Positions 1 through 56,558 of a stretch of 56,558 nucleotides of DNA are shown in pieces. The DNA is taken from assembly GCA_001769505.1 (NCBI GenBank), contig MEOF01000022.1, positions 1-56,558 of the forward strand, given 5' to 3'. A program made the position numbers and the translations under genes. This stretch comes from Bacteroidetes bacterium GWF2_33_38 (GTDB lineage Bacteria > Bacteroidota > Bacteroidia > Bacteroidales > GWF2-33-38). How positions within the stretch are numbered: the first letter of the stretch is position 1; the number at the start of each line of letters is the position of its first letter. The notes beneath the pieces were generated by a model. It worked only from the letters and a program-made list of their open reading frames with translations. It was not told where the DNA came from and did not search any database.

Positions 1-14
1 TAAATATTTCTTGC

Positions 15-87
15 CGCATAATTTGCCCTAAAATAAGGGATGGGGTATTTTATGCTCATATTGAAACAGGGGAGTTATATATGAGTT
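15..87. repeat. left copy of 73-bp terminal inverted repeat
   Basis: This 73-base stretch is the exact reverse complement of 56486-56558 at the other end of the window, with no mismatch that I can see. The identity stops abruptly at 87. No reading frame across it resembles a known protein. It could be the end of a mobile element or a dispersed repeat at which an assembly stopped. Confidence 0.9.
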
Positions 88-270
88 GAACGAACTATCG
101 TTTTGATATTTGTTTTAAAAAAATTACAACAATATTGTATCCTTGATTTCATGAAATAAAAAATTTATTACATTTGTTGATTCTAAAAAAATTGGATGTT
201 TAAGTTTAATTCGGATTTGGTAAAGTAAATAAGTTTTGGATGTTAAATCCAAACTTATCCCTTAAATTTT

Positions 271-299
271 ACTCTGGTAAATTTTTACCGAGTTTTTTT
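271..299 (+). terminator. rho-independent terminator-like hairpin
   Basis: The arms ACTC-GGTAA and TTACC-GAGT have one bulged T and are followed by seven T on the plus strand. It would end a plus-strand transcript coming from beyond the left edge, since no gene lies upstream in the window. The rest of 1-380 holds only the terminal repeat and AT-rich DNA in which I see no gene. Confidence 0.55.
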
Positions 300-380
300 C
301 TATTTACATATCAATAACGATTTGATTATTAGCAAAGTGTAATTACTTTTTGCTATTTTTCAATAATAAATTTAAACAAA

Positions 381-1154
381 ATGAACGACGAAAATAAATC
401 AATTCACGAATTTGAGATGAATTTAATTTGTGAATATTTTTCAAGTATAGAACGTCAAGGTCCAGGTAGCAAGGAAGTTACTGTGAAGGCTTTGAGTTTT
501 ATCGATAATTTAACAAACAAATCGAAAATAGCAGATATTGGTTGCGGTACAGGCGGTCAAACAATGGTTTTAGCCCAAAATACAAAAGCCAAAATTACAG
601 CAATTGATTTGTTTCCTTTTTTTATTGATTTGTTGAACGAAAAAGCCCAAAAGCTGAACTTTCAAAACAGAGTAAAAGGCAACGTTGGTTCAATGGAAAA
701 TCTTCCTTTTAGAGAAGAAGAATTTGATGTAATTTGGTCAGAAGGAGCAATTTACAATATTGGTTTTGAACGTGGAATAAACGAATGGCGAAAATTTCTG
801 AAAAAAGGCGGTTTCATTGCAGTAACCGAAGCTTCGTGGTTTACCGAAACTAGACCTGCTGAAATCGATACTTTTTGGAATGAAGCTTATCCTGAAATTG
901 ACACTATTGCTAACAAAGTTGCACAAATGCAAAAAGCAGGTTATGTTCCAATAGCAAGTTTTATTTTGCCCGAAAACTGTTGGATTGAAAATTTCTACAC
1001 TCAACAAATCGAAGCACAAAAAGTATTTCTTGAAAAATATGCAGGAAATAAAACTGCCGAAAATTTTGTTGCTTATCAACGGCACGAAGCTCAATTATAT
1101 TACAAGTATAAAGAGTTTTATGGTTATGTATTTTACGTTGGGAAAAAAGTTTAA
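381..1154 (+). CDS. class I SAM-dependent methyltransferase
   Basis: A 257-residue cytosolic methyltransferase with a Rossmann fold. The SAM-binding motif I ([12 protein letters not shown]) is at about residues 50-61, and the acidic residue that usually holds the ribose is D76 in AIDLF. The motif [14 protein letters not shown] is at 115-128, and [10 protein letters not shown] (141-150) gives the typical strand before the substrate-binding part. The fold matches Methyltransf_11/25-type small-molecule methyltransferases. The substrate cannot be read from the sequence and no pathway genes are adjacent. It stands alone, convergent with nifJ, and shares a bidirectional terminator with it. Confidence 0.85.
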
Positions 1155-1174
1155 TTTCCAATATTGTTATAACC

Positions 1175-1205
1175 AAAAAACGGACGCCTTTTAGCGTCCG
1201 TTTTT
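1175..1205. terminator. bidirectional terminator between methyltransferase and nifJ
   Basis: The stem ACGGACGC/GCGTCCGT with loop CTTTTA is flanked by A-runs on the left and T-runs on the right, so it can work on both strands. It lies exactly between two convergent genes. Confidence 0.85.
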
Positions 1206-1223
1206 AATTATTGAAATAAGTAA

Positions 1224-4200
1224 TTATTTCGAGAAATCCATTGAGGCTAATCGTTTGTATGAGTTAAATCTCCATTTTGCATTTTCTTCGGCGGCAACAA
1301 ATAATTCTTTTGCAGCTTCAGGGAATGTTTTCTTTAATGAAGAATAACGAACTTCACCCATTAAGAAATTTTGGAATTTACTCCAGTCAGGTTCGTTTGA
1401 ATCTAATTGGAACGGATTTTTTCCTTCATTTTCTAATCGTGGGTCGTAACGATAAGTTGACCAATATCCTGCTTCAACTGCAAGTTTTTCTTCTTCTTGT
1501 GTTTTGCCCATACCTGCACGTAAACCGTGATTGATACAAGGGGCATACGCAATAATTAAAGATGGTCCTGGATAAGATTCTGCTTCTTTTACAGCTTTGA
1601 AATATTGCGATTGACTAGCTCCCATGGCAACTTGAGCAACATAAACATAGCCATAAGACATTGCCATCATTCCTAAGTCTTTTTTTCGAATCCTTTTTCC
1701 TGATGCAGCAAATTTAGCAACCGCTCCTACAGGAGTCGCTTTTGATGATTGTCCACCTGTGTTTGAATAAACTTCGGTGTCCATTACTAACACGTTTACA
1801 TTGTCTCCTGATGCTAATACGTGGTCAAGTCCGCCATATCCAATGTCATAAGCCCAGCCGTCGCCACCAAATATCCAAATTGACTTTTTAACTAAGTATT
1901 GTTTTAGATCTAAAATTTCTTTTGCTAATGGAGATTTTTCTTTCTCTAATAAAGCAATAACGCTGGCAGATGTTGTTTTTGATTTTTCTACATCGTCCAT
2001 TCCTGCTAACCACTCGGTAAACGCAGTTTTTAATTCAGCCGAAATATTTGTGTCAATGGCAGCTTTCATTCTTAACGCTAATCTATTGCGTAGTTGAGAA
2101 GCTCCTATTGATATTCCTAATCCATACTCAGCATTGTCTTCGAACAACGAATTTGCCCAAGCAGGTCCATGACCTTGTTTATTTGCACAATATGGAGTTG
2201 CTGGAGCAGAACCACCGTAAATTGAAGAACAACCTGTTGCATTAGCAACCATCATTCTTTCGCCAAATAATTGAGTAATTGTTTTGATATATGGAGTTTC
2301 TCCACAACCAGCACATGCACCCGAGAACTCGAATAAAGGTTGTGCAAATTGACTATTTTTAACGGATTTATCTTTGCCAAGAATGGTGTCTTTATAACCT
2401 ACTTTTTCGTGCATATACATGTATCGTTCATGTTCTGCTATTTGAGTTTCGAGAGGTTTCATAACCAATGCTTTTTGTTTCGATGGGCAAACATCTGCAC
2501 AGTTACCGCAACCAGTACAATCGTAAGGACTTAATTGAATTTTGAATTGATATTCTTTAATTCCGCCAATGCCTTTTACGGTTTTTGTTCCAGCAGGAGC
2601 ATTCTTAACTTCTTCCTCGTTTAATATAAACGGACGAATACAGGCGTGAGGGCAAACGTAAGAACATTGATTACACTGAATGCAATTGTCTGCAATCCAT
2701 TCAGGAACGTTTACAGCTATACCTCTTTTTTCGTATTGAGTAGTTCCTGCAGGGAAAGTTCCATCTTCGCGATTCAAAAATGCACTTACAGGAAGATCAT
2801 CGCCTTTTTGTGCATTGATAGGATCCATTACATTTTTAATGAAGTCAGGTCGCAACGAATTATCAACTTTTTTAGTAACATTTAACGATTTCCATTCAGT
2901 TGGCACGTTAATTTTTGTTACTTCTCCGCCTAAGTCAATCGCTTTGTTGTTCATTGTAACAACATCTTCTCCTTTGTTTCCATACGATTTTTTAATCGCA
3001 TATTTCATTTGGTCAACAGCTTTTTCGTAAGGAATTACGTTTGCAACTTTGAAGAATGCAGCTTGCATAATTGTATTGGTTCTGTTTCCAAGTCCAATTT
3101 CTTCGGCTATTTTGGTAGCATTGATAATGTAAAATGAAATTTCGTTATCTGCCAAATATTTTTTCATGTGATTTGGCAATTTTTCTTTGGTTTCTTCTAC
3201 ATCCCAAATACTATTGAATAAGAATGTTCCATGTTTTTTCAACCCTTTCAACATGTCATATTTTTCAAGATATGCAGGAACGTGGCAAGCTACAAAGTCA
3301 GGAGTGTTAACCAAATAAGTTGAGCGAATAGGATTGTCGCCAAATCTTAAGTGGGAAACGGTGATTCCGCCTGATTTTTTTGAATCGTAGGCAAAATATG
3401 CTTGACAATATTTATCGGTTGCTTCACCAATAATTTTGATAGAGTTTTTGTTTGCTCCAACTGTTCCGTCTGAACCTAAGCCATAAAATTTAGCTTCGTA
3501 AGTATCTTGACACGAAATACAAATTTCAGGTAAAATTGGTAAGGATAAGAAAGTAACATCGTCAACAATACCTAATGTAAATCTGTTTTTTGGTTCGTTC
3601 ATTTTAAGATTATCATAAACAGAGATAATCATCGAAGGAGTTGTGTCTTTAGAACTTAATCCATAACGACCGCCAACGATAATAGGAGCGTTTGGTTTGT
3701 TATAGAAAATATCTTTTACATCAAGATACAATGGTTCTCCGTTTGCACCTGGTTCTTTTGTTCTATCCAAAACACAGATTCTTTTTACTGATTTTGGTAA
3801 CACTTTTAAGAAATATTTTTCTGAGAAAGGTCTATACAAATGAACTGAAATTAATCCAATTTTTTGTCCTTTTGCTTTTAGGTGATCGATGGTTTCCTTA
3901 ATAGTTTCGGTAACAGAGCCCATTGCAATAATGATATTTTCAGCATCTGGTGCTCCATAATATGTAAACGGATGATACTCACGACCTGAAATTTTTGACA
4001 TTTCTTGCATGTATTCTTCAACCATATCAGGAATGGCATCGTAATATTTATTTGCAGCTTCGCGTGATTGGAAATATATATCAGGATTTTGTGCAGTACC
4101 TCTTGTAACAGGATGTTCAGGATTCAACGCATTGTCTCTAAATCGTTGCAAGGCATTTCTATCCAATAGTTTTGCTAATACTTCTTCTTCAGGAACTTCA

Positions 4201-4751
4201 ACTTTTTGAATCTCGTGTGAGGTTCTGAAACCATCGAAGAAATGCATAAATGGAACTCTTGATTTGATTGCAGCTAAATGAGCAACGGCAGCAATATCCA
4301 TGATTTGCTGAACGCTTCCTGTTGCTAACATAGCAAATCCGGTTTGACGAGCCGACATAACATCAGAATGGTCGCCAAAAATTGATAAGGCTTGTGCAGC
4401 CAAACTTCGTGCACTAACATGGAAAACAGCTGGTAAAAGTTCGCCTGCTATTTTATACATGTTTGGTATCATAAGCAATAATCCTTGAGAAGCTGTGTAG
4501 GTTGAAGTTAATGCTCCAGCTTGCAACGAACCGTGTACGGCACCTGATGCTCCACCTTCCGATTGCATTTCAACTACTTTTACTTCTTCTCCAAAAATAT
4601 TTTTTCTGCCATTTGCTGACCATTCGTCAACATTTTCTGCCATATTTGAAGATGGTGTGATTGGATAAATAGCTGCTACCTCGCTAAACATATAAGCGAT
4701 ATGCGATGCAGCATAGTTTCCGTCACATGTAACAAATTTTTTCTTTGACAT
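1224..4751 (-). CDS. nifJ: pyruvate:ferredoxin (flavodoxin) oxidoreductase
   Basis: This 1175-residue single-chain enzyme converts pyruvate and CoA to acetyl-CoA, CO2 and reduced ferredoxin, a central step of anaerobic carbon metabolism. The N-terminus (CDGNYAASHIAYMFSEVAAI) and the YPITPSSNMAE motif mark the pyrimidine-binding domain I. Two 4Fe-4S motifs lie near residues 687-704 (CIQCNQCSYVCPHAC) and 744 (CTGCGNCADVCP). The motif CAGCGETPY at about 810 and the TPP-binding stretch from GGDGWAYDIGYGG (about 960) to YSNTGGQSSKATP (about 1000) complete the enzyme. The length is normal for the single-chain family. It is monocistronic and ends at the terminator shared with the methyltransferase. 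Confidence 0.97.
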   Translation of the reverse strand: MSKKKFVTCDGNYAASHIAYMFSEVAAIYPITPSSNMAENVDEWSANGRKNIFGEEVKVVEMQSEGGASGAVHGSLQAGALTSTYTASQGLLLMIPNMYKIAGELLPAVFHVSARSLAAQALSIFGDHSDVMSARQTGFAMLATGSVQQIMDIAAVAHLAAIKSRVPFMHFFDGFRTSHEIQKVEVPEEEVLAKLLDRNALQRFRDNALNPEHPVTRGTAQNPDIYFQSREAANKYYDAIPDMVEEYMQEMSKISGREYHPFTYYGAPDAENIIIAMGSVTETIKETIDHLKAKGQKIGLISVHLYRPFSEKYFLKVLPKSVKRICVLDRTKEPGANGEPLYLDVKDIFYNKPNAPIIVGGRYGLSSKDTTPSMIISVYDNLKMNEPKNRFTLGIVDDVTFLSLPILPEICISCQDTYEAKFYGLGSDGTVGANKNSIKIIGEATDKYCQAYFAYDSKKSGGITVSHLRFGDNPIRSTYLVNTPDFVACHVPAYLEKYDMLKGLKKHGTFLFNSIWDVEETKEKLPNHMKKYLADNEISFYIINATKIAEEIGLGNRTNTIMQAAFFKVANVIPYEKAVDQMKYAIKKSYGNKGEDVVTMNNKAIDLGGEVTKINVPTEWKSLNVTKKVDNSLRPDFIKNVMDPINAQKGDDLPVSAFLNREDGTFPAGTTQYEKRGIAVNVPEWIADNCIQCNQCSYVCPHACIRPFILNEEEVKNAPAGTKTVKGIGGIKEYQFKIQLSPYDCTGCGNCADVCPSKQKALVMKPLETQIAEHERYMYMHEKVGYKDTILGKDKSVKNSQFAQPLFEFSGACAGCGETPYIKTITQLFGERMMVANATGCSSIYGGSAPATPYCANKQGHGPAWANSLFEDNAEYGLGISIGASQLRNRLALRMKAAIDTNISAELKTAFTEWLAGMDDVEKSKTTSASVIALLEKEKSPLAKEILDLKQYLVKKSIWIFGGDGWAYDIGYGGLDHVLASGDNVNVLVMDTEVYSNTGGQSSKATPVGAVAKFAASGKRIRKKDLGMMAMSYGYVYVAQVAMGASQSQYFKAVKEAESYPGPSLIIAYAPCINHGLRAGMGKTQEEEKLAVEAGYWSTYRYDPRLENEGKNPFQLDSNEPDWSKFQNFLMGEVRYSSLKKTFPEAAKELFVAAEENAKWRFNSYKRLASMDFSK

Positions 4752-5359
4752 TTTCTATAAGGTTTAATATTTAATTTTAAATAAATTTCAAAAATGACTG
4801 CTAATTTAAGAATATTTGAGGTTCAATTATATGTTGAAAAATAGTTTTGAAGCCGATTTTTAATTGCAATGTTAATTTAGAAAGATTATAAAGATACTCG
4901 ATGTAAAAAATTAGGATTATCTCGATTCGAAATCATAAATCCCAAAATCAAATCGGCATTACTAAATCCAACTCTCTTTTTCTACCGGAAAAAAATCAAT
5001 ATTGAGTAAAATAAAAACGATTTGACACAATAAAAAAACTTGCTTAGAGTCGAAAAGCCCAAAAAGGGAACCCCCTATTTCACGTGTTGTGAAACATGAA
5101 AAAGCATTGTGCTCATTTTTGATAAAAACCCGCTTTTAAAAATCACATATACAATAAGGACTTACATGTATTTTGTTGTTTACTAAATTGTTGAAAAATT
5201 TATTAACACTACCGAGCACTCATTATTTTTTTTAAATATGTCGTAAATAGTGTAACTTTGGTTTGAATAGAAATGTATAAACGAAAGAATTTTAAAACTA
5301 GCAATTATTCGCTTTACACTTCTAAATGCTGTAAATTGTATAAATTTAGTGTAACAAAT
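4752..5359. other. 608-bp intergenic region between divergent genes
   Basis: No convincing gene is seen in this leader region between nifJ and the T9SS cargo gene. A patch near 5056-5095 is more GC-rich than its surroundings. It contains GGGAACCCCC and a small hairpin TTTCAC-gtgtt-GTGAAA (5078-5094). A promoter-like box for the plus-strand gene lies at 5253-5260. No good -7 box for nifJ was recognised. Confidence 0.5.
5253..5260 (+). promoter_or_regulatory. Bacteroidota -7 promoter box TAACTTTG
   Basis: This is a perfect match to TAnnTTTG about 100 bases upstream of the chosen start at 5360. No clear -33 TTTG is present at the usual distance. The position supports transcription of the T9SS gene from here and a leader of about 95 bases. 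Confidence 0.5.
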
Positions 5360-6433
5360 ATGAAAACAAAAATATTTCTAAAATTCGTAATTATTGGATT
5401 GTTTACTCTTTTAAGTGTTAATTCTAATGCTCAATCAACATATAGCATGAAAAATATTAAATTAACTACAATTGTTTTTTCTTATACTGATTATTTTGAA
5501 TTCTCGGAGTATATGGATTTTTATGATTATATTTTTAATCCAACAGGAATTATATATTATAATGATTCTAATTCTACAGATATTTGGCAGATTTGTATTC
5601 CTAATAAAGGAGAATGGGATGAAAGCTTGGGGCTACCATATATATATCCTGCAACCGATTCAAAAGTGCTAATGACAGATTCGGTTTATTCATATCCTCC
5701 TAATAATCATTCCTCCTTTGAAGTGCATATGCAAAAACCTGAATGGGCAATAATAAATAATTGCCCTTGGAGAAATATGAGAATCTATTTTACTTATAAA
5801 TGTGAAACAGATACACTCAAAGATGGATTATTTATTGAAATCTCATTTGATGGAGGGAATACTTTTGTTAACCTTTTAGATTCAATTGAGGTTTATAGTG
5901 CAAATAATGGACCCAATAATATATCTTTTGACTTTTCAAATGTTACATATGTTCAAGATACTATATTGGGTTTTTCAGGACATTCAATAGATAATTCGTC
6001 CTATAATCTTACGGCATTTGATTATTATTTGGATTGGGATAATCCCCATGAGCTAGATGTTGAATATGCAATTATTAAATTTCATTTTTTAAGTGATGAT
6101 GTGGATTTTCAAAAGAAAGGAATATTAATTGATCATATTAGTGCTAGCGTAACTTATAATAATGTAATTGGTATTGAGAGTACAAAAGGAAGTATAAAAA
6201 AAGGAGTATTTCCAAACCCAATAAATGAAATGAGTAAATTATTCTTTGATAATAATGGAAGCTGTTCTGTTAAACTAACTCTTTTTAATAATACAGGTAA
6301 TGTGATTTATACAGAAATCACAAATGATTCATTTTTTGAAATAGGAAAAATTTCATTACAAAAAGGCTTGTATATATATCAACTTACAGATGAGAAAAAA
6401 ATAAAGAATACAGGAAAACTTATTAAATATTAA
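5360..6433 (+). CDS. secreted protein with T9SS type A sorting domain
   Basis: I chose the start at 5360 because it begins a clean signal peptide (MKTKIFLKFVIIGLFTLLS, then SNAQ). An ATG 29 codons upstream would place a polar tail before it. The mature part is rich in Asp, Asn, Tyr and Ser and has a beta-sandwich look, without a catalytic signature I recognise. The last 80 residues (GVFPNPINE, LFNNTGNVIYTE, KGLYIYQL) form a type IX secretion C-terminal domain, so it is probably exported and anchored on the cell surface or released. It is followed after 11 bases by the giant T9SS protein and is probably co-transcribed with it. Confidence 0.8.
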   Translation: MKTKIFLKFVIIGLFTLLSVNSNAQSTYSMKNIKLTTIVFSYTDYFEFSEYMDFYDYIFNPTGIIYYNDSNSTDIWQICIPNKGEWDESLGLPYIYPATDSKVLMTDSVYSYPPNNHSSFEVHMQKPEWAIINNCPWRNMRIYFTYKCETDTLKDGLFIEISFDGGNTFVNLLDSIEVYSANNGPNNISFDFSNVTYVQDTILGFSGHSIDNSSYNLTAFDYYLDWDNPHELDVEYAIIKFHFLSDDVDFQKKGILIDHISASVTYNNVIGIESTKGSIKKGVFPNPINEMSKLFFDNNGSCSVKLTLFNNTGNVIYTEITNDSFFEIGKISLQKGLYIYQLTDEKKIKNTGKLIKY

Positions 6434-6444
6434 ATCAATATCGT

Positions 6445-9400
6445 ATGAAAAAATTTAATGCTATTCTATTTGTGTTTGCCATTAGTTTTTGTGCTTCAGC
6501 ACAAACAATATCAACAGTATTGAAAGATAATTCTGATAATTTTTTTGAAGTAATAAAAGAAGTTGAAATAAGAGACAATGATATACTCTTAAATTCAACA
6601 GAAAAGGAAAAAAAAGGATATGCCCGATGGCGTGCATTTTGGGAAAACAGAGTTGATGAATCAGGAAAAATGACAACTTATGTTGATACATGGAAAAATC
6701 ATTATTTTAATGAATCGAGTTTGCAAAATCGTTCTATAAGTACATCAAATTTAGATATGGAATGGGAGCAATTGGGTCCGTTTGAAACTTCGAGTTTTAG
6801 AAACTGGCAGGGACGTTGTCAAAGCATCTGTGTTCATCCTACCGACAATAGTATCGTGTATCTTGGAACAATGGGAAGCGGAGTGTTTAAATCAACCAAT
6901 GCATTAGAGGCTAATCCAACACAAGTTCAATGGGAGTGCATTACAAAACAATTTGCCTCTTTAGGTGCTTATGATATTGAATTACACCCTTTAAATCCGG
7001 AAATAATATATTTTATTGGGAGTTTTTATTCAAATGGTCTTGTTTCAACAAGAAATTATAGTGTGGGTTTGTTTAAAAGCATTGATGGTGGGGAAACATG
7101 GGAGCTAGAAATGGAAGTAAATCCGGAAGATGAAATATTTTTAACAAATATTATGTTTGACCCAAATGATTCAAACATAATGTATTTATTATCGAATAGG
7201 GGTATTTTTAGAAAGGATTACAGAGGTACAGATGGCTGGGTATATACCGAATTAGATTTTGACGCTCAACTTTGGGAAATGGAAATAAATCCAACTAATT
7301 CGGATGAAATATATTTGTCAGGGAAGAATTTTATTTACAACTCCGAAGATGGTGGGCAAACATATAATGATATTACAAGTGAAGTAGATCCAACTGACCT
7401 TGGTTTTTATTATTGTGTCGATTATAATTTAGCAGATAATAGGTTTTATGTTCTAGTGGGAACTCCTGATTATCATAGCACCAATAATGGACCTGATGAT
7501 ATAAAATATTATAATGGAACGGATTGGGTTACTATGGGAACATTAAATCAATTTGGAAATGCTTGCAACTATGTTGCAGAATTAAAATTTGCACCTAATG
7601 GAGATATGTATTTGGGGGGAATGAAACCATTTATTAAAATCAATGGTTCAAGTACATTTAGTCAAATTCCTGACGATTATGTTCATGATGATTTACGAGA
7701 TATTGCTTTTAGTAACACTACAGATGGTTTGCCTGTCTTTTTTGCAACTGATGGAGGAATTTGTAGGAATAGTGGTACAAATATAGGTCAGTGGAGATCT
7801 ATTAATGGCAATTTATGTATATTACAATTTATGGGTTTTGATGTATCTGAGAGTAACCCTGAAGTGATGGGAGGAGGAACTACTGATAATCATTCTTGGG
7901 TAAGAGATGAGAATGGAACGTGGAGAAATGTTTTAAGTGGCGATGGCGGAGCCATGGCTATCGACGCAACAAACGAATTAATTATGCTTAGTGCAAATGG
8001 TTCAGAATCCGATGGTATGACTGTTACTGGAACAACTAAATCTTTTTTTTCTGGATACAACTTTGGTACGTCTTATTCATTAAAAAAATATGATGCAAGA
8101 ATAAAAAAACACCCTATGTTGGAAAAAACATTTTTCTTTGATCAATGGGGTTTAAAAAAGACTTCAGATGGAGGAGTAACGATTTCAAATATTTATCCAA
8201 ATTCTGGAGGTATTGTTAATGCTTTTGATATTGGAAAACAAGTGCCATATACAATTGTCTGTTCTCATCAGGTTTATGGTGGCAATTTAGAAAATTATGT
8301 TCAGGATGGTAATATAGCAATATCCTCTGATGATGGACTTACTTGGAACGAAATTTATTCTTCAAACACGATAGGCTTGGATGTTGATTTAACAAATACT
8401 CCTGTAACTGATATCGACATAAATCCAATAAATGATAATGAAATATTTATTTGCTTTGGTCGTTTTTCTGATGGTCAAAAAGTTTACAAAACAACAGATA
8501 AAGGACAAAGCTGGACTAATATATCATATAACCTTGAAAATATTCCTGTTAATACAATTGAATATAATTATTCAAACGGTATTTTATTTGTCGGAACCGA
8601 TTTTGGACTATATTATCTTTATGATAACACGACAACTTGGGAAAAATATTCAAATGTTGAAGAATTTCCGGAAGTTATTATTCCAGATATTACGATAGTT
8701 GAATCGTCTAATGAAATTGTGCTTGGAACGTCCGGTCGTGGAGTCTGGAGAGCGAATTTAAGTTGCCTCGCTAATTCTCCGGAGTTGCTTATTGATAATA
8801 ATTATACTAAATGGGAAAGCAAATTATGTATGAATAGAGATATTCGAATCGCAACGGGTAATACATTAGATATTCGTGCAGATATCACTATGTCAGAAGG
8901 TAAAAATATATATGTTGAACAAGGAGCAACATTAATTCTTGATGGAACAAAACTAAGTAATAATTTTGCATGTAACGATAATTTGTGGCAAGGCATTATA
9001 GCCGAATTAGGTAGTGAAGTAATATTAAAAAATGGAGCTACAATAGAAAAAGCAGATATAGGCGTATTAGTTCAAGACGATGCAAAATTAAGTGTGACAA
9101 ACGCTACATTTAAGAACAATAGAATAGCTGTAAAAATTGAAAATAGTAACACAAGAGTTTATTCATTTGAATCGTGTGATTTTGTTAGCGACGACTATTT
9201 TTCTATATTAGGTTCAATATTACCAGAGAGCTTTGTAGTTTTGTCAGATGTAAAGTCGGTATCATTTAAAGCTTGTACATTCAAAAACGAATCCCCAGAA
9301 AGTTATGATATTAATTCAAGAGGTTCAGGAATAAAAATATCTGGAGCTACATCCGTAAATTTATTACCTCTTTGCTCTCATCTACTTGATGTAGGGGAAT

Positions 9401-9759
9401 CATGTCTAGATCATTATAAAATAAGAACAATTTTTCAAAATCTTACTTATGGCATAGATTGTAGTGAAAATTATGGAGAAACATCTTATATTAAGATAGA
9501 ATCTTGTGAATTTAAAGATAATTTTAGAGGAGCATTATTAGCCAATTTCAGTAATATTGATATCTTGTCAAATAGATTCTATGTTGGGTACATAAATGAC
9601 AACTATGATGTTAATGAGTATTCATACGATGAGAATGACTATACAAGTGCTTATGGTTTATATTTATCAAATACAAGAAATTATACGATTGAAGAAAATT
9701 TATTTACAACAAATAAAATTGGAGTTGGTAGACCAAGCAATTGTGGGCTTCGCAATTGA
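6445..9759 (+). CDS. giant T9SS protein, N-terminal part (BNR repeats, beta-helix); frameshifted
   Basis: The product starts with a signal peptide (MKKFNAILFVFAISFCASAQ). It continues as a long sortilin/VPS10-like beta-propeller with Asp-box/BNR repeats such as SIDGGETW, SEDGGQTY, SSDDGLTW and TTDKGQSW. From about residue 820 it changes into a right-handed beta-helix (ATLILDGTKLSN, GATIEKADIGVLV). The frame stops at 9759 in the middle of the helix, after GVGRPSNCGLRN. The following frame continues the helix without a gap, so this is very probably the front part of one gene of about 2,250 codons (6445-13210) broken by a one-base shift. Confidence 0.85.
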   Translation: MKKFNAILFVFAISFCASAQTISTVLKDNSDNFFEVIKEVEIRDNDILLNSTEKEKKGYARWRAFWENRVDESGKMTTYVDTWKNHYFNESSLQNRSISTSNLDMEWEQLGPFETSSFRNWQGRCQSICVHPTDNSIVYLGTMGSGVFKSTNALEANPTQVQWECITKQFASLGAYDIELHPLNPEIIYFIGSFYSNGLVSTRNYSVGLFKSIDGGETWELEMEVNPEDEIFLTNIMFDPNDSNIMYLLSNRGIFRKDYRGTDGWVYTELDFDAQLWEMEINPTNSDEIYLSGKNFIYNSEDGGQTYNDITSEVDPTDLGFYYCVDYNLADNRFYVLVGTPDYHSTNNGPDDIKYYNGTDWVTMGTLNQFGNACNYVAELKFAPNGDMYLGGMKPFIKINGSSTFSQIPDDYVHDDLRDIAFSNTTDGLPVFFATDGGICRNSGTNIGQWRSINGNLCILQFMGFDVSESNPEVMGGGTTDNHSWVRDENGTWRNVLSGDGGAMAIDATNELIMLSANGSESDGMTVTGTTKSFFSGYNFGTSYSLKKYDARIKKHPMLEKTFFFDQWGLKKTSDGGVTISNIYPNSGGIVNAFDIGKQVPYTIVCSHQVYGGNLENYVQDGNIAISSDDGLTWNEIYSSNTIGLDVDLTNTPVTDIDINPINDNEIFICFGRFSDGQKVYKTTDKGQSWTNISYNLENIPVNTIEYNYSNGILFVGTDFGLYYLYDNTTTWEKYSNVEEFPEVIIPDITIVESSNEIVLGTSGRGVWRANLSCLANSPELLIDNNYTKWESKLCMNRDIRIATGNTLDIRADITMSEGKNIYVEQGATLILDGTKLSNNFACNDNLWQGIIAELGSEVILKNGATIEKADIGVLVQDDAKLSVTNATFKNNRIAVKIENSNTRVYSFESCDFVSDDYFSILGSILPESFVVLSDVKSVSFKACTFKNESPESYDINSRGSGIKISGATSVNLLPLCSHLLDVGESCLDHYKIRTIFQNLTYGIDCSENYGETSYIKIESCEFKDNFRGALLANFSNIDILSNRFYVGYINDNYDVNEYSYDENDYTSAYGLYLSNTRNYTIEENLFTTNKIGVGRPSNCGLRN
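9745..9747 (+). other. probable +1 frameshift site (GGG)
   Basis: Removing one G from this GGG run turns SNCGLRN-stop into SNCGFAIENTNSQ and restores one continuous beta-helix reading frame. No long homopolymer or known recoding signal is present, so a sequencing error or a recent mutation is more likely than programmed frameshifting. Confidence 0.6.
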
Positions 9760-12700
9760 GAATACAAATAGTCAAATAAACACTATTTATAAAAATACGT
9801 TTGAAGATTTACCTTTTGCAACATCAAATATGTATAATGCTCCCGAAGAAACTTTGTCAACAGATGGTAGGGCTTTAATACCTTTTACTTTAGCTCGTAA
9901 TAGAGGTTCAATCTACAATTGCAATTCTTTTACAAATAATAAATATTCAATAACATCAAGTGGAAAATATAGTATGAATTATTATCAGGGGTCTGTAACA
10001 AAGCCGGTAGGAAATTTATTTGATCACCCTTGTACAGCAAGTATTCCATATTCAGATTTTTATATGAATCCAACAGAAGATTATGCTCATATTTCTTATT
10101 ATTACTATAATTCAAGTAATGGAAGTGGGGATGTTACAAACCCATACTGTAGCCATCCATCTCGAATAAACAAAATAGGTGTAGACTTGGCTTATGCATA
10201 CGAAGATAATTGCCCATCAAATATAGACAATACAGGACGAATAAATCCATCTCTTGTATTAACAGAAACTCATTCCTTATCAATAGATTTGAAACAATTG
10301 AAAAACTATTTAGAACACACTATTGACGATGGCAACACCGATAATTTGCTACGCCAAATTGAGCGAGCCAACAACATCAACAATGTAAAACGAAAACTCT
10401 TACGAGCTTCGCCATACTTGAGCGAATTGGTAATGGGAGCCTTAGCAAGCAACGATAATTACAGTACACAAACCGTAACCGATGTATTGGTAGAAAATCC
10501 ACATTCAGCAAATTCGGTATATGTAGCCGAGCAATTGGCAGAAAGAACCGATGCATTGAGCAACGAAATGATTTATGAAATATTAGCAAACAAAGACGTG
10601 CCCTCTGAACTAGACAATTTAATAAGTTCAGCTACCCAATTAACACTCGAAAGAGATAATTTAGTTGGCGACATAAGCAAATATTATCTATCCGACACCA
10701 TCGCTGAAAATGATGCCATGCTGATTGATGTGTTTACACAAATCAAAACCTTGGAAAACACATACAGTTTAGTTTCATTGTATTTGAGTTTAGACCGACC
10801 ACAAGACGCACTTACTTTGTTAAGCCAAATACCAAATATGTTTCCGCTCACAGAAGAAGAAACAGCCGAATACAACAAATTGAACACGTATTACTCGATT
10901 TTGGCAAATTTAGCCTTACAGGGACGTACAATTTCAGAAATCAGCGAAACCGAAAAACAATCGCTTTACACACTAATCGAAGACTATTCGTCGAAAGCAA
11001 GTTCACTCTCAAGAGCAATCCTTTCGCAAGTTGACAGCCTTCCGTTTAACGAAAAAATAGTGTTGCCAAGAGAAATAACACACGACACCTTGCTAATTTC
11101 GGGAGTTGTATATTCATGCGGAAACACCCCCGCAGCAAACCTAAATCTAGTTTTTGCCGACGAAAATGCAAGCATAAGCACAGTAGCAGAACCATTTAGC
11201 ACCAACGCAAACGGAGAATTTAACCTAATGTTGATTGATGTAAATCCATTCGACGCACTACTTCATTTGACCATACAATTAGAGTCGGGAGAAGCCTTGA
11301 TAGCCGATACCTACAAAACCCTGAAAGAATGGTCAGAGACCGAAATAAATGTAAATCTTTCGTACGAAATCAGCGTAGCAGAAACCATAACTCAACCTAC
11401 CTGCAACAACAGCGATGGAAGCATTTCCGTAACTGTTTCGGGCGGAATATCGCCATACACTTACAATTGGAATGCTGGAGCAACTACTTCTAATCTCCAA
11501 CTTCTAACGTCCAACATCTATCTTCTAACTGTAACCGATGCAAACAATTGTAAAGTAGAAACAAGCTATTTGCTAGAATCGAACTACGAGCCAGGCATGG
11601 TAAAAAATCAATGGAAAATAAGTGAAACCAGTGGCGACCTAAACGTAATTTTAAGCAACGGAGACCGCTTTGGTTCAGCCATTGCATGCGTTGGAGACCT
11701 GAATCAAGATGGCGTAAAAGATTTAGTAGTAGGAGCCTCATTCGACGACGACGGAAGTCAAGACAACGGAGCCGCTTACGTGTTGTTTATGAATAGCGAC
11801 CGAACCGTACAATCGTATCATAAAATATCATCGCCCGAAATACCGACAGGAAGTTTGAGCGTATTCGGAAACAGAATCGACACCATTGGAGACCTAGATT
11901 TTGACGGAATTACCGAATTAGCCATAGGAGCAGAATGGGATTTTGACGGCGGAGCCTATCACGGTGCATTGTGGATTGTTTCAATCAACAACAATGGAGC
12001 GGTAAAATGGTATCAAAAAATATCCGATTTAGAAGGTGGATTTGATGAGACCATTCCTGAGAACGGCTCATTTGGAAGTGCATGTGCACCTATTGGCGAT
12101 TTCGACAACGACGGAGTGTTGGATATAGTTGTAGGCATGCGACGACAAGATGCCGATAAAGGAGCTATTTATTTGATGTATCTGAACTCAAACGGAACCG
12201 TAAAAAATTATACCAAAATAGGAAACAATCAAGCTGGATTCGATGCCGGACTAAACACCAACGACCAATTCGGAGTAAGTTTAGCCAATTTAGGCGACTT
12301 AGACGGCGACGGAATCATTGATTTAGCCGTTGGAGCCTACCAAGATTCCGATGATGGATTGAAAAAAGGAGCCGTTTGGATATTGTTTTTAAATACCGAT
12401 GGAACCGTAAAAAACTTCAACAAAATAAGCGATAATGTATTCGACGGAATAATAAATACAAGCGATTATTTTGGAGTATCGGTAGAAAACATTCGAGCCA
12501 CCGACGACATAAATGGAGACGGAGTAGTTGACATAATAGTAGGAGCCGTATTTACCGACGATGGCGGAATTGACAACGGAGCTGTTTGGGTGCTGTTTTT
12601 GAATTCCGACGGAACCGTCAACGATTATCAAAAGATAAGCGGAACCGAAGGCTGTTTAGCAGGAATAAATTCAGGCGACAGATTTGGAGCATCGGTAAAC

Positions 12701-13210
12701 GCACTTGGCGATTTTGCAAACGATGGAAAGTTTAATATAGCCGTAGGAGCAAACACAAGTGATGATGGCGGTTTGGACAAAGGAGCAGTTTGGATTTTAG
12801 AACTCGAAAAAGCAGCACCGATGTTATCAGCACGAAATATCACCACAAACGAAGATGAAAATAATACGAGAAGTTCCAACGGAATACAAGAAATTATTTC
12901 CGAAGAAAACGGAGAAGAATCAGCATATTTGAGCATAGAAAAAGAAAATGTGAACTTTAAAATCTATCCAAATCCGTATAAAATAAATACAACCATCAAC
13001 TATGAGTTGAAAGACGTTTCGCAAATGTCGCTGGAAGTATATACACTCACTGGACAACACATTCATACGATTTACAACGGAAATCAAAACAAAGGAACCT
13101 ATCGTTACGATTTTAGTGCAAAATCTTTAGGCTATGCAGCCGGAACATATTTACTTAGAATTGTTATAAATAATGAAATAAATAGTTATTGGTTGATTGA
13201 AATGAATTAG
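9746..13210 (+). CDS. giant T9SS protein, C-terminal part (SprB repeat, FG-GAP repeats, sorting domain)
   Basis: The open frame can be extended back to an ATG at 9596, but residues before about 9746 are nonsense because the other frame is the coding one there. From 9746 the beta-helix continues (GFAIENTNSQINTIYKNTF). It is followed by a helical linker (about 10260-11080), a carboxypeptidase-like beta domain, and a SprB-type repeat near 11390-11570 (GSISVTVSGGISPYTYNW). At least five to six FG-GAP-like repeats follow between about 11640 and 12800 (GDLDGDGIIDLAVGA, GDFDNDGVLDIVVG), with DxDxDG calcium-binding loops. The end (YPNPYKINTTINYEL to LLRIVINNE) is a T9SS sorting domain. The role is probably surface adhesion or a large exoprotein. 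Confidence 0.85.
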   Translation, partial: GFAIENTNSQINTIYKNTFEDLPFATSNMYNAPEETLSTDGRALIPFTLARNRGSIYNCNSFTNNKYSITSSGKYSMNYYQGSVTKPVGNLFDHPCTASIPYSDFYMNPTEDYAHISYYYYNSSNGSGDVTNPYCSHPSRINKIGVDLAYAYEDNCPSNIDNTGRINPSLVLTETHSLSIDLKQLKNYLEHTIDDGNTDNLLRQIERANNINNVKRKLLRASPYLSELVMGALASNDNYSTQTVTDVLVENPHSANSVYVAEQLAERTDALSNEMIYEILANKDVPSELDNLISSATQLTLERDNLVGDISKYYLSDTIAENDAMLIDVFTQIKTLENTYSLVSLYLSLDRPQDALTLLSQIPNMFPLTEEETAEYNKLNTYYSILANLALQGRTISEISETEKQSLYTLIEDYSSKASSLSRAILSQVDSLPFNEKIVLPREITHDTLLISGVVYSCGNTPAANLNLVFADENASISTVAEPFSTNANGEFNLMLIDVNPFDALLHLTIQLESGEALIADTYKTLKEWSETEINVNLSYEISVAETITQPTCNNSDGSISVTVSGGISPYTYNWNAGATTSNLQLLTSNIYLLTVTDANNCKVETSYLLESNYEPGMVKNQWKISETSGDLNVILSNGDRFGSAIACVGDLNQDGVKDLVVGASFDDDGSQDNGAAYVLFMNSDRTVQSYHKISSPEIPTGSLSVFGNRIDTIGDLDFDGITELAIGAEWDFDGGAYHGALWIVSINNNGAVKWYQKISDLEGGFDETIPENGSFGSACAPIGDFDNDGVLDIVVGMRRQDADKGAIYLMYLNSNGTVKNYTKIGNNQAGFDAGLNTNDQFGVSLANLGDLDGDGIIDLAVGAYQDSDDGLKKGAVWILFLNTDGTVKNFNKISDNVFDGIINTSDYFGVSVENIRATDDINGDGVVDIIVGAVFTDDGGIDNGAVWVLFLNSDGTVNDYQKISGTEGCLAGINSGDRFGASVNALGDFANDGKFNIAVGANTSDDGGLDKGAVWILELEKAAPMLSARNITTNEDENNTRSSNGIQEIISEENGEESAYLSIEKENVNFKIYPNPYKINTTINYELKDVSQMSLEVYTLTGQHIHTIYNGNQNKGTYRYDFSAKSLGYAAGTYLLRIVINNEINSYWLIEMN

Positions 13211-13234
13211 AATGGTTAATCTGTTTTATCTGAT

Positions 13235-13269
13235 AAAAGCAGTGCATTTAAAAAATGTACTGCTTTTTT
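13235..13269 (+). terminator. rho-independent terminator after the giant T9SS gene
   Basis: The arms AGCAGTGCATT and AATGTACTGCT, with one G-T pair and an A-rich loop, are followed by a run of T. The site is 25 bases after the stop codon. A-tracts on the left side let it also serve the convergent minus-strand operon. Confidence 0.75.
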
Positions 13270-13305
13270 GCAATTTCAAAGCAATTATGACTGAGCGTAT
13301 CGTCT

Positions 13306-13770
13306 CTATATTTGCCCACGATTGAAAGAATCAACCTTATTTTTTCGAATTCTGAGAATCAATTCTTTTTTTCGATAATCAATTGTAGCTTTATATTTCA
13401 ATAGAAAGTCGCCACCAATCAAACCCCATATTTTTCGGTTGATGATGGGTTCGTAGATTTGATTTATATGCGACAAATCGATTAGTACCGTTTCAAAATT
13501 TACCATTTCAAATGAACCAATTTGTAATTTCGGGATATTCGCAAATTCGCTTAATGTAACATCGCCACCAACTCCGGCTGACTTTATTTCCATTTCTTTC
13601 AAAACCATTTCGGCGAAATTTTGAGTTAAAGTTGAATCAAAAACCGTTTTTGAAGCCCCAGTGTCGATAATAAGATTTATCGGCTGAATATTGTTGAGTA
13701 AACATTCAACGAATAAATGACAGCCATCTTCCTCTACTTCAACAATGGTTATTGGAATGGTTACGAGCAT
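13306..13770 (-). CDS. retropepsin-like aspartyl protease family protein
   Basis: A 154-residue protein with the single-domain retropepsin signature IIDTGASKTVFD, in which D36 is the expected catalytic aspartate. It also carries a later hydrophobic flap-like region and the motif IWGLIGGDFLLKY, typical of the gag-pol/DUF aspartyl protease-like family. Such enzymes act as homodimers. No signal peptide is seen, so it is probably cytosolic. The start codon overlaps the stop of the upstream hydrolase gene as TAATG, which suggests translational coupling. The substrate is unknown. Confidence 0.8.
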   Translation of the reverse strand: MLVTIPITIVEVEEDGCHLFVECLLNNIQPINLIIDTGASKTVFDSTLTQNFAEMVLKEMEIKSAGVGGDVTLSEFANIPKLQIGSFEMVNFETVLIDLSHINQIYEPIINRKIWGLIGGDFLLKYKATIDYRKKELILRIRKNKVDSFNRGQI

Positions 13771-14654
13771 TATTTTTTTATAAAATTATCGATTACGGTC
13801 ATATATTCAACAAAACCCATGGTGTTTGGCACATCGCCGTGGTCGGCTCCGTCAACTCTTACAGCTTCGCTATATTCTCCATTGTAATTTTTGTAAATAA
13901 TTTCACCATGAGTTTCCATGGCTAAAAAAGCATCGTTAACGCCGTGAATCCACAAAAAAGGTTGGTTAACTTTTTTTATTTTTTCGGCATTATCGATTTT
14001 TAAATTAGTAAAATACGACGATGGAATTGCCAAACTCGAAGCGTCGTGTACCATAACTTCTGCCGAAGCAAATGGAGATTCGAGAATGAGTTTAGAAGGT
14101 TTCATGGAATAGTTTTCGGCCGACATTTCAGTAGCTGGAGCTGAGCCCAAACTAAAACCATAAATCACAAGTCGGTCATTTGTTAATCCTTTATTTTTAA
14201 GCCAATTTAAGGATACATTTACATCGGCATAAAGCCCCGACTCGGTGGTAACTCCTTCTGATAGTCCGAAACCTCGATAATCAATCATCATGACTCCATA
14301 ATGACAATTTCCTCCAACATTTGCCAATAACTTTGCTCGTTGCCAATAAAAATCCATATGGTCTTTGTTGCCATGACAATACATGATAACGGTGTCTTCT
14401 GAAATGGTAGATGTGTCGCCTAAGTAAACGGCATAAATTTCGGCTTTGTCTCCTTCGTCGTCAGAAGTTAAGGTAAACATTAAAAATTTATTTTCGGGAA
14501 TTTTGTAACTTGTATCAAGTACAAAATCGACTTCGCCTTCGTAATTGTCGAATTTGTATTCCGAAATTGTGTTGTCGCTGTTGTACAAATTATCGTCGAG
14601 TCGCAAACAAGAAGATAAAAGAACTAGGGTTAAAAAAATTATGCTGTGTCTCAT
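13770..14654 (-). CDS. alpha/beta-hydrolase lipoprotein
   Basis: The N-terminus (MRHSIIFLTLVLLSSC) is a lipoprotein signal with the lipidated cysteine at C16, so the protein is expected to be membrane-anchored. The alpha/beta-hydrolase core shows the oxyanion region HGNKDHMDFYW, the nucleophile elbow GFSLGS and a terminal DHGD histidine motif. This resembles BAAT/YqiA-like serine hydrolases and esterases. It lies between another lipoprotein gene and the retropepsin gene on the same strand with almost no gap, so the three form an operon. The substrate cannot be told. Confidence 0.82.
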   Translation of the reverse strand: MRHSIIFLTLVLLSSCLRLDDNLYNSDNTISEYKFDNYEGEVDFVLDTSYKIPENKFLMFTLTSDDEGDKAEIYAVYLGDTSTISEDTVIMYCHGNKDHMDFYWQRAKLLANVGGNCHYGVMMIDYRGFGLSEGVTTESGLYADVNVSLNWLKNKGLTNDRLVIYGFSLGSAPATEMSAENYSMKPSKLILESPFASAEVMVHDASSLAIPSSYFTNLKIDNAEKIKKVNQPFLWIHGVNDAFLAMETHGEIIYKNYNGEYSEAVRVDGADHGDVPNTMGFVEYMTVIDNFIKK

Positions 14655-14656
14655 GA

Positions 14657-15325
14657 TTAAAATCGTTTACTTATCCCAATATAAATTCCGATTGTGCCTT
14701 TATCGCCAAAACTTCTGTAATCGACAATAATATTGTTGTTGCTGACAAATGGATTAATGTATTTTGCTTCAATTGTGTACGACATTTTTGGTCGCTTAAA
14801 AGTGTGCCCAATTTGAAAAGCAGGAATCCAATGCTGTTGTTGGGTTTCTTCGTGAGCACGAGTTGAACGCAATTCGAACCAATTAGTACCGCCCACGTAA
14901 AAATAATTTTGCGATTGTTTATAGTTCCAATAAAAATTGTAATCGATTGCCGGATAAAAACTAAACGTACTTTCCCATTTATCGAACATTAAATTGGCTG
15001 TAGGAGCTATCGAAATACCTGGAATAAAACCTTTTTGAGCAATCATTTCGCGTACAATTCCCAAATCGGTTTGAAAAACTCCGTATGCCAATGAGGTTAC
15101 ATGAAGCGAGCCAAATACGGTAAGATTTTCTTTCACTCCGTATGCTCCGCACAACGAAGTAAAAGGAATAGGAATAGTAGTTCCAGCAAAGCCAATTAGC
15201 GGTCCACCGAGCGAAAACGAAACATCTTTTTCGCCCTTTGCTAGGGGCTTTACTATTCGGCTTGGAGCACAAGCACCCAAGATCAGGCTAAAAAAAATCA
15301 AGATGAGTATATTTTTCGAATTCAT
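14657..15325 (-). CDS. putative outer-membrane lipoprotein
   Basis: The start at 15325 is chosen because MNSKNILILIFFSLILGAC is a clear lipoprotein signal peptide with the lipobox LGAC. An upstream TTG extension would spoil it. The 222-residue protein continues with alternating hydrophobic beta strands (NLTVFGSLHVTSLAYGVFQ, TIEAKYINPFVSNNN) and ends in a short aromatic-terminated strand (IGIYIGISKRF), which looks like a small outer-membrane barrel or lipocalin-like fold. The function is unknown. It is the first gene of the operon 15325 to 13306. Confidence 0.7.
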   Translation of the reverse strand: MNSKNILILIFFSLILGACAPSRIVKPLAKGEKDVSFSLGGPLIGFAGTTIPIPFTSLCGAYGVKENLTVFGSLHVTSLAYGVFQTDLGIVREMIAQKGFIPGISIAPTANLMFDKWESTFSFYPAIDYNFYWNYKQSQNYFYVGGTNWFELRSTRAHEETQQQHWIPAFQIGHTFKRPKMSYTIEAKYINPFVSNNNIIVDYRSFGDKGTIGIYIGISKRF

Positions 15326-15448
15326 AATTTTAATAAATTGCGATAATTGCTTGTTTTTGTGATAAATGACTAATTTGTTTTGCAAACAAACCAGTCAAAG
15401 TTATGAAATTAAAATTATTTTTTTGAACTTTAGACATGGATATAACGA

Positions 15449-16498
15449 TTATTTTTCGTTGTTAAAAGAATTCCAACCTTGAGCCTTTAGAGGGACTTCT
15501 GTACCATCTCGAGCAATAAGGTTTAGTCCCAATGATTTTTCGGTAATATGTCCTATGGGTGTAATATTTGGGTCGTTTTTAATTTTATTATAATCGTCTA
15601 AGGAAATCGTAAATAAAAGTTCGTAATCTTCGCCACCATTTAATGCACAAACTGTTGGATCAATGTTAAGTTCTGCTGCCATATCTTTGGCAATAGGACT
15701 GAAAGGAATTTTATCTTCGAATATTTTGCAGCCAACATCCGACTGTTTGCAAATATGCAACAATTCAGATGAAAGACCATCAGATACATCAATCATTGCA
15801 GTTGGAACGATATGGTTGATAGCCAAAAACTCAATAATATCTTTGCGAGCTTCCGGTTTTAACTGTCGTTCGAGAATATAGTCGTATCCATCAAATTTTG
15901 GTTTCGCATTAGGATTTGTTTTAAAAACCATTTTTTCTCTTTCGAGAAGTTGCAAACCGAGGTAAGCAGAGCCCAAATCACCTGAAACACAAATTACATT
16001 ATTTTCTTTAGCCCCATTTCTGTACGTGATTTTTTCTTTTTCGATTTCTCCGATTGCCGTAATGCTTATGGTCAGTCCTGTAAGCGAAGAAGTTGTATCG
16101 CCACCTATTAAGTCGATATTATATTTTTCGCAGGCTAAATAAATTCCTTGATATAGTTGATCAACAGCTTCTAAGGAAAATTTTGATGAAATTGCAATCG
16201 AAACCGTAATCTGTTTAGGACTTGCATTCATTGCATAAATATCTGATAAATTCACAACAACAGCCTTATATCCAAGATGTTTTAATGGAAAATAAATTAA
16301 ATCGAAATGAACACCTTCAGTAAGCAAATCGGTTGTAACAACAATATTTTTTGTTCCAAACTTTAAGATTGCAGCATCGTCCCCTACTCCCTTAATTGTT
16401 TGTTTATGACGTAGTTTTATATTTTTCGTTAAATAATCAATCAATCCAAATTCGCCAAGTTCCGAAAGTTTTGTTGCATTATTTTTTGTATTCTCCAT
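15449..16498 (-). CDS. thiL: thiamine-monophosphate kinase
   Basis: ThiL phosphorylates thiamine monophosphate to thiamine pyrophosphate with ATP, the last step of TPP synthesis. The protein has 349 residues, the usual length. It shows the AIRS/PurM-type N-terminal motif GVGDDAAIL and the metal-binding DLLTEGVHFD. The later NLSDIYAMNASPK, IGGDTTSS, VSGDLGSAYLG, DVSDGLSSEL and NGGEDYELLFT blocks are all present. It stands alone, divergent from sufB. TPP is needed by the nifJ product nearby, but no physical linkage is implied. Confidence 0.95.
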   Translation of the reverse strand: MENTKNNATKLSELGEFGLIDYLTKNIKLRHKQTIKGVGDDAAILKFGTKNIVVTTDLLTEGVHFDLIYFPLKHLGYKAVVVNLSDIYAMNASPKQITVSIAISSKFSLEAVDQLYQGIYLACEKYNIDLIGGDTTSSLTGLTISITAIGEIEKEKITYRNGAKENNVICVSGDLGSAYLGLQLLEREKMVFKTNPNAKPKFDGYDYILERQLKPEARKDIIEFLAINHIVPTAMIDVSDGLSSELLHICKQSDVGCKIFEDKIPFSPIAKDMAAELNIDPTVCALNGGEDYELLFTISLDDYNKIKNDPNITPIGHITEKSLGLNLIARDGTEVPLKAQGWNSFNNEK

Positions 16499-16546
16499 TT
16501 TTGCTAATTAAAGTATATAAATGTAAAAAATCTAAATTATTTTTCT

Positions 16547-16554
16547 TAATTTTG
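16547..16554 (+). promoter_or_regulatory. -7 promoter box TAATTTTG upstream of sufB
   Basis: A perfect TAnnTTTG match lies about 50 bases upstream of the sufB start in the 105-base divergent gap with thiL. I see no clear -33 element at the expected spacing. Confidence 0.4.
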
Positions 16555-16603
16555 TTCTTATTTAGATTAAATCAAAACAAGAAATAAAATTCTTTGTAAA
16601 GAT

Positions 16604-18052
16604 ATGGAAAAAGAACAGGATAAAATACTCGACGAAGTAACACAAAATGAATATAAATATGGATTCACTACAAATGTTGAAACCGAATTTATTGCAAAAG
16701 GCTTGAGTGAAGATGTTGTTCGATTGATTTCGTCGAAAAAAGGAGAGCCAGAGTTCATGCTTGAGTTCCGATTAAAAGCTTTTCGCCATTGGCTTACAAT
16801 GAAAATGCCAACATGGGCTCATTTGAATATTCCCCCAATATCATTTCAAGAAATAATTTACTACGCAGCTCCAAAAACGAAAGAAAACCCTAGAGGTTTA
16901 GACGAAATCGACCCTGAAATAAAAGATACTTTCGACAAGCTTGGCATTCCACTTGACGAGCAAAAACGACTATCGGGTATTGCTGTTGATGCCGTTATGG
17001 ACAGCGTATCGGTCAAAACTACTTTTCGCGAGACTCTAGCTGAACGAGGAATCATTTTTTGTTCAATGAGCGAAGCAATTAAAGAGCATCCCGATTTGAT
17101 TAAAAAATATCTTGGCTCAGTGGTTCCTTACACCGATAATTTTTTTGCCGCTTTAAATTGTGCCGTATTTAGCGATGGTTCGTTTTGTTATATTCCAAAA
17201 GGCGTTCGATGTCCAATGGAGCTTTCGACATATTTTAGGATAAATGCCGCAAACACAGGTCAATTCGAACGAACATTAATTGTAGCTGATGACGATTCGT
17301 ATGTAAGTTATCTAGAAGGCTGTACCGCTCCGCAACGAGATGAAAATCAACTACATGCCGCAATTGTCGAAATAATTGCAATGGAAAGAGCCGAAGTAAA
17401 ATACTCTACGGTTCAAAATTGGTATCCAGGAGATAAAAACGGAAAAGGCGGAATTTTTAATTTTGTAACTAAGCGAGGAATTTGTAAAGGAAACAATTCT
17501 AAAATTTCATGGACTCAAGTCGAAACCGGCTCTGCAATTACTTGGAAATACCCTAGTTGCATTTTAAAAGGCGACAATTCGGTTGGAGAGTTTTATTCGG
17601 TTGCCGTTACAAACAATATGCAACAAGCCGATACCGGAACCAAAATGATTCATTTAGGAAAAAATACGAAAAGTACGATTGTTTCAAAAGGAATTTCAGC
17701 AGGGAAGAGTCAAAATTCCTATCGTGGTTTAGTAAAAGTTATGAAAAATGCCGAAAAGTCTAGAAATTTTTCACAATGCGATTCCTTACTTTTAGGCGAT
17801 AAGTGTGGAGCTCACACCTTTCCTTATCTCGAAGTAGATAATAATTCGTCGATTGTTGAACACGAAGCAACAACATCGAAAATTGGTGAAGATCAAATAT
17901 TTTATTGCAATCAACGCGGAATTTCTACCGAAGATGCTATCGGATTAATTGTGAATGGATATGCTAAAGAGGTGCTAAATCAACTTCCAATGGAATTTGC
18001 GGTCGAAGCTCAAAAATTATTACAAATTAGCTTGGAAGGCAGTGTAGGATAA
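16604..18052 (+). CDS. sufB: Fe-S cluster assembly scaffold protein SufB
   Basis: SufB is the scaffold of the SUF iron-sulfur assembly machine and normally works as a SufBC2D complex. The 482-residue protein spans the family. It carries the N-terminal part [20 protein letters not shown], the central beta-helix, and the conserved end with [20 protein letters not shown] and [19 protein letters not shown]. SufC and SufD are usually directly downstream in Bacteroidota, but here the next genes are an outer-membrane barrel and small proteins. The partners must be elsewhere. Confidence 0.96.
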
Positions 18053-18120
18053 TTTTATTATGACGAATTGACGATGATATTCGTATAATTATTATCTTTA
18101 ACAAACTAAAAAAACTAAAA

Positions 18121-18741
18121 ATGAAAAAAGGAAGACTAATATTAATTCTTATGTTATTCTTTTCATTAGGAATATTAAATTCAAATAAGTCTAATGCACA
18201 AGCAGTTAAGCAAGGAACAATTTTGATTGATGGGTTTTATGGTTGGCCTAATTTGGTTACCGGAACCATGAAGGCATTTTACGTTGACGGAGCATTCGAC
18301 GAGAATGTAAATATTAATAGCATTGGTCCTTTAGGCGGTCGAGTTGAATATTTATTGTCAGATAATTTAGGACTTGGTATAGACGTTGTGTATGCAAATT
18401 CGTCGGTATCATGGACAGATATTGACGAAGTAACCTCAGAAACATATAGTTATGAAGTTTCAAATCCTAGATTAAGAATTGTTCCTAGATTAAATTATCA
18501 TTTTTCACAAAATGAAAGAGTCGATTTTTACGGAGTGTTTGGCATTGGCTATAAATTATCGTCGATAGAGTTTAAAACTTCGGACTTGGATTGGAATCCT
18601 GATTTTGCATTTCCATTATCGCCCGTAGCATATCGCTTAGCTATTGGAACTAGATTTTTCTTTACCGATAATATCGGAATGAATTTAGAATTTGGGTTAG
18701 GTTCGGCTCTTGCTACAGGAGGTATATCAGTAAAATTTTAA
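18121..18741 (+). CDS. outer-membrane beta-barrel protein
   Basis: A 206-residue protein with a signal peptide (cleavage expected after NAQA). The alternating strands look like an OmpW/OprF-type eight-stranded barrel: LGGRVEYLLSDNLGLGIDV, RLNYHF, VDFYGVFGIGYKL, FFTDNIGMNLEFGLGSA and a terminal GGISVKF with a C-terminal phenylalanine. The role is unknown and probably structural or porin-like. It starts 68 bases after sufB, so co-transcription is possible but not proven. Confidence 0.8.
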   Translation: MKKGRLILILMLFFSLGILNSNKSNAQAVKQGTILIDGFYGWPNLVTGTMKAFYVDGAFDENVNINSIGPLGGRVEYLLSDNLGLGIDVVYANSSVSWTDIDEVTSETYSYEVSNPRLRIVPRLNYHFSQNERVDFYGVFGIGYKLSSIEFKTSDLDWNPDFAFPLSPVAYRLAIGTRFFFTDNIGMNLEFGLGSALATGGISVKF

Positions 18742-18744
18742 AAA

Positions 18745-18933
18745 ATGTTGCAAATATTTATTATATCTGTTGTTTTAATTGCAGTGTCAATGTTATTTCT
18801 TGGCACTCAAATCCTTTTAAAGAAAAAAGGAAGTTTTCCCGAAACTCATGTGGGTGAGAATAAAGAAATGCAGAAAATTGGAATCACATGTGCCAAATGC
18901 GAAAATGCCGGTAAATGCTCAGTTAAACATTAG
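18745..18933 (+). CDS. small membrane-anchored Cys-rich protein
   Basis: The 62-residue protein has one N-terminal membrane helix (residues about 2-24). A short soluble tail ends in CAKCENAGKCSVKH, with three cysteines arranged CxxC-x5-C. The tail could bind a metal or an Fe-S cluster. It starts only three bases after the barrel gene, so the two are probably translated from one mRNA. Similar short proteins are known in Bacteroidota without a function. Confidence 0.7.
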   Translation: MLQIFIISVVLIAVSMLFLGTQILLKKKGSFPETHVGENKEMQKIGITCAKCENAGKCSVKH

Positions 18934-18994
18934 TACAACAATATATTTTAATAAATTTCTGTTCCCGAATTAATAATATTTAAACAAAAATATC

Positions 18995-19099
18995 ATGGCA
19001 AAATCACAAGATGCAAAGAAAAACGTTAAAAAAGAGCCTCTAAAAACTGCAAAAGAAAAAAAAGAAGAAAAGAGAGCAAAAAAAGCTAGAAAAGCTTAA
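18995..19099 (+). CDS. 34-residue highly basic protein
   Basis: The reading frame encodes a Lys/Ala/Glu-rich 34-residue peptide starting MAKSQDAKKNVKKEPLKT and ending RAKKARKA. Nearly every third residue is lysine and it lacks hydrophobic residues, so it would be soluble, helical or disordered, and nucleic-acid-binding in character. It is too short for most gene callers, but the composition, the clean ATG and the spacing between dusB and the membrane protein support it. Confidence 0.6.
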   Translation: MAKSQDAKKNVKKEPLKTAKEKKEEKRAKKARKA

Positions 19100-19146
19100 T
19101 TTTTTTAATTTAATATTTTGGTGCTAGAGTCGAAAAATTACGGAAT

Positions 19147-20133
19147 TTGTTGAAGATTGGCAATATATCATTTAGCAAGTATCCATTGTTTTTAGCACCA
19201 ATGGAAGACGTAACCGACAAGAGTTTTCGGATTTTGTGTAAAGAATTCGGTGCAGATATGATGTACACTGAATTTGTAAATTCCGATGCATTGGTTCGCA
19301 AAGTAAATTCAAGCATTAACAAAATCGTAATTGCTGATTATGAGCGTCCTATGGGCATTCAGATTTATGGTCATTTGATTGAATCAATGGTCGAATCTGC
19401 AAAATTTGTCGAACAGTACAATCCTGACGTTATTGACATCAATTTTGGCTGCCCAGTAAAAAAGGTTGCTCGACGTGGTGCTGGTTCTGGGATTATGAAC
19501 GACATTCCTAAAATGGTGGCAATGACCGATGCAATTGTTAAAGCCACAAAACTTCCTGTTACTGTCAAAACTCGGCTTGGTTATTCTGACGATAATAAAA
19601 ATATTGTCGAAATTGCCGAGCGACTTCAAGATGTTGGTATTCAAGCTTTAACTATTCACGGGCGTACACGCTCTCAAATGTACACTGGCGAAGCCGATTG
19701 GACATTAATTGGAGAAGTGAAAAATAATCCTCGAATGAAAATCCCAATCATAGGAAATGGCGATGTTGATAGTGGACAAAAAGCAAAATTAATGTTCGAT
19801 AAATATGGAGTTGATGCCATCATGATTGGTAGAGCAACGATTGGTCGCCCTTGGATATTCAGAGAGATACAACATTTTTTCGATACTGGAGAAACAGTTT
19901 CTAAAATTAGTATAAAAGAAAAATGTGAATTTGTAAAACGACATTTGAGTAAATCGGTTGAAATTAAAGGCGATTATGGTGGAGTTATTCATATGCGGCG
20001 ACATTTTGCTAAATATTTCACCAATATTCCAAACTTTCGTGAAACACGAATTAAACTTTTAACAGCAAAAACACATGAAGAATGTGTCGAAATAATCGAT
20101 TATATTGCCGATAATTTTACAGAGAGTTGTTAA
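19147..20133 (+). CDS. dusB: tRNA-dihydrouridine synthase
   Basis: This 328-residue FMN enzyme reduces uridines in tRNA to dihydrouridine. The barrel begins LKIGNISFSKYPLFLAPMED, which fits the usual DusB start. The catalytic cysteine lies in NFGCPVKKVARRGAGSG. The phosphate-binding motifs TVKTRLGY, IHGRTRSQMY, IGNGDVDSG and IGRATIGRPWIF follow. No ATG is available in frame upstream and the nearest starts are TTG codons at 19147 and 19150, so a TTG start is likely. Confidence 0.93.
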   Translation: MLKIGNISFSKYPLFLAPMEDVTDKSFRILCKEFGADMMYTEFVNSDALVRKVNSSINKIVIADYERPMGIQIYGHLIESMVESAKFVEQYNPDVIDINFGCPVKKVARRGAGSGIMNDIPKMVAMTDAIVKATKLPVTVKTRLGYSDDNKNIVEIAERLQDVGIQALTIHGRTRSQMYTGEADWTLIGEVKNNPRMKIPIIGNGDVDSGQKAKLMFDKYGVDAIMIGRATIGRPWIFREIQHFFDTGETVSKISIKEKCEFVKRHLSKSVEIKGDYGGVIHMRRHFAKYFTNIPNFRETRIKLLTAKTHEECVEIIDYIADNFTESC

Positions 20134-20170
20134 TTTTGATTTCATTAATATTCTCAGCAAAACGATTTAA

Positions 20171-20839
20171 ATGCGACAGATTGTCCTAATAATATTGTTT
20201 ATTATAAGTGAACTTCCTCTTTTCGGACAGCCAATAAACGAATGTTGGAAAAATGGAAACAACAAGTTTTCGGGAGAGTTTAACTCTGAAAATCAACGTG
20301 TCGGAACTCATATTTATGGATATCGAAATGGGCATAAAAAATTAGAAATTGAATACCAAAATGATAAGATAAATGGGCAGATGGTTTCGTGGTACAGAAA
20401 CGGACAAATGAAATCGAAAGCAAATTTCAAGTCGGATGTTTTGCACGGAAAACAGACATTTTGGTATAAAAACGGAAAAGTTAGTGTTCAGCAATATTTT
20501 ATTGAAGCCGTACCCGAAGACTATTGGTTCTCATATTACGAGAACGGAAACATGAAAGAGAAATCGTTTTTTGTAAACGGGATACTCGAAAATAAATGGA
20601 TTAGTTGGCATAAAAACGGGCAAATTGCCGAATTGGGTTTTTGTAAAAATGGCGTTCGCGATAGCATTTGGGCTGAATTTTATCCAAATGGGAACAAACG
20701 TTCGTTGTTGAAATATAAAGATGGTGTGGTTATCGACAACCCTGTATTTTGGTGGTCTAACGGAAAAATCGACGAAATGTCAAGTATTTTGTATATTCGA
20801 AAACTATTTGACGATATTTATTACGATAATGTAGAATAA
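20171..20839 (+). CDS. MORN/YwqK-repeat secreted protein
   Basis: A 222-residue protein with a signal peptide (about 18 residues, ending in LFGQ). It contains about six copies of the YwqK/MORN-like unit, for example VSWYRNGQMKSKANFKSD, FWYKNGKVSVQQYF and ISWHKNGQIAELGF. Families of this kind are annotated as toxin-antitoxin YwqK antitoxins, but no toxin is adjacent and the signal peptide argues for an envelope location. It precedes the radical SAM gene by one base, so they share an operon. The function is not known. Confidence 0.75.
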   Translation: MRQIVLIILFIISELPLFGQPINECWKNGNNKFSGEFNSENQRVGTHIYGYRNGHKKLEIEYQNDKINGQMVSWYRNGQMKSKANFKSDVLHGKQTFWYKNGKVSVQQYFIEAVPEDYWFSYYENGNMKEKSFFVNGILENKWISWHKNGQIAELGFCKNGVRDSIWAEFYPNGNKRSLLKYKDGVVIDNPVFWWSNGKIDEMSSILYIRKLFDDIYYDNVE

Positions 20840-20840
20840 T

Positions 20841-21620
20841 ATGGCAACATTTCTTTTTGATAAAATAATTTTTGGTCCGGTTAAAAGCCGCAGATTAGGC
20901 ATTTCCTTAGGAATAAACCTACTTCCTTTAGATGTAAAATATTGCAATTTCGATTGTGTTTATTGCGAGTGCGGCTGGTCTGATAAAAGCAAGTATAAAG
21001 GCATTTCGTTTTATAAAAAAGGGGAAATCATAAAGGCTTTAGACGAAAAACTCTCGAACTATAAAAAGAATGGTGAATCGATTGATGTAATAACCTTTGC
21101 CGGAAACGGTGAGCCTACGCTTCACCCTCAATTTTCTGAAATTATTGACGAAACTATTGCCATAAAAAACAAGTATTTCGCAGACATAAAAATTTCGGTT
21201 CTTTCCAATGCCACCATGCTTCATAAAGAAAAAGTGTTTGAAGCACTGAAAAAAGTTGATATGAATATTCTTAAACTTGACTCCGGAATTGAGAAAACAA
21301 TCAATATTATCAATCGACCACAATTTGAGTATTCAATCGAAAATATCATCCAAAAACTAAGTTCATTCAATGGAAATGTTTACATCCAAACCATGTTTTT
21401 AAAAAGCCTTAACAAGGATTTTCCGATTGATAATACGAGTAAGGAAGAAATTGACGCATGGCTCGAAGCCTTGAAAAAAATTAAACCAAAAAATTTAATG
21501 ATTTATTCTCTTGATAGAGAAACTCCAGCAAGTGGATTGGTGAAAATTTCGCTTGATGAACTCAATCGAATTGCCGATAAGGCAAGAGAACTGAATATCA
21601 ATGTAATTGTTTCGGGCTAA
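20841..21620 (+). CDS. radical SAM protein
   Basis: A 259-residue protein with the radical SAM cluster motif C35-x3-C39-x2-C42 (YCNFDCVYCEC) after a GPVKSRRLGISLG lead-in. It has a GNGEPTLHP motif for SAM binding and the late IYSLDRETPASGL block. This resembles the family of short radical SAM proteins annotated as MoaA/NifB/wyosine-related. There is no C-terminal SPASM or extra cluster, and C44 is the only further cysteine nearby. The reaction is unknown. The following glycosyltransferase frame overlaps its end by 14 bases. Confidence 0.85.
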   Translation: MATFLFDKIIFGPVKSRRLGISLGINLLPLDVKYCNFDCVYCECGWSDKSKYKGISFYKKGEIIKALDEKLSNYKKNGESIDVITFAGNGEPTLHPQFSEIIDETIAIKNKYFADIKISVLSNATMLHKEKVFEALKKVDMNILKLDSGIEKTINIINRPQFEYSIENIIQKLSSFNGNVYIQTMFLKSLNKDFPIDNTSKEEIDAWLEALKKIKPKNLMIYSLDRETPASGLVKISLDELNRIADKARELNINVIVSG

Positions 21621-22641
21621 ATTGATTGAGAACAAACGCATATTAGTTTGTCCGCTTAATTGGGGATTGGGTCACGCAACTCGCGATATTCCGATTATTC
21701 GTGACTTAATTGCTAAAAATAATAAACTTTTTGTCGCCGCTGATAAACAAATCATTTCGCTACTTGTTGAGGAATTTCCGGACATTAATTACATATTATT
21801 TCCATCGTTCAATGTGCGGTATTCAAAAAACTTTTTAATACTAAAGTTGTTTTTAGCGATTCCATATATCTTGTTTAAAATATTCAAAGAGCACCAACAA
21901 CTGAAACAAATTATAAGCGATTACGAAATCGATGTTGTGATTTCCGATAATCGGTTCGGACTATGGAATAAGAAAGTACATTCCATCTTCATTACACATC
22001 AAATAATGATTAAACTTCCGAAAAGTGTTCGATGGTTTGAAAAATTGTTGTACAAATTTAATGGTTGGTTTATTCATAAATTCGACGAGTGTTGGATTCC
22101 TGATTTTAGCGAAGAAAATAACTTATCGGGAGATTTATCACACAAATATAAACTCCCTAAGAATGCTAAATGTATTGGAATTAAAAGTCGATTCCAAGTT
22201 CCTGAAAATATGCCTGAAGTGAAGGAAAAAATGCTTGTGATTCTTTCGGGACCCGAGCCACACAGAACCATATTGGAAGATAAAATTATCAGTCAACTTA
22301 AAAATGTGCCTATACCATGTTTAATTGTTCAGGGAAAACCTGAACATGAACAAATTACGAAACAGATTTACAGTTCTGTTTTTTCTATTTCACATTTGAA
22401 TGCGACAACACTTGCTAGAGAGATTTTATCGTCGAAAATAGTGATTTGTCGGGCAGGATATTCAACCATCATGGATTTAGCAACATTACATAAAAAAGCC
22501 ATCATAATTCCCACACCAGGTCAAACCGAGCAAGAATATCTTGGAAAATATCTTCACGAAAAAGGCTTGTTTTATTGTGTTAATCAGTCGGATTTGGATA
22601 TTAAGAAAGATATTGCAATGTTCGAAAGAATGTACGTATAA
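21607..22641 (+). CDS. MurG-like (GT28) glycosyltransferase family protein
   Basis: The protein of about 344 residues starts with ILVCPLNWGLGHATRDIPI, the nucleotide-sugar glycosyltransferase entry seen in GT28 and UDP-GlcNAc-type enzymes. The C-terminal half holds ILSGPEPHRT, a KIVICRAGYSTIMDLA sugar-nucleotide site and a PTPGQTEQEYLG block, as in MurG/MGDG synthase relatives. The start is uncertain: TTG at 21607 gives the long form and TTG at 21622 would give a more usual N-terminus. It is convergent with murB only nine bases away. The donor and acceptor cannot be told. Confidence 0.8.
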   Translation: MFRAKLIENKRILVCPLNWGLGHATRDIPIIRDLIAKNNKLFVAADKQIISLLVEEFPDINYILFPSFNVRYSKNFLILKLFLAIPYILFKIFKEHQQLKQIISDYEIDVVISDNRFGLWNKKVHSIFITHQIMIKLPKSVRWFEKLLYKFNGWFIHKFDECWIPDFSEENNLSGDLSHKYKLPKNAKCIGIKSRFQVPENMPEVKEKMLVILSGPEPHRTILEDKIISQLKNVPIPCLIVQGKPEHEQITKQIYSSVFSISHLNATTLAREILSSKIVICRAGYSTIMDLATLHKKAIIIPTPGQTEQEYLGKYLHEKGLFYCVNQSDLDIKKDIAMFERMYV

Positions 22642-22649
22642 TGGATTAC

Positions 22650-23666
22650 CTACAAAATATTTACCTCCGGATTTATTTGAATACCAAATTTTTGCATGAC
22701 GGATTCTTGAATGTTGTTTGATAATTCAAGGATTTCGTTTCCGGTTGCTTTTCCGTGATTGACCAGAACGAGTGCTTGATTTTTATGAACGCCAACATGG
22801 TTAATTTGCTTTCCTTTCCATCCGCATTGCTCAATTAGCCAGCCTGCTACTACTTTGTATTGTTGCGAATCTACGCTGTATAAAACAATGGTTGGAAATT
22901 CTTGTTTAATTTGCTCGGCTTTTGATTGGTCGATTATCGGATTTTTGAAAAAGCTTCCTGCATTTCCAATTTCTTTCGGGTCGGGTAATTTTTCTCTTCT
23001 TATTGCAATAATTGCATTCCGAACCGATTGAATGTTTTGTTCTTGATATTTTTTTAATTCTTCGTCAACCTTTCCATAATTGGTAACGAGTTTGTGTTTT
23101 TTGCTTAATTTAAAAGTTACGTTGGTTATGAAATATTGTCCTTTAAGTTTATTTTTAAAAATACTATCGCGATAATCAAATTTGCATTCGGCATTTGAAA
23201 ATAATTTTGTCGAGAAATCAGAAATTTTTACGGCATACACTTTATCAATCACATCTTTTGCTTCGACTCCGTAAGCTCCTATATTCTGTACCGGACAAGC
23301 TCCAACATTTCCCGGAATTAACGAAAGATTTTCGACTCCTCCATAATTATTTTCGACAGCATATTGTACAAAATCGTCCCAAACAACTCCGCTTCCAGCT
23401 TTTATCCACACAAAATCGTTGTCCTCGTTAACTTTTTCGAGACCATTCATCAAAGGATGAAGAATAAGCCCATTAAAGTTTTTGGTAAATAAAATATTGC
23501 TTCCGCCTCCAAGTACAAAGTTTGGTAAACTCTTTAGTCTTTTGTCGTTATAGATGATAGACCGTAGTTTCGAAACATCGGTAAATGGAATGTAATAATC
23601 GCAATGGGCTTTAATCCCAAATGTATTGAATGTTGTTAAATCGAAGTTTGCGTGAACATTGTGCAT
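22650..23666 (-). CDS. murB: UDP-N-acetylenolpyruvoylglucosamine reductase
   Basis: MurB reduces the enolpyruvyl group of UDP-GlcNAc-enolpyruvate, the second step of peptidoglycan precursor synthesis, with FAD and NADPH. The 338-residue length and the FAD-binding blocks NFVLGGGSNILF and LSLIPGNVGACPVQNIGAYG fit the long type I form. The active-site region (CKFDYRDSIFK), the catalytic serine in GNAGSFFKNP and the terminal acid in INPEVNIL also fit. It is monocistronic on the minus strand, convergent with the glycosyltransferase. Confidence 0.96.
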   Translation of the reverse strand: MHNVHANFDLTTFNTFGIKAHCDYYIPFTDVSKLRSIIYNDKRLKSLPNFVLGGGSNILFTKNFNGLILHPLMNGLEKVNEDNDFVWIKAGSGVVWDDFVQYAVENNYGGVENLSLIPGNVGACPVQNIGAYGVEAKDVIDKVYAVKISDFSTKLFSNAECKFDYRDSIFKNKLKGQYFITNVTFKLSKKHKLVTNYGKVDEELKKYQEQNIQSVRNAIIAIRREKLPDPKEIGNAGSFFKNPIIDQSKAEQIKQEFPTIVLYSVDSQQYKVVAGWLIEQCGWKGKQINHVGVHKNQALVLVNHGKATGNEILELSNNIQESVMQKFGIQINPEVNIL

Positions 23667-23844
23667 AATTTCAATTTTATTTTGAACTTTATTTTATAAA
23701 TTTTAAGCGGTTACTACGACCTCAACAATATTACGAAATATTCCTTAAAATGTAATTGTTTTTTTACTTTTTGTAATTTAGCAAGATTGGAAAATCAATT
23801 TAATTATCGTCAATTTACATTTGCATTGTTAATTCAAATTTAAA

Positions 23845-24711
23845 ATGAACAAAGAGGAAACAACAAAAATCTACTACGAAAGAATCAACAAAGTGATTGC
23901 GTATATCAGTAGTCATTTAGACGAAGAAATGGATTTAAACCAATTGGCTGAAATTTCGTGTTTTTCGCCCTTTCATTTCCATCGTATAATTCGAGCTCAC
24001 CTTAACGAGTCTTTGGGTTCGTATATTGTAAGAACGAGAATTGAAACTGCTGCTTCGCTTATACTTTACTCGAATCTACAAATTAACGAAATTGCATTAA
24101 GAGTGGGTTATGAAATACCTTCGTCTTTCAATAAAGCGTTTCAAAAAAGATTTGCTTGTCCTCCAACTGAGTTCAAAGAACGACACACAAATTTTAACCA
24201 AATAAATTATTTAACAATGACAACATTATCAGAAAACATTAAGTTGAAACCATCGATTAAAATGGTAAAAACAAAGAAAGTAATTTTTGTACAATCAATT
24301 GGAAGTTATAGTGACGAAGGCACAGGCAAAGCTTGGGACAAAGTTTGCGAATTTGCACAAGCCAAAAAATTGTTTGGTTGGAAAACCGAATTCATTGGAA
24401 TTAGTCACGATGACCCAAGCATAACCGATTCAGAAAAATTACGCTACGAAGCATGTATTGTAATTTCTAAAGACATAAAGCCGGAAGGTGAAATTGGCGT
24501 AAAAGAAATAGTTGGTGGAAAATATGCCGTATTTATGCACAAAGGACCATACGAAAATTTTCAACAAACCTACGATGCTATTTATAAAAAATGGTTGCCC
24601 GAAAGTGGATACGAATTAAACGAACAGCCTTGTTTTGAATTGTATTTAAACGAACCTAAAAAGACAAAACCCGAAAATCTAAAAACTGAAATTTACATTC
24701 CGATTGTGTAA
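23845..24711 (+). CDS. AraC-family regulator with GyrI-like effector domain
   Basis: The 288-residue protein has two helix-turn-helix motifs at residues about 12-110, including LNQLAEISCFSPFHFHRIIR and INEIALRVGYEIPSSFNKAF. A GyrI/AraC_E-bind effector domain fills residues about 128-288. This is the Rob/SoxS-like arrangement in which the C-terminal domain binds small hydrophobic ligands such as drugs. It stands alone and its target genes are not visible. A TAATTTAG sequence at 23774-23781 is one base off the -7 box. Confidence 0.92.
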   Translation: MNKEETTKIYYERINKVIAYISSHLDEEMDLNQLAEISCFSPFHFHRIIRAHLNESLGSYIVRTRIETAASLILYSNLQINEIALRVGYEIPSSFNKAFQKRFACPPTEFKERHTNFNQINYLTMTTLSENIKLKPSIKMVKTKKVIFVQSIGSYSDEGTGKAWDKVCEFAQAKKLFGWKTEFIGISHDDPSITDSEKLRYEACIVISKDIKPEGEIGVKEIVGGKYAVFMHKGPYENFQQTYDAIYKKWLPESGYELNEQPCFELYLNEPKKTKPENLKTEIYIPIV

Positions 24712-24769
24712 TTATTTAGTGAATCAAAAACGGATTCTTAATAAACATAATTACAAACATCATTAAAAA

Positions 24770-24900
24770 GAGGCTGTGTAAAAAGTGTTAAGGTTGTCAT
24801 TTCGAGCGAATGCGAGAAATCTTAATGTGTTATATTTTAATTATTTAGATTCTTTACTGCGTTCAGGATGACAGAAAAAATTTACTTTTTACACAGCCTC
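24770..24900. mobile_element. 131-bp MITE-like element with 17-bp terminal inverted repeats
   Basis: The ends are GAGGCTGTGTAAAAAGT (24770-24786) and ACTTTTTACACAGCCTC (24884-24900), perfect inverted repeats. Inside lies GTCATTTCGAGCGAATGCGAGAAATCT, a short sequence also seen in variants at 31610 and 37039. It encodes nothing, so it would be moved in trans. It sits just upstream of an accessory gene cluster. Confidence 0.8.
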
Positions 24901-24933
24901 ATTTTCCTTAATTCCGAGATAAAGTAACAAATA

Positions 24934-24941
24934 TAATTTTG
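24934..24941 (+). promoter_or_regulatory. -7 box TAATTTTG directly before the start codon at 24943
   Basis: A perfect TAnnTTTG ends one base before the ATG. If used, transcription would begin at or just after the start codon and the message would be leaderless or the real start would differ. The only in-frame extension upstream hits a stop codon at 24934. Confidence 0.35.
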
Positions 24942-24942
24942 T

Positions 24943-25491
24943 ATGTACGACTACCTAAATTCTCCCATAAAAATAAATTTAAAACCTGACGCCTCTTTAT
25001 TTACTCAATATAATATTCGAGATAATTTCGGTAATAAAACAGTCTTTAAAAAAATAGAAAACGAAGATTATATAGTTTTTTATGCCACATGTTACAAACT
25101 TGTAAAAATGGGTTGGAAAATAAGAACGGATATTTCTGGAAGCGATATTTTAATCAACAAAAACAATATAACATTAAGAATTCATATTAGAAGTTATGTT
25201 TTGGGTTATAAGAATGCGTTTTCAAAAATTTGTAAAAAACCAATGGAGTTAATGTCTTACTATTGCCACGATACCGATAAAGTCGATGAAGGTGATTATG
25301 TAATTTTGAACAACCCCAAATTGAAAGATATATTTTATATAATTCCGTATAATGTAGTTGTCGAAAGTTTACTTTCTTGTTATGGCAAAAGTGCTGGGTT
25401 TACCATTTGGTTTACTATGTTGAAGTTAGATTATAACATTTTCAATAGATACAAAAACAAATGGAAAATTTTGGATGAAAAGAAAGAATAA
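24943..25491 (+). CDS. hypothetical protein, accessory cluster gene 1
   Basis: I do not recognise this 182-residue protein. It is AT-rich in its coding DNA and contains a mixed alpha/beta pattern with a central strand pair DILINKNNITLRIHIRSY that loosely recalls nuclease-like folds. It lacks an obvious PD-(D/E)xK lysine. Histidines and cysteines (SYYCHDTDK) could bind metal. It is the first of four same-strand genes with gaps of 44, 29 and 1 base, right after a MITE-like element. Confidence 0.65.
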   Translation: MYDYLNSPIKINLKPDASLFTQYNIRDNFGNKTVFKKIENEDYIVFYATCYKLVKMGWKIRTDISGSDILINKNNITLRIHIRSYVLGYKNAFSKICKKPMELMSYYCHDTDKVDEGDYVILNNPKLKDIFYIIPYNVVVESLLSCYGKSAGFTIWFTMLKLDYNIFNRYKNKWKILDEKKE

Positions 25492-25535
25492 ATGAATCTT
25501 AATAAATCGACTCAAATAATTAAAAAAGTATTTAT

Positions 25536-26321
25536 ATGAATGCAAAAATCATTTTCGATGAAGTTCTACAAGAATATATTTTAAATCCCAAAGAATATGA
25601 TTTACGAATGAAATGGAGAAATTATAATAGGACAAATCGCATATTTGACATAAAAATTCGACGATTTATCAATACAGTTGAGGGTTGTGAACCATTCTGT
25701 ATTGACTTTGGTTCTTTCTTTTTAGAGAGATTATTTTTTGAGTTCGAAACAATTCGCCGCTACGATTCGGGAGAACTTTCAATAACAAACGATTGGGTTA
25801 AAGAAAAAACCGAATTAATTTATTTGTTTGAATATTTACATTTTTTTGATCCTAAGCTGAATTATGAAGAGTATAGCATTAGCCCACAACTATTTTTGGA
25901 TAATTTTATTGAAAAAATAAAAATTTTTAATCAGTTAAAAGGGAAATATTTTCTAAGACACTTGTATTATATAATGATTGACGAAGGCTCATATTTTAAA
26001 AAAAATTTAAATGTCGATAAAAATCATCAATACAAAGAGCTATTAAATAGTTGTCGAGTAGTTTCTTTTAACAAAATTTCAACAATGTATATCTATTATT
26101 TTTGTAATGAAAATTCATATTTCCCTGAAGTTATGGAAAATGTTCATTCGAGAAGATTTTATGATTTAGCAGATTTTGAAATCATAAATAAATTTGGAAT
26201 GAAATATAATCCTAAAGATTTGCGAGAAAAATGCGAATTCAAGAAATATTTTTTAAAAGAAAAATATAACATTGATTGGAAAACACCGTTCGAGGAATTT
26301 CCTGAAATTAATTTTGAATAA
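25536..26321 (+). CDS. hypothetical protein, accessory cluster gene 2
   Basis: A 261-residue protein without a family I can name. It is rich in Phe, Tyr, Asp and Lys, has no signal peptide or membrane helix and is predicted to be cytosolic and mostly helical. The segment EGCEPFCIDFGSFFLERLFF contains two close cysteines. It follows the first accessory gene after 44 bases and precedes a small gene by 29 bases, so the group is probably one transcript. Confidence 0.65.
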   Translation: MNAKIIFDEVLQEYILNPKEYDLRMKWRNYNRTNRIFDIKIRRFINTVEGCEPFCIDFGSFFLERLFFEFETIRRYDSGELSITNDWVKEKTELIYLFEYLHFFDPKLNYEEYSISPQLFLDNFIEKIKIFNQLKGKYFLRHLYYIMIDEGSYFKKNLNVDKNHQYKELLNSCRVVSFNKISTMYIYYFCNENSYFPEVMENVHSRRFYDLADFEIINKFGMKYNPKDLREKCEFKKYFLKEKYNIDWKTPFEEFPEINFE

Positions 26322-26350
26322 TAATTAAGGTTCAATAGTAACACAAATGT

Positions 26351-26620
26351 ATGGGAAAGATTATAACATTAAAAAATGATGCATATTTTGCTCAAATTAA
26401 TCAGATAAAGATAGACTTAGAGAAATTCAGAAGTTTAATCTACACGCATGCAATCAATTTAGCATGTAGCGGAGAATGGAAGGAATGGAACGATAGTATG
26501 GAAGATGGAGATTTATTTTCTTTTACTTATGAAGCTTTAATCGACACCGGCGATAAAAATATTGATAAATTGATGGAAATTTATAACTTTATTGGAGAAA
26601 TGCAAAGCAAAATAAAATAA
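26351..26620 (+). CDS. small hypothetical protein, accessory cluster gene 3
   Basis: An 89-residue acidic protein, mostly helical in appearance, with one tryptophan-rich turn (CSGEWKEWNDSM). No known domain was recognised. Its stop lies one base before the start of the HhH-HNH gene, so the two are almost certainly co-translated. It could be a small regulatory or immunity partner of the nuclease-like protein, which is only an inference from order and size. Confidence 0.6.
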   Translation: MGKIITLKNDAYFAQINQIKIDLEKFRSLIYTHAINLACSGEWKEWNDSMEDGDLFSFTYEALIDTGDKNIDKLMEIYNFIGEMQSKIK

Positions 26621-26621
26621 C

Positions 26622-27461
26622 ATGGAAACGAACCGAAATATTGAGGAATTACAAAAGGTAGATGGAGTCAGTGTTAAAACTGCTGAACGTCTTTTTAATA
26701 TGGGAATAAAAACACCAGAAGATCTTGCAAATGCAAATGAAAAAGATGTTTTTCAGAAGTGGAAAGATTTAAAAGATAAAGGCAACATTTCATATCAATG
26801 TTCTTTGAAAAACATTAAGAGTTGGATTGAAAGTGCAAAAAAAGGAGAATATAAATTTTCAAAAGCAAAAATTAGATACGAAAGTCTTAAAGAAAGGTCA
26901 TTTGATGCAATATATAGGTTATTGCTTTTTGAAAATCTAATACTTCTAAAAAAGACAAGTATTGAATTAGAAAAAATCACATTTAAAATCAGTGAAGAAA
27001 CCAATACGTTGTTCAAAGAAAGTTTTAATAACATGACGCAGTTACGAGCTAACAATATCATAACTAATAAATGGACACAAGACAAAGATAACAAAGTAGT
27101 CAAAAGTAAGTTGCGGAAAATGTACTACGATTTTTTTGTGGAGAACTTACCATACGAAAAATTTAAAATATTTTATAAGCAAGACAATGATGAAAGAACT
27201 TGTAAGTACTGTAATATTTCTGAAAATCAAATAGATACACTAAATAATAAAAACACAATCCTTACAAAAAGAATATATTCTCGCGGTAAATCATTAGAAA
27301 TTGATAGAACAAATCCAAATGGAGAATATAAAATTGGGAACATTGAATTTTGCTGTTATTGGTGCAATAATGCAAAAACAGATGAATTTACAGAGAGTGA
27401 ATTTACAGAGATTGGGAAATCAATTCAATCTGTTTGGCTAAAAAGACTAAATGGAATTTAG
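26622..27461 (+). CDS. HhH domain plus HNH nuclease-like protein
   Basis: The 279-residue protein begins with a helix-hairpin-helix, DUF4332-like DNA-binding region (residues 7-45, LQKVDGVSVKTAERLFNMGI). A helical middle follows. The C-terminal zinc-stabilised HNH-like module has C194-x2-C197, then RGKSLEIDRTNP (221-232) and NIEFCCYWCNNAKTDEFT (240-257) with C244/C245/C248. In HNH enzymes the EID position is followed by a histidine; here it is arginine, so cleavage activity is uncertain. Broken copies of its 3' end lie at 39211-39542. It is the last gene of the accessory cluster. Confidence 0.75.
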   Translation: METNRNIEELQKVDGVSVKTAERLFNMGIKTPEDLANANEKDVFQKWKDLKDKGNISYQCSLKNIKSWIESAKKGEYKFSKAKIRYESLKERSFDAIYRLLLFENLILLKKTSIELEKITFKISEETNTLFKESFNNMTQLRANNIITNKWTQDKDNKVVKSKLRKMYYDFFVENLPYEKFKIFYKQDNDERTCKYCNISENQIDTLNNKNTILTKRIYSRGKSLEIDRTNPNGEYKIGNIEFCCYWCNNAKTDEFTESEFTEIGKSIQSVWLKRLNGI

Positions 27462-27520
27462 TAGCCACTTTTCGCTACTCTATTTCAATTAGTTTTTTTA
27501 CTTTTTGTATTCTCAATCTT

Positions 27521-27546
27521 AATCGCTTTTCTTCCAAAAAGCGATT
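27521..27546. repeat. 10-bp stem hairpin downstream of the HNH gene
   Basis: AATCGCTTTT and AAAAGCGATT pair around a six-base loop in the 250-base gap between the convergent HNH gene and the first chemoreceptor. There is no T-run after it, so it is not a classical terminator, although its place would suit one. Confidence 0.4.
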
Positions 27547-27711
27547 TGGAGAGAGTTATGTTGATAGATTTTTTTTCGATTTTCTACTTCGTATTATAAT
27601 TCGACCATTAATTTTGATTGTATACCAAGATTCCAAAAATATTTAAAATGTTGTACATCTTCATGTTTAGTTAGTGAAAGTAAACAAACATAGGATGTTT
27701 AAAACTGAGAA

Positions 27712-29766
27712 TTAAAATTTCTCAAAATCATTATCCACTTTGTTCGATAAATGCAAATTTATTCCTATTGATTTTGCTTCTGCTGCCGATTGATGTGCAA
27801 TTTGTTTTGTATTTCCTGTAAAATTATTTGATGATTTTCCAAATGTTTGTTGAACAGACTCTTTACGTGTGTTTTTATTAATTTTAAAGAAAGATATTAT
27901 TTCAACCAATTGTTGTGATTGACTTGCCAATTTTTCTGAAGTTGTAGCCATTTCTTCCGCTGATGCTGCATTTTCTTGTGTTACTTGATTTAATTGTTGA
28001 ATTGCATTATTCACTTGATTTGAACCAGAACTCATTTCTAAACTCGCTGCTGTAATTTCTTGTACTAATCTTGATGTATTTTGAATATTTGGAACAATTT
28101 GAGCCAACATTTTTCCTGATTTTTCAGCAACTTCAACACTTCCTTTTGTAATTTGAACAATTTCGTTTGCTGCAATGTGGCTTCGTTCAGCTAATTTACG
28201 AACTTCGGCTGCAACAACTGCAAAACCACGTCCGTGTTCGCCTGCACGAGCAGCTTCAACCGCAGCATTCAATGCTAAAATATTTGTTTGAAATGCAATA
28301 TCGGTAATTATCGAAATTTTACCTGCAATTTGTTTCATTGCGTCAGCAGTTTGATTTACTACAATGCTACTTTCTTGAATTTCGATAGCTGCTTGTTGCG
28401 AAATTTTTTCGGTTTGTTGAGCATTGACAGTATTTTGTTGAATATTTGAACCCATTTGTTCCATCGAACTTGAAACTTCTTCGGTTGATGATGCTTGTTC
28501 CATAGCTCCTTCTGAAATGGTTTGTGAATTTGCACTCAATTGTTCCGATGCCGATGAAATATTATCAGCTCCAGTAACAATTTCTGAAACAATTCCTCTC
28601 AGTTTTGTTGACATATTTTTCAAAGCCTCAGCCAACATTCCGATTTCATCTTTTTGATTTATATCAATTTCTGCCGATAAATCGCCTTCTGAAATTTGTT
28701 GTGCAAAGGCAACTCCTTTTTTAACAGCACTTGAAATAGAATTACTTATGTAAGTATTGATTAATAAAATCACAATTATTGCAATAAAAATTGCTATTAT
28801 TATTACATTTCTAAGATGATTCAAAACCAACATCATTTCATCAATATAAATTGATGCAGCAACATACGATTCAATTTCTGGAATATAAACTGAATATTGA
28901 GCTTTTTCTCTTCCTTCCCAAGGGTAAAAAGTTTTTCCGCTTTCGGCAGTTAAGGCTTCTAATTGTTTGAAAAATTCTGCATCTTTAAAATTTTCACCTT
29001 CTTTATTTGGATGAATTACTAAAGTACCTTTGTTATCAACCAAAAATGGATAACCTGTTTCTAAATATTTTTTGCTACTAAAAAACGCTTTTAATCCTTT
29101 CATATCCTTTTCAGGAACTCCAACAAACAATATCCCTTCAATACTACCATTAACTTTAATCGGGTGATATGCAGATAAATACCAATCATTAACCACAAAT
29201 GCACGCCCAACGTATGCTTCTCCATTATCTATAGCTTGAACTACTGGCGACGAATTTGAAATATAGGTTCCAACAGCTCTGCTTCCATCTTCTTTTGTAA
29301 CAGTTGTTGAAATTCTTAGATATCCACCATCAATTTTTTGAAAAATAGTTGCTTTTGCATTTGTTATACTTGTGATTTCATCAACTATTTGTGTCGAATT
29401 ATAAATACTTGTTCCTCCAATAATCAATTCGGGAATTTCAACTTGTTTTGTTTCTTTTGAAATTTGATCAGTTGCATTGATTGAAATTTTTTCAACAGAA
29501 AGTGAAAAACTTCCTTTATTTTTCAACAATTCCTCAGCTGCTTCAATTGATACTTTTATTTGTGTTTGACGTTCTTTTACTTGATTTTGAATGAGATTCC
29601 CCATGTCATTTACTTGTTCTGATATTCTCAAATCAGTTTGTTCTATAATTTGTGCACTTTGGGTTTTATAAATATAAGTTCCTAAAATTGATAGCATAAT
29701 TACAATTGACGCACCTAATAAAAGATTTTGTCTTGTTCCTATTTTTATATTGTTAATGTTTTTCAT
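27712..29766 (-). CDS. methyl-accepting chemotaxis protein with Cache sensor
   Basis: A 684-residue chemoreceptor with a membrane helix at about 15-35. A long periplasmic sensor of the Cache_3-Cache_2 type follows ([24 protein letters not shown]-like loops, [19 protein letters not shown]). The second helix lies at about 325-350, then a HAMP domain and the MCP signalling coiled coil with the conserved tip [20 protein letters not shown]. The last five residues are DFEKF, which fits the CheR/CheB-tethering pattern of a C-terminal pentapeptide. It is next to a second receptor and cheW on the same strand. The ligand is unknown; Cache domains usually bind small organic acids or amino acids. Confidence 0.93.
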
Positions 29767-29893
29767 AATACAATTATATTAGGTTAATAATATTTAACTA
29801 AACTTATAAAACATCCGATATCATTACAATACCAGATGTCCACCACAACGTAGCAAACCCTACTGAACTACGTATTGGGATTATTATTGGTTT

Positions 29894-31567
29894 TTAAAAT
29901 TTTTCAAAATCGTAATCTTCTTTATGTTTTATGTGCAAATTAATTCCAGTTGATTTTGGTTTTGTACTAGATAAATGAGTAACTTGTTTTTTAGCTCCAC
30001 CAAAATTGCTTTGAGCATTTGGATTTTTTAAAGTTTGTTTTATTGTTGATTTAGATTTATAATTTCCAATTTTGAAGAATGTCATTATTTCAGTCAATTG
30101 TACAGCTTGACTTGTTAATTCTTCTGCAGTTGTTGCCATTTCTTCGGACGCTGCTGCATTTTCTTGTGTTACTTGATTTAATTGTTGAATAGCATTATTT
30201 ACTTGAGTTGAACCTAAATTCATTTCAATACTTGCGGCAGTAATTTCCTGAACTAATTTAGAAGTATTTTGAATATTTGGAATAACTTTTAACATTAATT
30301 CTCCTGCACCCTCTGTAACTTCAACACTTTCTTTTGCTAACGAAACTATTTCATCAGCAGCAATTTTACTCCGTTCGGCTAATTTTCTAACTTCTGCTGC
30401 AACCACGGCAAAACCTCTTCCGTGTTCACCTGCTCTTGCTGCTTCAACAGCCGCATTTAACGCTAAAATATTGGTTTGAAATGCAATATCATTAATAATT
30501 GTAATTTTATTAGATATTTCTTTTACAGATTGAAGACTTTTTTGTGCAGCAATTGCAACATTATTAATTCCTTCGGTTGCATCTTTTGAGATTTTTTCAG
30601 ATTGTTGTGCATTATCTGTATTTTGTTGAATATTTGAACCCATTTGTTCCATCGAACTTGAAACTTCTTCGGTTGATGACGCTTGTTCGTTTGCTCCTTG
30701 TGAAACCGTTTGTGAGTTTGAGTTCATTTGTTCTGATGCAAATGAAATATTTTCGGCTCCCAAAATAACTGATTCTACTACTTCTTTAAGTTTTTCAGTC
30801 ATATTTTTTAAGTTTTGTAGTAGAACACCTATTTCATCATTATTAGTAACTTTTATTTCAATTGTTAAATCTCCAATTGCTAAACTATCTACAATTGAAT
30901 TTGCCTCTTTTAATGCTTTGTTAATATTGGAAATTATATAATATGCTAATATAGAAGCTATTAAAATGGAAATTAAAATAATTATATATGAATTGCGTTG
31001 AGTATTAGAGTAAATTATACTTGCATTTGTATTTATTTGTTCCGAAATATGTAATTGTTCATTAATTAGTTCTCCTATTTTTTCTGTGAATGGGTCGATA
31101 TAATTATACATATCATTAATAATAAATTCATTAAGTTCACGAACTGCTATTGAGTCTCTGTTTTTTTGAAGAATAATAAAAGCTTTTTCGTAAGCTAAAT
31201 CACAATCTTTTTTCATAATTATTGCTTCGTCAACAAGTTTTCGTTCATTTCCTTCTATTAAAGTTCCAAGATATCCATCCCAATTTTCATCAATTAATGT
31301 TTTTGCATTTTTGTAATTTTCAACAGCTTCTGACCAAGTAAAATTACCATTTCGAGCTTTATGCGAAGCATCAACAATATTTACAGCATAAGCATCAGAA
31401 ACCACTTTTAGTTGTTTTAATGGAATTACTCTATCTTTGTACATTGTGGTAGTTCCATCGTTTATTGTACTTAAATTGGTAATTCCATAAATACCAATAA
31501 ATATTATAATTGAAGATAGAATCATAACTAAAATTATAAGCTTTGAGGAAATTTTTAGATTTTTCAT
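29894..31567 (-). CDS. methyl-accepting chemotaxis protein with four-helix-bundle sensor
   Basis: A 557-residue receptor with membrane helices at about 9-30 and 190-212. Between them lies an all-helical periplasmic domain of the 4HB_MCP type ([20 protein letters not shown]). A HAMP domain and an MCP signalling domain with [20 protein letters not shown] complete it. The signalling part is very similar to that of the neighbouring receptor, and both share the tail GINLH-x3-K-x-D-x-DFEKF, so they are paralogs that exchanged only the sensor. Confidence 0.92.
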
Positions 31568-31606
31568 CGTCTTAATTTTTAGATTGATGTTTTATTTTCT
31601 TTATTG

Positions 31607-31770
31607 TCATTTCGAACTTCCCGTGAGAAATCTGTTTTTTAGATTCCTCGTCGTTATACTTCCCTCGGAATGAATCAGCACATAATCTTGTTCCTTTCTC
31701 TTGTCCTTTTTATTCTAAAATTACTAATTTTGTTTCCTTACACAAACATAGGATGACAGCCCGTTCAGTA
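31607..31770. repeat. dispersed repeat copy in the gap between receptor and cheW
   Basis: The sequence GTCATTTCGAA..GTGAGAAATCT at about 31609-31635 matches the core of the element at 24793-24820 and that at 37039-37066. Its end GGATGACAG (31751-31759) resembles the TIR-proximal part of the 24.8 kb copy. The 248-base gap is otherwise AT-rich. CAAACATA at 31743-31750 fits a minus-strand -7 box. Confidence 0.5.
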
Positions 31771-31815
31771 TTTTAATTGTTATTTTTTTAATTGTTAATT
31801 ACTAATTGAACATTA

Positions 31816-32283
31816 CTAATTGCTAATTGAAACTAATTCTCCTAATTCTATTTCTGAAAAAATATTATTCATATTCACAATCATAATAAATCCTTCGCCC
31901 TTTTTATACATTCCAGTTATGAAATCGGATTTAAATTTATTTCCAATATTTGGAGGAGGTAAAATTTCTTGTTGTTCAATTTCAAGCACTTCTTTAACTG
32001 AATCAACAACACTTCCAATAAATATTTTTTCATTATCAACATTAATTTCTAAAACAATTATACAAGTATCTTTCGAAATTTCAGTTTGTTCAATTCCCAT
32101 TTTCATTCGAGTATCGATTACTGGAAGCACAGTTCCTCTTAAGTTTATAACCCCAAGCATATAATTTGGAGCTTGTGGAACTTTTGTTATTTGTGTCATT
32201 TCTAAAATATTTAGAACATTTATAACATGAGCTGCATATGTTTCATGTGCTAATGTAAATGACAGATATGAGTTCGTTTCCAT
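31816..32283 (-). CDS. cheW: chemotaxis adaptor CheW
   Basis: A 155-residue CheW couples chemoreceptors to the kinase CheA. The SH3-like subdomains are visible with SFTLAHETYAAHVINVLNIL, NYMLGVINLRGTVLPVID (a classical CheW motif), VDSVKEVLEIEQQEI and FITGMYKKGEGFIMIVNM. It is directly upstream (in transcription) of the two receptors. No cheA, cheR, cheB or cheY with a motor role is in the window. Confidence 0.93.
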   Translation of the reverse strand: METNSYLSFTLAHETYAAHVINVLNILEMTQITKVPQAPNYMLGVINLRGTVLPVIDTRMKMGIEQTEISKDTCIIVLEINVDNEKIFIGSVVDSVKEVLEIEQQEILPPPNIGNKFKSDFITGMYKKGEGFIMIVNMNNIFSEIELGELVSISN

Positions 32284-32360
32284 AATCGTTATTATTAAGT
32301 TATTATTCCTTCTGATTTAAATATTCGTTTTTTAATAATATACTTATGATTGTAAATTCA

Positions 32361-32783
32361 TTATATTTTTATTGTATCTGGTACATAATATTCACCATTC
32401 ATTACTTTATTAATTGTTGGAATTATTTCATTAAAAAAATTATTTTTAAAAACACAGGCTTTAAAACCCGCTTCTAATATTTCATTCAAATATGCTATTT
32501 CATATTGATTGGTTACTGCAATAATTTTCACATTTTGATATTTTGAAGTTGCCTCAAAAGTTGTTTCATATCCTCCTTTTTCTGGCATCATTAAATCCAT
32601 CAAAACAACATCTACATAAAAAATATTTTTGAGTTTTAAAAATTCAATTCCGTTAGCTGCTTCTCCAATTATTTCTGCATTGAATTCGGCTTCTAAAAAA
32701 CGTTTCATACAAATACGAAAAGCCTCACTGTCGTCAACCAAAATTATTTTGATTTTGTTTATGATGTTTTTCGTTTCTTCCAT
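32361..32783 (-). CDS. single-domain response regulator
   Basis: A 140-residue receiver domain protein with the acidic pair at 17-18 (LVDDSEAF) and the phosphoacceptor D63 in VVLMDLMMP. The switch T is in IIAVTNQY and the lysine is in KACVFKNN. It has no output domain and its sequence is closer to NarL/CheB-type receivers than to motor CheY. Next to cheW and two receptors it may take the phosphoryl group from a CheA encoded elsewhere. Its start codon is 4 bases from a -7 box. Confidence 0.87.
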   Translation of the reverse strand: MEETKNIINKIKIILVDDSEAFRICMKRFLEAEFNAEIIGEAANGIEFLKLKNIFYVDVVLMDLMMPEKGGYETTFEATSKYQNVKIIAVTNQYEIAYLNEILEAGFKACVFKNNFFNEIIPTINKVMNGEYYVPDTIKI

Positions 32784-32787
32784 AGTT

Positions 32788-32795
32788 CAAAGTTA
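32788..32795 (-). promoter_or_regulatory. -7 box TAACTTTG directly before the response regulator start
   Basis: On the minus strand TAACTTTG ends four bases before the ATG of the receiver gene. It implies a start site at the ATG itself, as in leaderless mRNAs. No -33 element is clear at 19-21 bases. Confidence 0.4.
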
Positions 32796-32860
32796 TATCA
32801 GATTGAACTATATTATATAATGGAAGAAATACAGAAAAGAGATAGTTTTCGCCACTGTTT

Positions 32861-32902
32861 GTAATGGAAAAACCCACCCTTTAAGGTGGGTTTTTCCATT
32901 AC
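32861..32902. repeat. perfect 18-bp stem palindrome, left border of V4R cassette
   Basis: GTAATGGAAAAACCCACC and its exact complement enclose a CTTTAA loop. The central 26 bases reappear as the reverse complement at 36266-36291. The A/T tracts allow it to act as a terminator in both directions, although no gene clearly ends here. Confidence 0.85.
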
Positions 32903-33043
32903 AATAAAAAAGCATACAAATATTGAAATTGTTTTTTGCCTCATTTTATTTAATATTACTTCTACCCTCTCCAACTGGAACAACTACAGGATTAAGGTTT
33001 GATATATTGATAACGCCTGCAATAACAATAGTTTCTTTACGAC

Positions 33044-33177
33044 AATACTTCGGTCAACTTTGGCAAAGTTGATTTTGTCAAATTCGTAAACATTTAATAA
33101 TCAACGACATAATTAATCTTGAATAACTTTGCCAAAGTTCTGATTATCAATGTAATATAAAAATGAACGAACCATTG
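33044..33177 (+). repeat. MITE-like dispersed repeat, copy 1
   Basis: About 134 bases share clear similarity with 39055-39190 in the same orientation, with matching blocks AATACTTCGGTCAACTTTG and GCCAAAGTTCTGATTATCAA. In the other copy the ends form a short inverted repeat, here partly decayed. It codes for nothing visible. Confidence 0.75.
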
Positions 33178-33219
33178 TTACGAACAACTTCAGAATAAAA
33201 ATACTTCGTGTCCATTTGT

Positions 33220-33248
33220 AAAAAAAATGGGGTTGTTCATAAACCCCA
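33220..33248 (-). terminator. rho-independent terminator of the V4R cassette
   Basis: On the minus strand the stem TGGGGTT/AACCCCA with a seven-base loop is followed by eight T. It lies 64 bases after the stop of the last cassette gene. Confidence 0.8.
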
Positions 33249-33311
33249 CTTTCTGATTAACTCAATAATCAGTTTGCGTATTATATTTGTATTGTTTTAA
33301 ATTTAAAAGCA

Positions 33312-33911
33312 TTAAGCTTTCAATACAATAAATTCTCCATAAGCATCACCGCATTCTATTCCTTTTGTCTGTTTGCAGGTAAAATCGTTGACTTTTTCGC
33401 CTTTTACTGAGTATTCTCCAGAATATGCAAGTGCCATAAATGCGGCACAAATTCCTTTTACCATATAAGCTTTAAACATAGACGATTTTCCTTTCATCAC
33501 AACATCTGCTTCGTAATAATCATGAGCACGAACCACTAATTTTTCACCAGGAATCAATTCTACAATTTCCGAATTTGCCCATCCCCATGCTGTTAGTATT
33601 GCAAAAGCACCATGCAATACATCTTCTACATTTTCAACCATGGGTTGAACAACTGCTTTCCATTCTTCACAGGTGATAATACCGTACCCAGTATGATATC
33701 CGCATTCTTGAGCTGCATTAACAAGAAGAGCTTCTGTAGCATCAATAATTTCATTATCAACGCTGCCTACAAGTTTTTCAGAAAATCCAATCCAGAAATC
33801 ACTAGGTAACTGATTTACAAAAACGCCAAAACCATCAATGATACCGTTTTTATCGCCTACCACCTGAATTTTTGACATGTCTTCTATTATTTTTTCTCTA
33901 TTTATAGCCAT
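33312..33911 (-). CDS. V4R-domain small-molecule-binding protein (cysteine-containing)
   Basis: The 199-residue protein has an N-terminal helical part. A C-terminal V4R (4-vinyl reductase-like) domain spans about residues 95-199. The V4R fingerprint is clear: KGICAAFMALAYSGEYSVKG, then NDFTCKQTKGIECGDAYGEF. C155, C179 and C187 match in spacing the metal-binding cysteines of the XylR/DmpR/PoxR sensory domain. This points to ligand or metal sensing, not to chlorophyll reduction. An AGGAGA Shine-Dalgarno sequence, rare in this phylum, lies seven bases before the ATG. It is followed in the operon by a paralog that lacks the cysteines. Confidence 0.8.
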   Translation of the reverse strand: MAINREKIIEDMSKIQVVGDKNGIIDGFGVFVNQLPSDFWIGFSEKLVGSVDNEIIDATEALLVNAAQECGYHTGYGIITCEEWKAVVQPMVENVEDVLHGAFAILTAWGWANSEIVELIPGEKLVVRAHDYYEADVVMKGKSSMFKAYMVKGICAAFMALAYSGEYSVKGEKVNDFTCKQTKGIECGDAYGEFIVLKA

Positions 33912-33928
33912 AATTGTGTCTCCTATTA

Positions 33929-34456
33929 TTAGTTTTTTACTACTTTAAACATTGTATATTCATCTCCTTTGACAATACTTTTTGTTTCTTCTACATGAAA
34001 AGAGTTTAACGGATTGTCAAAAATTGCACTAAACATTGCTGCCACATAACCACAGCCAATATAGTTTACGGATTTGTCATATTTGCTCCATTTTTTAATC
34101 CAACCCATTTCAATATGAGAATTTGCAGATTTTACCTCGCCCGAATATTTTCCAATAAAACACACTTCAAGAGTTCCAAGACCTATTGCACTGTAATACT
34201 GACAAGCAATTTCAATTTTATCGTCGAGACTTTCAATACCATGCTGTTTGTAATAATCTGTTAAAATTTTTAAAAAATTTTCTTCTGCCACATTTGCCAA
34301 TAATGCTGTTTTTCCTGCATCAATGGCAAGTTGTGTGTATAGTGTGGTAAAATGATGACAGTGGAAAACTATTTGAGTGTCATTAATAAAATGTCTACCT
34401 GTTTTCTGATCGAACTTATGATCTAGTACTAGTTGTATTTTTTCTAAATTTGCCAT
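33929..34456 (-). CDS. V4R-like protein lacking the metal cysteines
   Basis: The 175-residue protein ends with the same fold as its neighbour: GCGYVAAMFSAIFDNPLNSF, then EETKSIVKGDEYTMFKVV. The KGD turn of V4R is kept, but the two late cysteines are replaced, so the metal site is probably absent. The N-terminal half contains FHCHHFTTLY, a cluster with His32, Cys33, His34 and His35 that could bind a ligand. It may form a heterodimer with the cysteine-containing paralog 17 bases downstream. The ligand is unknown. Confidence 0.75.
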   Translation of the reverse strand: MANLEKIQLVLDHKFDQKTGRHFINDTQIVFHCHHFTTLYTQLAIDAGKTALLANVAEENFLKILTDYYKQHGIESLDDKIEIACQYYSAIGLGTLEVCFIGKYSGEVKSANSHIEMGWIKKWSKYDKSVNYIGCGYVAAMFSAIFDNPLNSFHVEETKSIVKGDEYTMFKVVKN

Positions 34457-34472
34457 AATATAAATAGTTTAA

Positions 34473-34661
34473 TTAATATTTTACATATTCTTTTTTAACT
34501 TCATTTAATGCTCTTTGTAGTAGATTAAATACTTCCTGAGAATCGGGCATGGTTTCGGCATTAACTCGAGTAATTCTCGTTAATATAACCAATCGCATTT
34601 CCGCTTTAAAGCCACCAAGTGCTTTTGCTTGATCAAACAAGCTTTTTAGTTGTTGAGCCAT
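34473..34661 (-). CDS. 62-residue helical protein of the V4R cassette
   Basis: The short protein (MAQQLKSLFDQAKALGGFKA, ending KKEYVKY) is predicted to be two to three amphipathic helices. It has no cysteine, signal peptide or membrane segment. It lies 16 bases before the V4R-like gene in the same operon. No family was recognised. Size and position suggest a partner or regulator of the V4R proteins. Confidence 0.7.
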   Translation of the reverse strand: MAQQLKSLFDQAKALGGFKAEMRLVILTRITRVNAETMPDSQEVFNLLQRALNEVKKEYVKY

Positions 34662-34716
34662 ATTATTTAATATTTAAGTGAATAATTATTTCTAATTGCA
34701 ATGCTGTTAATAGAAA

Positions 34717-34725
34717 CCTCCTTTC
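34717..34725 (-). promoter_or_regulatory. strong Shine-Dalgarno-like GAAAGGAGG without a nearby start codon
   Basis: On the minus strand GAAAGGAGG follows the stop codon of the 87-residue gene by five bases. The ATG of the 62-residue gene is more than 50 bases away and no ATG, GTG or TTG lies at a normal distance. It could serve an internal function such as ribosome holding or could be chance. Confidence 0.35.
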
Positions 34726-34729
34726 TTTC

Positions 34730-34993
34730 TCATAAGTTTTGAAATATTTCAATAGCTTTTTCATTTTTCATCCATATTCTGATAGAATAATTTCCCTCAA
34801 CGCCTTTTATATTCATTACGTCTTCTATTTCAAAACTGAAAAACGGTCGGGCAAATGTAGGGTAATATTTAAGCTCCCCTTTTTCTTTTAATAAAAGGAT
34901 GTATTCTTTCGTAATTTGTTCATCAAGAAATAATTCTTTTATAAAAGAACCATCAAAACAATCTTCAATATTTTTTATTTCAATAATTTTCAT
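34730..34993 (-). CDS. 87-residue partner protein of the cysteine desulfurase
   Basis: A small mixed alpha/beta protein with one cysteine (C12 in IEDCFDGSF) and a striking block FARPFFSFEIEDVMNIKG followed by VEGNYSIRIWM. I do not know the family. Its start overlaps the stop of the desulfurase gene as ATGA, so the two are translationally coupled. Small proteins in this position often accept sulfur or modulate the enzyme; here that is inference and the single cysteine is the obvious candidate. Confidence 0.7.
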   Translation of the reverse strand: MKIIEIKNIEDCFDGSFIKELFLDEQITKEYILLLKEKGELKYYPTFARPFFSFEIEDVMNIKGVEGNYSIRIWMKNEKAIEIFQNL

Positions 34994-36144
34994 TTGTTCA
35001 ATTCAGAAATAATCTGTTTAATAGTTGCTATGAATATATCTATTTCCTCAAACGTATTAAAATATGATAAGCTTACTCGAACATTTCCTTCTGGCATACT
35101 TTTAATATCCTGGTGAATTAACGGGGCACAATGCAATCCCGATCTGGTAATGATATTAAATGAATGTTGGAGAATATAGGAAACATCTGCTGGCGAAACA
35201 TTTTTTATATTAAATGCTAAAACCGATAAGTGAGTATTTTTTTTGTTTACCCCATACAATATTATTTCAGGAAATTTTTCTAGCCCACAAATAAGTCTTT
35301 CATACAATTTGTTTTTTTTATTTGCAATTTTCTCAATCCCTGTAAACAAAATAAAATCCAATCCAATTTTCATAGATAAAATTCCTATAACGTTTGGCGT
35401 ACCCGCTTCATAATACATTGGAATGTTTTCAGGTTGAAATAAATAGTCGCTACGCACACCAGTGCCACCAACTTTTAATGGTTTTAACCTTAAACCGTCT
35501 TTAATGTACAAGCCACCTATTCCTTGTAATCCAAATAGGTTTTTGTGACCCGTGAAACAAAGTATATCAATATCATTTTCTATTACATCTATTTCAATAG
35601 CTCCTATTGATTGTGAGGCATCAACAATAAACAGACAATTATTCTTATGTGCTATTTCAGATATTTTTTTAATATCCTGCACCGTTCCTGTCACATTTGA
35701 ACAATGATTGATAATAATTACTTTAGTGTCAGATTTTATTTCACTTTCAATATCTTCTGGATTAACAAAGCCATTCTCATCACAGGGAATAATAGTTAGT
35801 CGTATTTTATTTTCTTTTTCTAAAGTTTTTAATGGTCGCAATACTGAATTATGTTCTGTAGAAGATGTTATAATATGAGACTGATTATAATCAATTCCAA
35901 AGATTGCTAGATTCAAGGCTTCTGTGGCTCCAGATGTAAAAATGATATTTTGGTGTTGAGGAGAATGAATGAAATTAGCAATTAGTTTTCGAGTTTCAAA
36001 TATTATATCTCCACTATTACTTTTAAAATCACCACGATCTGTTTGACATGGAATAGCACAAAGAAATTCAGTAATTGTCTTTATTACTTGAGTAGGTTTT
36101 GGATAGCTTGTGGCCGAATTATTGAAATATATGATTTCTTTCAC
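34990..36144 (-). CDS. cysteine desulfurase family protein (TIGR01977-like)
   Basis: The 384-residue PLP enzyme of aminotransferase class V has the motif YFNNSATSYPKPTQV and then FTSGATEALNLAIFG. The PLP-lysine is in CFTGHKNLFGLQGIGGLYI and the catalytic cysteine is in RSGLHCAPLIHQ, followed by a helical end. This matches the SufS-related cysteine desulfurase family often found with selenium or sulfur carriers. It removes sulfur from cysteine as a persulfide. It is the first gene of the V4R cassette and is coupled to the 87-residue protein. It is not with suf genes. Confidence 0.9.
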   Translation of the reverse strand: MKEIIYFNNSATSYPKPTQVIKTITEFLCAIPCQTDRGDFKSNSGDIIFETRKLIANFIHSPQHQNIIFTSGATEALNLAIFGIDYNQSHIITSSTEHNSVLRPLKTLEKENKIRLTIIPCDENGFVNPEDIESEIKSDTKVIIINHCSNVTGTVQDIKKISEIAHKNNCLFIVDASQSIGAIEIDVIENDIDILCFTGHKNLFGLQGIGGLYIKDGLRLKPLKVGGTGVRSDYLFQPENIPMYYEAGTPNVIGILSMKIGLDFILFTGIEKIANKKNKLYERLICGLEKFPEIILYGVNKKNTHLSVLAFNIKNVSPADVSYILQHSFNIITRSGLHCAPLIHQDIKSMPEGNVRVSLSYFNTFEEIDIFIATIKQIISELNK

Positions 36145-36265
36145 AGAAATAAGTGTTATATTTTTAATAAGTTATTAATTCAGTTTTTTATCATACTAAG
36201 TTATTGCAAAGAAAAGGGCTAAATTATAACTGATAGTATGGTTTTTTGCCAAATACATATAACGG

Positions 36266-36295
36266 AAAACCCACCTTAAAGGGTGGGTTTTTATG
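36266..36295 (-). terminator. palindrome/terminator, right border of V4R cassette
   Basis: AAAACCCACC and GGTGGGTTTT form a ten-base stem followed by T on the right. On the minus strand it is placed to end the response regulator-histidine kinase operon. It is the exact reverse complement of the core of the palindrome at 32861-32902. Confidence 0.75.
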
Positions 36296-36355
36296 AAGTA
36301 AATGTAGTTAAAATACTGATTGAATGATGATTTGCATTAAAAGTACTTAATTTGC

Positions 36356-36988
36356 TTAAATATCAATAATTTTATTTTTTATTGAGTACAAAACTAAACT
36401 AACAGAGTTTGAACAATTTGTTTTTGTCATTATGTTAGCTCTATGCCATTTTACTGTATCAAAACTAATATTTAACTTTTCCGCAATTTGTTCATTTGTA
36501 AAACTTTCACAAATAAGTTTAATTATTTCTGTTTCTCGTTCAGATAAATTTGAAGATTTTTTTGTTGGCTTAGAATTGAATTTTGTAATTACTTTTTGAA
36601 TTAATTCTGCTGAAAACCAATTACCACCTTTTGAAACTTCGAGAATTGCATTTTTTAATTCTAAAATTCCGGCATTTTTTAGCACAAAACCTTTTGCTCC
36701 AGCTTCTAACATATTGTAATAATAGTTTTCGTCGCCAAACGATGAAAGCGTTAATACTTTAACATTTGGTTGCTTTTCAATTGCTTTTTTGGTTGCTTCA
36801 ATTCCGTCCATTTCGGGCATCGAAATATCCATTAGAATAATATCTGGCGTATGTTTGTCTAATAATTTCAAAAGCTCAATTCCAGTTGATGCTTCGGCAA
36901 TTACTTCGGCAACATTTTCAAAAGTCAATATTTTACAAAGACTTTCGCGAAACATTCGGTGGTCGTCGGCTATTATTATTTTTATCAT
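36356..36988 (-). CDS. NarL-type response regulator (REC plus LuxR HTH)
   Basis: I place the start at 36988 (MIKIIIADDHRMFRESL) because an upstream extension would read through a repeat sequence. The receiver has DD at 8-9, the phosphoacceptor D54 in ILMDISMPEMDG, the switch LTLSSFG and K in KGFVLKNAG. The LuxR helix-turn-helix (LSERETEIIKLICESFTNEQ, then IAEKLNISFDTVKWHRANIM) occupies the last 60 residues. It is downstream of, and probably paired with, the PAS histidine kinase. Targets are unknown, though the V4R cassette just beyond the terminator is a candidate. Confidence 0.92.
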   Translation of the reverse strand: MIKIIIADDHRMFRESLCKILTFENVAEVIAEASTGIELLKLLDKHTPDIILMDISMPEMDGIEATKKAIEKQPNVKVLTLSSFGDENYYYNMLEAGAKGFVLKNAGILELKNAILEVSKGGNWFSAELIQKVITKFNSKPTKKSSNLSERETEIIKLICESFTNEQIAEKLNISFDTVKWHRANIMTKTNCSNSVSLVLYSIKNKIIDI

Positions 36989-37029
36989 TTTTATAAAATA
37001 GTTGATAGGTTTATTGGTTGAAATGAAAT

Positions 37030-37125
37030 TTATTAAGTTGTCATTTCGAATTTCTTGTGAGAAATCTATATTAATCAAATTCCTATAGATTTCTCAATCG
37101 CTATCGCTCATTTCGAAATGACAGC
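37030..37125. repeat. dispersed hairpin repeat before the response regulator
   Basis: GTCATTTCGAATTTCTTGTGAGAAATCT (two parts shown: GTCATTTCGAATT and GTGAGAAATCT) is followed by its imperfect inverted copy AGATTTCTCAATCG..CATTTCGAAATGACAG. It belongs to the same family as 24793 and 31609. It lies between kinase and regulator genes, where it may act as an attenuator or mRNA processing hairpin. Confidence 0.6.
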
Positions 37126-37160
37126 CAGTTCTGCACTCTTCATTTTTTCACTTTTCAAAA

Positions 37161-38978
37161 TTACATCATATTTTTGTGCATTTTCAAATTAAAAATAATG
37201 ATAGTTCCTTTTTCGAGTGTGCTTTTAATTTCCATAAAACCATTTATCGATTTTATTCTACTTTGCATATTTAGCAATCCTATTCCAGGGTGTTTTGAAA
37301 GTGTTTCATTTACATCGAATCCTTTTCCATTATCAGAATATTGTACTTTTAAAAATTCATTTTCGGGTTGAATATTTATTGAAATTTTAGATGCTTGTGC
37401 GTGTTTTAATGTATTGTTTATACATTCGCATATCACTCTGTATGCAATGGTTTCGGCATTTTTGTCGAAGCGTTCAATTTTTTTGGAAACAATTTCTATT
37501 TCAATCTCTGATGTTTCTTTAATTTTTTCGGCATAGGTTTTTGTTGCATCAACCAAACCATAGTTTTGCAAAACGTGTGGACTTAATTTGAATGATATTT
37601 CACGAACTGTTCGAGCCGATTCGTCAATAAGTTTTTCTATATCTTTCAGGATTTCAGATTTGTCGAGCTTTGCATTTGGCATTCCAAGCCACTGCACATA
37701 CATTTTAGTTGCCGAAAGTAAAGGACCAATTCCATCGTGAAGTTCTTGCGAAAAGTGCATTCGTTCTTTTTCTTCGGTTTCAATTACGTTGCGAAGTATT
37801 TGTCTTTCGAAAGATTTTCGTTCCGAAATATCGCGAACAATTACTAAAACTGCATTTTCGTTTTCATATTTCGTTAATTTAGATTTTAGTTCAACATGAA
37901 TATTTTTTTTGCTTTTTGAAATTATTTCAACTTCAATTGATTCTATTTCATTTTTGGAAAATAATTGTTGGGCTCTTTCAGTTAAAAGAGGAATGTATTT
38001 TTTATCTACAAACTCAAAAATATGTTTGCCAAGCCCATCTTCTAATTTGTAATCGAGTATCTTTAATAATGTTTCGTTTACATTTAAAATGGTATAATTC
38101 TTATCTATAATTATAATACCATCGGAACTTGAATTAAAAATATTTCTAAATTTAAATTCACTTTGCTGTAGCGTATTTTCGTGTTGTTTTCGCTCTGATA
38201 TATCGCGAGTAACGCCCTGAAGTTCAACTAATTTATTATTTCCATCATAACTGGGGCTCAGAATGATTTCTCCCCATTTTGTTAACCCATTTTTACATAA
38301 ATATTCTAACTCAAATTTTGCAAAATATTTCTCAGTTTTATTATTTAGAATTTTTGATAATTCATTTTTAAATACTTCTGTTGATTCCTTTGTAAAACGG
38401 TTATCGATATTTTGATGCAAATATTCCTCGGTGGTAAATCCAATAAATTGTTCGATAGAAGGCGTAACATAAATCCTATTTCCCTCCAAATCTAACACCC
38501 ATATAACGTCGAAAATATTTTCTGAAATTAAACGAAATCGAGCTTCTTTTTTTTCTAAGGCTAATTCGCTTAGTTTTCTGTCGGTAATATCCCGAATAAT
38601 TGATATTATTTTATCTTCTCCAAACTTTTTTATTCTTGCTTCAAATATTTTTGTATCGTTTGTATAAGGAATCGGAAGTTCATATTCAACAATTTGCAAT
38701 TCATTTGTTGAAATTGTTTTTTCAATATAAAAATTTAACTTTTCCGCTATTTTTTGAGGGAAAATATCGGATATTTTTTTCCCAATAAATTGTTCTGGTT
38801 TTAAATATAAAAGAGTCTCATCTTGTGAATAAAATTCTAAAAAAATACCATTTATATCGTGTACAAAAATTAAATCAGGACTTGTTTCTATTAGTGCTTT
38901 TTTATTCTTGCTGATTTCTTCAATAGCTACTTTAGCGTTTAACTTAGAGCTATACTTCCTTTTTCGTTTTTTGTTCAT
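37161..38978 (-). CDS. PAS-domain sensor histidine kinase (HisKA_3 type)
   Basis: A 605-residue cytosolic kinase with no membrane helix. Three PAS domains lie at about 25-140, 140-265 and 275-395, with links such as RDITDRK and RDISERK. The dimerisation and phosphoacceptor motif is MHFSQELHDGIGPLLSATKM, in which the histidine is phosphorylated. The HATPase_c domain shows ECINNTLKHAQASKI, YSDNGKGFDV, GIGLLNMQSRI and GTIIIFNL. This is the NarX/DegS-like class that pairs with NarL-type regulators, as its downstream neighbour is. PAS domains suggest redox, oxygen or small-ligand sensing. Confidence 0.92.
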   Translation of the reverse strand: MNKKRKRKYSSKLNAKVAIEEISKNKKALIETSPDLIFVHDINGIFLEFYSQDETLLYLKPEQFIGKKISDIFPQKIAEKLNFYIEKTISTNELQIVEYELPIPYTNDTKIFEARIKKFGEDKIISIIRDITDRKLSELALEKKEARFRLISENIFDVIWVLDLEGNRIYVTPSIEQFIGFTTEEYLHQNIDNRFTKESTEVFKNELSKILNNKTEKYFAKFELEYLCKNGLTKWGEIILSPSYDGNNKLVELQGVTRDISERKQHENTLQQSEFKFRNIFNSSSDGIIIIDKNYTILNVNETLLKILDYKLEDGLGKHIFEFVDKKYIPLLTERAQQLFSKNEIESIEVEIISKSKKNIHVELKSKLTKYENENAVLVIVRDISERKSFERQILRNVIETEEKERMHFSQELHDGIGPLLSATKMYVQWLGMPNAKLDKSEILKDIEKLIDESARTVREISFKLSPHVLQNYGLVDATKTYAEKIKETSEIEIEIVSKKIERFDKNAETIAYRVICECINNTLKHAQASKISINIQPENEFLKVQYSDNGKGFDVNETLSKHPGIGLLNMQSRIKSINGFMEIKSTLEKGTIIIFNLKMHKNMM

Positions 38979-39054
38979 TTTTGACAGGTTTTATTTACAA
39001 AAATATACTTTATTTAACATGTATGAACTATAATTTTTTATTGTCATATTAAAT

Positions 39055-39190
39055 AATACTTCGGTCAACTTTGATAAAGTTATTTTTGATAAAAACTGTA
39101 AATGTCTATTAAACAACGATATAGATAAATCAAGGCAACTTCGCCAAAGTTCTGATTATCAAGTCAATATAAAATATTAACGAAGTATTG
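39055..39190 (+). repeat. MITE-like dispersed repeat, copy 2 with terminal inverted repeats
   Basis: The same family as 33044-33177, in the same orientation. The ends AATACTTCG (39055-39063) and CGAAGTATT (39181-39189) are perfect nine-base inverted repeats. Together with copy 1 it forms direct repeats around the sensory cassette and the two-component pair. Confidence 0.7.
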
Positions 39191-39210
39191 ATTAAAGAAA
39201 GCGAATATAA

Positions 39211-39435
39211 AAAACTAACCCGAAAGAATTAATTTATACTAAACGATTTAATTCTCGCGGTAAATCATTAGAAATTGATAGAACAAATCCAAATGGAGAA
39301 TATAAAATTGGGAACATTGAATTTTGCTGTTATTGGTGCAATAATGCAAAAACAGATGAATTTACGGAGAGTGAATTTACAGAGGTTGGAAAATCAATTC
39401 AATCTGTTTGGCAAAAACGACTAAATGGAATTTAG
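39211..39435 (+). pseudogene. truncated copy A of the HNH nuclease-like gene (3' end)
   Basis: After a stop at 39208 the frame encodes about 74 residues that are nearly identical to residues 213-279 of the intact protein at 26622-27461, including RGKSLEIDRTNP, FCCYWCNNAKTDEFT and the terminal NGI-stop. No start codon or upstream domain is present. The part before it (NPKELIYTKRFNS) looks like genuine HNH sequence that differs from the intact gene, so it came from a relative and not from a very recent duplication. Confidence 0.85.
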
Positions 39436-39466
39436 TAGCCACTATACGTTACTCTTGTAATCATTA

Positions 39467-39542
39467 AAAATTGAGAACATTGAATTTTGCTGTTATTGGT
39501 GTAATAATGCAAAAACCGATGAATTTACGGAGAGTGAATTTA
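39467..39542 (+). pseudogene. truncated copy B of the HNH nuclease-like gene
   Basis: A third, shorter match covers about 76 bases (IENIEFCCYWCNN then AKTDEFTESEF) and breaks exactly at the stop codon of the CNNM/CorC gene on the other strand. It shares the base GAATTTACGGAGAG with copy A and differs from the intact gene there. Confidence 0.8.
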
Positions 39543-40838
39543 TTCCGACCCGCTTAAGTCAATTATTTGAACAAGAGCAATAGTGCTTTTGTTCTTTTTT
39601 ATGATTGAAAATTCGTATTTGTCGATTTTAATTTTTTCTTTAACATTTGGAATTCTTCCAAATTTTAGAATAAGATAACCCGCAAGAGTTTCGTATTGTT
39701 CGTCTTTTTCGATTTGATGAGGCAATAAGTCGTTGATGTCGTCAAGTTTTGTTGAAGCAATAACGCTATACGTTTTATCTCCTATTTTTTCAACAAATGG
39801 TATTTCGTTATCGTATTCGTCTTGAATTTCGCCAACCAATTCTTCCAAAATATCTTCCATCGTAATAATGCCTTCGGTTCCTCCGTATTCGTTTATGACG
39901 AGTGCTATTTGTTGGTGTTTAATTTGAAATTCATTTAATAATTTTCCAATACTTTTAGTTTCGGGCACAATAAGAATATTTCGCATAATGCTTCGGAGGT
40001 TTACTCGGGCATTTTTTCTCGATGCAATCAAAAAATCTTTTAAGTAAACAACACCTACAATATTGTCTAAATTATCTTCGTAACAAGGTATTCGAGAATA
40101 GCTTTCTTCAATAACTTTGTTCAACATCGACTCGTTAAAATCGTTCAAATCAATTGCAAAAACCTGAGTTCTTGGAACCATAATTTGCTTGGCGATTTGT
40201 TCTGAAAAATCGAAAGCATTTTTAATTATTTTATATTCTTCGGCATCAATCTTCCCACTTTTTTGTCCTTGCTGAACCAAATATCGTAACTCATCACTGC
40301 TGTGGACTTCATTTCCATGTACGGGTGTAATTCCTATAGCCTTGAGCATTAAATTTGCAATACTATTCAGAAACCAAATAACAGGTTTGAACAATATAAA
40401 GAAAAAACGAAGTGGGTATGCAATGAAAAGTGTTACTTTTTCGGAACGTTGAATTGCCAATGATTTTGGGGCAAGTTCGCCAAATACAATGTGTAAAATA
40501 GTAATAAGACCAAATGCAATAGGTAAGGATATGTGATGGGCTAACTCTGGATTTGAGGCAAAGCCAAATAAAGACATTATTTTAATAATTATTTTAGATA
40601 CTACGGGTTCGCCAATCCATCCTAAGCCCAAACTTGCCAATGTAATTCCAAGTTGTGTAGCTGCGAGGTAGCCATCGAGGTGCGAAACAATACTTTTTGA
40701 AAGAATAGCAAATCGATTTCCTTCTTTGACTTTAAGCTCAAGTTGAGAGGCTCTAACTTTTACAATTGCAAACTCTGCGGCAACAAAAAATCCATTAAGA
40801 AAAACGAGTAAAAAAGTAATTAAAATATCAAAAATCAT
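39540..40838 (-). CDS. CNNM/CorC-type hemolysin family membrane protein
   Basis: The 432-residue protein has an N-terminal DUF21/CNNM transmembrane domain (about 1-190, with FFVAAEFAIVKVRASQLELK and GITLASLGLGWIGEPVV). A CBS pair (about 205-330, with IMVPRTQVFAIDL) and a C-terminal CorC_HlyC domain follow. Relatives such as YfjD/PaeA and MpfA act in metal-ion (Mg/Co or polyamine) export or homeostasis, not haemolysis. It is monocistronic. Its stop codon is fused to a HNH remnant on the other strand, but the length is normal. Confidence 0.9.
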   Translation of the reverse strand: MIFDILITFLLVFLNGFFVAAEFAIVKVRASQLELKVKEGNRFAILSKSIVSHLDGYLAATQLGITLASLGLGWIGEPVVSKIIIKIMSLFGFASNPELAHHISLPIAFGLITILHIVFGELAPKSLAIQRSEKVTLFIAYPLRFFFILFKPVIWFLNSIANLMLKAIGITPVHGNEVHSSDELRYLVQQGQKSGKIDAEEYKIIKNAFDFSEQIAKQIMVPRTQVFAIDLNDFNESMLNKVIEESYSRIPCYEDNLDNIVGVVYLKDFLIASRKNARVNLRSIMRNILIVPETKSIGKLLNEFQIKHQQIALVINEYGGTEGIITMEDILEELVGEIQDEYDNEIPFVEKIGDKTYSVIASTKLDDINDLLPHQIEKDEQYETLAGYLILKFGRIPNVKEKIKIDKYEFSIIKKNKSTIALVQIIDLSGSE

Positions 40839-40917
40839 AGTTTCTAAGCGAAATTTAAACCGCTAAGTTACAAAAAATAGGTTTAATGAACATTTATTTT
40901 GCTAAAAACTTTCGTTT

Positions 40918-43900
40918 TCAGAATTTAATACCAATTACCAAAATATCATCAATTTGCTCGGCTTTTCCTTTCCAAACCTTAAGTTCTTGCTCAAGTTTGT
41001 GTTGTTGTTCGCTTATTTCTAGAGGAATAAGTGACTCAACAAGCAATTTGAATCGTGAATCTTTATATTTTTCTTTCTTCTCGTTGGGTTGGTCTCTAAA
41101 TCCGTCTGAAAACATATATAAAGCATCTATTTCGGTGTAATTTAATTCTATGTTTGTAAATTCTACAGTTGGATTTTTTGCCCAAAAACCACCAATGGAA
41201 AAAATATCTCCTTCAAGAACTTCGAGTGTGCTATTTCTGACAATATAAGCGTAATGATTTGCCAATGAAATAGTTATTTTATTCTTAGTTTTATCTATTT
41301 TACATAGCGAGATGTCCATTCCGTCACTTATCTCATCATCATTTTCGATGCCATGGCTTAATATATCAACAACTCCTTTGTTAAGTTTGTGTAGAATTTC
41401 GCTTGGATTTTCGGTATTAGATTTATTTACAATATCGTTTAGCAAGGTTGTGCCAATCATCGACATAAACGCACCAGGAACACCGTGTCCGGTTGCGTCG
41501 GCTAAGGCGATATAAGTCGTATCGTTTTTTTGCGAAAACCAATAAAAATCACCACTTACGACATCTTTAGGCTTGAAGAAAATAAATGAATTTGGCAAGT
41601 TGTTTTTAACCATTTGATTTGATGGCAATATGGCTCGCTGTATGTATTGTGCGTAATTTATGCTGTCGGTAATTTGTTTATTTTTTGCAGCAATTTCTTC
41701 TTGTGCTTTTTTGATTAAAGAAATGTCAGAATCAATGGCAATCAGTTTTTTTAAATTTTCGGCTTTATCAAAGATTGGTGTTAAAGTCCTTTGTGCCCAA
41801 ATTTCGACTCCTGATTTTGTTTTTAGCTTACTTTCGTATATTACAGATGTTTTTCGTTCCACGCATTCTAAAAATTTTTCGTGAAATGATTCCGACGAGC
41901 CACTGGATATCATACTTGCTCCGAATGTATCAATAAATTCATCTTTTGTATAGCCCAACAAACGAGTAAAACCATCGTTAACCCATTCAATAATTCCTTG
42001 CTCATCGGCAATGGTAACAGAGTTGTCGGTTTCGCTGGCTACAATTGATAACTTTTCGAGTTCAGCGTTCGCATCAACAAGCATATCGCGTTGTGTTTCT
42101 ATTTCTTCTTTTTGTTGTTCGATTTCTGCTGTCCGATCTTTTACAATTTTTTCTAATCGTTTTTTTGCAGCAACTAATCGTTGCGAGTTTAGTTTTAATG
42201 TAGCGTAAAATAAGAGAATACCCAACATTACAAAAATGGCGTATGCCCACCACGTTCTGTACCATGGAGGCAAAATAGTAAAAGCAAATTCATCAATATT
42301 GCTTTCGGTATCGTAAATATTCTTCGACTTCACTCTGAATACATAATCGCCTTCGGGTAGGTTTGTGTACTCTTTAATTGATGTTGATGCCCATTCTGAC
42401 CAATTTTTGGTCATTCCTTCTAATTTCGCCGAATATACAATGCTGTCTTGATTTTCGAAAAAAACACCTGAGTACTCAAAAGTTATATTGTTAAATTGAA
42501 ATTCGATTTGCAATGGCTCATTGAATTTACATTCAATAAAATTTCCTTTAAAAATTGTTGAATCTTTACTATTGTTTGTGATAGATATGTTTCTGATTAT
42601 TGTTTTATAAAACAAATCAGAGTTGTCGAGCATTTCGGAATCATAATGTACAAATTCACTTGGGAATCCGATAATAATATTATTTTTACTTAGGGGTTCA
42701 AAAACTCCAGAGTAAGTTTTGGATTTAAATTTTTTGAATGGTTTCGAAATACTCTTCCCATTGTTTTCGTATACAATATCGTCATTTTCAAAAACAAATA
42801 ATAAATCATTGCTTTTGCCCGCTGAGATTTTTCTTATTTTTAAATTTTCAAATTGTTTATATGGCTCAAATCTTAAATTTTTGTTATTAAAAATTACAGC
42901 TTTCATTTCATCATAAAGCACAATTTTATTATTAATTTTTGTAATTATTTTTACCCACTTTAATGAATCAATGGTGTCCTTCTTTAAGAAATTTTCAGAC
43001 TCGGTGTTAAAATTATATCTACAGACGTTATTTCCTTCGATTTGCCAAACATAATAAAACGTATCGACGAAATAGTTTAGTGGTAAGATTTCGGTTTTTT
43101 GATTTGATATTTTTCTTGCTTTGTAAAAGTCGTTTGTTGGATTTAATTCAAAAATACCATCGTCTGAAGAGATAAAAAACCCGTTCTTATTCGCCGGAAT
43201 AAGATTTGCAAGAATTGTTGTCATAACTTTTTCAAGTTTATTCTCTTTCAGTATGTAAACTCCGTAATAGTTTGTTAGATATACTTGATTGTTATTTTTT
43301 ATATAACTATAAAAAAAGCCGTCACCTCCTTCAATTTTTTCAATTACATTATTTGTGATTCTGTATAATCCTGTCGTTAGTGAAAATAGAATAGTACTAT
43401 CATTTATCATTTCAGACCACACCATTAACCCATTATCAACCCCCGAAAAGTTATTAATAAAAGTGAATGGTGAAAAAATATCTATTCTGCACATTGCCGA
43501 AGCTGTACTCACCCATAAACCCCCTTGATTATCATTGGCTATTTCCAATATTAGATTATCTGGTAATCCACTATTAATATCAAAATGTCGAACGATTTTA
43601 AGATTATTATCAATAATATATAAGCCTTTTTCAAATATTCCAACAGCTATATATTTTTCATTTATCTTGCAAAAAGAGGTGGCTTTATTATTGCGGAGAA
43701 TATCATTGATTTCAAATGAAGTAGACGAATCTGAGCATTCAGTATTAAAAAACGAAATATTATTTCTGTAAATAAATGTAATTAATTTATTGAATTCGAA
43801 TATCCCAAGTACGGCTTCGTTTTTTAATTTTTTAATTTTAGTTAAGCTTGAATTGTTAATTGAAAACAAGTCATTATTGTTTAAACTTATCCATATTTTA

Positions 43901-44439
43901 TCTAGAGCCTTTCCTGTCGCTTGGACTTCATTTTTTTCAGGAATTAAAATTTTTTCGATAGAATTTGACATTACAGAATAAGCAAAAACTTCTTTACTGT
44001 AAATAAAATAAATTGTATCGTTGACGAGGATAATATTGACCAATTTGGAATCAATATTAATATTGATTCCATTCATATCACTCAGACTCTTGTATGTTGC
44101 ATTTCCTGAATGATCAAAATCGAGGTATCCAAAATTATTGTGAGCTCCAATAAAAACTTTATTTTCAAAATAATTAAGAAGTTTTCGGAAAGTTATTTTT
44201 TCATCCTTAAATACAACTCTTTTTTTTTGTCCATCAAATTCATAGAGAACTCCATCTTCTTCTTCATCTTCTAAAAAGTAAAACAAACCATTTTCACCTT
44301 GTGTAACACTCGAAAATATGATATACTCATTGTAAACCTCAATATTTGGAACACCAAGTTCCTTTATTTTCGATTGAGCAAATAAAAACACATTGCTCAG
44401 AATAAAAAGAAAGCTAAGGCATAAAAATTTTAAGTTCAT
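40918..44439 (-). CDS. two-component-propeller/PAS/SpoIIE-type phosphatase
   Basis: The 1173-residue protein has a signal peptide (about 22 residues) and a large extracytoplasmic beta-propeller made of Reg_prop-like repeats (for example DNQGGLWVSTASAMCRID). A Y_Y_Y-like domain at about 630-725 is followed by a membrane helix at about 728-750 and a coiled coil. A PAS domain lies at about 800-910. The C-terminal PP2C/SpoIIE phosphatase starts near residue 955 with DVVSGDFYWF, then ALADATGHGVPGAFMSMIG and YMFSDGFRDQ. Like other Bacteroidota proteins of this form it probably controls an anti-sigma or anti-anti-sigma partner, which is not encoded nearby. Confidence 0.9.
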   Translation of the reverse strand: MNLKFLCLSFLFILSNVFLFAQSKIKELGVPNIEVYNEYIIFSSVTQGENGLFYFLEDEEEDGVLYEFDGQKKRVVFKDEKITFRKLLNYFENKVFIGAHNNFGYLDFDHSGNATYKSLSDMNGININIDSKLVNIILVNDTIYFIYSKEVFAYSVMSNSIEKILIPEKNEVQATGKALDKIWISLNNNDLFSINNSSLTKIKKLKNEAVLGIFEFNKLITFIYRNNISFFNTECSDSSTSFEINDILRNNKATSFCKINEKYIAVGIFEKGLYIIDNNLKIVRHFDINSGLPDNLILEIANDNQGGLWVSTASAMCRIDIFSPFTFINNFSGVDNGLMVWSEMINDSTILFSLTTGLYRITNNVIEKIEGGDGFFYSYIKNNNQVYLTNYYGVYILKENKLEKVMTTILANLIPANKNGFFISSDDGIFELNPTNDFYKARKISNQKTEILPLNYFVDTFYYVWQIEGNNVCRYNFNTESENFLKKDTIDSLKWVKIITKINNKIVLYDEMKAVIFNNKNLRFEPYKQFENLKIRKISAGKSNDLLFVFENDDIVYENNGKSISKPFKKFKSKTYSGVFEPLSKNNIIIGFPSEFVHYDSEMLDNSDLFYKTIIRNISITNNSKDSTIFKGNFIECKFNEPLQIEFQFNNITFEYSGVFFENQDSIVYSAKLEGMTKNWSEWASTSIKEYTNLPEGDYVFRVKSKNIYDTESNIDEFAFTILPPWYRTWWAYAIFVMLGILLFYATLKLNSQRLVAAKKRLEKIVKDRTAEIEQQKEEIETQRDMLVDANAELEKLSIVASETDNSVTIADEQGIIEWVNDGFTRLLGYTKDEFIDTFGASMISSGSSESFHEKFLECVERKTSVIYESKLKTKSGVEIWAQRTLTPIFDKAENLKKLIAIDSDISLIKKAQEEIAAKNKQITDSINYAQYIQRAILPSNQMVKNNLPNSFIFFKPKDVVSGDFYWFSQKNDTTYIALADATGHGVPGAFMSMIGTTLLNDIVNKSNTENPSEILHKLNKGVVDILSHGIENDDEISDGMDISLCKIDKTKNKITISLANHYAYIVRNSTLEVLEGDIFSIGGFWAKNPTVEFTNIELNYTEIDALYMFSDGFRDQPNEKKEKYKDSRFKLLVESLIPLEISEQQHKLEQELKVWKGKAEQIDDILVIGIKF

Positions 44440-44502
44440 AACTACACTTTTTGAGCAATGAAAATAAGAAAATTTATGCGAAAAGTATGATTATTCAGAA
44501 AT

Positions 44503-44537
44503 AAAAAATCCCACTAACAAATTTAGCAGGATTTTTT
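44503..44537 (-). terminator. terminator downstream of tonB
   Basis: On the minus strand AAAAAATCC-TG-CTAA pairs with TTAG-TG-GGATTTTTT around a short loop and ends in T. It lies 19 bases past the TonB stop and separates it from the phosphatase gene. Confidence 0.7.
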
Positions 44538-44555
44538 ATGTAAGCCTTGATATGT

Positions 44556-45233
44556 TTATTGAATTTTAATTGGCAAAATGTACTTCACTCTAACTGGTTT
44601 CCCAACTTGTTTTCCCGGTTTCCATTTTGGCATTTTGTTTACTACTTTCAACGCTTCTTTATCAATGTAAGGGTCTAAACCATAATGAATACTTGCATCT
44701 ATTACGTTTCCAAATTCATCAATTGTGAAAACCACAAAGGTTTTACCAACAATATGCATGCCTCTTATTTCTCTAGGCATTTCAAAATTGTCCGCAATAA
44801 ATTTTGGCAACTTATCCATTCCTCCTGGGAATTCAGGTTTATCTTGACAAATTACAAAGTCTATTGTTTCAATAATTTCGGGTTCATTATGAATTCGAAA
44901 CAATGATGAATCTATTTTTACAACCGTATTTCCGTTTGCTTCGGAAGTTGCAATAACTGCTTCGTTTTTAATCTCAGTATCATCTTTTTTGATAATAAGA
45001 ACTTCTGTTTTTTTGAGAGGTTCAGGCGGTTTTGGCTTTTCGGGAAATGTAATGGGCGGAAGCTCCAGTGTTTCAAAAACAGTTGTGTTTTCGCCAATAT
45101 AAATTCCCTTGTCGATTGGGCTTTTCCATTCAAATGCCAAAAGGCAAATGCTAAGTGTTGTTGCCAACCCAATTTGAAAAAATAACGTGCGTTTTTTTTC
45201 AAGATTTTTTTCGTCTGATTTTTTCTTTTCCAT
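44556..45233 (-). CDS. tonB: TonB energy transducer protein
   Basis: The 225-residue protein has an N-terminal membrane anchor (FFQIGLATTLSICLLAFEW). A Pro-rich spacer (LPPITFPEKPKPPEPLKKT) precedes the TonB C-terminal domain PEFPGGMDKLPKFI, then KTFVVFTIDEFGNVIDASI and a final KYILPIKIQ. It transmits proton-motive force to outer-membrane receptors through ExbB-ExbD, which are not here. It is monocistronic, downstream of nothing on this strand within 90 bases except the ABC permease gene. Confidence 0.9.
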   Translation of the reverse strand: MEKKKSDEKNLEKKRTLFFQIGLATTLSICLLAFEWKSPIDKGIYIGENTTVFETLELPPITFPEKPKPPEPLKKTEVLIIKKDDTEIKNEAVIATSEANGNTVVKIDSSLFRIHNEPEIIETIDFVICQDKPEFPGGMDKLPKFIADNFEMPREIRGMHIVGKTFVVFTIDEFGNVIDASIHYGLDPYIDKEALKVVNKMPKWKPGKQVGKPVRVKYILPIKIQ

Positions 45234-45323
45234 AATGTTTTTGTTTTAAAGATTTATAATGAAGCAACAAAAACAAAAGGCATACCGAAATTTAACAAAT
45301 TTTAAGAAATCAACGAAACTCGA

Positions 45324-46151
45324 CTACAAACTTTTTCTTTTCATTACAAAATAACTTCCGTACGAAAAAATAAGAATGTAAGCAATAGCAACAATCAAAT
45401 TTAACGTCATTGATGCGTCTTCAACAGGGAGCTGAGTTGGCATTTGCTGTTGTATTTGTCCATTAATGGTGGTTTGAAATTGTGCTTGACCTGTAAAATT
45501 AAAAATTTCAGGGGCTGGCGTGAGATTCGAAATTACTTTCATGGGGAAAAACATTCCAATTTGGTCGGGAAATAGATTGCGAACAATAGGTTCAATCGGG
45601 AAAAAATACAAGAAATAAAACACTATGCTTAAGGCTGTATTTTTAACCAAAATTGCCAAAAACATTCCGAAAGTCATGTATGCAATTGTTTGAATAAAAT
45701 AGACAAACATAATTCCCGCATTTGAAAAAATTATCGAGAAATCATAATGGGTCGATAATATTAATCCCATTGCTATTGTAACTATAGAAACAAGCACAAA
45801 ACAATAAATTGATAATACGATGATTACCAATAATTTTGAAATAATGAGTTCTGAACGAGAAAGTCCGTCAATAACATTTTGTCGAAATGTTTTGAATGAA
45901 TATTCGTTCCCTATAAATGCAATAAGTAAAATGGCGAGAAGCAGATTAAACCAACTGGCAATCCAGCTAACCGTATTCCAGATGGTTGGAAATTGAACAA
46001 ATGTTGTAAAATCAAGCCCCGGAATATCAATATTTATTTGACTACCAATAAATAGCGATAAAATAAATAGCGATGAATGTAAGCCAATGATGACCCAAAA
46101 ATTTGTGTACGATAAATATTTTTGCAATTCTATTTTGAGAAGTCTTAGCAT
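45324..46151 (-). CDS. ABC-2 type transporter permease
   Basis: A 275-residue membrane protein with about six helices, including WVIIGLHSSLFILSLFIGSQ and LLVIIVLSIYCFVLVSIVTI. The start LRLLKIELQKYLSYTNFWV and the cytosolic motif YSFKTFRQNVIDGLSRSELI are typical of ABC-2 permeases of the gliding/bacteriocin-type family. The ATPase gene ends six bases upstream, so both form one exporter. The cargo is unknown. The Gln/Met/Thr-rich loop (QTTINGQIQQQMPTQLPVED) is odd. Confidence 0.9.
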   Translation of the reverse strand: MLRLLKIELQKYLSYTNFWVIIGLHSSLFILSLFIGSQINIDIPGLDFTTFVQFPTIWNTVSWIASWFNLLLAILLIAFIGNEYSFKTFRQNVIDGLSRSELIISKLLVIIVLSIYCFVLVSIVTIAMGLILSTHYDFSIIFSNAGIMFVYFIQTIAYMTFGMFLAILVKNTALSIVFYFLYFFPIEPIVRNLFPDQIGMFFPMKVISNLTPAPEIFNFTGQAQFQTTINGQIQQQMPTQLPVEDASMTLNLIVAIAYILIFSYGSYFVMKRKSL

Positions 46152-46157
46152 GTTTTT

Positions 46158-47048
46158 TTATTTTACTAATTCTAAAAACTGACTTTCTAAACTTTGTTTT
46201 TTTACTTCTAGTTTGGAAAAAATATATCCGTTTTTTAACGCAAGTTCGTTCAAATTCATAGTCGAAAAATTTTCGTTCAAACGGAGTTCTATTTCGTAAT
46301 CTTTTTTGTTTATTGTTTTACAAACACCTTCTCTAGCTATAAATTCGTAAAATTCACTTAATCTGTCAGTTGAAACAACAATTAAATCGTCTTTTGTAAG
46401 CAAATCACGAACTTTTCCATTTGCAATTAATTTCCCCGATTTCAGCACTGCAACATGCGAACAGACTTTTTCAACTTCATCTAAAATGTGACTGGCAAGA
46501 ATAATTGTTTTATTTTTTTTCGCTTCCTGAAGTATGATGTTTCTTATTTCGGCTATCCCTTCAGGATCAAGTCCGTTGGTAGGTTCGTCAAGAACTAAAA
46601 CATCGGGGTCGCCAAGTAAGATTGATGCTAATGATAATCGTTGTTTCATGCCATATGAAAGCGTGTCGTATCTGCTTTTTCGACGTTTTTCTAAGTTTAC
46701 AATGTTTAAAACTCGGCTTATATCTGATTCTGGAATGTTTTTAATAGCTGTTACAACTTTTAAGTTTTTCTCAACGCTCAAGTATGGGTAAAAACCTGGA
46801 GATTCAATAAGTGCTCCGATTTTATGTTTGGCTTTTTCAATATTTTCTTCATTGAACCATTGAAATTGTCCAGAGTCTTGTTTTATAATCTCCATTAATA
46901 TTGAAAGCGTGGTTGTTTTTCCACTACCATTGGGACCTAATATTCCGTAAACGCTCCCTTTATTGATTGTAAGCGATAATGAATCAAGAGCGGTTATTTT
47001 TCCATAACTTTTTCGTAATTCTTGAATATTTAGTACAATTTCGTTCAT
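46158..47048 (-). CDS. ABC transporter ATP-binding protein
   Basis: A 296-residue ATPase with Walker A GPNGSGKTTT, the signature LSYGMKQRLSLA, Walker B VLVLDEPTNGLDP and the H-loop ASHILDE. The C-terminal extension of about 70 residues is usual for ABC-2 export ATPases (for example those with CcmA/bacitracin-type names). It works with the permease six bases downstream. Its ATG overlaps the recQ stop as TAATG, so recQ and the exporter are co-translated, which is likely gene packing, not function. Confidence 0.93.
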   Translation of the reverse strand: MNEIVLNIQELRKSYGKITALDSLSLTINKGSVYGILGPNGSGKTTTLSILMEIIKQDSGQFQWFNEENIEKAKHKIGALIESPGFYPYLSVEKNLKVVTAIKNIPESDISRVLNIVNLEKRRKSRYDTLSYGMKQRLSLASILLGDPDVLVLDEPTNGLDPEGIAEIRNIILQEAKKNKTIILASHILDEVEKVCSHVAVLKSGKLIANGKVRDLLTKDDLIVVSTDRLSEFYEFIAREGVCKTINKKDYEIELRLNENFSTMNLNELALKNGYIFSKLEVKKQSLESQFLELVK

Positions 47049-49240
47049 TAGTTTCCAATTTCCGAGATAAACTTAATTCTAACAAGTCGAATTTCTTCTT
47101 CGCTAAACACATCTTCGCCAAGTTCGAGAAGAGCCGCTGGAATTTCGTCGGTATCGGCTTCGCTAAAATATTCGTAAATTTCTTCTTGTTTGTCTAGATC
47201 AATAACTTCGTCGATATAGTAATTGATATTTATTTTAGTTCCTGAATAAACGATTGACTCAATTTCGTGAATAAGTTCTCTAAATTCAATTCCTTTGGCA
47301 TCAGCTATATCGTCAAGGGGCATTTTTCGGTCAATGCTTTGAATGATTGAAACCTTTATTCCTGATTTCGAAGGGATTGAGCGAACAACCATGTCTTGAG
47401 GTCGTTCTATTTCATTTTCTTCGACATATTTTTTGATTAAATCAACAAATTCTTTTCCATATTTTTCGGCCTTTCCAGTTCCAACACCAGCGATATTTTT
47501 CATTTCGTCGATTGTAATCGGATATTGAATTGACATATCTTCGAGCGATGGGTCTTGAAAGATAACAAATGGAGGTAAGCCTAATCTTTTCGATAAATCT
47601 TTTCGTAAGTCTTTCAGCATGCTGAACAAAGTAGTGTCGCCACCGCCTGAGCCTCCTGAAGGTGGTGCAGATTTGTCGTCATCGTCAGAGCCTTCGTATT
47701 CGTGATCTCGTGTAATTTTAAACGAACGTGGATTTTCTAAAAATTTATGACCTTCGTCTGTAAGTTTAAGCAAACCGTAATTTTCAATATCTTTCGATAA
47801 TAATTTATCAATCAATGCTTGACGAATTACCGCACTCCAAAAATTTAATTTTTTATCTTTTCCTATCCCAAAATTAGCAACTCTGTCGTGTTTATAAGAT
47901 TTGATTGCAGAAGTTGCTTTTCCTGCAATAATACTTGCAACATGGTCAGCTTTGAATTTTTCTTTGATTTGTAAAATAGTTTCAAGAGCAATTGTAACTT
48001 CTTCTTTAGCTTCGATTTGTTGTTTAGGATTTAAGCAATTGTCGCAAGCACCACAATTTTCTTCGAAATAGGTTTCTCCGAAATAGTGTAAAAGTTGTTT
48101 CCTTCGACAAATTGAAGATTCAGCATAGGCAACGGTTTCAAGCAATAGTTGTTTGCCTATTTCTTGCTCGGCTACCGGTTTTCCTTGCATGAATTTTTCG
48201 AGCTTTTGAATATCGTTATAGCTGTAGAACGTAATGCATTGTCCCTCGCCTCCATCTCTTCCGGCTCGACCGGTTTCTTGGTAGTAACCCTCTAAACTTT
48301 TAGGGATATCGTAGTGAATAACAAATCTGACATCTGGTTTGTCGATTCCCATACCGAAGGCAATGGTTGCTACAATAACATCAACATCTTCCATCAAAAA
48401 TTTGTCTTGATTTCCAGTTCGAGTTGCTGAGTCCATGCCCGCATGATAGGGTAAGGATTTAATGCCGTTAACTTCGAGAGCCATTGATAACTCCTCGACT
48501 TTTTTTCGACTTAAACAATATATAATTCCAGATTTCCCTTCGTTTTGTTTAATATATTTTATAATTTCTTTTTCGGTGTTAACTTTTGGTTTTACCTCGT
48601 AATAAAGATTTGGACGATTAAACGATGATTTATAAACCTTTGCCTCGAGCATGTTTAAGTTTTTTTGTATATCATGCTGAACTTTTGGCGTTGCTGTGGC
48701 TGTAAGTGCAATGATTGGAGCTCGTCCAATTTCATTTACTATCGGGCGAATTCTTCGGTATTCAGGTCTAAAATCGTGTCCCCATTCAGAAATACAATGA
48801 GCTTCGTCAATAGCATAAAACGAAACACTAACTTTTTTTAAAAATTCAACATTTTCGTCTTTTGTCAATGATTCGGGGGCAACGTACAATAATTTTGTTT
48901 TTTTTGCAATTATGTCGCTTTTTACTTTTGCTATTTCAATTTTTGATAATGACGAATTTAAAAAGTGTGCAATGCCTTCTTCCATACTGAATCCACGCAT
49001 AGCGTCAACTTGATTTTTCATCAAGGCTATTAGAGGCGAAATAATTATGGCTGTTCCTTCTTGAATTAATGCTGGTAATTGGTAGCATAAGGATTTTCCT
49101 CCGCCTGTGGGCATTAAAACAAAACTGTCATTGCCGTCAAGCACATTATTAATGATTGCTTCTTGATTTCCTTTGAAGCTGTCGAATCCGAAATGTTTTT
49201 TTAATAAATCTGGGAGCGAATCTCTGGTTTTTACGTTCAT
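47048..49240 (-). CDS. recQ: ATP-dependent DNA helicase RecQ
   Basis: RecQ unwinds DNA 3' to 5' in recombination and fork repair. The 730-residue protein has Walker A MPTGGGKSLCYQLP, the DEAH box YAIDEAHCISEWGHDFRPEYR region and motif VI QETGRAGRDG. The zinc-binding RQC part (CRRKQLLHYF, CGACDNCLNP) and a HRDC-like region after a Ser/Gly linker (DKSAPPSGGSGGGDT) follow. The acidic end (EDVFSEEEIRLVRIKF) completes the form common in Bacteroidota. It is the first gene of a three-gene minus-strand operon with the ABC exporter. Confidence 0.96.
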   Translation of the reverse strand: MNVKTRDSLPDLLKKHFGFDSFKGNQEAIINNVLDGNDSFVLMPTGGGKSLCYQLPALIQEGTAIIISPLIALMKNQVDAMRGFSMEEGIAHFLNSSLSKIEIAKVKSDIIAKKTKLLYVAPESLTKDENVEFLKKVSVSFYAIDEAHCISEWGHDFRPEYRRIRPIVNEIGRAPIIALTATATPKVQHDIQKNLNMLEAKVYKSSFNRPNLYYEVKPKVNTEKEIIKYIKQNEGKSGIIYCLSRKKVEELSMALEVNGIKSLPYHAGMDSATRTGNQDKFLMEDVDVIVATIAFGMGIDKPDVRFVIHYDIPKSLEGYYQETGRAGRDGGEGQCITFYSYNDIQKLEKFMQGKPVAEQEIGKQLLLETVAYAESSICRRKQLLHYFGETYFEENCGACDNCLNPKQQIEAKEEVTIALETILQIKEKFKADHVASIIAGKATSAIKSYKHDRVANFGIGKDKKLNFWSAVIRQALIDKLLSKDIENYGLLKLTDEGHKFLENPRSFKITRDHEYEGSDDDDKSAPPSGGSGGGDTTLFSMLKDLRKDLSKRLGLPPFVIFQDPSLEDMSIQYPITIDEMKNIAGVGTGKAEKYGKEFVDLIKKYVEENEIERPQDMVVRSIPSKSGIKVSIIQSIDRKMPLDDIADAKGIEFRELIHEIESIVYSGTKININYYIDEVIDLDKQEEIYEYFSEADTDEIPAALLELGEDVFSEEEIRLVRIKFISEIGN

Positions 49241-49338
49241 ATTTTAAAATCTCTTTCTAAACAAATAAAATATTTACTGATAAATCAAACTTTTAAAATG
49301 CTTGTATATTTCGAGTAAATAGTAATAAAAAAATTGAA

Positions 49339-49346
49339 TACATTTG
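49339..49346 (+). promoter_or_regulatory. -7 promoter box TACATTTG upstream of kdsD
   Basis: A perfect TAnnTTTG lies 66 bases upstream of the KdsD start in the gap that divides it from recQ. The -33 element is not evident. Confidence 0.45.
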
Positions 49347-49412
49347 TGATACTAAATCTACAATAAATTTTTTATTGAAAAAAGACTTTTTACACTAAAA
49401 AAATGTTAAAAA

Positions 49413-50381
49413 TTGGAAAATAAAAAACTAATTCGTGAAACGGCAATAGGAACGGTAATTACAGAGGCTTCGTCGATTCAAAATTTAGTCAAATTTATTG
49501 ACGAATCTTTTGTTGAATCTGTTGAATCTATTTTTAAGTGTAAAGGAAGAGTAATTATTACAGGAATTGGAAAAAGTGCGATTATTGCTCAAAAAATTGT
49601 CGCAACCTTCAATTCAACAGGAACTCCATCGATATTTATGCACGCAGCTGATGCAATTCATGGCGATTTGGGAATTGTTCAAAAAAATGATTTGGTAATT
49701 TTGATTTCGAAAAGTGGAGATTCTCCTGAAATAAAAGTGCTGATACCTTTAATTAAAAATCTCGGCAACAAAACAATAGGAATAGTTTCGAACTTAGAAT
49801 CGTATCTTGCAACTTATGTCGATATTGTTGTAAAGGCAACCGTAGAAAAAGAAGCTTGTCCAAATAATATTGTTCCAACGTCAAGTACTACGGCTCAGCT
49901 TGTTATTGGTGACGCAATTGCTGTTTGTTTGTTGCGATTAAGAGGCTTTGCATTAAAAGATTTTGCAAAATTTCATCCAGGAGGAACGATAGGAAAGAAA
50001 CTGTATTTACGAGTTAAGGATTTGTGTTCAGAGAAAAATTTGCCTAAAGTTTTTGCAAGCGAATCGATTAAAAATGTTATTGTCGAAATTTCATCAAAAC
50101 GATTGGGTGCAACAGCAGTGTTAGATGAAAAAAATACATTGATTGGCATTATAACCGATGGCGATTTAAGGCGGATGCTTCAACACAACGAAAATATTCA
50201 GGGACTTAAAGCGATGAATATTATGACTATAAATCCGAAAACAATATCTGCCAACGCATTGGCTGCTGATGCTTTTATTTTGATGGAGAACAATAACATA
50301 ACCCAATTGATTGTTGTTGATAACAATAAATATGTTGGTATGATTCATATTCACGATATTTTAAAAGAAGGAATTATTTAA
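49413..50381 (+). CDS. kdsD: arabinose-5-phosphate isomerase (KpsF/GutQ)
   Basis: The enzyme interconverts ribulose 5-phosphate and arabinose 5-phosphate, the first step to Kdo for LPS. The 322-residue protein has a SIS domain (RVIITGIGKSAIIAQKI, HGDLGIVQKNDLVILISKSG, PTSSTTAQLVIGDA, FHPGGTIGKKL) followed by two CBS domains. The start is TTG at 49413; the nearby ATG at 49403 is out of frame. It is followed by lptB, another LPS gene, 80 bases downstream. Confidence 0.94.
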   Translation: MENKKLIRETAIGTVITEASSIQNLVKFIDESFVESVESIFKCKGRVIITGIGKSAIIAQKIVATFNSTGTPSIFMHAADAIHGDLGIVQKNDLVILISKSGDSPEIKVLIPLIKNLGNKTIGIVSNLESYLATYVDIVVKATVEKEACPNNIVPTSSTTAQLVIGDAIAVCLLRLRGFALKDFAKFHPGGTIGKKLYLRVKDLCSEKNLPKVFASESIKNVIVEISSKRLGATAVLDEKNTLIGIITDGDLRRMLQHNENIQGLKAMNIMTINPKTISANALAADAFILMENNNITQLIVVDNNKYVGMIHIHDILKEGII

Positions 50382-50461
50382 TTTGAAAATGTGATAATTT
50401 GGTAATATGTTAATTTGAAGATTGATAATTATTAATTGAGTATTGACTTTATAAACTTAAG

Positions 50462-51184
50462 ATGAAATTATATACTGAAAATCTTGTTAAAAAATATGGC
50501 TCTCGAATAGTTGTAAATAATGTTTCTGTCGAGGTAGAACAAGGTGAAATTGTTGGACTTTTAGGTCCAAATGGAGCAGGAAAAACCACAACTTTTTATA
50601 TGATTGTAGGGCTAATAAAGCCAAACGATGGAAAAATATTTTTAGATTCCGAAGAAATTACGACTAAGCCCATGTACAAAAGAGCTCAAAAGGGAATTGG
50701 CTATTTGGCTCAGGAAGCATCAGTATTCAGGACATTAAGTGTAGAAGATAATATTAAAGCGATTTTAGAAATGTCAAGCTTTTCTAAAGATTTTCAGCGA
50801 AATCGCTTGGAAGAATTGATGGAAGAATTTGGATTAAATAAAGTTCGTAAAAGTTTAGGAATTCAATTGTCGGGAGGCGAGAGACGTAGATGCGAAATAG
50901 CAAGAGCTTTAGCATTAAATCCAAAGTTTATACTTTTAGATGAACCATTCGCAGGTGTTGACCCGATTGCTGTTGAAGATATTCAAGAAATTGTAAAAAA
51001 ACTGAAAGATAAAAACATCGGAATTCTAATTACAGATCACAATGTTCACGAAACGCTTTCGATTACCGACAGAGCGTATTTATTGTTTGAAGGAAGCATT
51101 TTGAAAGCTGGAAGTGCTAAAGATTTAGCCGACGATGAACAAGTGCGAAGAGTTTATTTAGGAAAAAATTTCGAGTTACGATAA
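50462..51184 (+). CDS. lptB: LPS export ABC transporter ATP-binding protein LptB
   Basis: LptB powers extraction of LPS from the inner membrane as part of LptB2FG. The 240-residue ATPase has Walker [11 protein letters not shown], the Q-loop YLAQEASVF, the LptB signature [15 protein letters not shown], Walker [14 protein letters not shown] and the H-loop [10 protein letters not shown]. The RRRCEIARA pattern and the terminal [13 protein letters not shown] are diagnostic of LptB. Together with kdsD it forms a small LPS locus. Confidence 0.95.
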
Positions 51185-51191
51185 GGGGCAC

Positions 51192-51218
51192 AAAAAAAGG
51201 CTGAAAAAATTCAGCCTT
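51192..51218 (-). terminator. rpmH terminator, shared with lptB side
   Basis: The stem AAGGCTGA/TCAGCCTT with loop AAAAAT is followed by seven T on the minus strand (CAAAAAAA on the plus). It lies 24 bases past the rpmH stop. On the plus strand the T-run is weak, so it mainly serves rpmH. Confidence 0.85.
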
Positions 51219-51242
51219 GATAATCTTAAAATATAATTACAA

Positions 51243-51404
51243 TTATAATTTATGTCTTTTTTCGTCAGAAACAGTTAATCTTTTTCTTCCTCTTGCACGT
51301 CTAGCTGCTAATACTCTGCGACCATTTGCAGATGCCATTCTTTCTCTGAAACCATGTTTGTTTCTTCTCTTTCTGTTCGATGGTTGAAATGTTCTCTTAC
51401 TCAT
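51243..51404 (-). CDS. rpmH: 50S ribosomal protein L34
   Basis: The 53-residue basic protein starts [19 protein letters not shown], which is the L34 signature, and continues [20 protein letters not shown], then [15 protein letters not shown]34 is a small protein of the large ribosomal subunit. The length is slightly longer than the Escherichia coli form (46), as usual in Bacteroidota. It has its own promoter and terminator and lies between lptB and rsmG. It is too short for many gene searches. Confidence 0.97.
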
Positions 51405-51439
51405 TTTATTCCAAGTTTACTTGTTTTTTTAACGGACTG

Positions 51440-51470
51440 CAAAGTTAGAAATTAATTTTAGTAATCCAAA
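51440..51470 (-). promoter_or_regulatory. Bacteroidota promoter of rpmH (TTTG-19-TAACTTTG)
   Basis: On the minus strand a -33 TTTG (51467-51470) and a -7 TAACTTTG (51440-51447) are separated by exactly 19 bases. The -7 box ends 35 bases before the rpmH start. This is the clearest promoter in the window and fits high, constitutive expression of a ribosomal protein. Confidence 0.78.
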
Positions 51471-51485
51471 ATTTAATAATAATAT

Positions 51486-52106
51486 TTATTTTGAATAGTA
51501 GATAATTTTTTTTGTTTCGAAAAACTCCTCGTCAAAAAAAGTAGATATATCAACTATTTTAATGTTTTTCAAATAATTATTAAGTTCATTATCTAGGTCT
51601 CCTCCTTTAAGATAAATTATTCCGTTTTTAATTTCATGTCTATTTTTTTGGCGAATCAAATTCGATGATAATTTAAGAAAATCGGAAAAATTAGTTACAG
51701 CTCGACTGACCACAAAATCGAATTGTTTATTAACATTTTCGGCTCTTGCAACGAAAGTAGTAACATTGGTTAATTTCAATTCATCTTTTACAGCATCAAC
51801 TACTGTAATTTTTTTTCGAATCGAATCAAGCAATGTAAATTTTACATTTGGGAAAAATATAGCCAGCGGTATTCCAGGAAATCCGCCTCCTGTACCAATA
51901 TCAACTACGGTAGAATTGTCGGCGAATGTTATAAATTTTGCAATTGCCAGCGAATGTAAAACATGCCTTTCGTACAATTGAGAAATATCTTTACGCGAAA
52001 TTACATTTATTTTACTGTTCCAATCTTCATAAAGCGAAAAAAGTTTTTCAAACTGCGAAATTTGTGTAGTTGTTAACGCAGGAAAATATTTCAGAATCTG
52101 ATGCAT
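51486..52106 (-). CDS. rsmG: 16S rRNA (guanine527-N7)-methyltransferase
   Basis: RsmG methylates N7 of G527 in 16S rRNA using SAM. The 206-residue protein shows KINVISRKDISQLYERHVLH and the SAM motif VVDIGTGGGFPGIPLAIFFP. LLDSIRKKITVV and FVVSRAVTNFSDFL follow, which are diagnostic blocks. The length is normal. It precedes rpmH on the same strand, and the sigma gene ends five bases upstream, so sigma factor, rsmG and possibly rpmH are partly co-transcribed. Confidence 0.95.
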   Translation of the reverse strand: MHQILKYFPALTTTQISQFEKLFSLYEDWNSKINVISRKDISQLYERHVLHSLAIAKFITFADNSTVVDIGTGGGFPGIPLAIFFPNVKFTLLDSIRKKITVVDAVKDELKLTNVTTFVARAENVNKQFDFVVSRAVTNFSDFLKLSSNLIRQKNRHEIKNGIIYLKGGDLDNELNNYLKNIKIVDISTFFDEEFFETKKIIYYSK

Positions 52107-52111
52107 TTAGC

Positions 52112-52711
52112 CTATATGTTGTCTTGTGTATTTTTCATCACATTATACAAAAGATCGCGGGCTCTGAAGAGTCTTGCCTTAATTGTCCCTATCGGCAAAT
52201 CAAGTTTTTCGGAAATTTCTTCGTACGTTAATTCTTGGTAATATCTTAACTCAACAAGTTGACGATATCTTGGTTTAAGTTTCGAAATAATAACTTTTAA
52301 TTGTTTGTTTCGTTGAGATCTAATAAGTTTTTCTTCGGGATTTAAAATATCCGATTTTAAATTTGTCATCGGATCCATGTCTTCTTCTCCGGTTTGCTCA
52401 AATTGAATAGCGATATTTTTTTCTTTTCTTAAATAATCGATGCAATTATTTGTGGCAATTTTAAATAACCAAGTGCTGAACGCAAATTGTGGTGAATATT
52501 GTTGAATGTTTTTGAATGCCTTTCCGAAAGCTTCAATGGTTAAATCATCGGCATCGGCTTTATTTTTTACCATTTTCAATAGCATAAAATAAATGGTATC
52601 GCGGTAACGCCCAAGCAACTCGGCATAAGCTTTTTGGTCGCCGGTTTTTGCCGCTTCGACAAGCTTGAAGTCGTGTAGAGCGTTTTCCGAATGATTAGGA
52701 TTTATTTCCAT
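52112..52711 (-). CDS. ECF-type RNA polymerase sigma factor
   Basis: The 199-residue protein has the sigma-70 region 2 (RYRDTIYFMLLKMVKNKADA, DDLTIEAFGKAFKNIQQYSP, FSTWLFKIATNNCIDYLRK). Region 4 (KLKPRYRQLVELRYYQELTY, EEISEKLDLPIGTIKARLFR) ends with a helix-turn-helix. There is no region 1.1 or 3, as in ECF sigma factors. No anti-sigma gene is adjacent. The GT2 stop overlaps its start by ten bases. Targets are unknown. Confidence 0.93.
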   Translation of the reverse strand: MEINPNHSENALHDFKLVEAAKTGDQKAYAELLGRYRDTIYFMLLKMVKNKADADDLTIEAFGKAFKNIQQYSPQFAFSTWLFKIATNNCIDYLRKEKNIAIQFEQTGEEDMDPMTNLKSDILNPEEKLIRSQRNKQLKVIISKLKPRYRQLVELRYYQELTYEEISEKLDLPIGTIKARLFRARDLLYNVMKNTQDNI

Positions 52712-53853
52712 CTATTCTTTTTTGATATAAAATAATTTGATATAACTAACCCAAAATTCAGAAGTGGTAGAAAAATATCAAAAGCGGGCGAAGTTAGTAA
52801 TAAATCTTTTTCGTTCAAACGCTTCATCGCTAATTTAATGATAATTAATTGCAAAATTGTTTTAAAAAGAAATATCGATAATGTGATTCCAATTATATTT
52901 ATTTGCGTAATAATCAGCACAATTAGCATGAGGAAGAAAAATATACGGCTAATATATTCTAGTCCTAATAAAAATTTGTGTTTGAATTTATAACTTTCTC
53001 CAGTTGATAGATGCCTTCTTTTTTGGACAAACCATTCGTTCAAAGTCTTTTTGGGTTCTGAAATGGTATGACTATCAAGTGAAAATTCAATTGCGGTATT
53101 ACTTTTTGTTGCAGCTTCATTAATAAATAAATCGTCGTCTCCCGATAAATATTTAATGTGCGAAGCAAAGCCTTTGTGTTTAAAAAATAGTGATTTACGG
53201 TAGGCTAAATTTCTTCCGACTCCCATATAAGGTACTCGTGCAAGAGCATAAGAAAAATATTGTAATGCAATAAGCAATGTGTCGAATCGAATTAATGAAT
53301 TTACAAAACCGCTATGTTGCGAGTAACGACCAAATCCTAAAACAATATCAATCTCAGGAGTAAAGTTTCGTTGAATGTTAGCAATCCAATTTTGACTTTT
53401 CGGATGACAGTCGGCATCGGTCATAAGCAGAATTTCGTTTTTTGCTCCCTTAATACCTATGGTTAAAGCCAATTTTTTTCCATGCGGAAAACGTTCGTCT
53501 TCAATAATTGTGGTAACCCTTAAATTCGAATATTTAGCTTTCATTTCAGCCAAAAACATCTCTGTGCTATCTGACGAACAGTCGTTTACTACAATTACTT
53601 CAAAGTCGGGATAGTTTTGTGTAAGGATTAAATGAAGATTTTTTTTGAGATTTTCTACTTCATTTTTTGCACAAATTATAACAGAAACCGGCTCTTTATG
53701 TTCGGCATATCGTTTCGGCTTAAAAATAACAAATCGTAGATATTTTACTAGATAAAAGTAGAGTTGAATAAGAGTGAAAAACACAAATGTCCAAAGAAGA
53801 ATTGTTTCTTGAGTTGAATATGTGAGGTCGAAAAAAACTTTTAACGATTCCAT
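52702..53853 (-). CDS. family 2 membrane glycosyltransferase
   Basis: A 383-residue protein with an N-terminal membrane helix (ILLWTFVFFTLIQLYFYLV), a GT-A domain and C-terminal helices. The GT-A domain has VSVIICAKNEVENLKKNLHL, VVNDCSSDSTEMF, LLMTDADCHP (DxD-like), YLSGDDDLFINE and the QKRRHLSTGES acceptor motif. The arrangement resembles cellulose-synthase-like and polysaccharide synthases. The product is unknown. It precedes the sigma factor gene with a ten-base overlap. Confidence 0.9.
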   Translation of the reverse strand: MESLKVFFDLTYSTQETILLWTFVFFTLIQLYFYLVKYLRFVIFKPKRYAEHKEPVSVIICAKNEVENLKKNLHLILTQNYPDFEVIVVNDCSSDSTEMFLAEMKAKYSNLRVTTIIEDERFPHGKKLALTIGIKGAKNEILLMTDADCHPKSQNWIANIQRNFTPEIDIVLGFGRYSQHSGFVNSLIRFDTLLIALQYFSYALARVPYMGVGRNLAYRKSLFFKHKGFASHIKYLSGDDDLFINEAATKSNTAIEFSLDSHTISEPKKTLNEWFVQKRRHLSTGESYKFKHKFLLGLEYISRIFFFLMLIVLIITQINIIGITLSIFLFKTILQLIIIKLAMKRLNEKDLLLTSPAFDIFLPLLNFGLVISNYFISKKNRWK

Positions 53854-53981
53854 GTTTTACAAAATAAAGAGCAATGTTACCAAAGAAATGCACTTAAATC
53901 AACACCCTTTCAAATAAGTTATTCACATTACACTATTAATTATTTTGTTTTTTTTTTGGAAACGAAAGAATGTAGTGAATT

Positions 53982-54236
53982 TTAGAATTTAAAATAGACA
54001 AATAATCGCCCAAAGTTTTTGCTGTCTTTATCAATTCTATGATATTTGTTTTTTATGTCGGGTTGTTGTAGAAAACGAAGAACTCTCTTCTTTAATTGAC
54101 CAGTTCCTTTGCCGTGAATAATTTCAATAGTGTCGATTTTGCAATCAATGGCTTCTTGAAAAATTTCATTTAGAGAACGTTCAAGTTCTTTACTTTTATT
54201 GAAAATTTCGTGCAAATCGAGCTTTAATTTTGCCAT
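53982..54236 (-). CDS. Smr-domain protein
   Basis: The start at 54236 (MAKLKLDLHEIFN) is preferred over a TTG 33 bases upstream. The 84-residue protein is a stand-alone small MutS-related domain: the DLH motif at the start, then IDTIEIIHGKGTGQLKKRVL and the final FGRLFVYF. Smr domains are nucleases on mismatched, branched or ribosome-linked nucleic acid. A minimal Smr without MutS2 is common in Bacteroidota. It stands alone between the GT2 and lipoprotein genes. Confidence 0.87.
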   Translation of the reverse strand: MAKLKLDLHEIFNKSKELERSLNEIFQEAIDCKIDTIEIIHGKGTGQLKKRVLRFLQQPDIKNKYHRIDKDSKNFGRLFVYFKF

Positions 54237-54310
54237 ATTATTTGAAAAAATATTTTTAACTTCGAGCAACCAAATATATACATATCAAATCTTATAAAAA
54301 AACGAAAATC

Positions 54311-54982
54311 ATGAAAAATTATAATTCAAATTTTAAAACCTTGGCTTTTGGAATCTTAGTATTGTTAATGATTCAATTTCAAGCTTGCGACGATGGCTGT
54401 GAAGATGATGATAATAATAATACATGCGATACTTGTATGGTAGCGTATAAGCCAAATATTTATCTTTATCCAGAAGAAAGTACACATTTAGAGGTTTCTA
54501 TAGATTTTCCTATTGGAGGACAAATAGTTGCTTCTATACCAACTTATGGGAATTTTTGGTCGGTTAATGTTGAGCCAAGCGGCTTGATAAACAATGCGTA
54601 TGATTATTTGTTTTATGAAAGCAAACAACCAAATGTTTGGCAAACCGAGAGGGGCTGGTGTATTAAGAAAGAGAATTTACAATTGTTTTTTAACGAAGAT
54701 TTGAAAAACTATGGGTTTAACGATGCTGAAATTGCCGATTTTACTGAATATTGGATTCCTCGATTAAACGAATCGCAGTTTTATAATATTTACCCTCAGG
54801 AATCAACCATCATAAATAATGTAATTCAGTTGAATATTTCGCAAACTCCCGACAATGTGCTAAGACTTTTTTATTTCATTCACAAATCAAATGTTGAGCA
54901 AGAAATAAATCAGCCAAGTTTTCCGCAGAGTTTTAAACGTGAAGGTTTTGTGCTTGCCGAATGGGGAGTTATATTGGATTAA
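54311..54982 (+). CDS. putative lipoprotein of unknown function
   Basis: The N-terminus ends in a membrane segment and the lipobox-like FQAC (residue 26). A short acidic Asp/Asn run (CEDDDNNNTCDTC) carries four cysteines around it. The rest (KPNIYLYPEESTHLEVSIDF, YGNFWSVNVEPSG, YWIPRLNESQFYNIYPQES) is a beta-rich domain that I associate with uncharacterised Bacteroidota proteins. The product is probably on the outer membrane. It is divergent from the Smr gene with only 74 bases between them. The function is unknown. Confidence 0.75.
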   Translation: MKNYNSNFKTLAFGILVLLMIQFQACDDGCEDDDNNNTCDTCMVAYKPNIYLYPEESTHLEVSIDFPIGGQIVASIPTYGNFWSVNVEPSGLINNAYDYLFYESKQPNVWQTERGWCIKKENLQLFFNEDLKNYGFNDAEIADFTEYWIPRLNESQFYNIYPQESTIINNVIQLNISQTPDNVLRLFYFIHKSNVEQEINQPSFPQSFKREGFVLAEWGVILD

Positions 54983-55035
54983 TACATAAAGGCAACCGTC
55001 AGATTTATTTTTAATAACTCATAACTTGTAACTAT

Positions 55036-55728
55036 TTACTTATTCCCTTTCAAACTTGCAATTGCCAACAATACACCCAATGCAATTCCTAAAAATGCAG
55101 CAAAGAGAACTTGAAATTCGGCTGGAAGCAAAAAGGTAATGGTATGTGCAGGAATCCAGAAAAATGGAATTGTTTTTTTGAAAACAAAACTCCATTGTAC
55201 GTCCCAATTCAAATTCATAAATATTTCACGAAACTTTATGGGGCGAAATAAGCCAGCAATAGTTCCTCCGTTGCTAACAATATGCGTATCGGTAATTTTA
55301 TGAAAAGTCATCATTATCGGAGCGTAAATTATATTAATGGTTGCACTTATGGTAAAAGCACCTAATAATTTTATCCAGCTAAAATCGCTTTTCATAGCTT
55401 CACTAATACCGCTTACGCCCATATATTCCAAAAAAGCAGGAGCTCCAACGCCGAATATTACAAAAGCTAATTTTATGCTTAAACCTAAAAATCCCCAAAC
55501 GATTGCACGAGGAATAAGTCCAAAACCTTTTTGATTGTAAACTCCATTTCGGATTCTGAGTCCGATTGATTCGCCCATTGTTGCCAAAATTGCAAACTTC
55601 ACAAAACTCATTATCATTCCATGTTCTTTGTTAAGTAAGTTGTAATTGCTGTAAACTGCGTCGGAAACAAAAAATGGAAGGAAAAATAAAATGCAAATTG
55701 CGATAAATACTAGGTCGTGTTTTTTCAT
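55036..55728 (-). CDS. integral membrane protein, Mpv17/PMP22-like
   Basis: The start at 55728 (MKKHDLVFIAICILFFLPFF) gives a first membrane helix, and an upstream ATG adds a polar tail. Five or six helices follow, with conserved-looking polar motifs: NKEHGMIMSFVKFAILATMG, ESIGLRIRNGVYNQ, MMTFHKITDTHIVSNGG and FWIPAHTITFLLPAEFQVL. The last part (FWIPAHTITFLLP) recalls the Mpv17/PMP22 family. The physiological role is unknown. It is monocistronic. Confidence 0.72.
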   Translation of the reverse strand: MKKHDLVFIAICILFFLPFFVSDAVYSNYNLLNKEHGMIMSFVKFAILATMGESIGLRIRNGVYNQKGFGLIPRAIVWGFLGLSIKLAFVIFGVGAPAFLEYMGVSGISEAMKSDFSWIKLLGAFTISATINIIYAPIMMTFHKITDTHIVSNGGTIAGLFRPIKFREIFMNLNWDVQWSFVFKKTIPFFWIPAHTITFLLPAEFQVLFAAFLGIALGVLLAIASLKGNK

Positions 55729-55799
55729 GATGAATGTTTTATACTTATTGTTGATTGCAATTTTTTCCACAAGCTTATGCCTTGCTGGATGGAAATATT

Positions 55800-56462
55800 T
55801 TAAGAAAATTCATTATTATTTCTTGTTATAGATTTCACAGAATTATCCACAAAATTATTTAATAATTCGATATTTGATAAAAAATTATTTGATAATTGAA
55901 ATTGACAATTCCCGAAAAAGTGAAGGCGATTTCTATATTTATACACTTCTTGTATAACTGAAAAAATATTATCGTCAATTTGATAACAAGATTTATAGTT
56001 TATTGAACTTGTCAATTCTTTAAAACCAATAGTTGTTTCTTTAATAGCTTTATGATAAATAGAGTTATTGTTTTTGTCGATTATAAAATTCTCTATTTCA
56101 GAAATTTCTTTTAGTTTAATTGGACGTTTTTTTTGTTCTTTTGCTAAATTTTTAAAATTAGGGTAATCTTTATCAATTAAATGAATACAAAAGTCCTGTT
56201 TTATTAGTTTTGCTTTCATGTAATTTTCAAAGAAAATAGATACCCTAGAACAATCAATAATATACTCTATTACGAATTCTATTACGATTTTATCATTAGG
56301 ACTAATTTCTTTCTTATTCAGTTTACAAAAGACTTCTTTGAGCATTGAGAATTCTTTTACAAATTTTGCTCGTTTAAAGATTTCTGCACCAAAAACAATT
56401 AAAGAATCAGCAATCTTTTTTTGTTCAATTTCATTTGCATACATCCAAATATTTTGTTTCAT
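55800..56462 (-). CDS. hypothetical protein at the right terminal repeat
   Basis: A 220-residue, AT-rich, mainly helical cytosolic protein. Near its end EVYKYRNRLHFFGN contains an RN-x2-H triad that loosely recalls HEPN nucleases, though one residue shorter than their RNx3H motif. No other known motif is seen. Its start is only about 23 bases from the 73-bp terminal repeat, and the DNA is AT-richer than the housekeeping genes. It could be an accessory or toxin-like gene. Confidence 0.55.
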   Translation of the reverse strand: MKQNIWMYANEIEQKKIADSLIVFGAEIFKRAKFVKEFSMLKEVFCKLNKKEISPNDKIVIEFVIEYIIDCSRVSIFFENYMKAKLIKQDFCIHLIDKDYPNFKNLAKEQKKRPIKLKEISEIENFIIDKNNNSIYHKAIKETTIGFKELTSSINYKSCYQIDDNIFSVIQEVYKYRNRLHFFGNCQFQLSNNFLSNIELLNNFVDNSVKSITRNNNEFS

Positions 56463-56485
56463 AAATGATTACCATTTAGGTATTA

Positions 56486-56558
56486 AACTCATATATAACT
56501 CCCCTGTTTCAATATGAGCATAAAATACCCCATCCCTTATTTTAGGGCAAATTATGCG
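56486..56558. repeat. right copy of 73-bp terminal inverted repeat
   Basis: The exact reverse complement of 15-87, running to the last base of the window. The repeat may continue past the window edge, because copy identity begins exactly at the end. Confidence 0.9.

Follow-up and report, generated by a model that had tools for sequence, protein, structure and literature searches.

PoxR, MopR and DmpR sense ligands in the cytoplasm through XylR_N-V4R sensory domains. In DmpR these domains form an interlocked homodimer, with C151, E172, C177 and C185 as zinc ligands (PMC7264223). MsvR of methanogens has a V4R domain whose conserved cysteines act in redox sensing, and the redox state modulates its binding to DNA (PMC3729527). 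Prokaryotic V4R proteins are related to the TRAPP Bet3-family heterodimers (PMC2253512).

Here we describe a five-gene cassette in which two V4R-type proteins are encoded together with two small proteins and a cysteine desulfurase. It lies in a window of 56,558 nucleotides, the whole stretch of DNA analysed, from Bacteroidetes bacterium GWF2_33_38. Among open-licence papers, none paired 'V4R domain' with 'cysteine desulfurase', and related open-licence searches, including one for 'V4R domain' papers, returned no description of such a cassette. We therefore found no earlier description of a V4R pair combined with a small partner and a sulfur-supplying enzyme, in line with an earlier sequence-only reading of this DNA, which knew of nothing like the combined set. 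The set recurs across phyla.

Results

The cassette and its flanks

The five same-strand genes that had been proposed for 33312-36144 were all found there as open reading frames, on the minus strand. The features of the locus are as follows.

34990..36144, minus strand: A5, cysteine desulfurase of the TIGR01977 type, 384 aa, GTG start (TIGR01977 score)
34730..34993, minus strand: A4, small protein, 87 aa, invariant cysteine C12 (open reading frame and alignment)
34473..34661, minus strand: A3, small protein, 62 aa, probable signalling partner of V4R/GAF sensors (gene context)
33929..34456, minus strand: A2, V4R-type protein, 175 aa, invariant HCHH at 32-35 (family V4R matches, homology to A1)
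33312..33911, minus strand: A1, V4R-type protein, 199 aa, invariant C70 (AF2 model, Foldseek)
33220..33272, minus strand: probable intrinsic terminator 3' of A1, two hairpins and then U8 (fold of 33205-33312)
32868..32894, no strand assigned: hairpin forming the left arm of a perfect 27-nt inverted repeat around the cassette
36266..36292, no strand assigned: hairpin forming the right arm of that 27-nt repeat

The A5 stop codon and the A4 start codon share a 4-nt ATGA overlap, the coupling that had been noted between the desulfurase and the 87-residue protein. A hairpin followed by eight U is present 3' of the last gene, and the fold of 33205-33312 (-20 kcal/mol, z -3.1) was equalled by none of 200 shuffles; a simple terminator scan gave the stem after A1 for the other (plus) strand only. 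A search of 32300-37300 against Rfam returned zero matches. The expected two-component and chemotaxis flanks were found on the same strand as the cassette, separated from it by gaps of 212 and 528 nt with a hairpin on either side: a PAS histidine kinase and a LuxR-type regulator upstream (Pfam), and downstream a receiver protein and CheW, then two MCP-like proteins (the MCPs recognised by eye). The bracketing inverted repeat was rejected as a general mark of mobility, since the other tested loci have repeats of at most 13 nt around the cassette.

Recurrence and gene order

Scanning a species-level genome collection yielded 43 cassette loci, spread over 42 genomes and, going by the record titles, about 17 phyla; one of them, L020, is from Aureispira sp. 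CCB-QB1. Members of the A3 and A4 families were thereby found outside this genome and alongside V4R genes, which bears out the suggested co-occurrence. Wherever both genes are held, A2 directly precedes A1 (41/41 loci) and A5 directly precedes A4 (23/23); A3 directly precedes A2 at all 32 of the 43 loci that have it, and 18 of the 43 are complete five-gene sets. When distance matrices were compared, the best correlations were those of A1 with A2 (r 0.73) and of A4 with A5 (r 0.76), with 0 of 2000 shuffles as high. A2 and A1 are fused in L046. Distant fusions occur in L014, L096 and L097, and one that is interrupted by a frame break occurs in L013.

The V4R pair

No Pfam or NCBIfam model matched the window members of the four families A1 to A4 above its cut-off. 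The AF2 model of A1 (pLDDT 87.9) had the sensor domains of MopR and PoxR as its top Foldseek matches (E 7.7e-6 to MopR), and its VIA superposition on PoxR covered 175 residues, nearly the whole chain (Z 17.8, rmsd 2.8). A1 is thus predicted to adopt the V4R sensor fold of the PoxR/MopR/DmpR type. A2 is a homologue of A1 by profile alignment (hhalign probability 91.5, E 8.7e-7). The Pfam V4R model (PF02830) matched 6 of 40 members of the A2 family at E values up to 1, the best being 1.7e-5; it was absent from the families listed for 42 A1 members, and a Pfam search of the window copies of A1 and A2 gave no V4R match. The V4R assignment of these two proteins, already proposed in the sequence-only reading, rests on the families and the A1 model. 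Neither A1 nor A2 matched AAA+ or DNA-binding domains, and no credible PDB sequence relative of either was found.

Conserved cysteines and histidines mark both proteins: C70 (44/44) and H73 (43/44) in A1, and HCHH in 41 of 41 A2 sequences. A2 C33 and A1 C70 persist, too, in the distant double-V4R proteins, where A4 is unrecognised and A5 is not adjacent; their conservation therefore does not depend on the A5-A4 pair. A metal-controlled sensor had been suggested as one explanation of the set. The zinc-site comparison was made by sequence alignment for the pair equivalent to DmpR C177/C185, using reference V4R sequences that keep both cysteines (the first half of the L013 protein, i-E 1.5e-15, and the V4R protein of L046, i-E 0.006). 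At these positions A2 has S160 (38/41) and T168 (S or T in 37/41), and A1, placed through the A1-A2 alignment, has G184 and G192. With the cysteine pair thus replaced, this comparison lends no support to metal sensing through the known V4R zinc site, a reading we set aside.

The small proteins and the desulfurase

A3 is probably a signalling partner of V4R and GAF sensors: it follows stand-alone XylR_N-V4R proteins in L105 and L106 and is fused to GAF in L107 and L109. For the A3 family Pfam gave no more than scattered weak matches.

A5 scored 424.4 bits against TIGR01977 (cut-off 377), which places it in that family as had been proposed. It falls below the cut-offs for SufS (268.3 vs 475.1), IscS (152.9 vs 643.2), NifS (184.4 vs 530.75) and SclA (342.7 vs 525), so the suspicion that it is a normal SufS or IscS can be set aside. 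Among cassette relatives K201 (25/25) and C339 (24/24) are invariant, and we take these to be the PLP lysine and the catalytic cysteine. Because the same genome holds nine further, weaker matches to TIGR01977, the best at 254 and 131 bits, A5 is likely an extra enzyme there. Anti-phage defence of the Dnd/Ssp kind was rejected: A5 alone resembles the desulfurases SspA and DndA, A1, A3 and A4 had no PADLOC match, and A2 had a weak match to KwaB only (E 0.0045).

C12 of A4 is invariant (30/30). The confident A4 model (pLDDT 91.9) showed no more than a borderline likeness to the halves of TATA-binding protein, its best Z of 8.4 being close to what the tool classes as common, and gave no lead to a function. 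The A4 family had scattered weak Pfam matches that amounted to no family, and no credible sequence relative of A4 was found in the PDB. A 99-aa open reading frame adjoining the double-V4R gene of L013 was rejected as an A4 (hhalign probability 2.7 %, E 0.017).

A4 adjoins the V4R core without an adjoining A5 in L019, L039, L040, L044, L047 and L051; it was not found in 11 of the 42 A1 genomes, whose bins may be incomplete, and occurs, with or without A5, in genomes that lack A1. In eight genomes where a V4R-linked or sole A4 has no adjoining A5, six have a TIGR01977 match above the cut-off, that of G557 adjoining a second A4; such a match is present in 3 of the 11 genomes in which no A4 was found. 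This distribution is suggestive only. By eye, the A4 of L073 sits inside an apparent hydrogenase-maturation gene set, and the A5-A4 pairs of L072 and L074 adjoin acyl-CoA carboxylase.

Signalling neighbours

Signalling genes were counted beside 19 of the 43 loci and confirmed by Pfam in 15. MCP genes made up 7 of 59 near genes as against 3 of 307 others, and five of the eight nearby chemoreceptors examined lack a periplasmic sensor domain by hydropathy. Sensor-less MCPs are neighbours of L047 and L057, two loci without A3. In L025, L027 and L038 the V4R core lies beside MCPs with no A5 or A4 near and no A4 in the genome, the first two loci being near contig ends. A DUF4388-roadblock protein adjoins L053, and clustered relatives adjoin L055 and L056. 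Counted neighbours accompany 4 of the 18 complete loci vs 15 of the 25 others; by presence of A5 the figures are 10/24 loci with it and 9/19 without. The proposal of an undescribed sensing module is upheld by recurrence across phyla, the sensor fold of A1 and the frequent signalling neighbours of the family. The further idea that sulfur reaches the V4R proteins is plausible, but is tempered by V4R cores for which no A4 was found and by the few complete sets beside a counted signalling gene.

Discussion

We propose that the cassette is a portable cytoplasmic sensor built on a V4R pair, with A3 as partner and an often-carried A5-A4 sulfur relay, and we put the chances of this reading at about even. 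It draws on the conserved gene order, the fold of A1, the A2-A1 fusions, the matrix correlations, the signalling neighbours, the linkage of A3, the likely status of A5 as an extra enzyme and the redox role of V4R cysteines in MsvR. Against it stand the few complete sets with a counted signalling neighbour, the A1 genomes in which no A4 was found, the cysteines kept in the absence of the A5-A4 pair and the presence of A4 in genomes that lack A1. A2 and A1 would pair as a heterodimer of V4R-type domains that bind ligands, comparable to the paired sensory domains of DmpR and to TRAPP Bet3-family subunits, and with A3 would relay their state to outputs encoded nearby or elsewhere in the genome, among them sensor-less chemoreceptors, histidine kinases, PP2C phosphatases and DUF4388/roadblock proteins. 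A5 would hand sulfur to the single invariant cysteine of A4 in a dedicated relay. Delivery from A5-A4 onward to the V4R pair is plausible; the sulfur would most likely build or refresh a persulfide or Fe-S type group at the invariant Cys/His residues, and the sensor may thereby respond to sulfur or redox state.

A bolder form of this proposal is a sensor class with its own sulfur-transfer chain, in which A5-A4 load the heterodimer (HCHH of A2, C70/H73 of A1), persulfide or cluster occupancy is the signal for taxis or kinase output, and the cassette has spread between phyla. We consider this form possible, with the balance against it. It is also unlikely, while still a serious contender, that the cassette is a sensor for which A5-A4 make the signal, a sulfur compound or a report of cysteine supply, and that the V4R pair binds this, or an unrelated hydrophobic ligand, non-covalently. 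Phenol is one example of the small hydrophobic ligands bound by V4R domains of A1's fold, and the V4R cores beside MCPs that lack a near A5 or A4 would fit; against this, A4 adjoins the V4R core without A5 in six loci, which we read as a physical rather than a metabolic link.

A biosynthetic set, in which A5-A4 supply sulfur for a thio-cofactor carried or made by the V4R pair and the signalling neighbours are incidental, seems to us distinctly improbable. The 14 of 18 complete loci with no counted signalling neighbour favour it, as do the hydrogenase-maturation and carboxylase contexts of A4 and A5-A4, but it accounts poorly for the MCP enrichment, for the fusions of A3 to GAF and its position next to XylR_N-V4R proteins, and for sensors being the closest folds. 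A relay of selenium, with A5 as selenocysteine lyase, has a precedent in EF_2568, a TIGR01977 member beside selD to which Haft and Self (PMC2276186) assign a probable role as selenocysteine lyase; the shortfall of A5 against the SclA cut-off makes this very improbable here. That an ordinary desulfurase merely adjoins unrelated genes is scarcely credible, because gene order is conserved in 43 loci across phyla; A5 also scores below the SufS and IscS cut-offs, and we found no point in favour of chance.

If the V4R-pair sensor reading is right, it would give a function to four families that Pfam and NCBIfam models did not recognise in the window, show V4R acting not as a fused domain but as a free-standing receptor of two proteins that serves chemoreceptors and kinases, and tie cysteine desulfurase chemistry to signal reception.

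The cassette can be compared with several known systems. It resembles PoxR, MopR and DmpR in the predicted fold of A1, but consists of two separate homologous proteins with no AAA+ or DNA-binding domain and with Cys/His residues of their own; it lacks the DmpR zinc cysteines (as compared at C177/C185) and has linked small proteins and a desulfurase. MsvR shares a V4R domain with conserved cysteines, whereas a single V4R domain and a DNA-binding domain lie on the same chain there, and the account consulted mentions no desulfurase or carrier. TRAPP Bet3-family heterodimers likewise pair V4R-fold subunits, and the A1 model matches yeast TRAPP chains at Z about 12; the DUF4388-roadblock protein at L053 and the clustered relatives at L055 and L056 are a further point in common with TRAPP and prokaryotic V4R relatives. 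Unlike TRAPP, the cassette was seen with no vesicle machinery and has a sulfur pair and bacterial signalling neighbours. Finally, A5 belongs to the same family as the EF2568-type desulfurases, but is partnered by A4 and V4R genes where those enzymes are partnered by selD and molybdenum-hydroxylase genes.

Organisation of the cassette

The five genes lie on the minus strand of the window in the following order of transcription:

36144-34990, minus strand: A5, cysteine desulfurase (first)
34993-34730, minus strand: A4, 87-aa protein (second, with a four-base overlap with A5)
34661-34473, minus strand: A3, 62-aa protein (third)
34456-33929, minus strand: A2, V4R-type protein (fourth)
33911-33312, minus strand: A1, V4R-type protein (fifth and last)

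Among these window copies, A5 alone scored above cut-off in Pfam and NCBIfam. Folding of the minus strand placed a hairpin with a U8 tail 3' of A1, and a simple terminator scan gave the stem at this position for the opposite strand only. The cassette is preceded on the same strand by a PAS-domain histidine kinase and a regulator of LuxR type and followed by a receiver protein and CheW, then by two proteins that by eye resemble chemoreceptors (MCPs). A 27-nt perfect inverted repeat (32868-32894 and 36266-36292), each arm of which is a hairpin, flanks the gene set; its exact hairpin pattern occurs at three sites genome-wide, two being these arms. No comparable inverted repeat was found around the other loci tested.

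Recurrence as two linked sub-modules

Genomes of the window's order gave three close matches and two distant ones. A profile scan of a named species collection located A1 at 43 loci in 42 genomes of approximately 17 phyla (judged from record titles), with 45 to 68 % identity to the window A1; because the scan relies on two short peptide patterns, 43 loci is a minimum. Profile searches within them identified A2 in 41 (its half of a fused chain in locus L046 was set by hand from the translation, with which the profile later agreed), A3 in 32, A4 in 29 and A5 in 24. Gene order was invariant within two groups: A2 lies immediately 5' of A1 in 41/41 loci with both and A3 immediately 5' of A2 in 32/32, while A5 lies immediately 5' of A4 in all 23 loci with both, overlapping it by 4 nt in 11 of the 23 (starts chosen by script). 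The full set is present in 18 of the 43 loci, and A5, A4, A2 and A1 without A3 in five more; several loci reach contig ends (e.g. L036, L048), and one planctomycete genome carries A1 (L050) and A5-A4-A3-A2 (L079) on separate contigs. The placement of A5-A4 around the V4R core (A2-A1) varies, being upstream, downstream, divergent (L053, L056) or ~3 kb away (L055), and thus the cassette behaves as two linked sub-modules. In L028 (7766-8917) a stop codon splits the A5 frame into two ORFs, which reflects gene decay or else an error in the sequence.

Correlations between distance matrices were highest for A4-A5 (r 0.76, n 23) and A1-A2 (r 0.73, n 40), all remaining pairs giving r <= 0.64 (L055 was excluded throughout, and L046 from pairs with A2). 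Every pair was matched by at most 1 of 2000 shuffles, a result to which genome relatedness contributes. The tree of A1 places the window copy within a Bacteroidota/Ignavibacteriota set (support 100/98) and splits several phyla; phylum labels cluster more strongly than they do after shuffling (18 changes versus a shuffle mean of 25.6; 0/200 as low). Some transfer of the cassette between phyla is likely, though not proven.

The V4R pair and A3

The predicted model of A1 (pLDDT 87.9) found its best Foldseek match in the MopR/PoxR phenol-sensor domains (E 7.7e-6; Z 17.8 in VIA, 2.8 A over 175 residues), which are closer in fold than the TRAPP Bet3-family chains (Z about 12). Profile alignment shows A2 to be a homologue of A1, and 6/40 members of its family match Pfam V4R. 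A single chain carries both proteins in L046, and distant double-V4R chains occur in L014, L096 and L097, as well as in L013 with a frame break; these fusions support, by inference, a heterodimer of A2 and A1. Within the window's phylum the A2 profile hit 4/390 genomes, two of them through distant double-V4R chains.

Conserved residues include C70 (44/44) and H73 (43/44) of A1 and the HCHH motif of A2 (residues 32-35, including C33; 41/41). In the alignment, the distant double-V4R chains share C33 and C70 but only some of the histidines. At those distant loci A4 was not recognised and an adjacent A5 was not found; the far end of the L097 stretch holds a partial A5-like match (E 2.9e-7). Retention of the two cysteines there indicates that C33 and C70 are important within the V4R pair itself and independent of A5-A4. 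The double-V4R genes of L096 (4597-5874) and L097 (5774-7093) encode HCHHYN or HCNHYN in the N-terminal half and CGFYT in the C-terminal half, and each lies 3' of a gene of unknown function.

A Pfam search gave no fitting family for A3, which was detected in 7/385 genomes of the window's phylum, window included. It accompanies A2, A1 and A4 in genome G557 (L072), lies directly 3' of a stand-alone XylR_N-V4R protein in L105 and L106, forms the N-terminal side of a GAF-domain fusion (L107 5866-6756, L109 6111-6872) and stands by itself in L108. By these neighbours and fusions, A3 mostly accompanies sensors. In a second phylum it was found in 1/247 genomes (L112, about 1501-2923), where the next two genes resemble by eye MglB (roadblock) and MglA (small GTPase).

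The desulfurase A5 and its partner A4

A4 contains a single invariant cysteine (30/30), and its structure model is confident but functionally uninformative. It was found in 31/42 A1 genomes, in 11/395 genomes of the window's phylum (the window among them; the final three hits are weak or partial) and in 2/247 of the second phylum. Only 1/10 of the non-window A4 genomes in the window's phylum has A1, and so A4 has roles elsewhere too. By eye, A5-A4 lies away from the V4R genes in L072 (3768-5203) and L074 (6652-8102), flanked by a PheS-like gene on one side and an acyl-CoA carboxylase/biotin carrier pair on the other, and an A4-family gene sits within an apparent [NiFe]-hydrogenase and hyp maturation set in L073 (6831-7133).

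The window genome has nine further, weaker matches to TIGR01977, the desulfurase family of A5 (best 254 and 131 bits). The housekeeping desulfurases are taken to be among these, which makes A5 a likely extra enzyme. Where the V4R-linked or only A4 lacks a neighbouring A5, 6/8 genomes encode a TIGR01977 enzyme above cut-off elsewhere; where A4 was not found, 3/11 have one.

Signalling neighbours

A signalling gene is the immediate same-strand neighbour of the cassette in at least 19/43 loci, according to neighbour listings and clustering (clustering being the basis for L037, L049, L055 and L056). Pfam examination of 20 neighbour proteins from 16 loci confirmed signalling in 15, the L049 protein giving no match. 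None was counted among the neighbours listed for the other 24 loci, a few of which have signalling genes on the opposite strand or farther away (e.g. L034, L015; by eye). MCP genes were enriched among genes that share the core's strand and lie no more than 600 bp from it (7/59 versus 3/307 others; Fisher p 1.7e-4), as scored with a profile built from seven of the same MCPs. Of eight MCPs from seven loci, five (L027, L046, L047, L054, L057) have by hydropathy no space for a periplasmic sensor domain, while the L021 MCP and both L038 MCPs do; the L025 MCP, cut by a contig end, is outside this set. Ahead of A3 and the A2-A1 fusion, L046 (6016-8967) encodes an MCP lacking a sensor domain, a SpoIIE-type phosphatase and, between them in the report's order, a further V4R protein besides A2 and A1 that is above the Pfam V4R cut-off and retains the zinc Cys pair.

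Proposed function and comparison with known V4R systems

In the most likely reading, the V4R pair and A3 together make up a cytoplasmic receptor that would feed various outputs, and A5-A4 are its dedicated sulfur relay, from which sulfur would be handed on to the V4R cysteines. That delivery is the weakest step: it is suggested by gene co-localisation together with the invariant cysteines, and for some V4R cores no A4 was found. Also counting against the combined sensor and sulfur picture, few complete five-gene loci have a counted signalling neighbour (at least 4/18, versus at least 15/25 of the remaining loci).

'V4R domain' and 'cysteine desulfurase' were found together in no paper of the searchable open-licence literature, and other searches of the same literature found no such cassette. 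The kinds of component are already known, as V4R sensors and TIGR01977 desulfurases; their assembly with A3 and A4 is, as far as searched, undescribed. Excerpts of PMC7264223 give C151, E172, C177 and C185 as the zinc ligands of DmpR. Unlike that V4R sensor, A2 and A1 lack the C177/C185 pair: in alignments to V4R sequences in which the pair is retained, A2 has S160 (38/41) and T168 (S or T in 37/41), and through the A1-A2 alignment A1 has G184 and G192. A precedent for V4R-domain signalling that depends on cysteine is provided by MsvR, as described in excerpts of PMC3729527.
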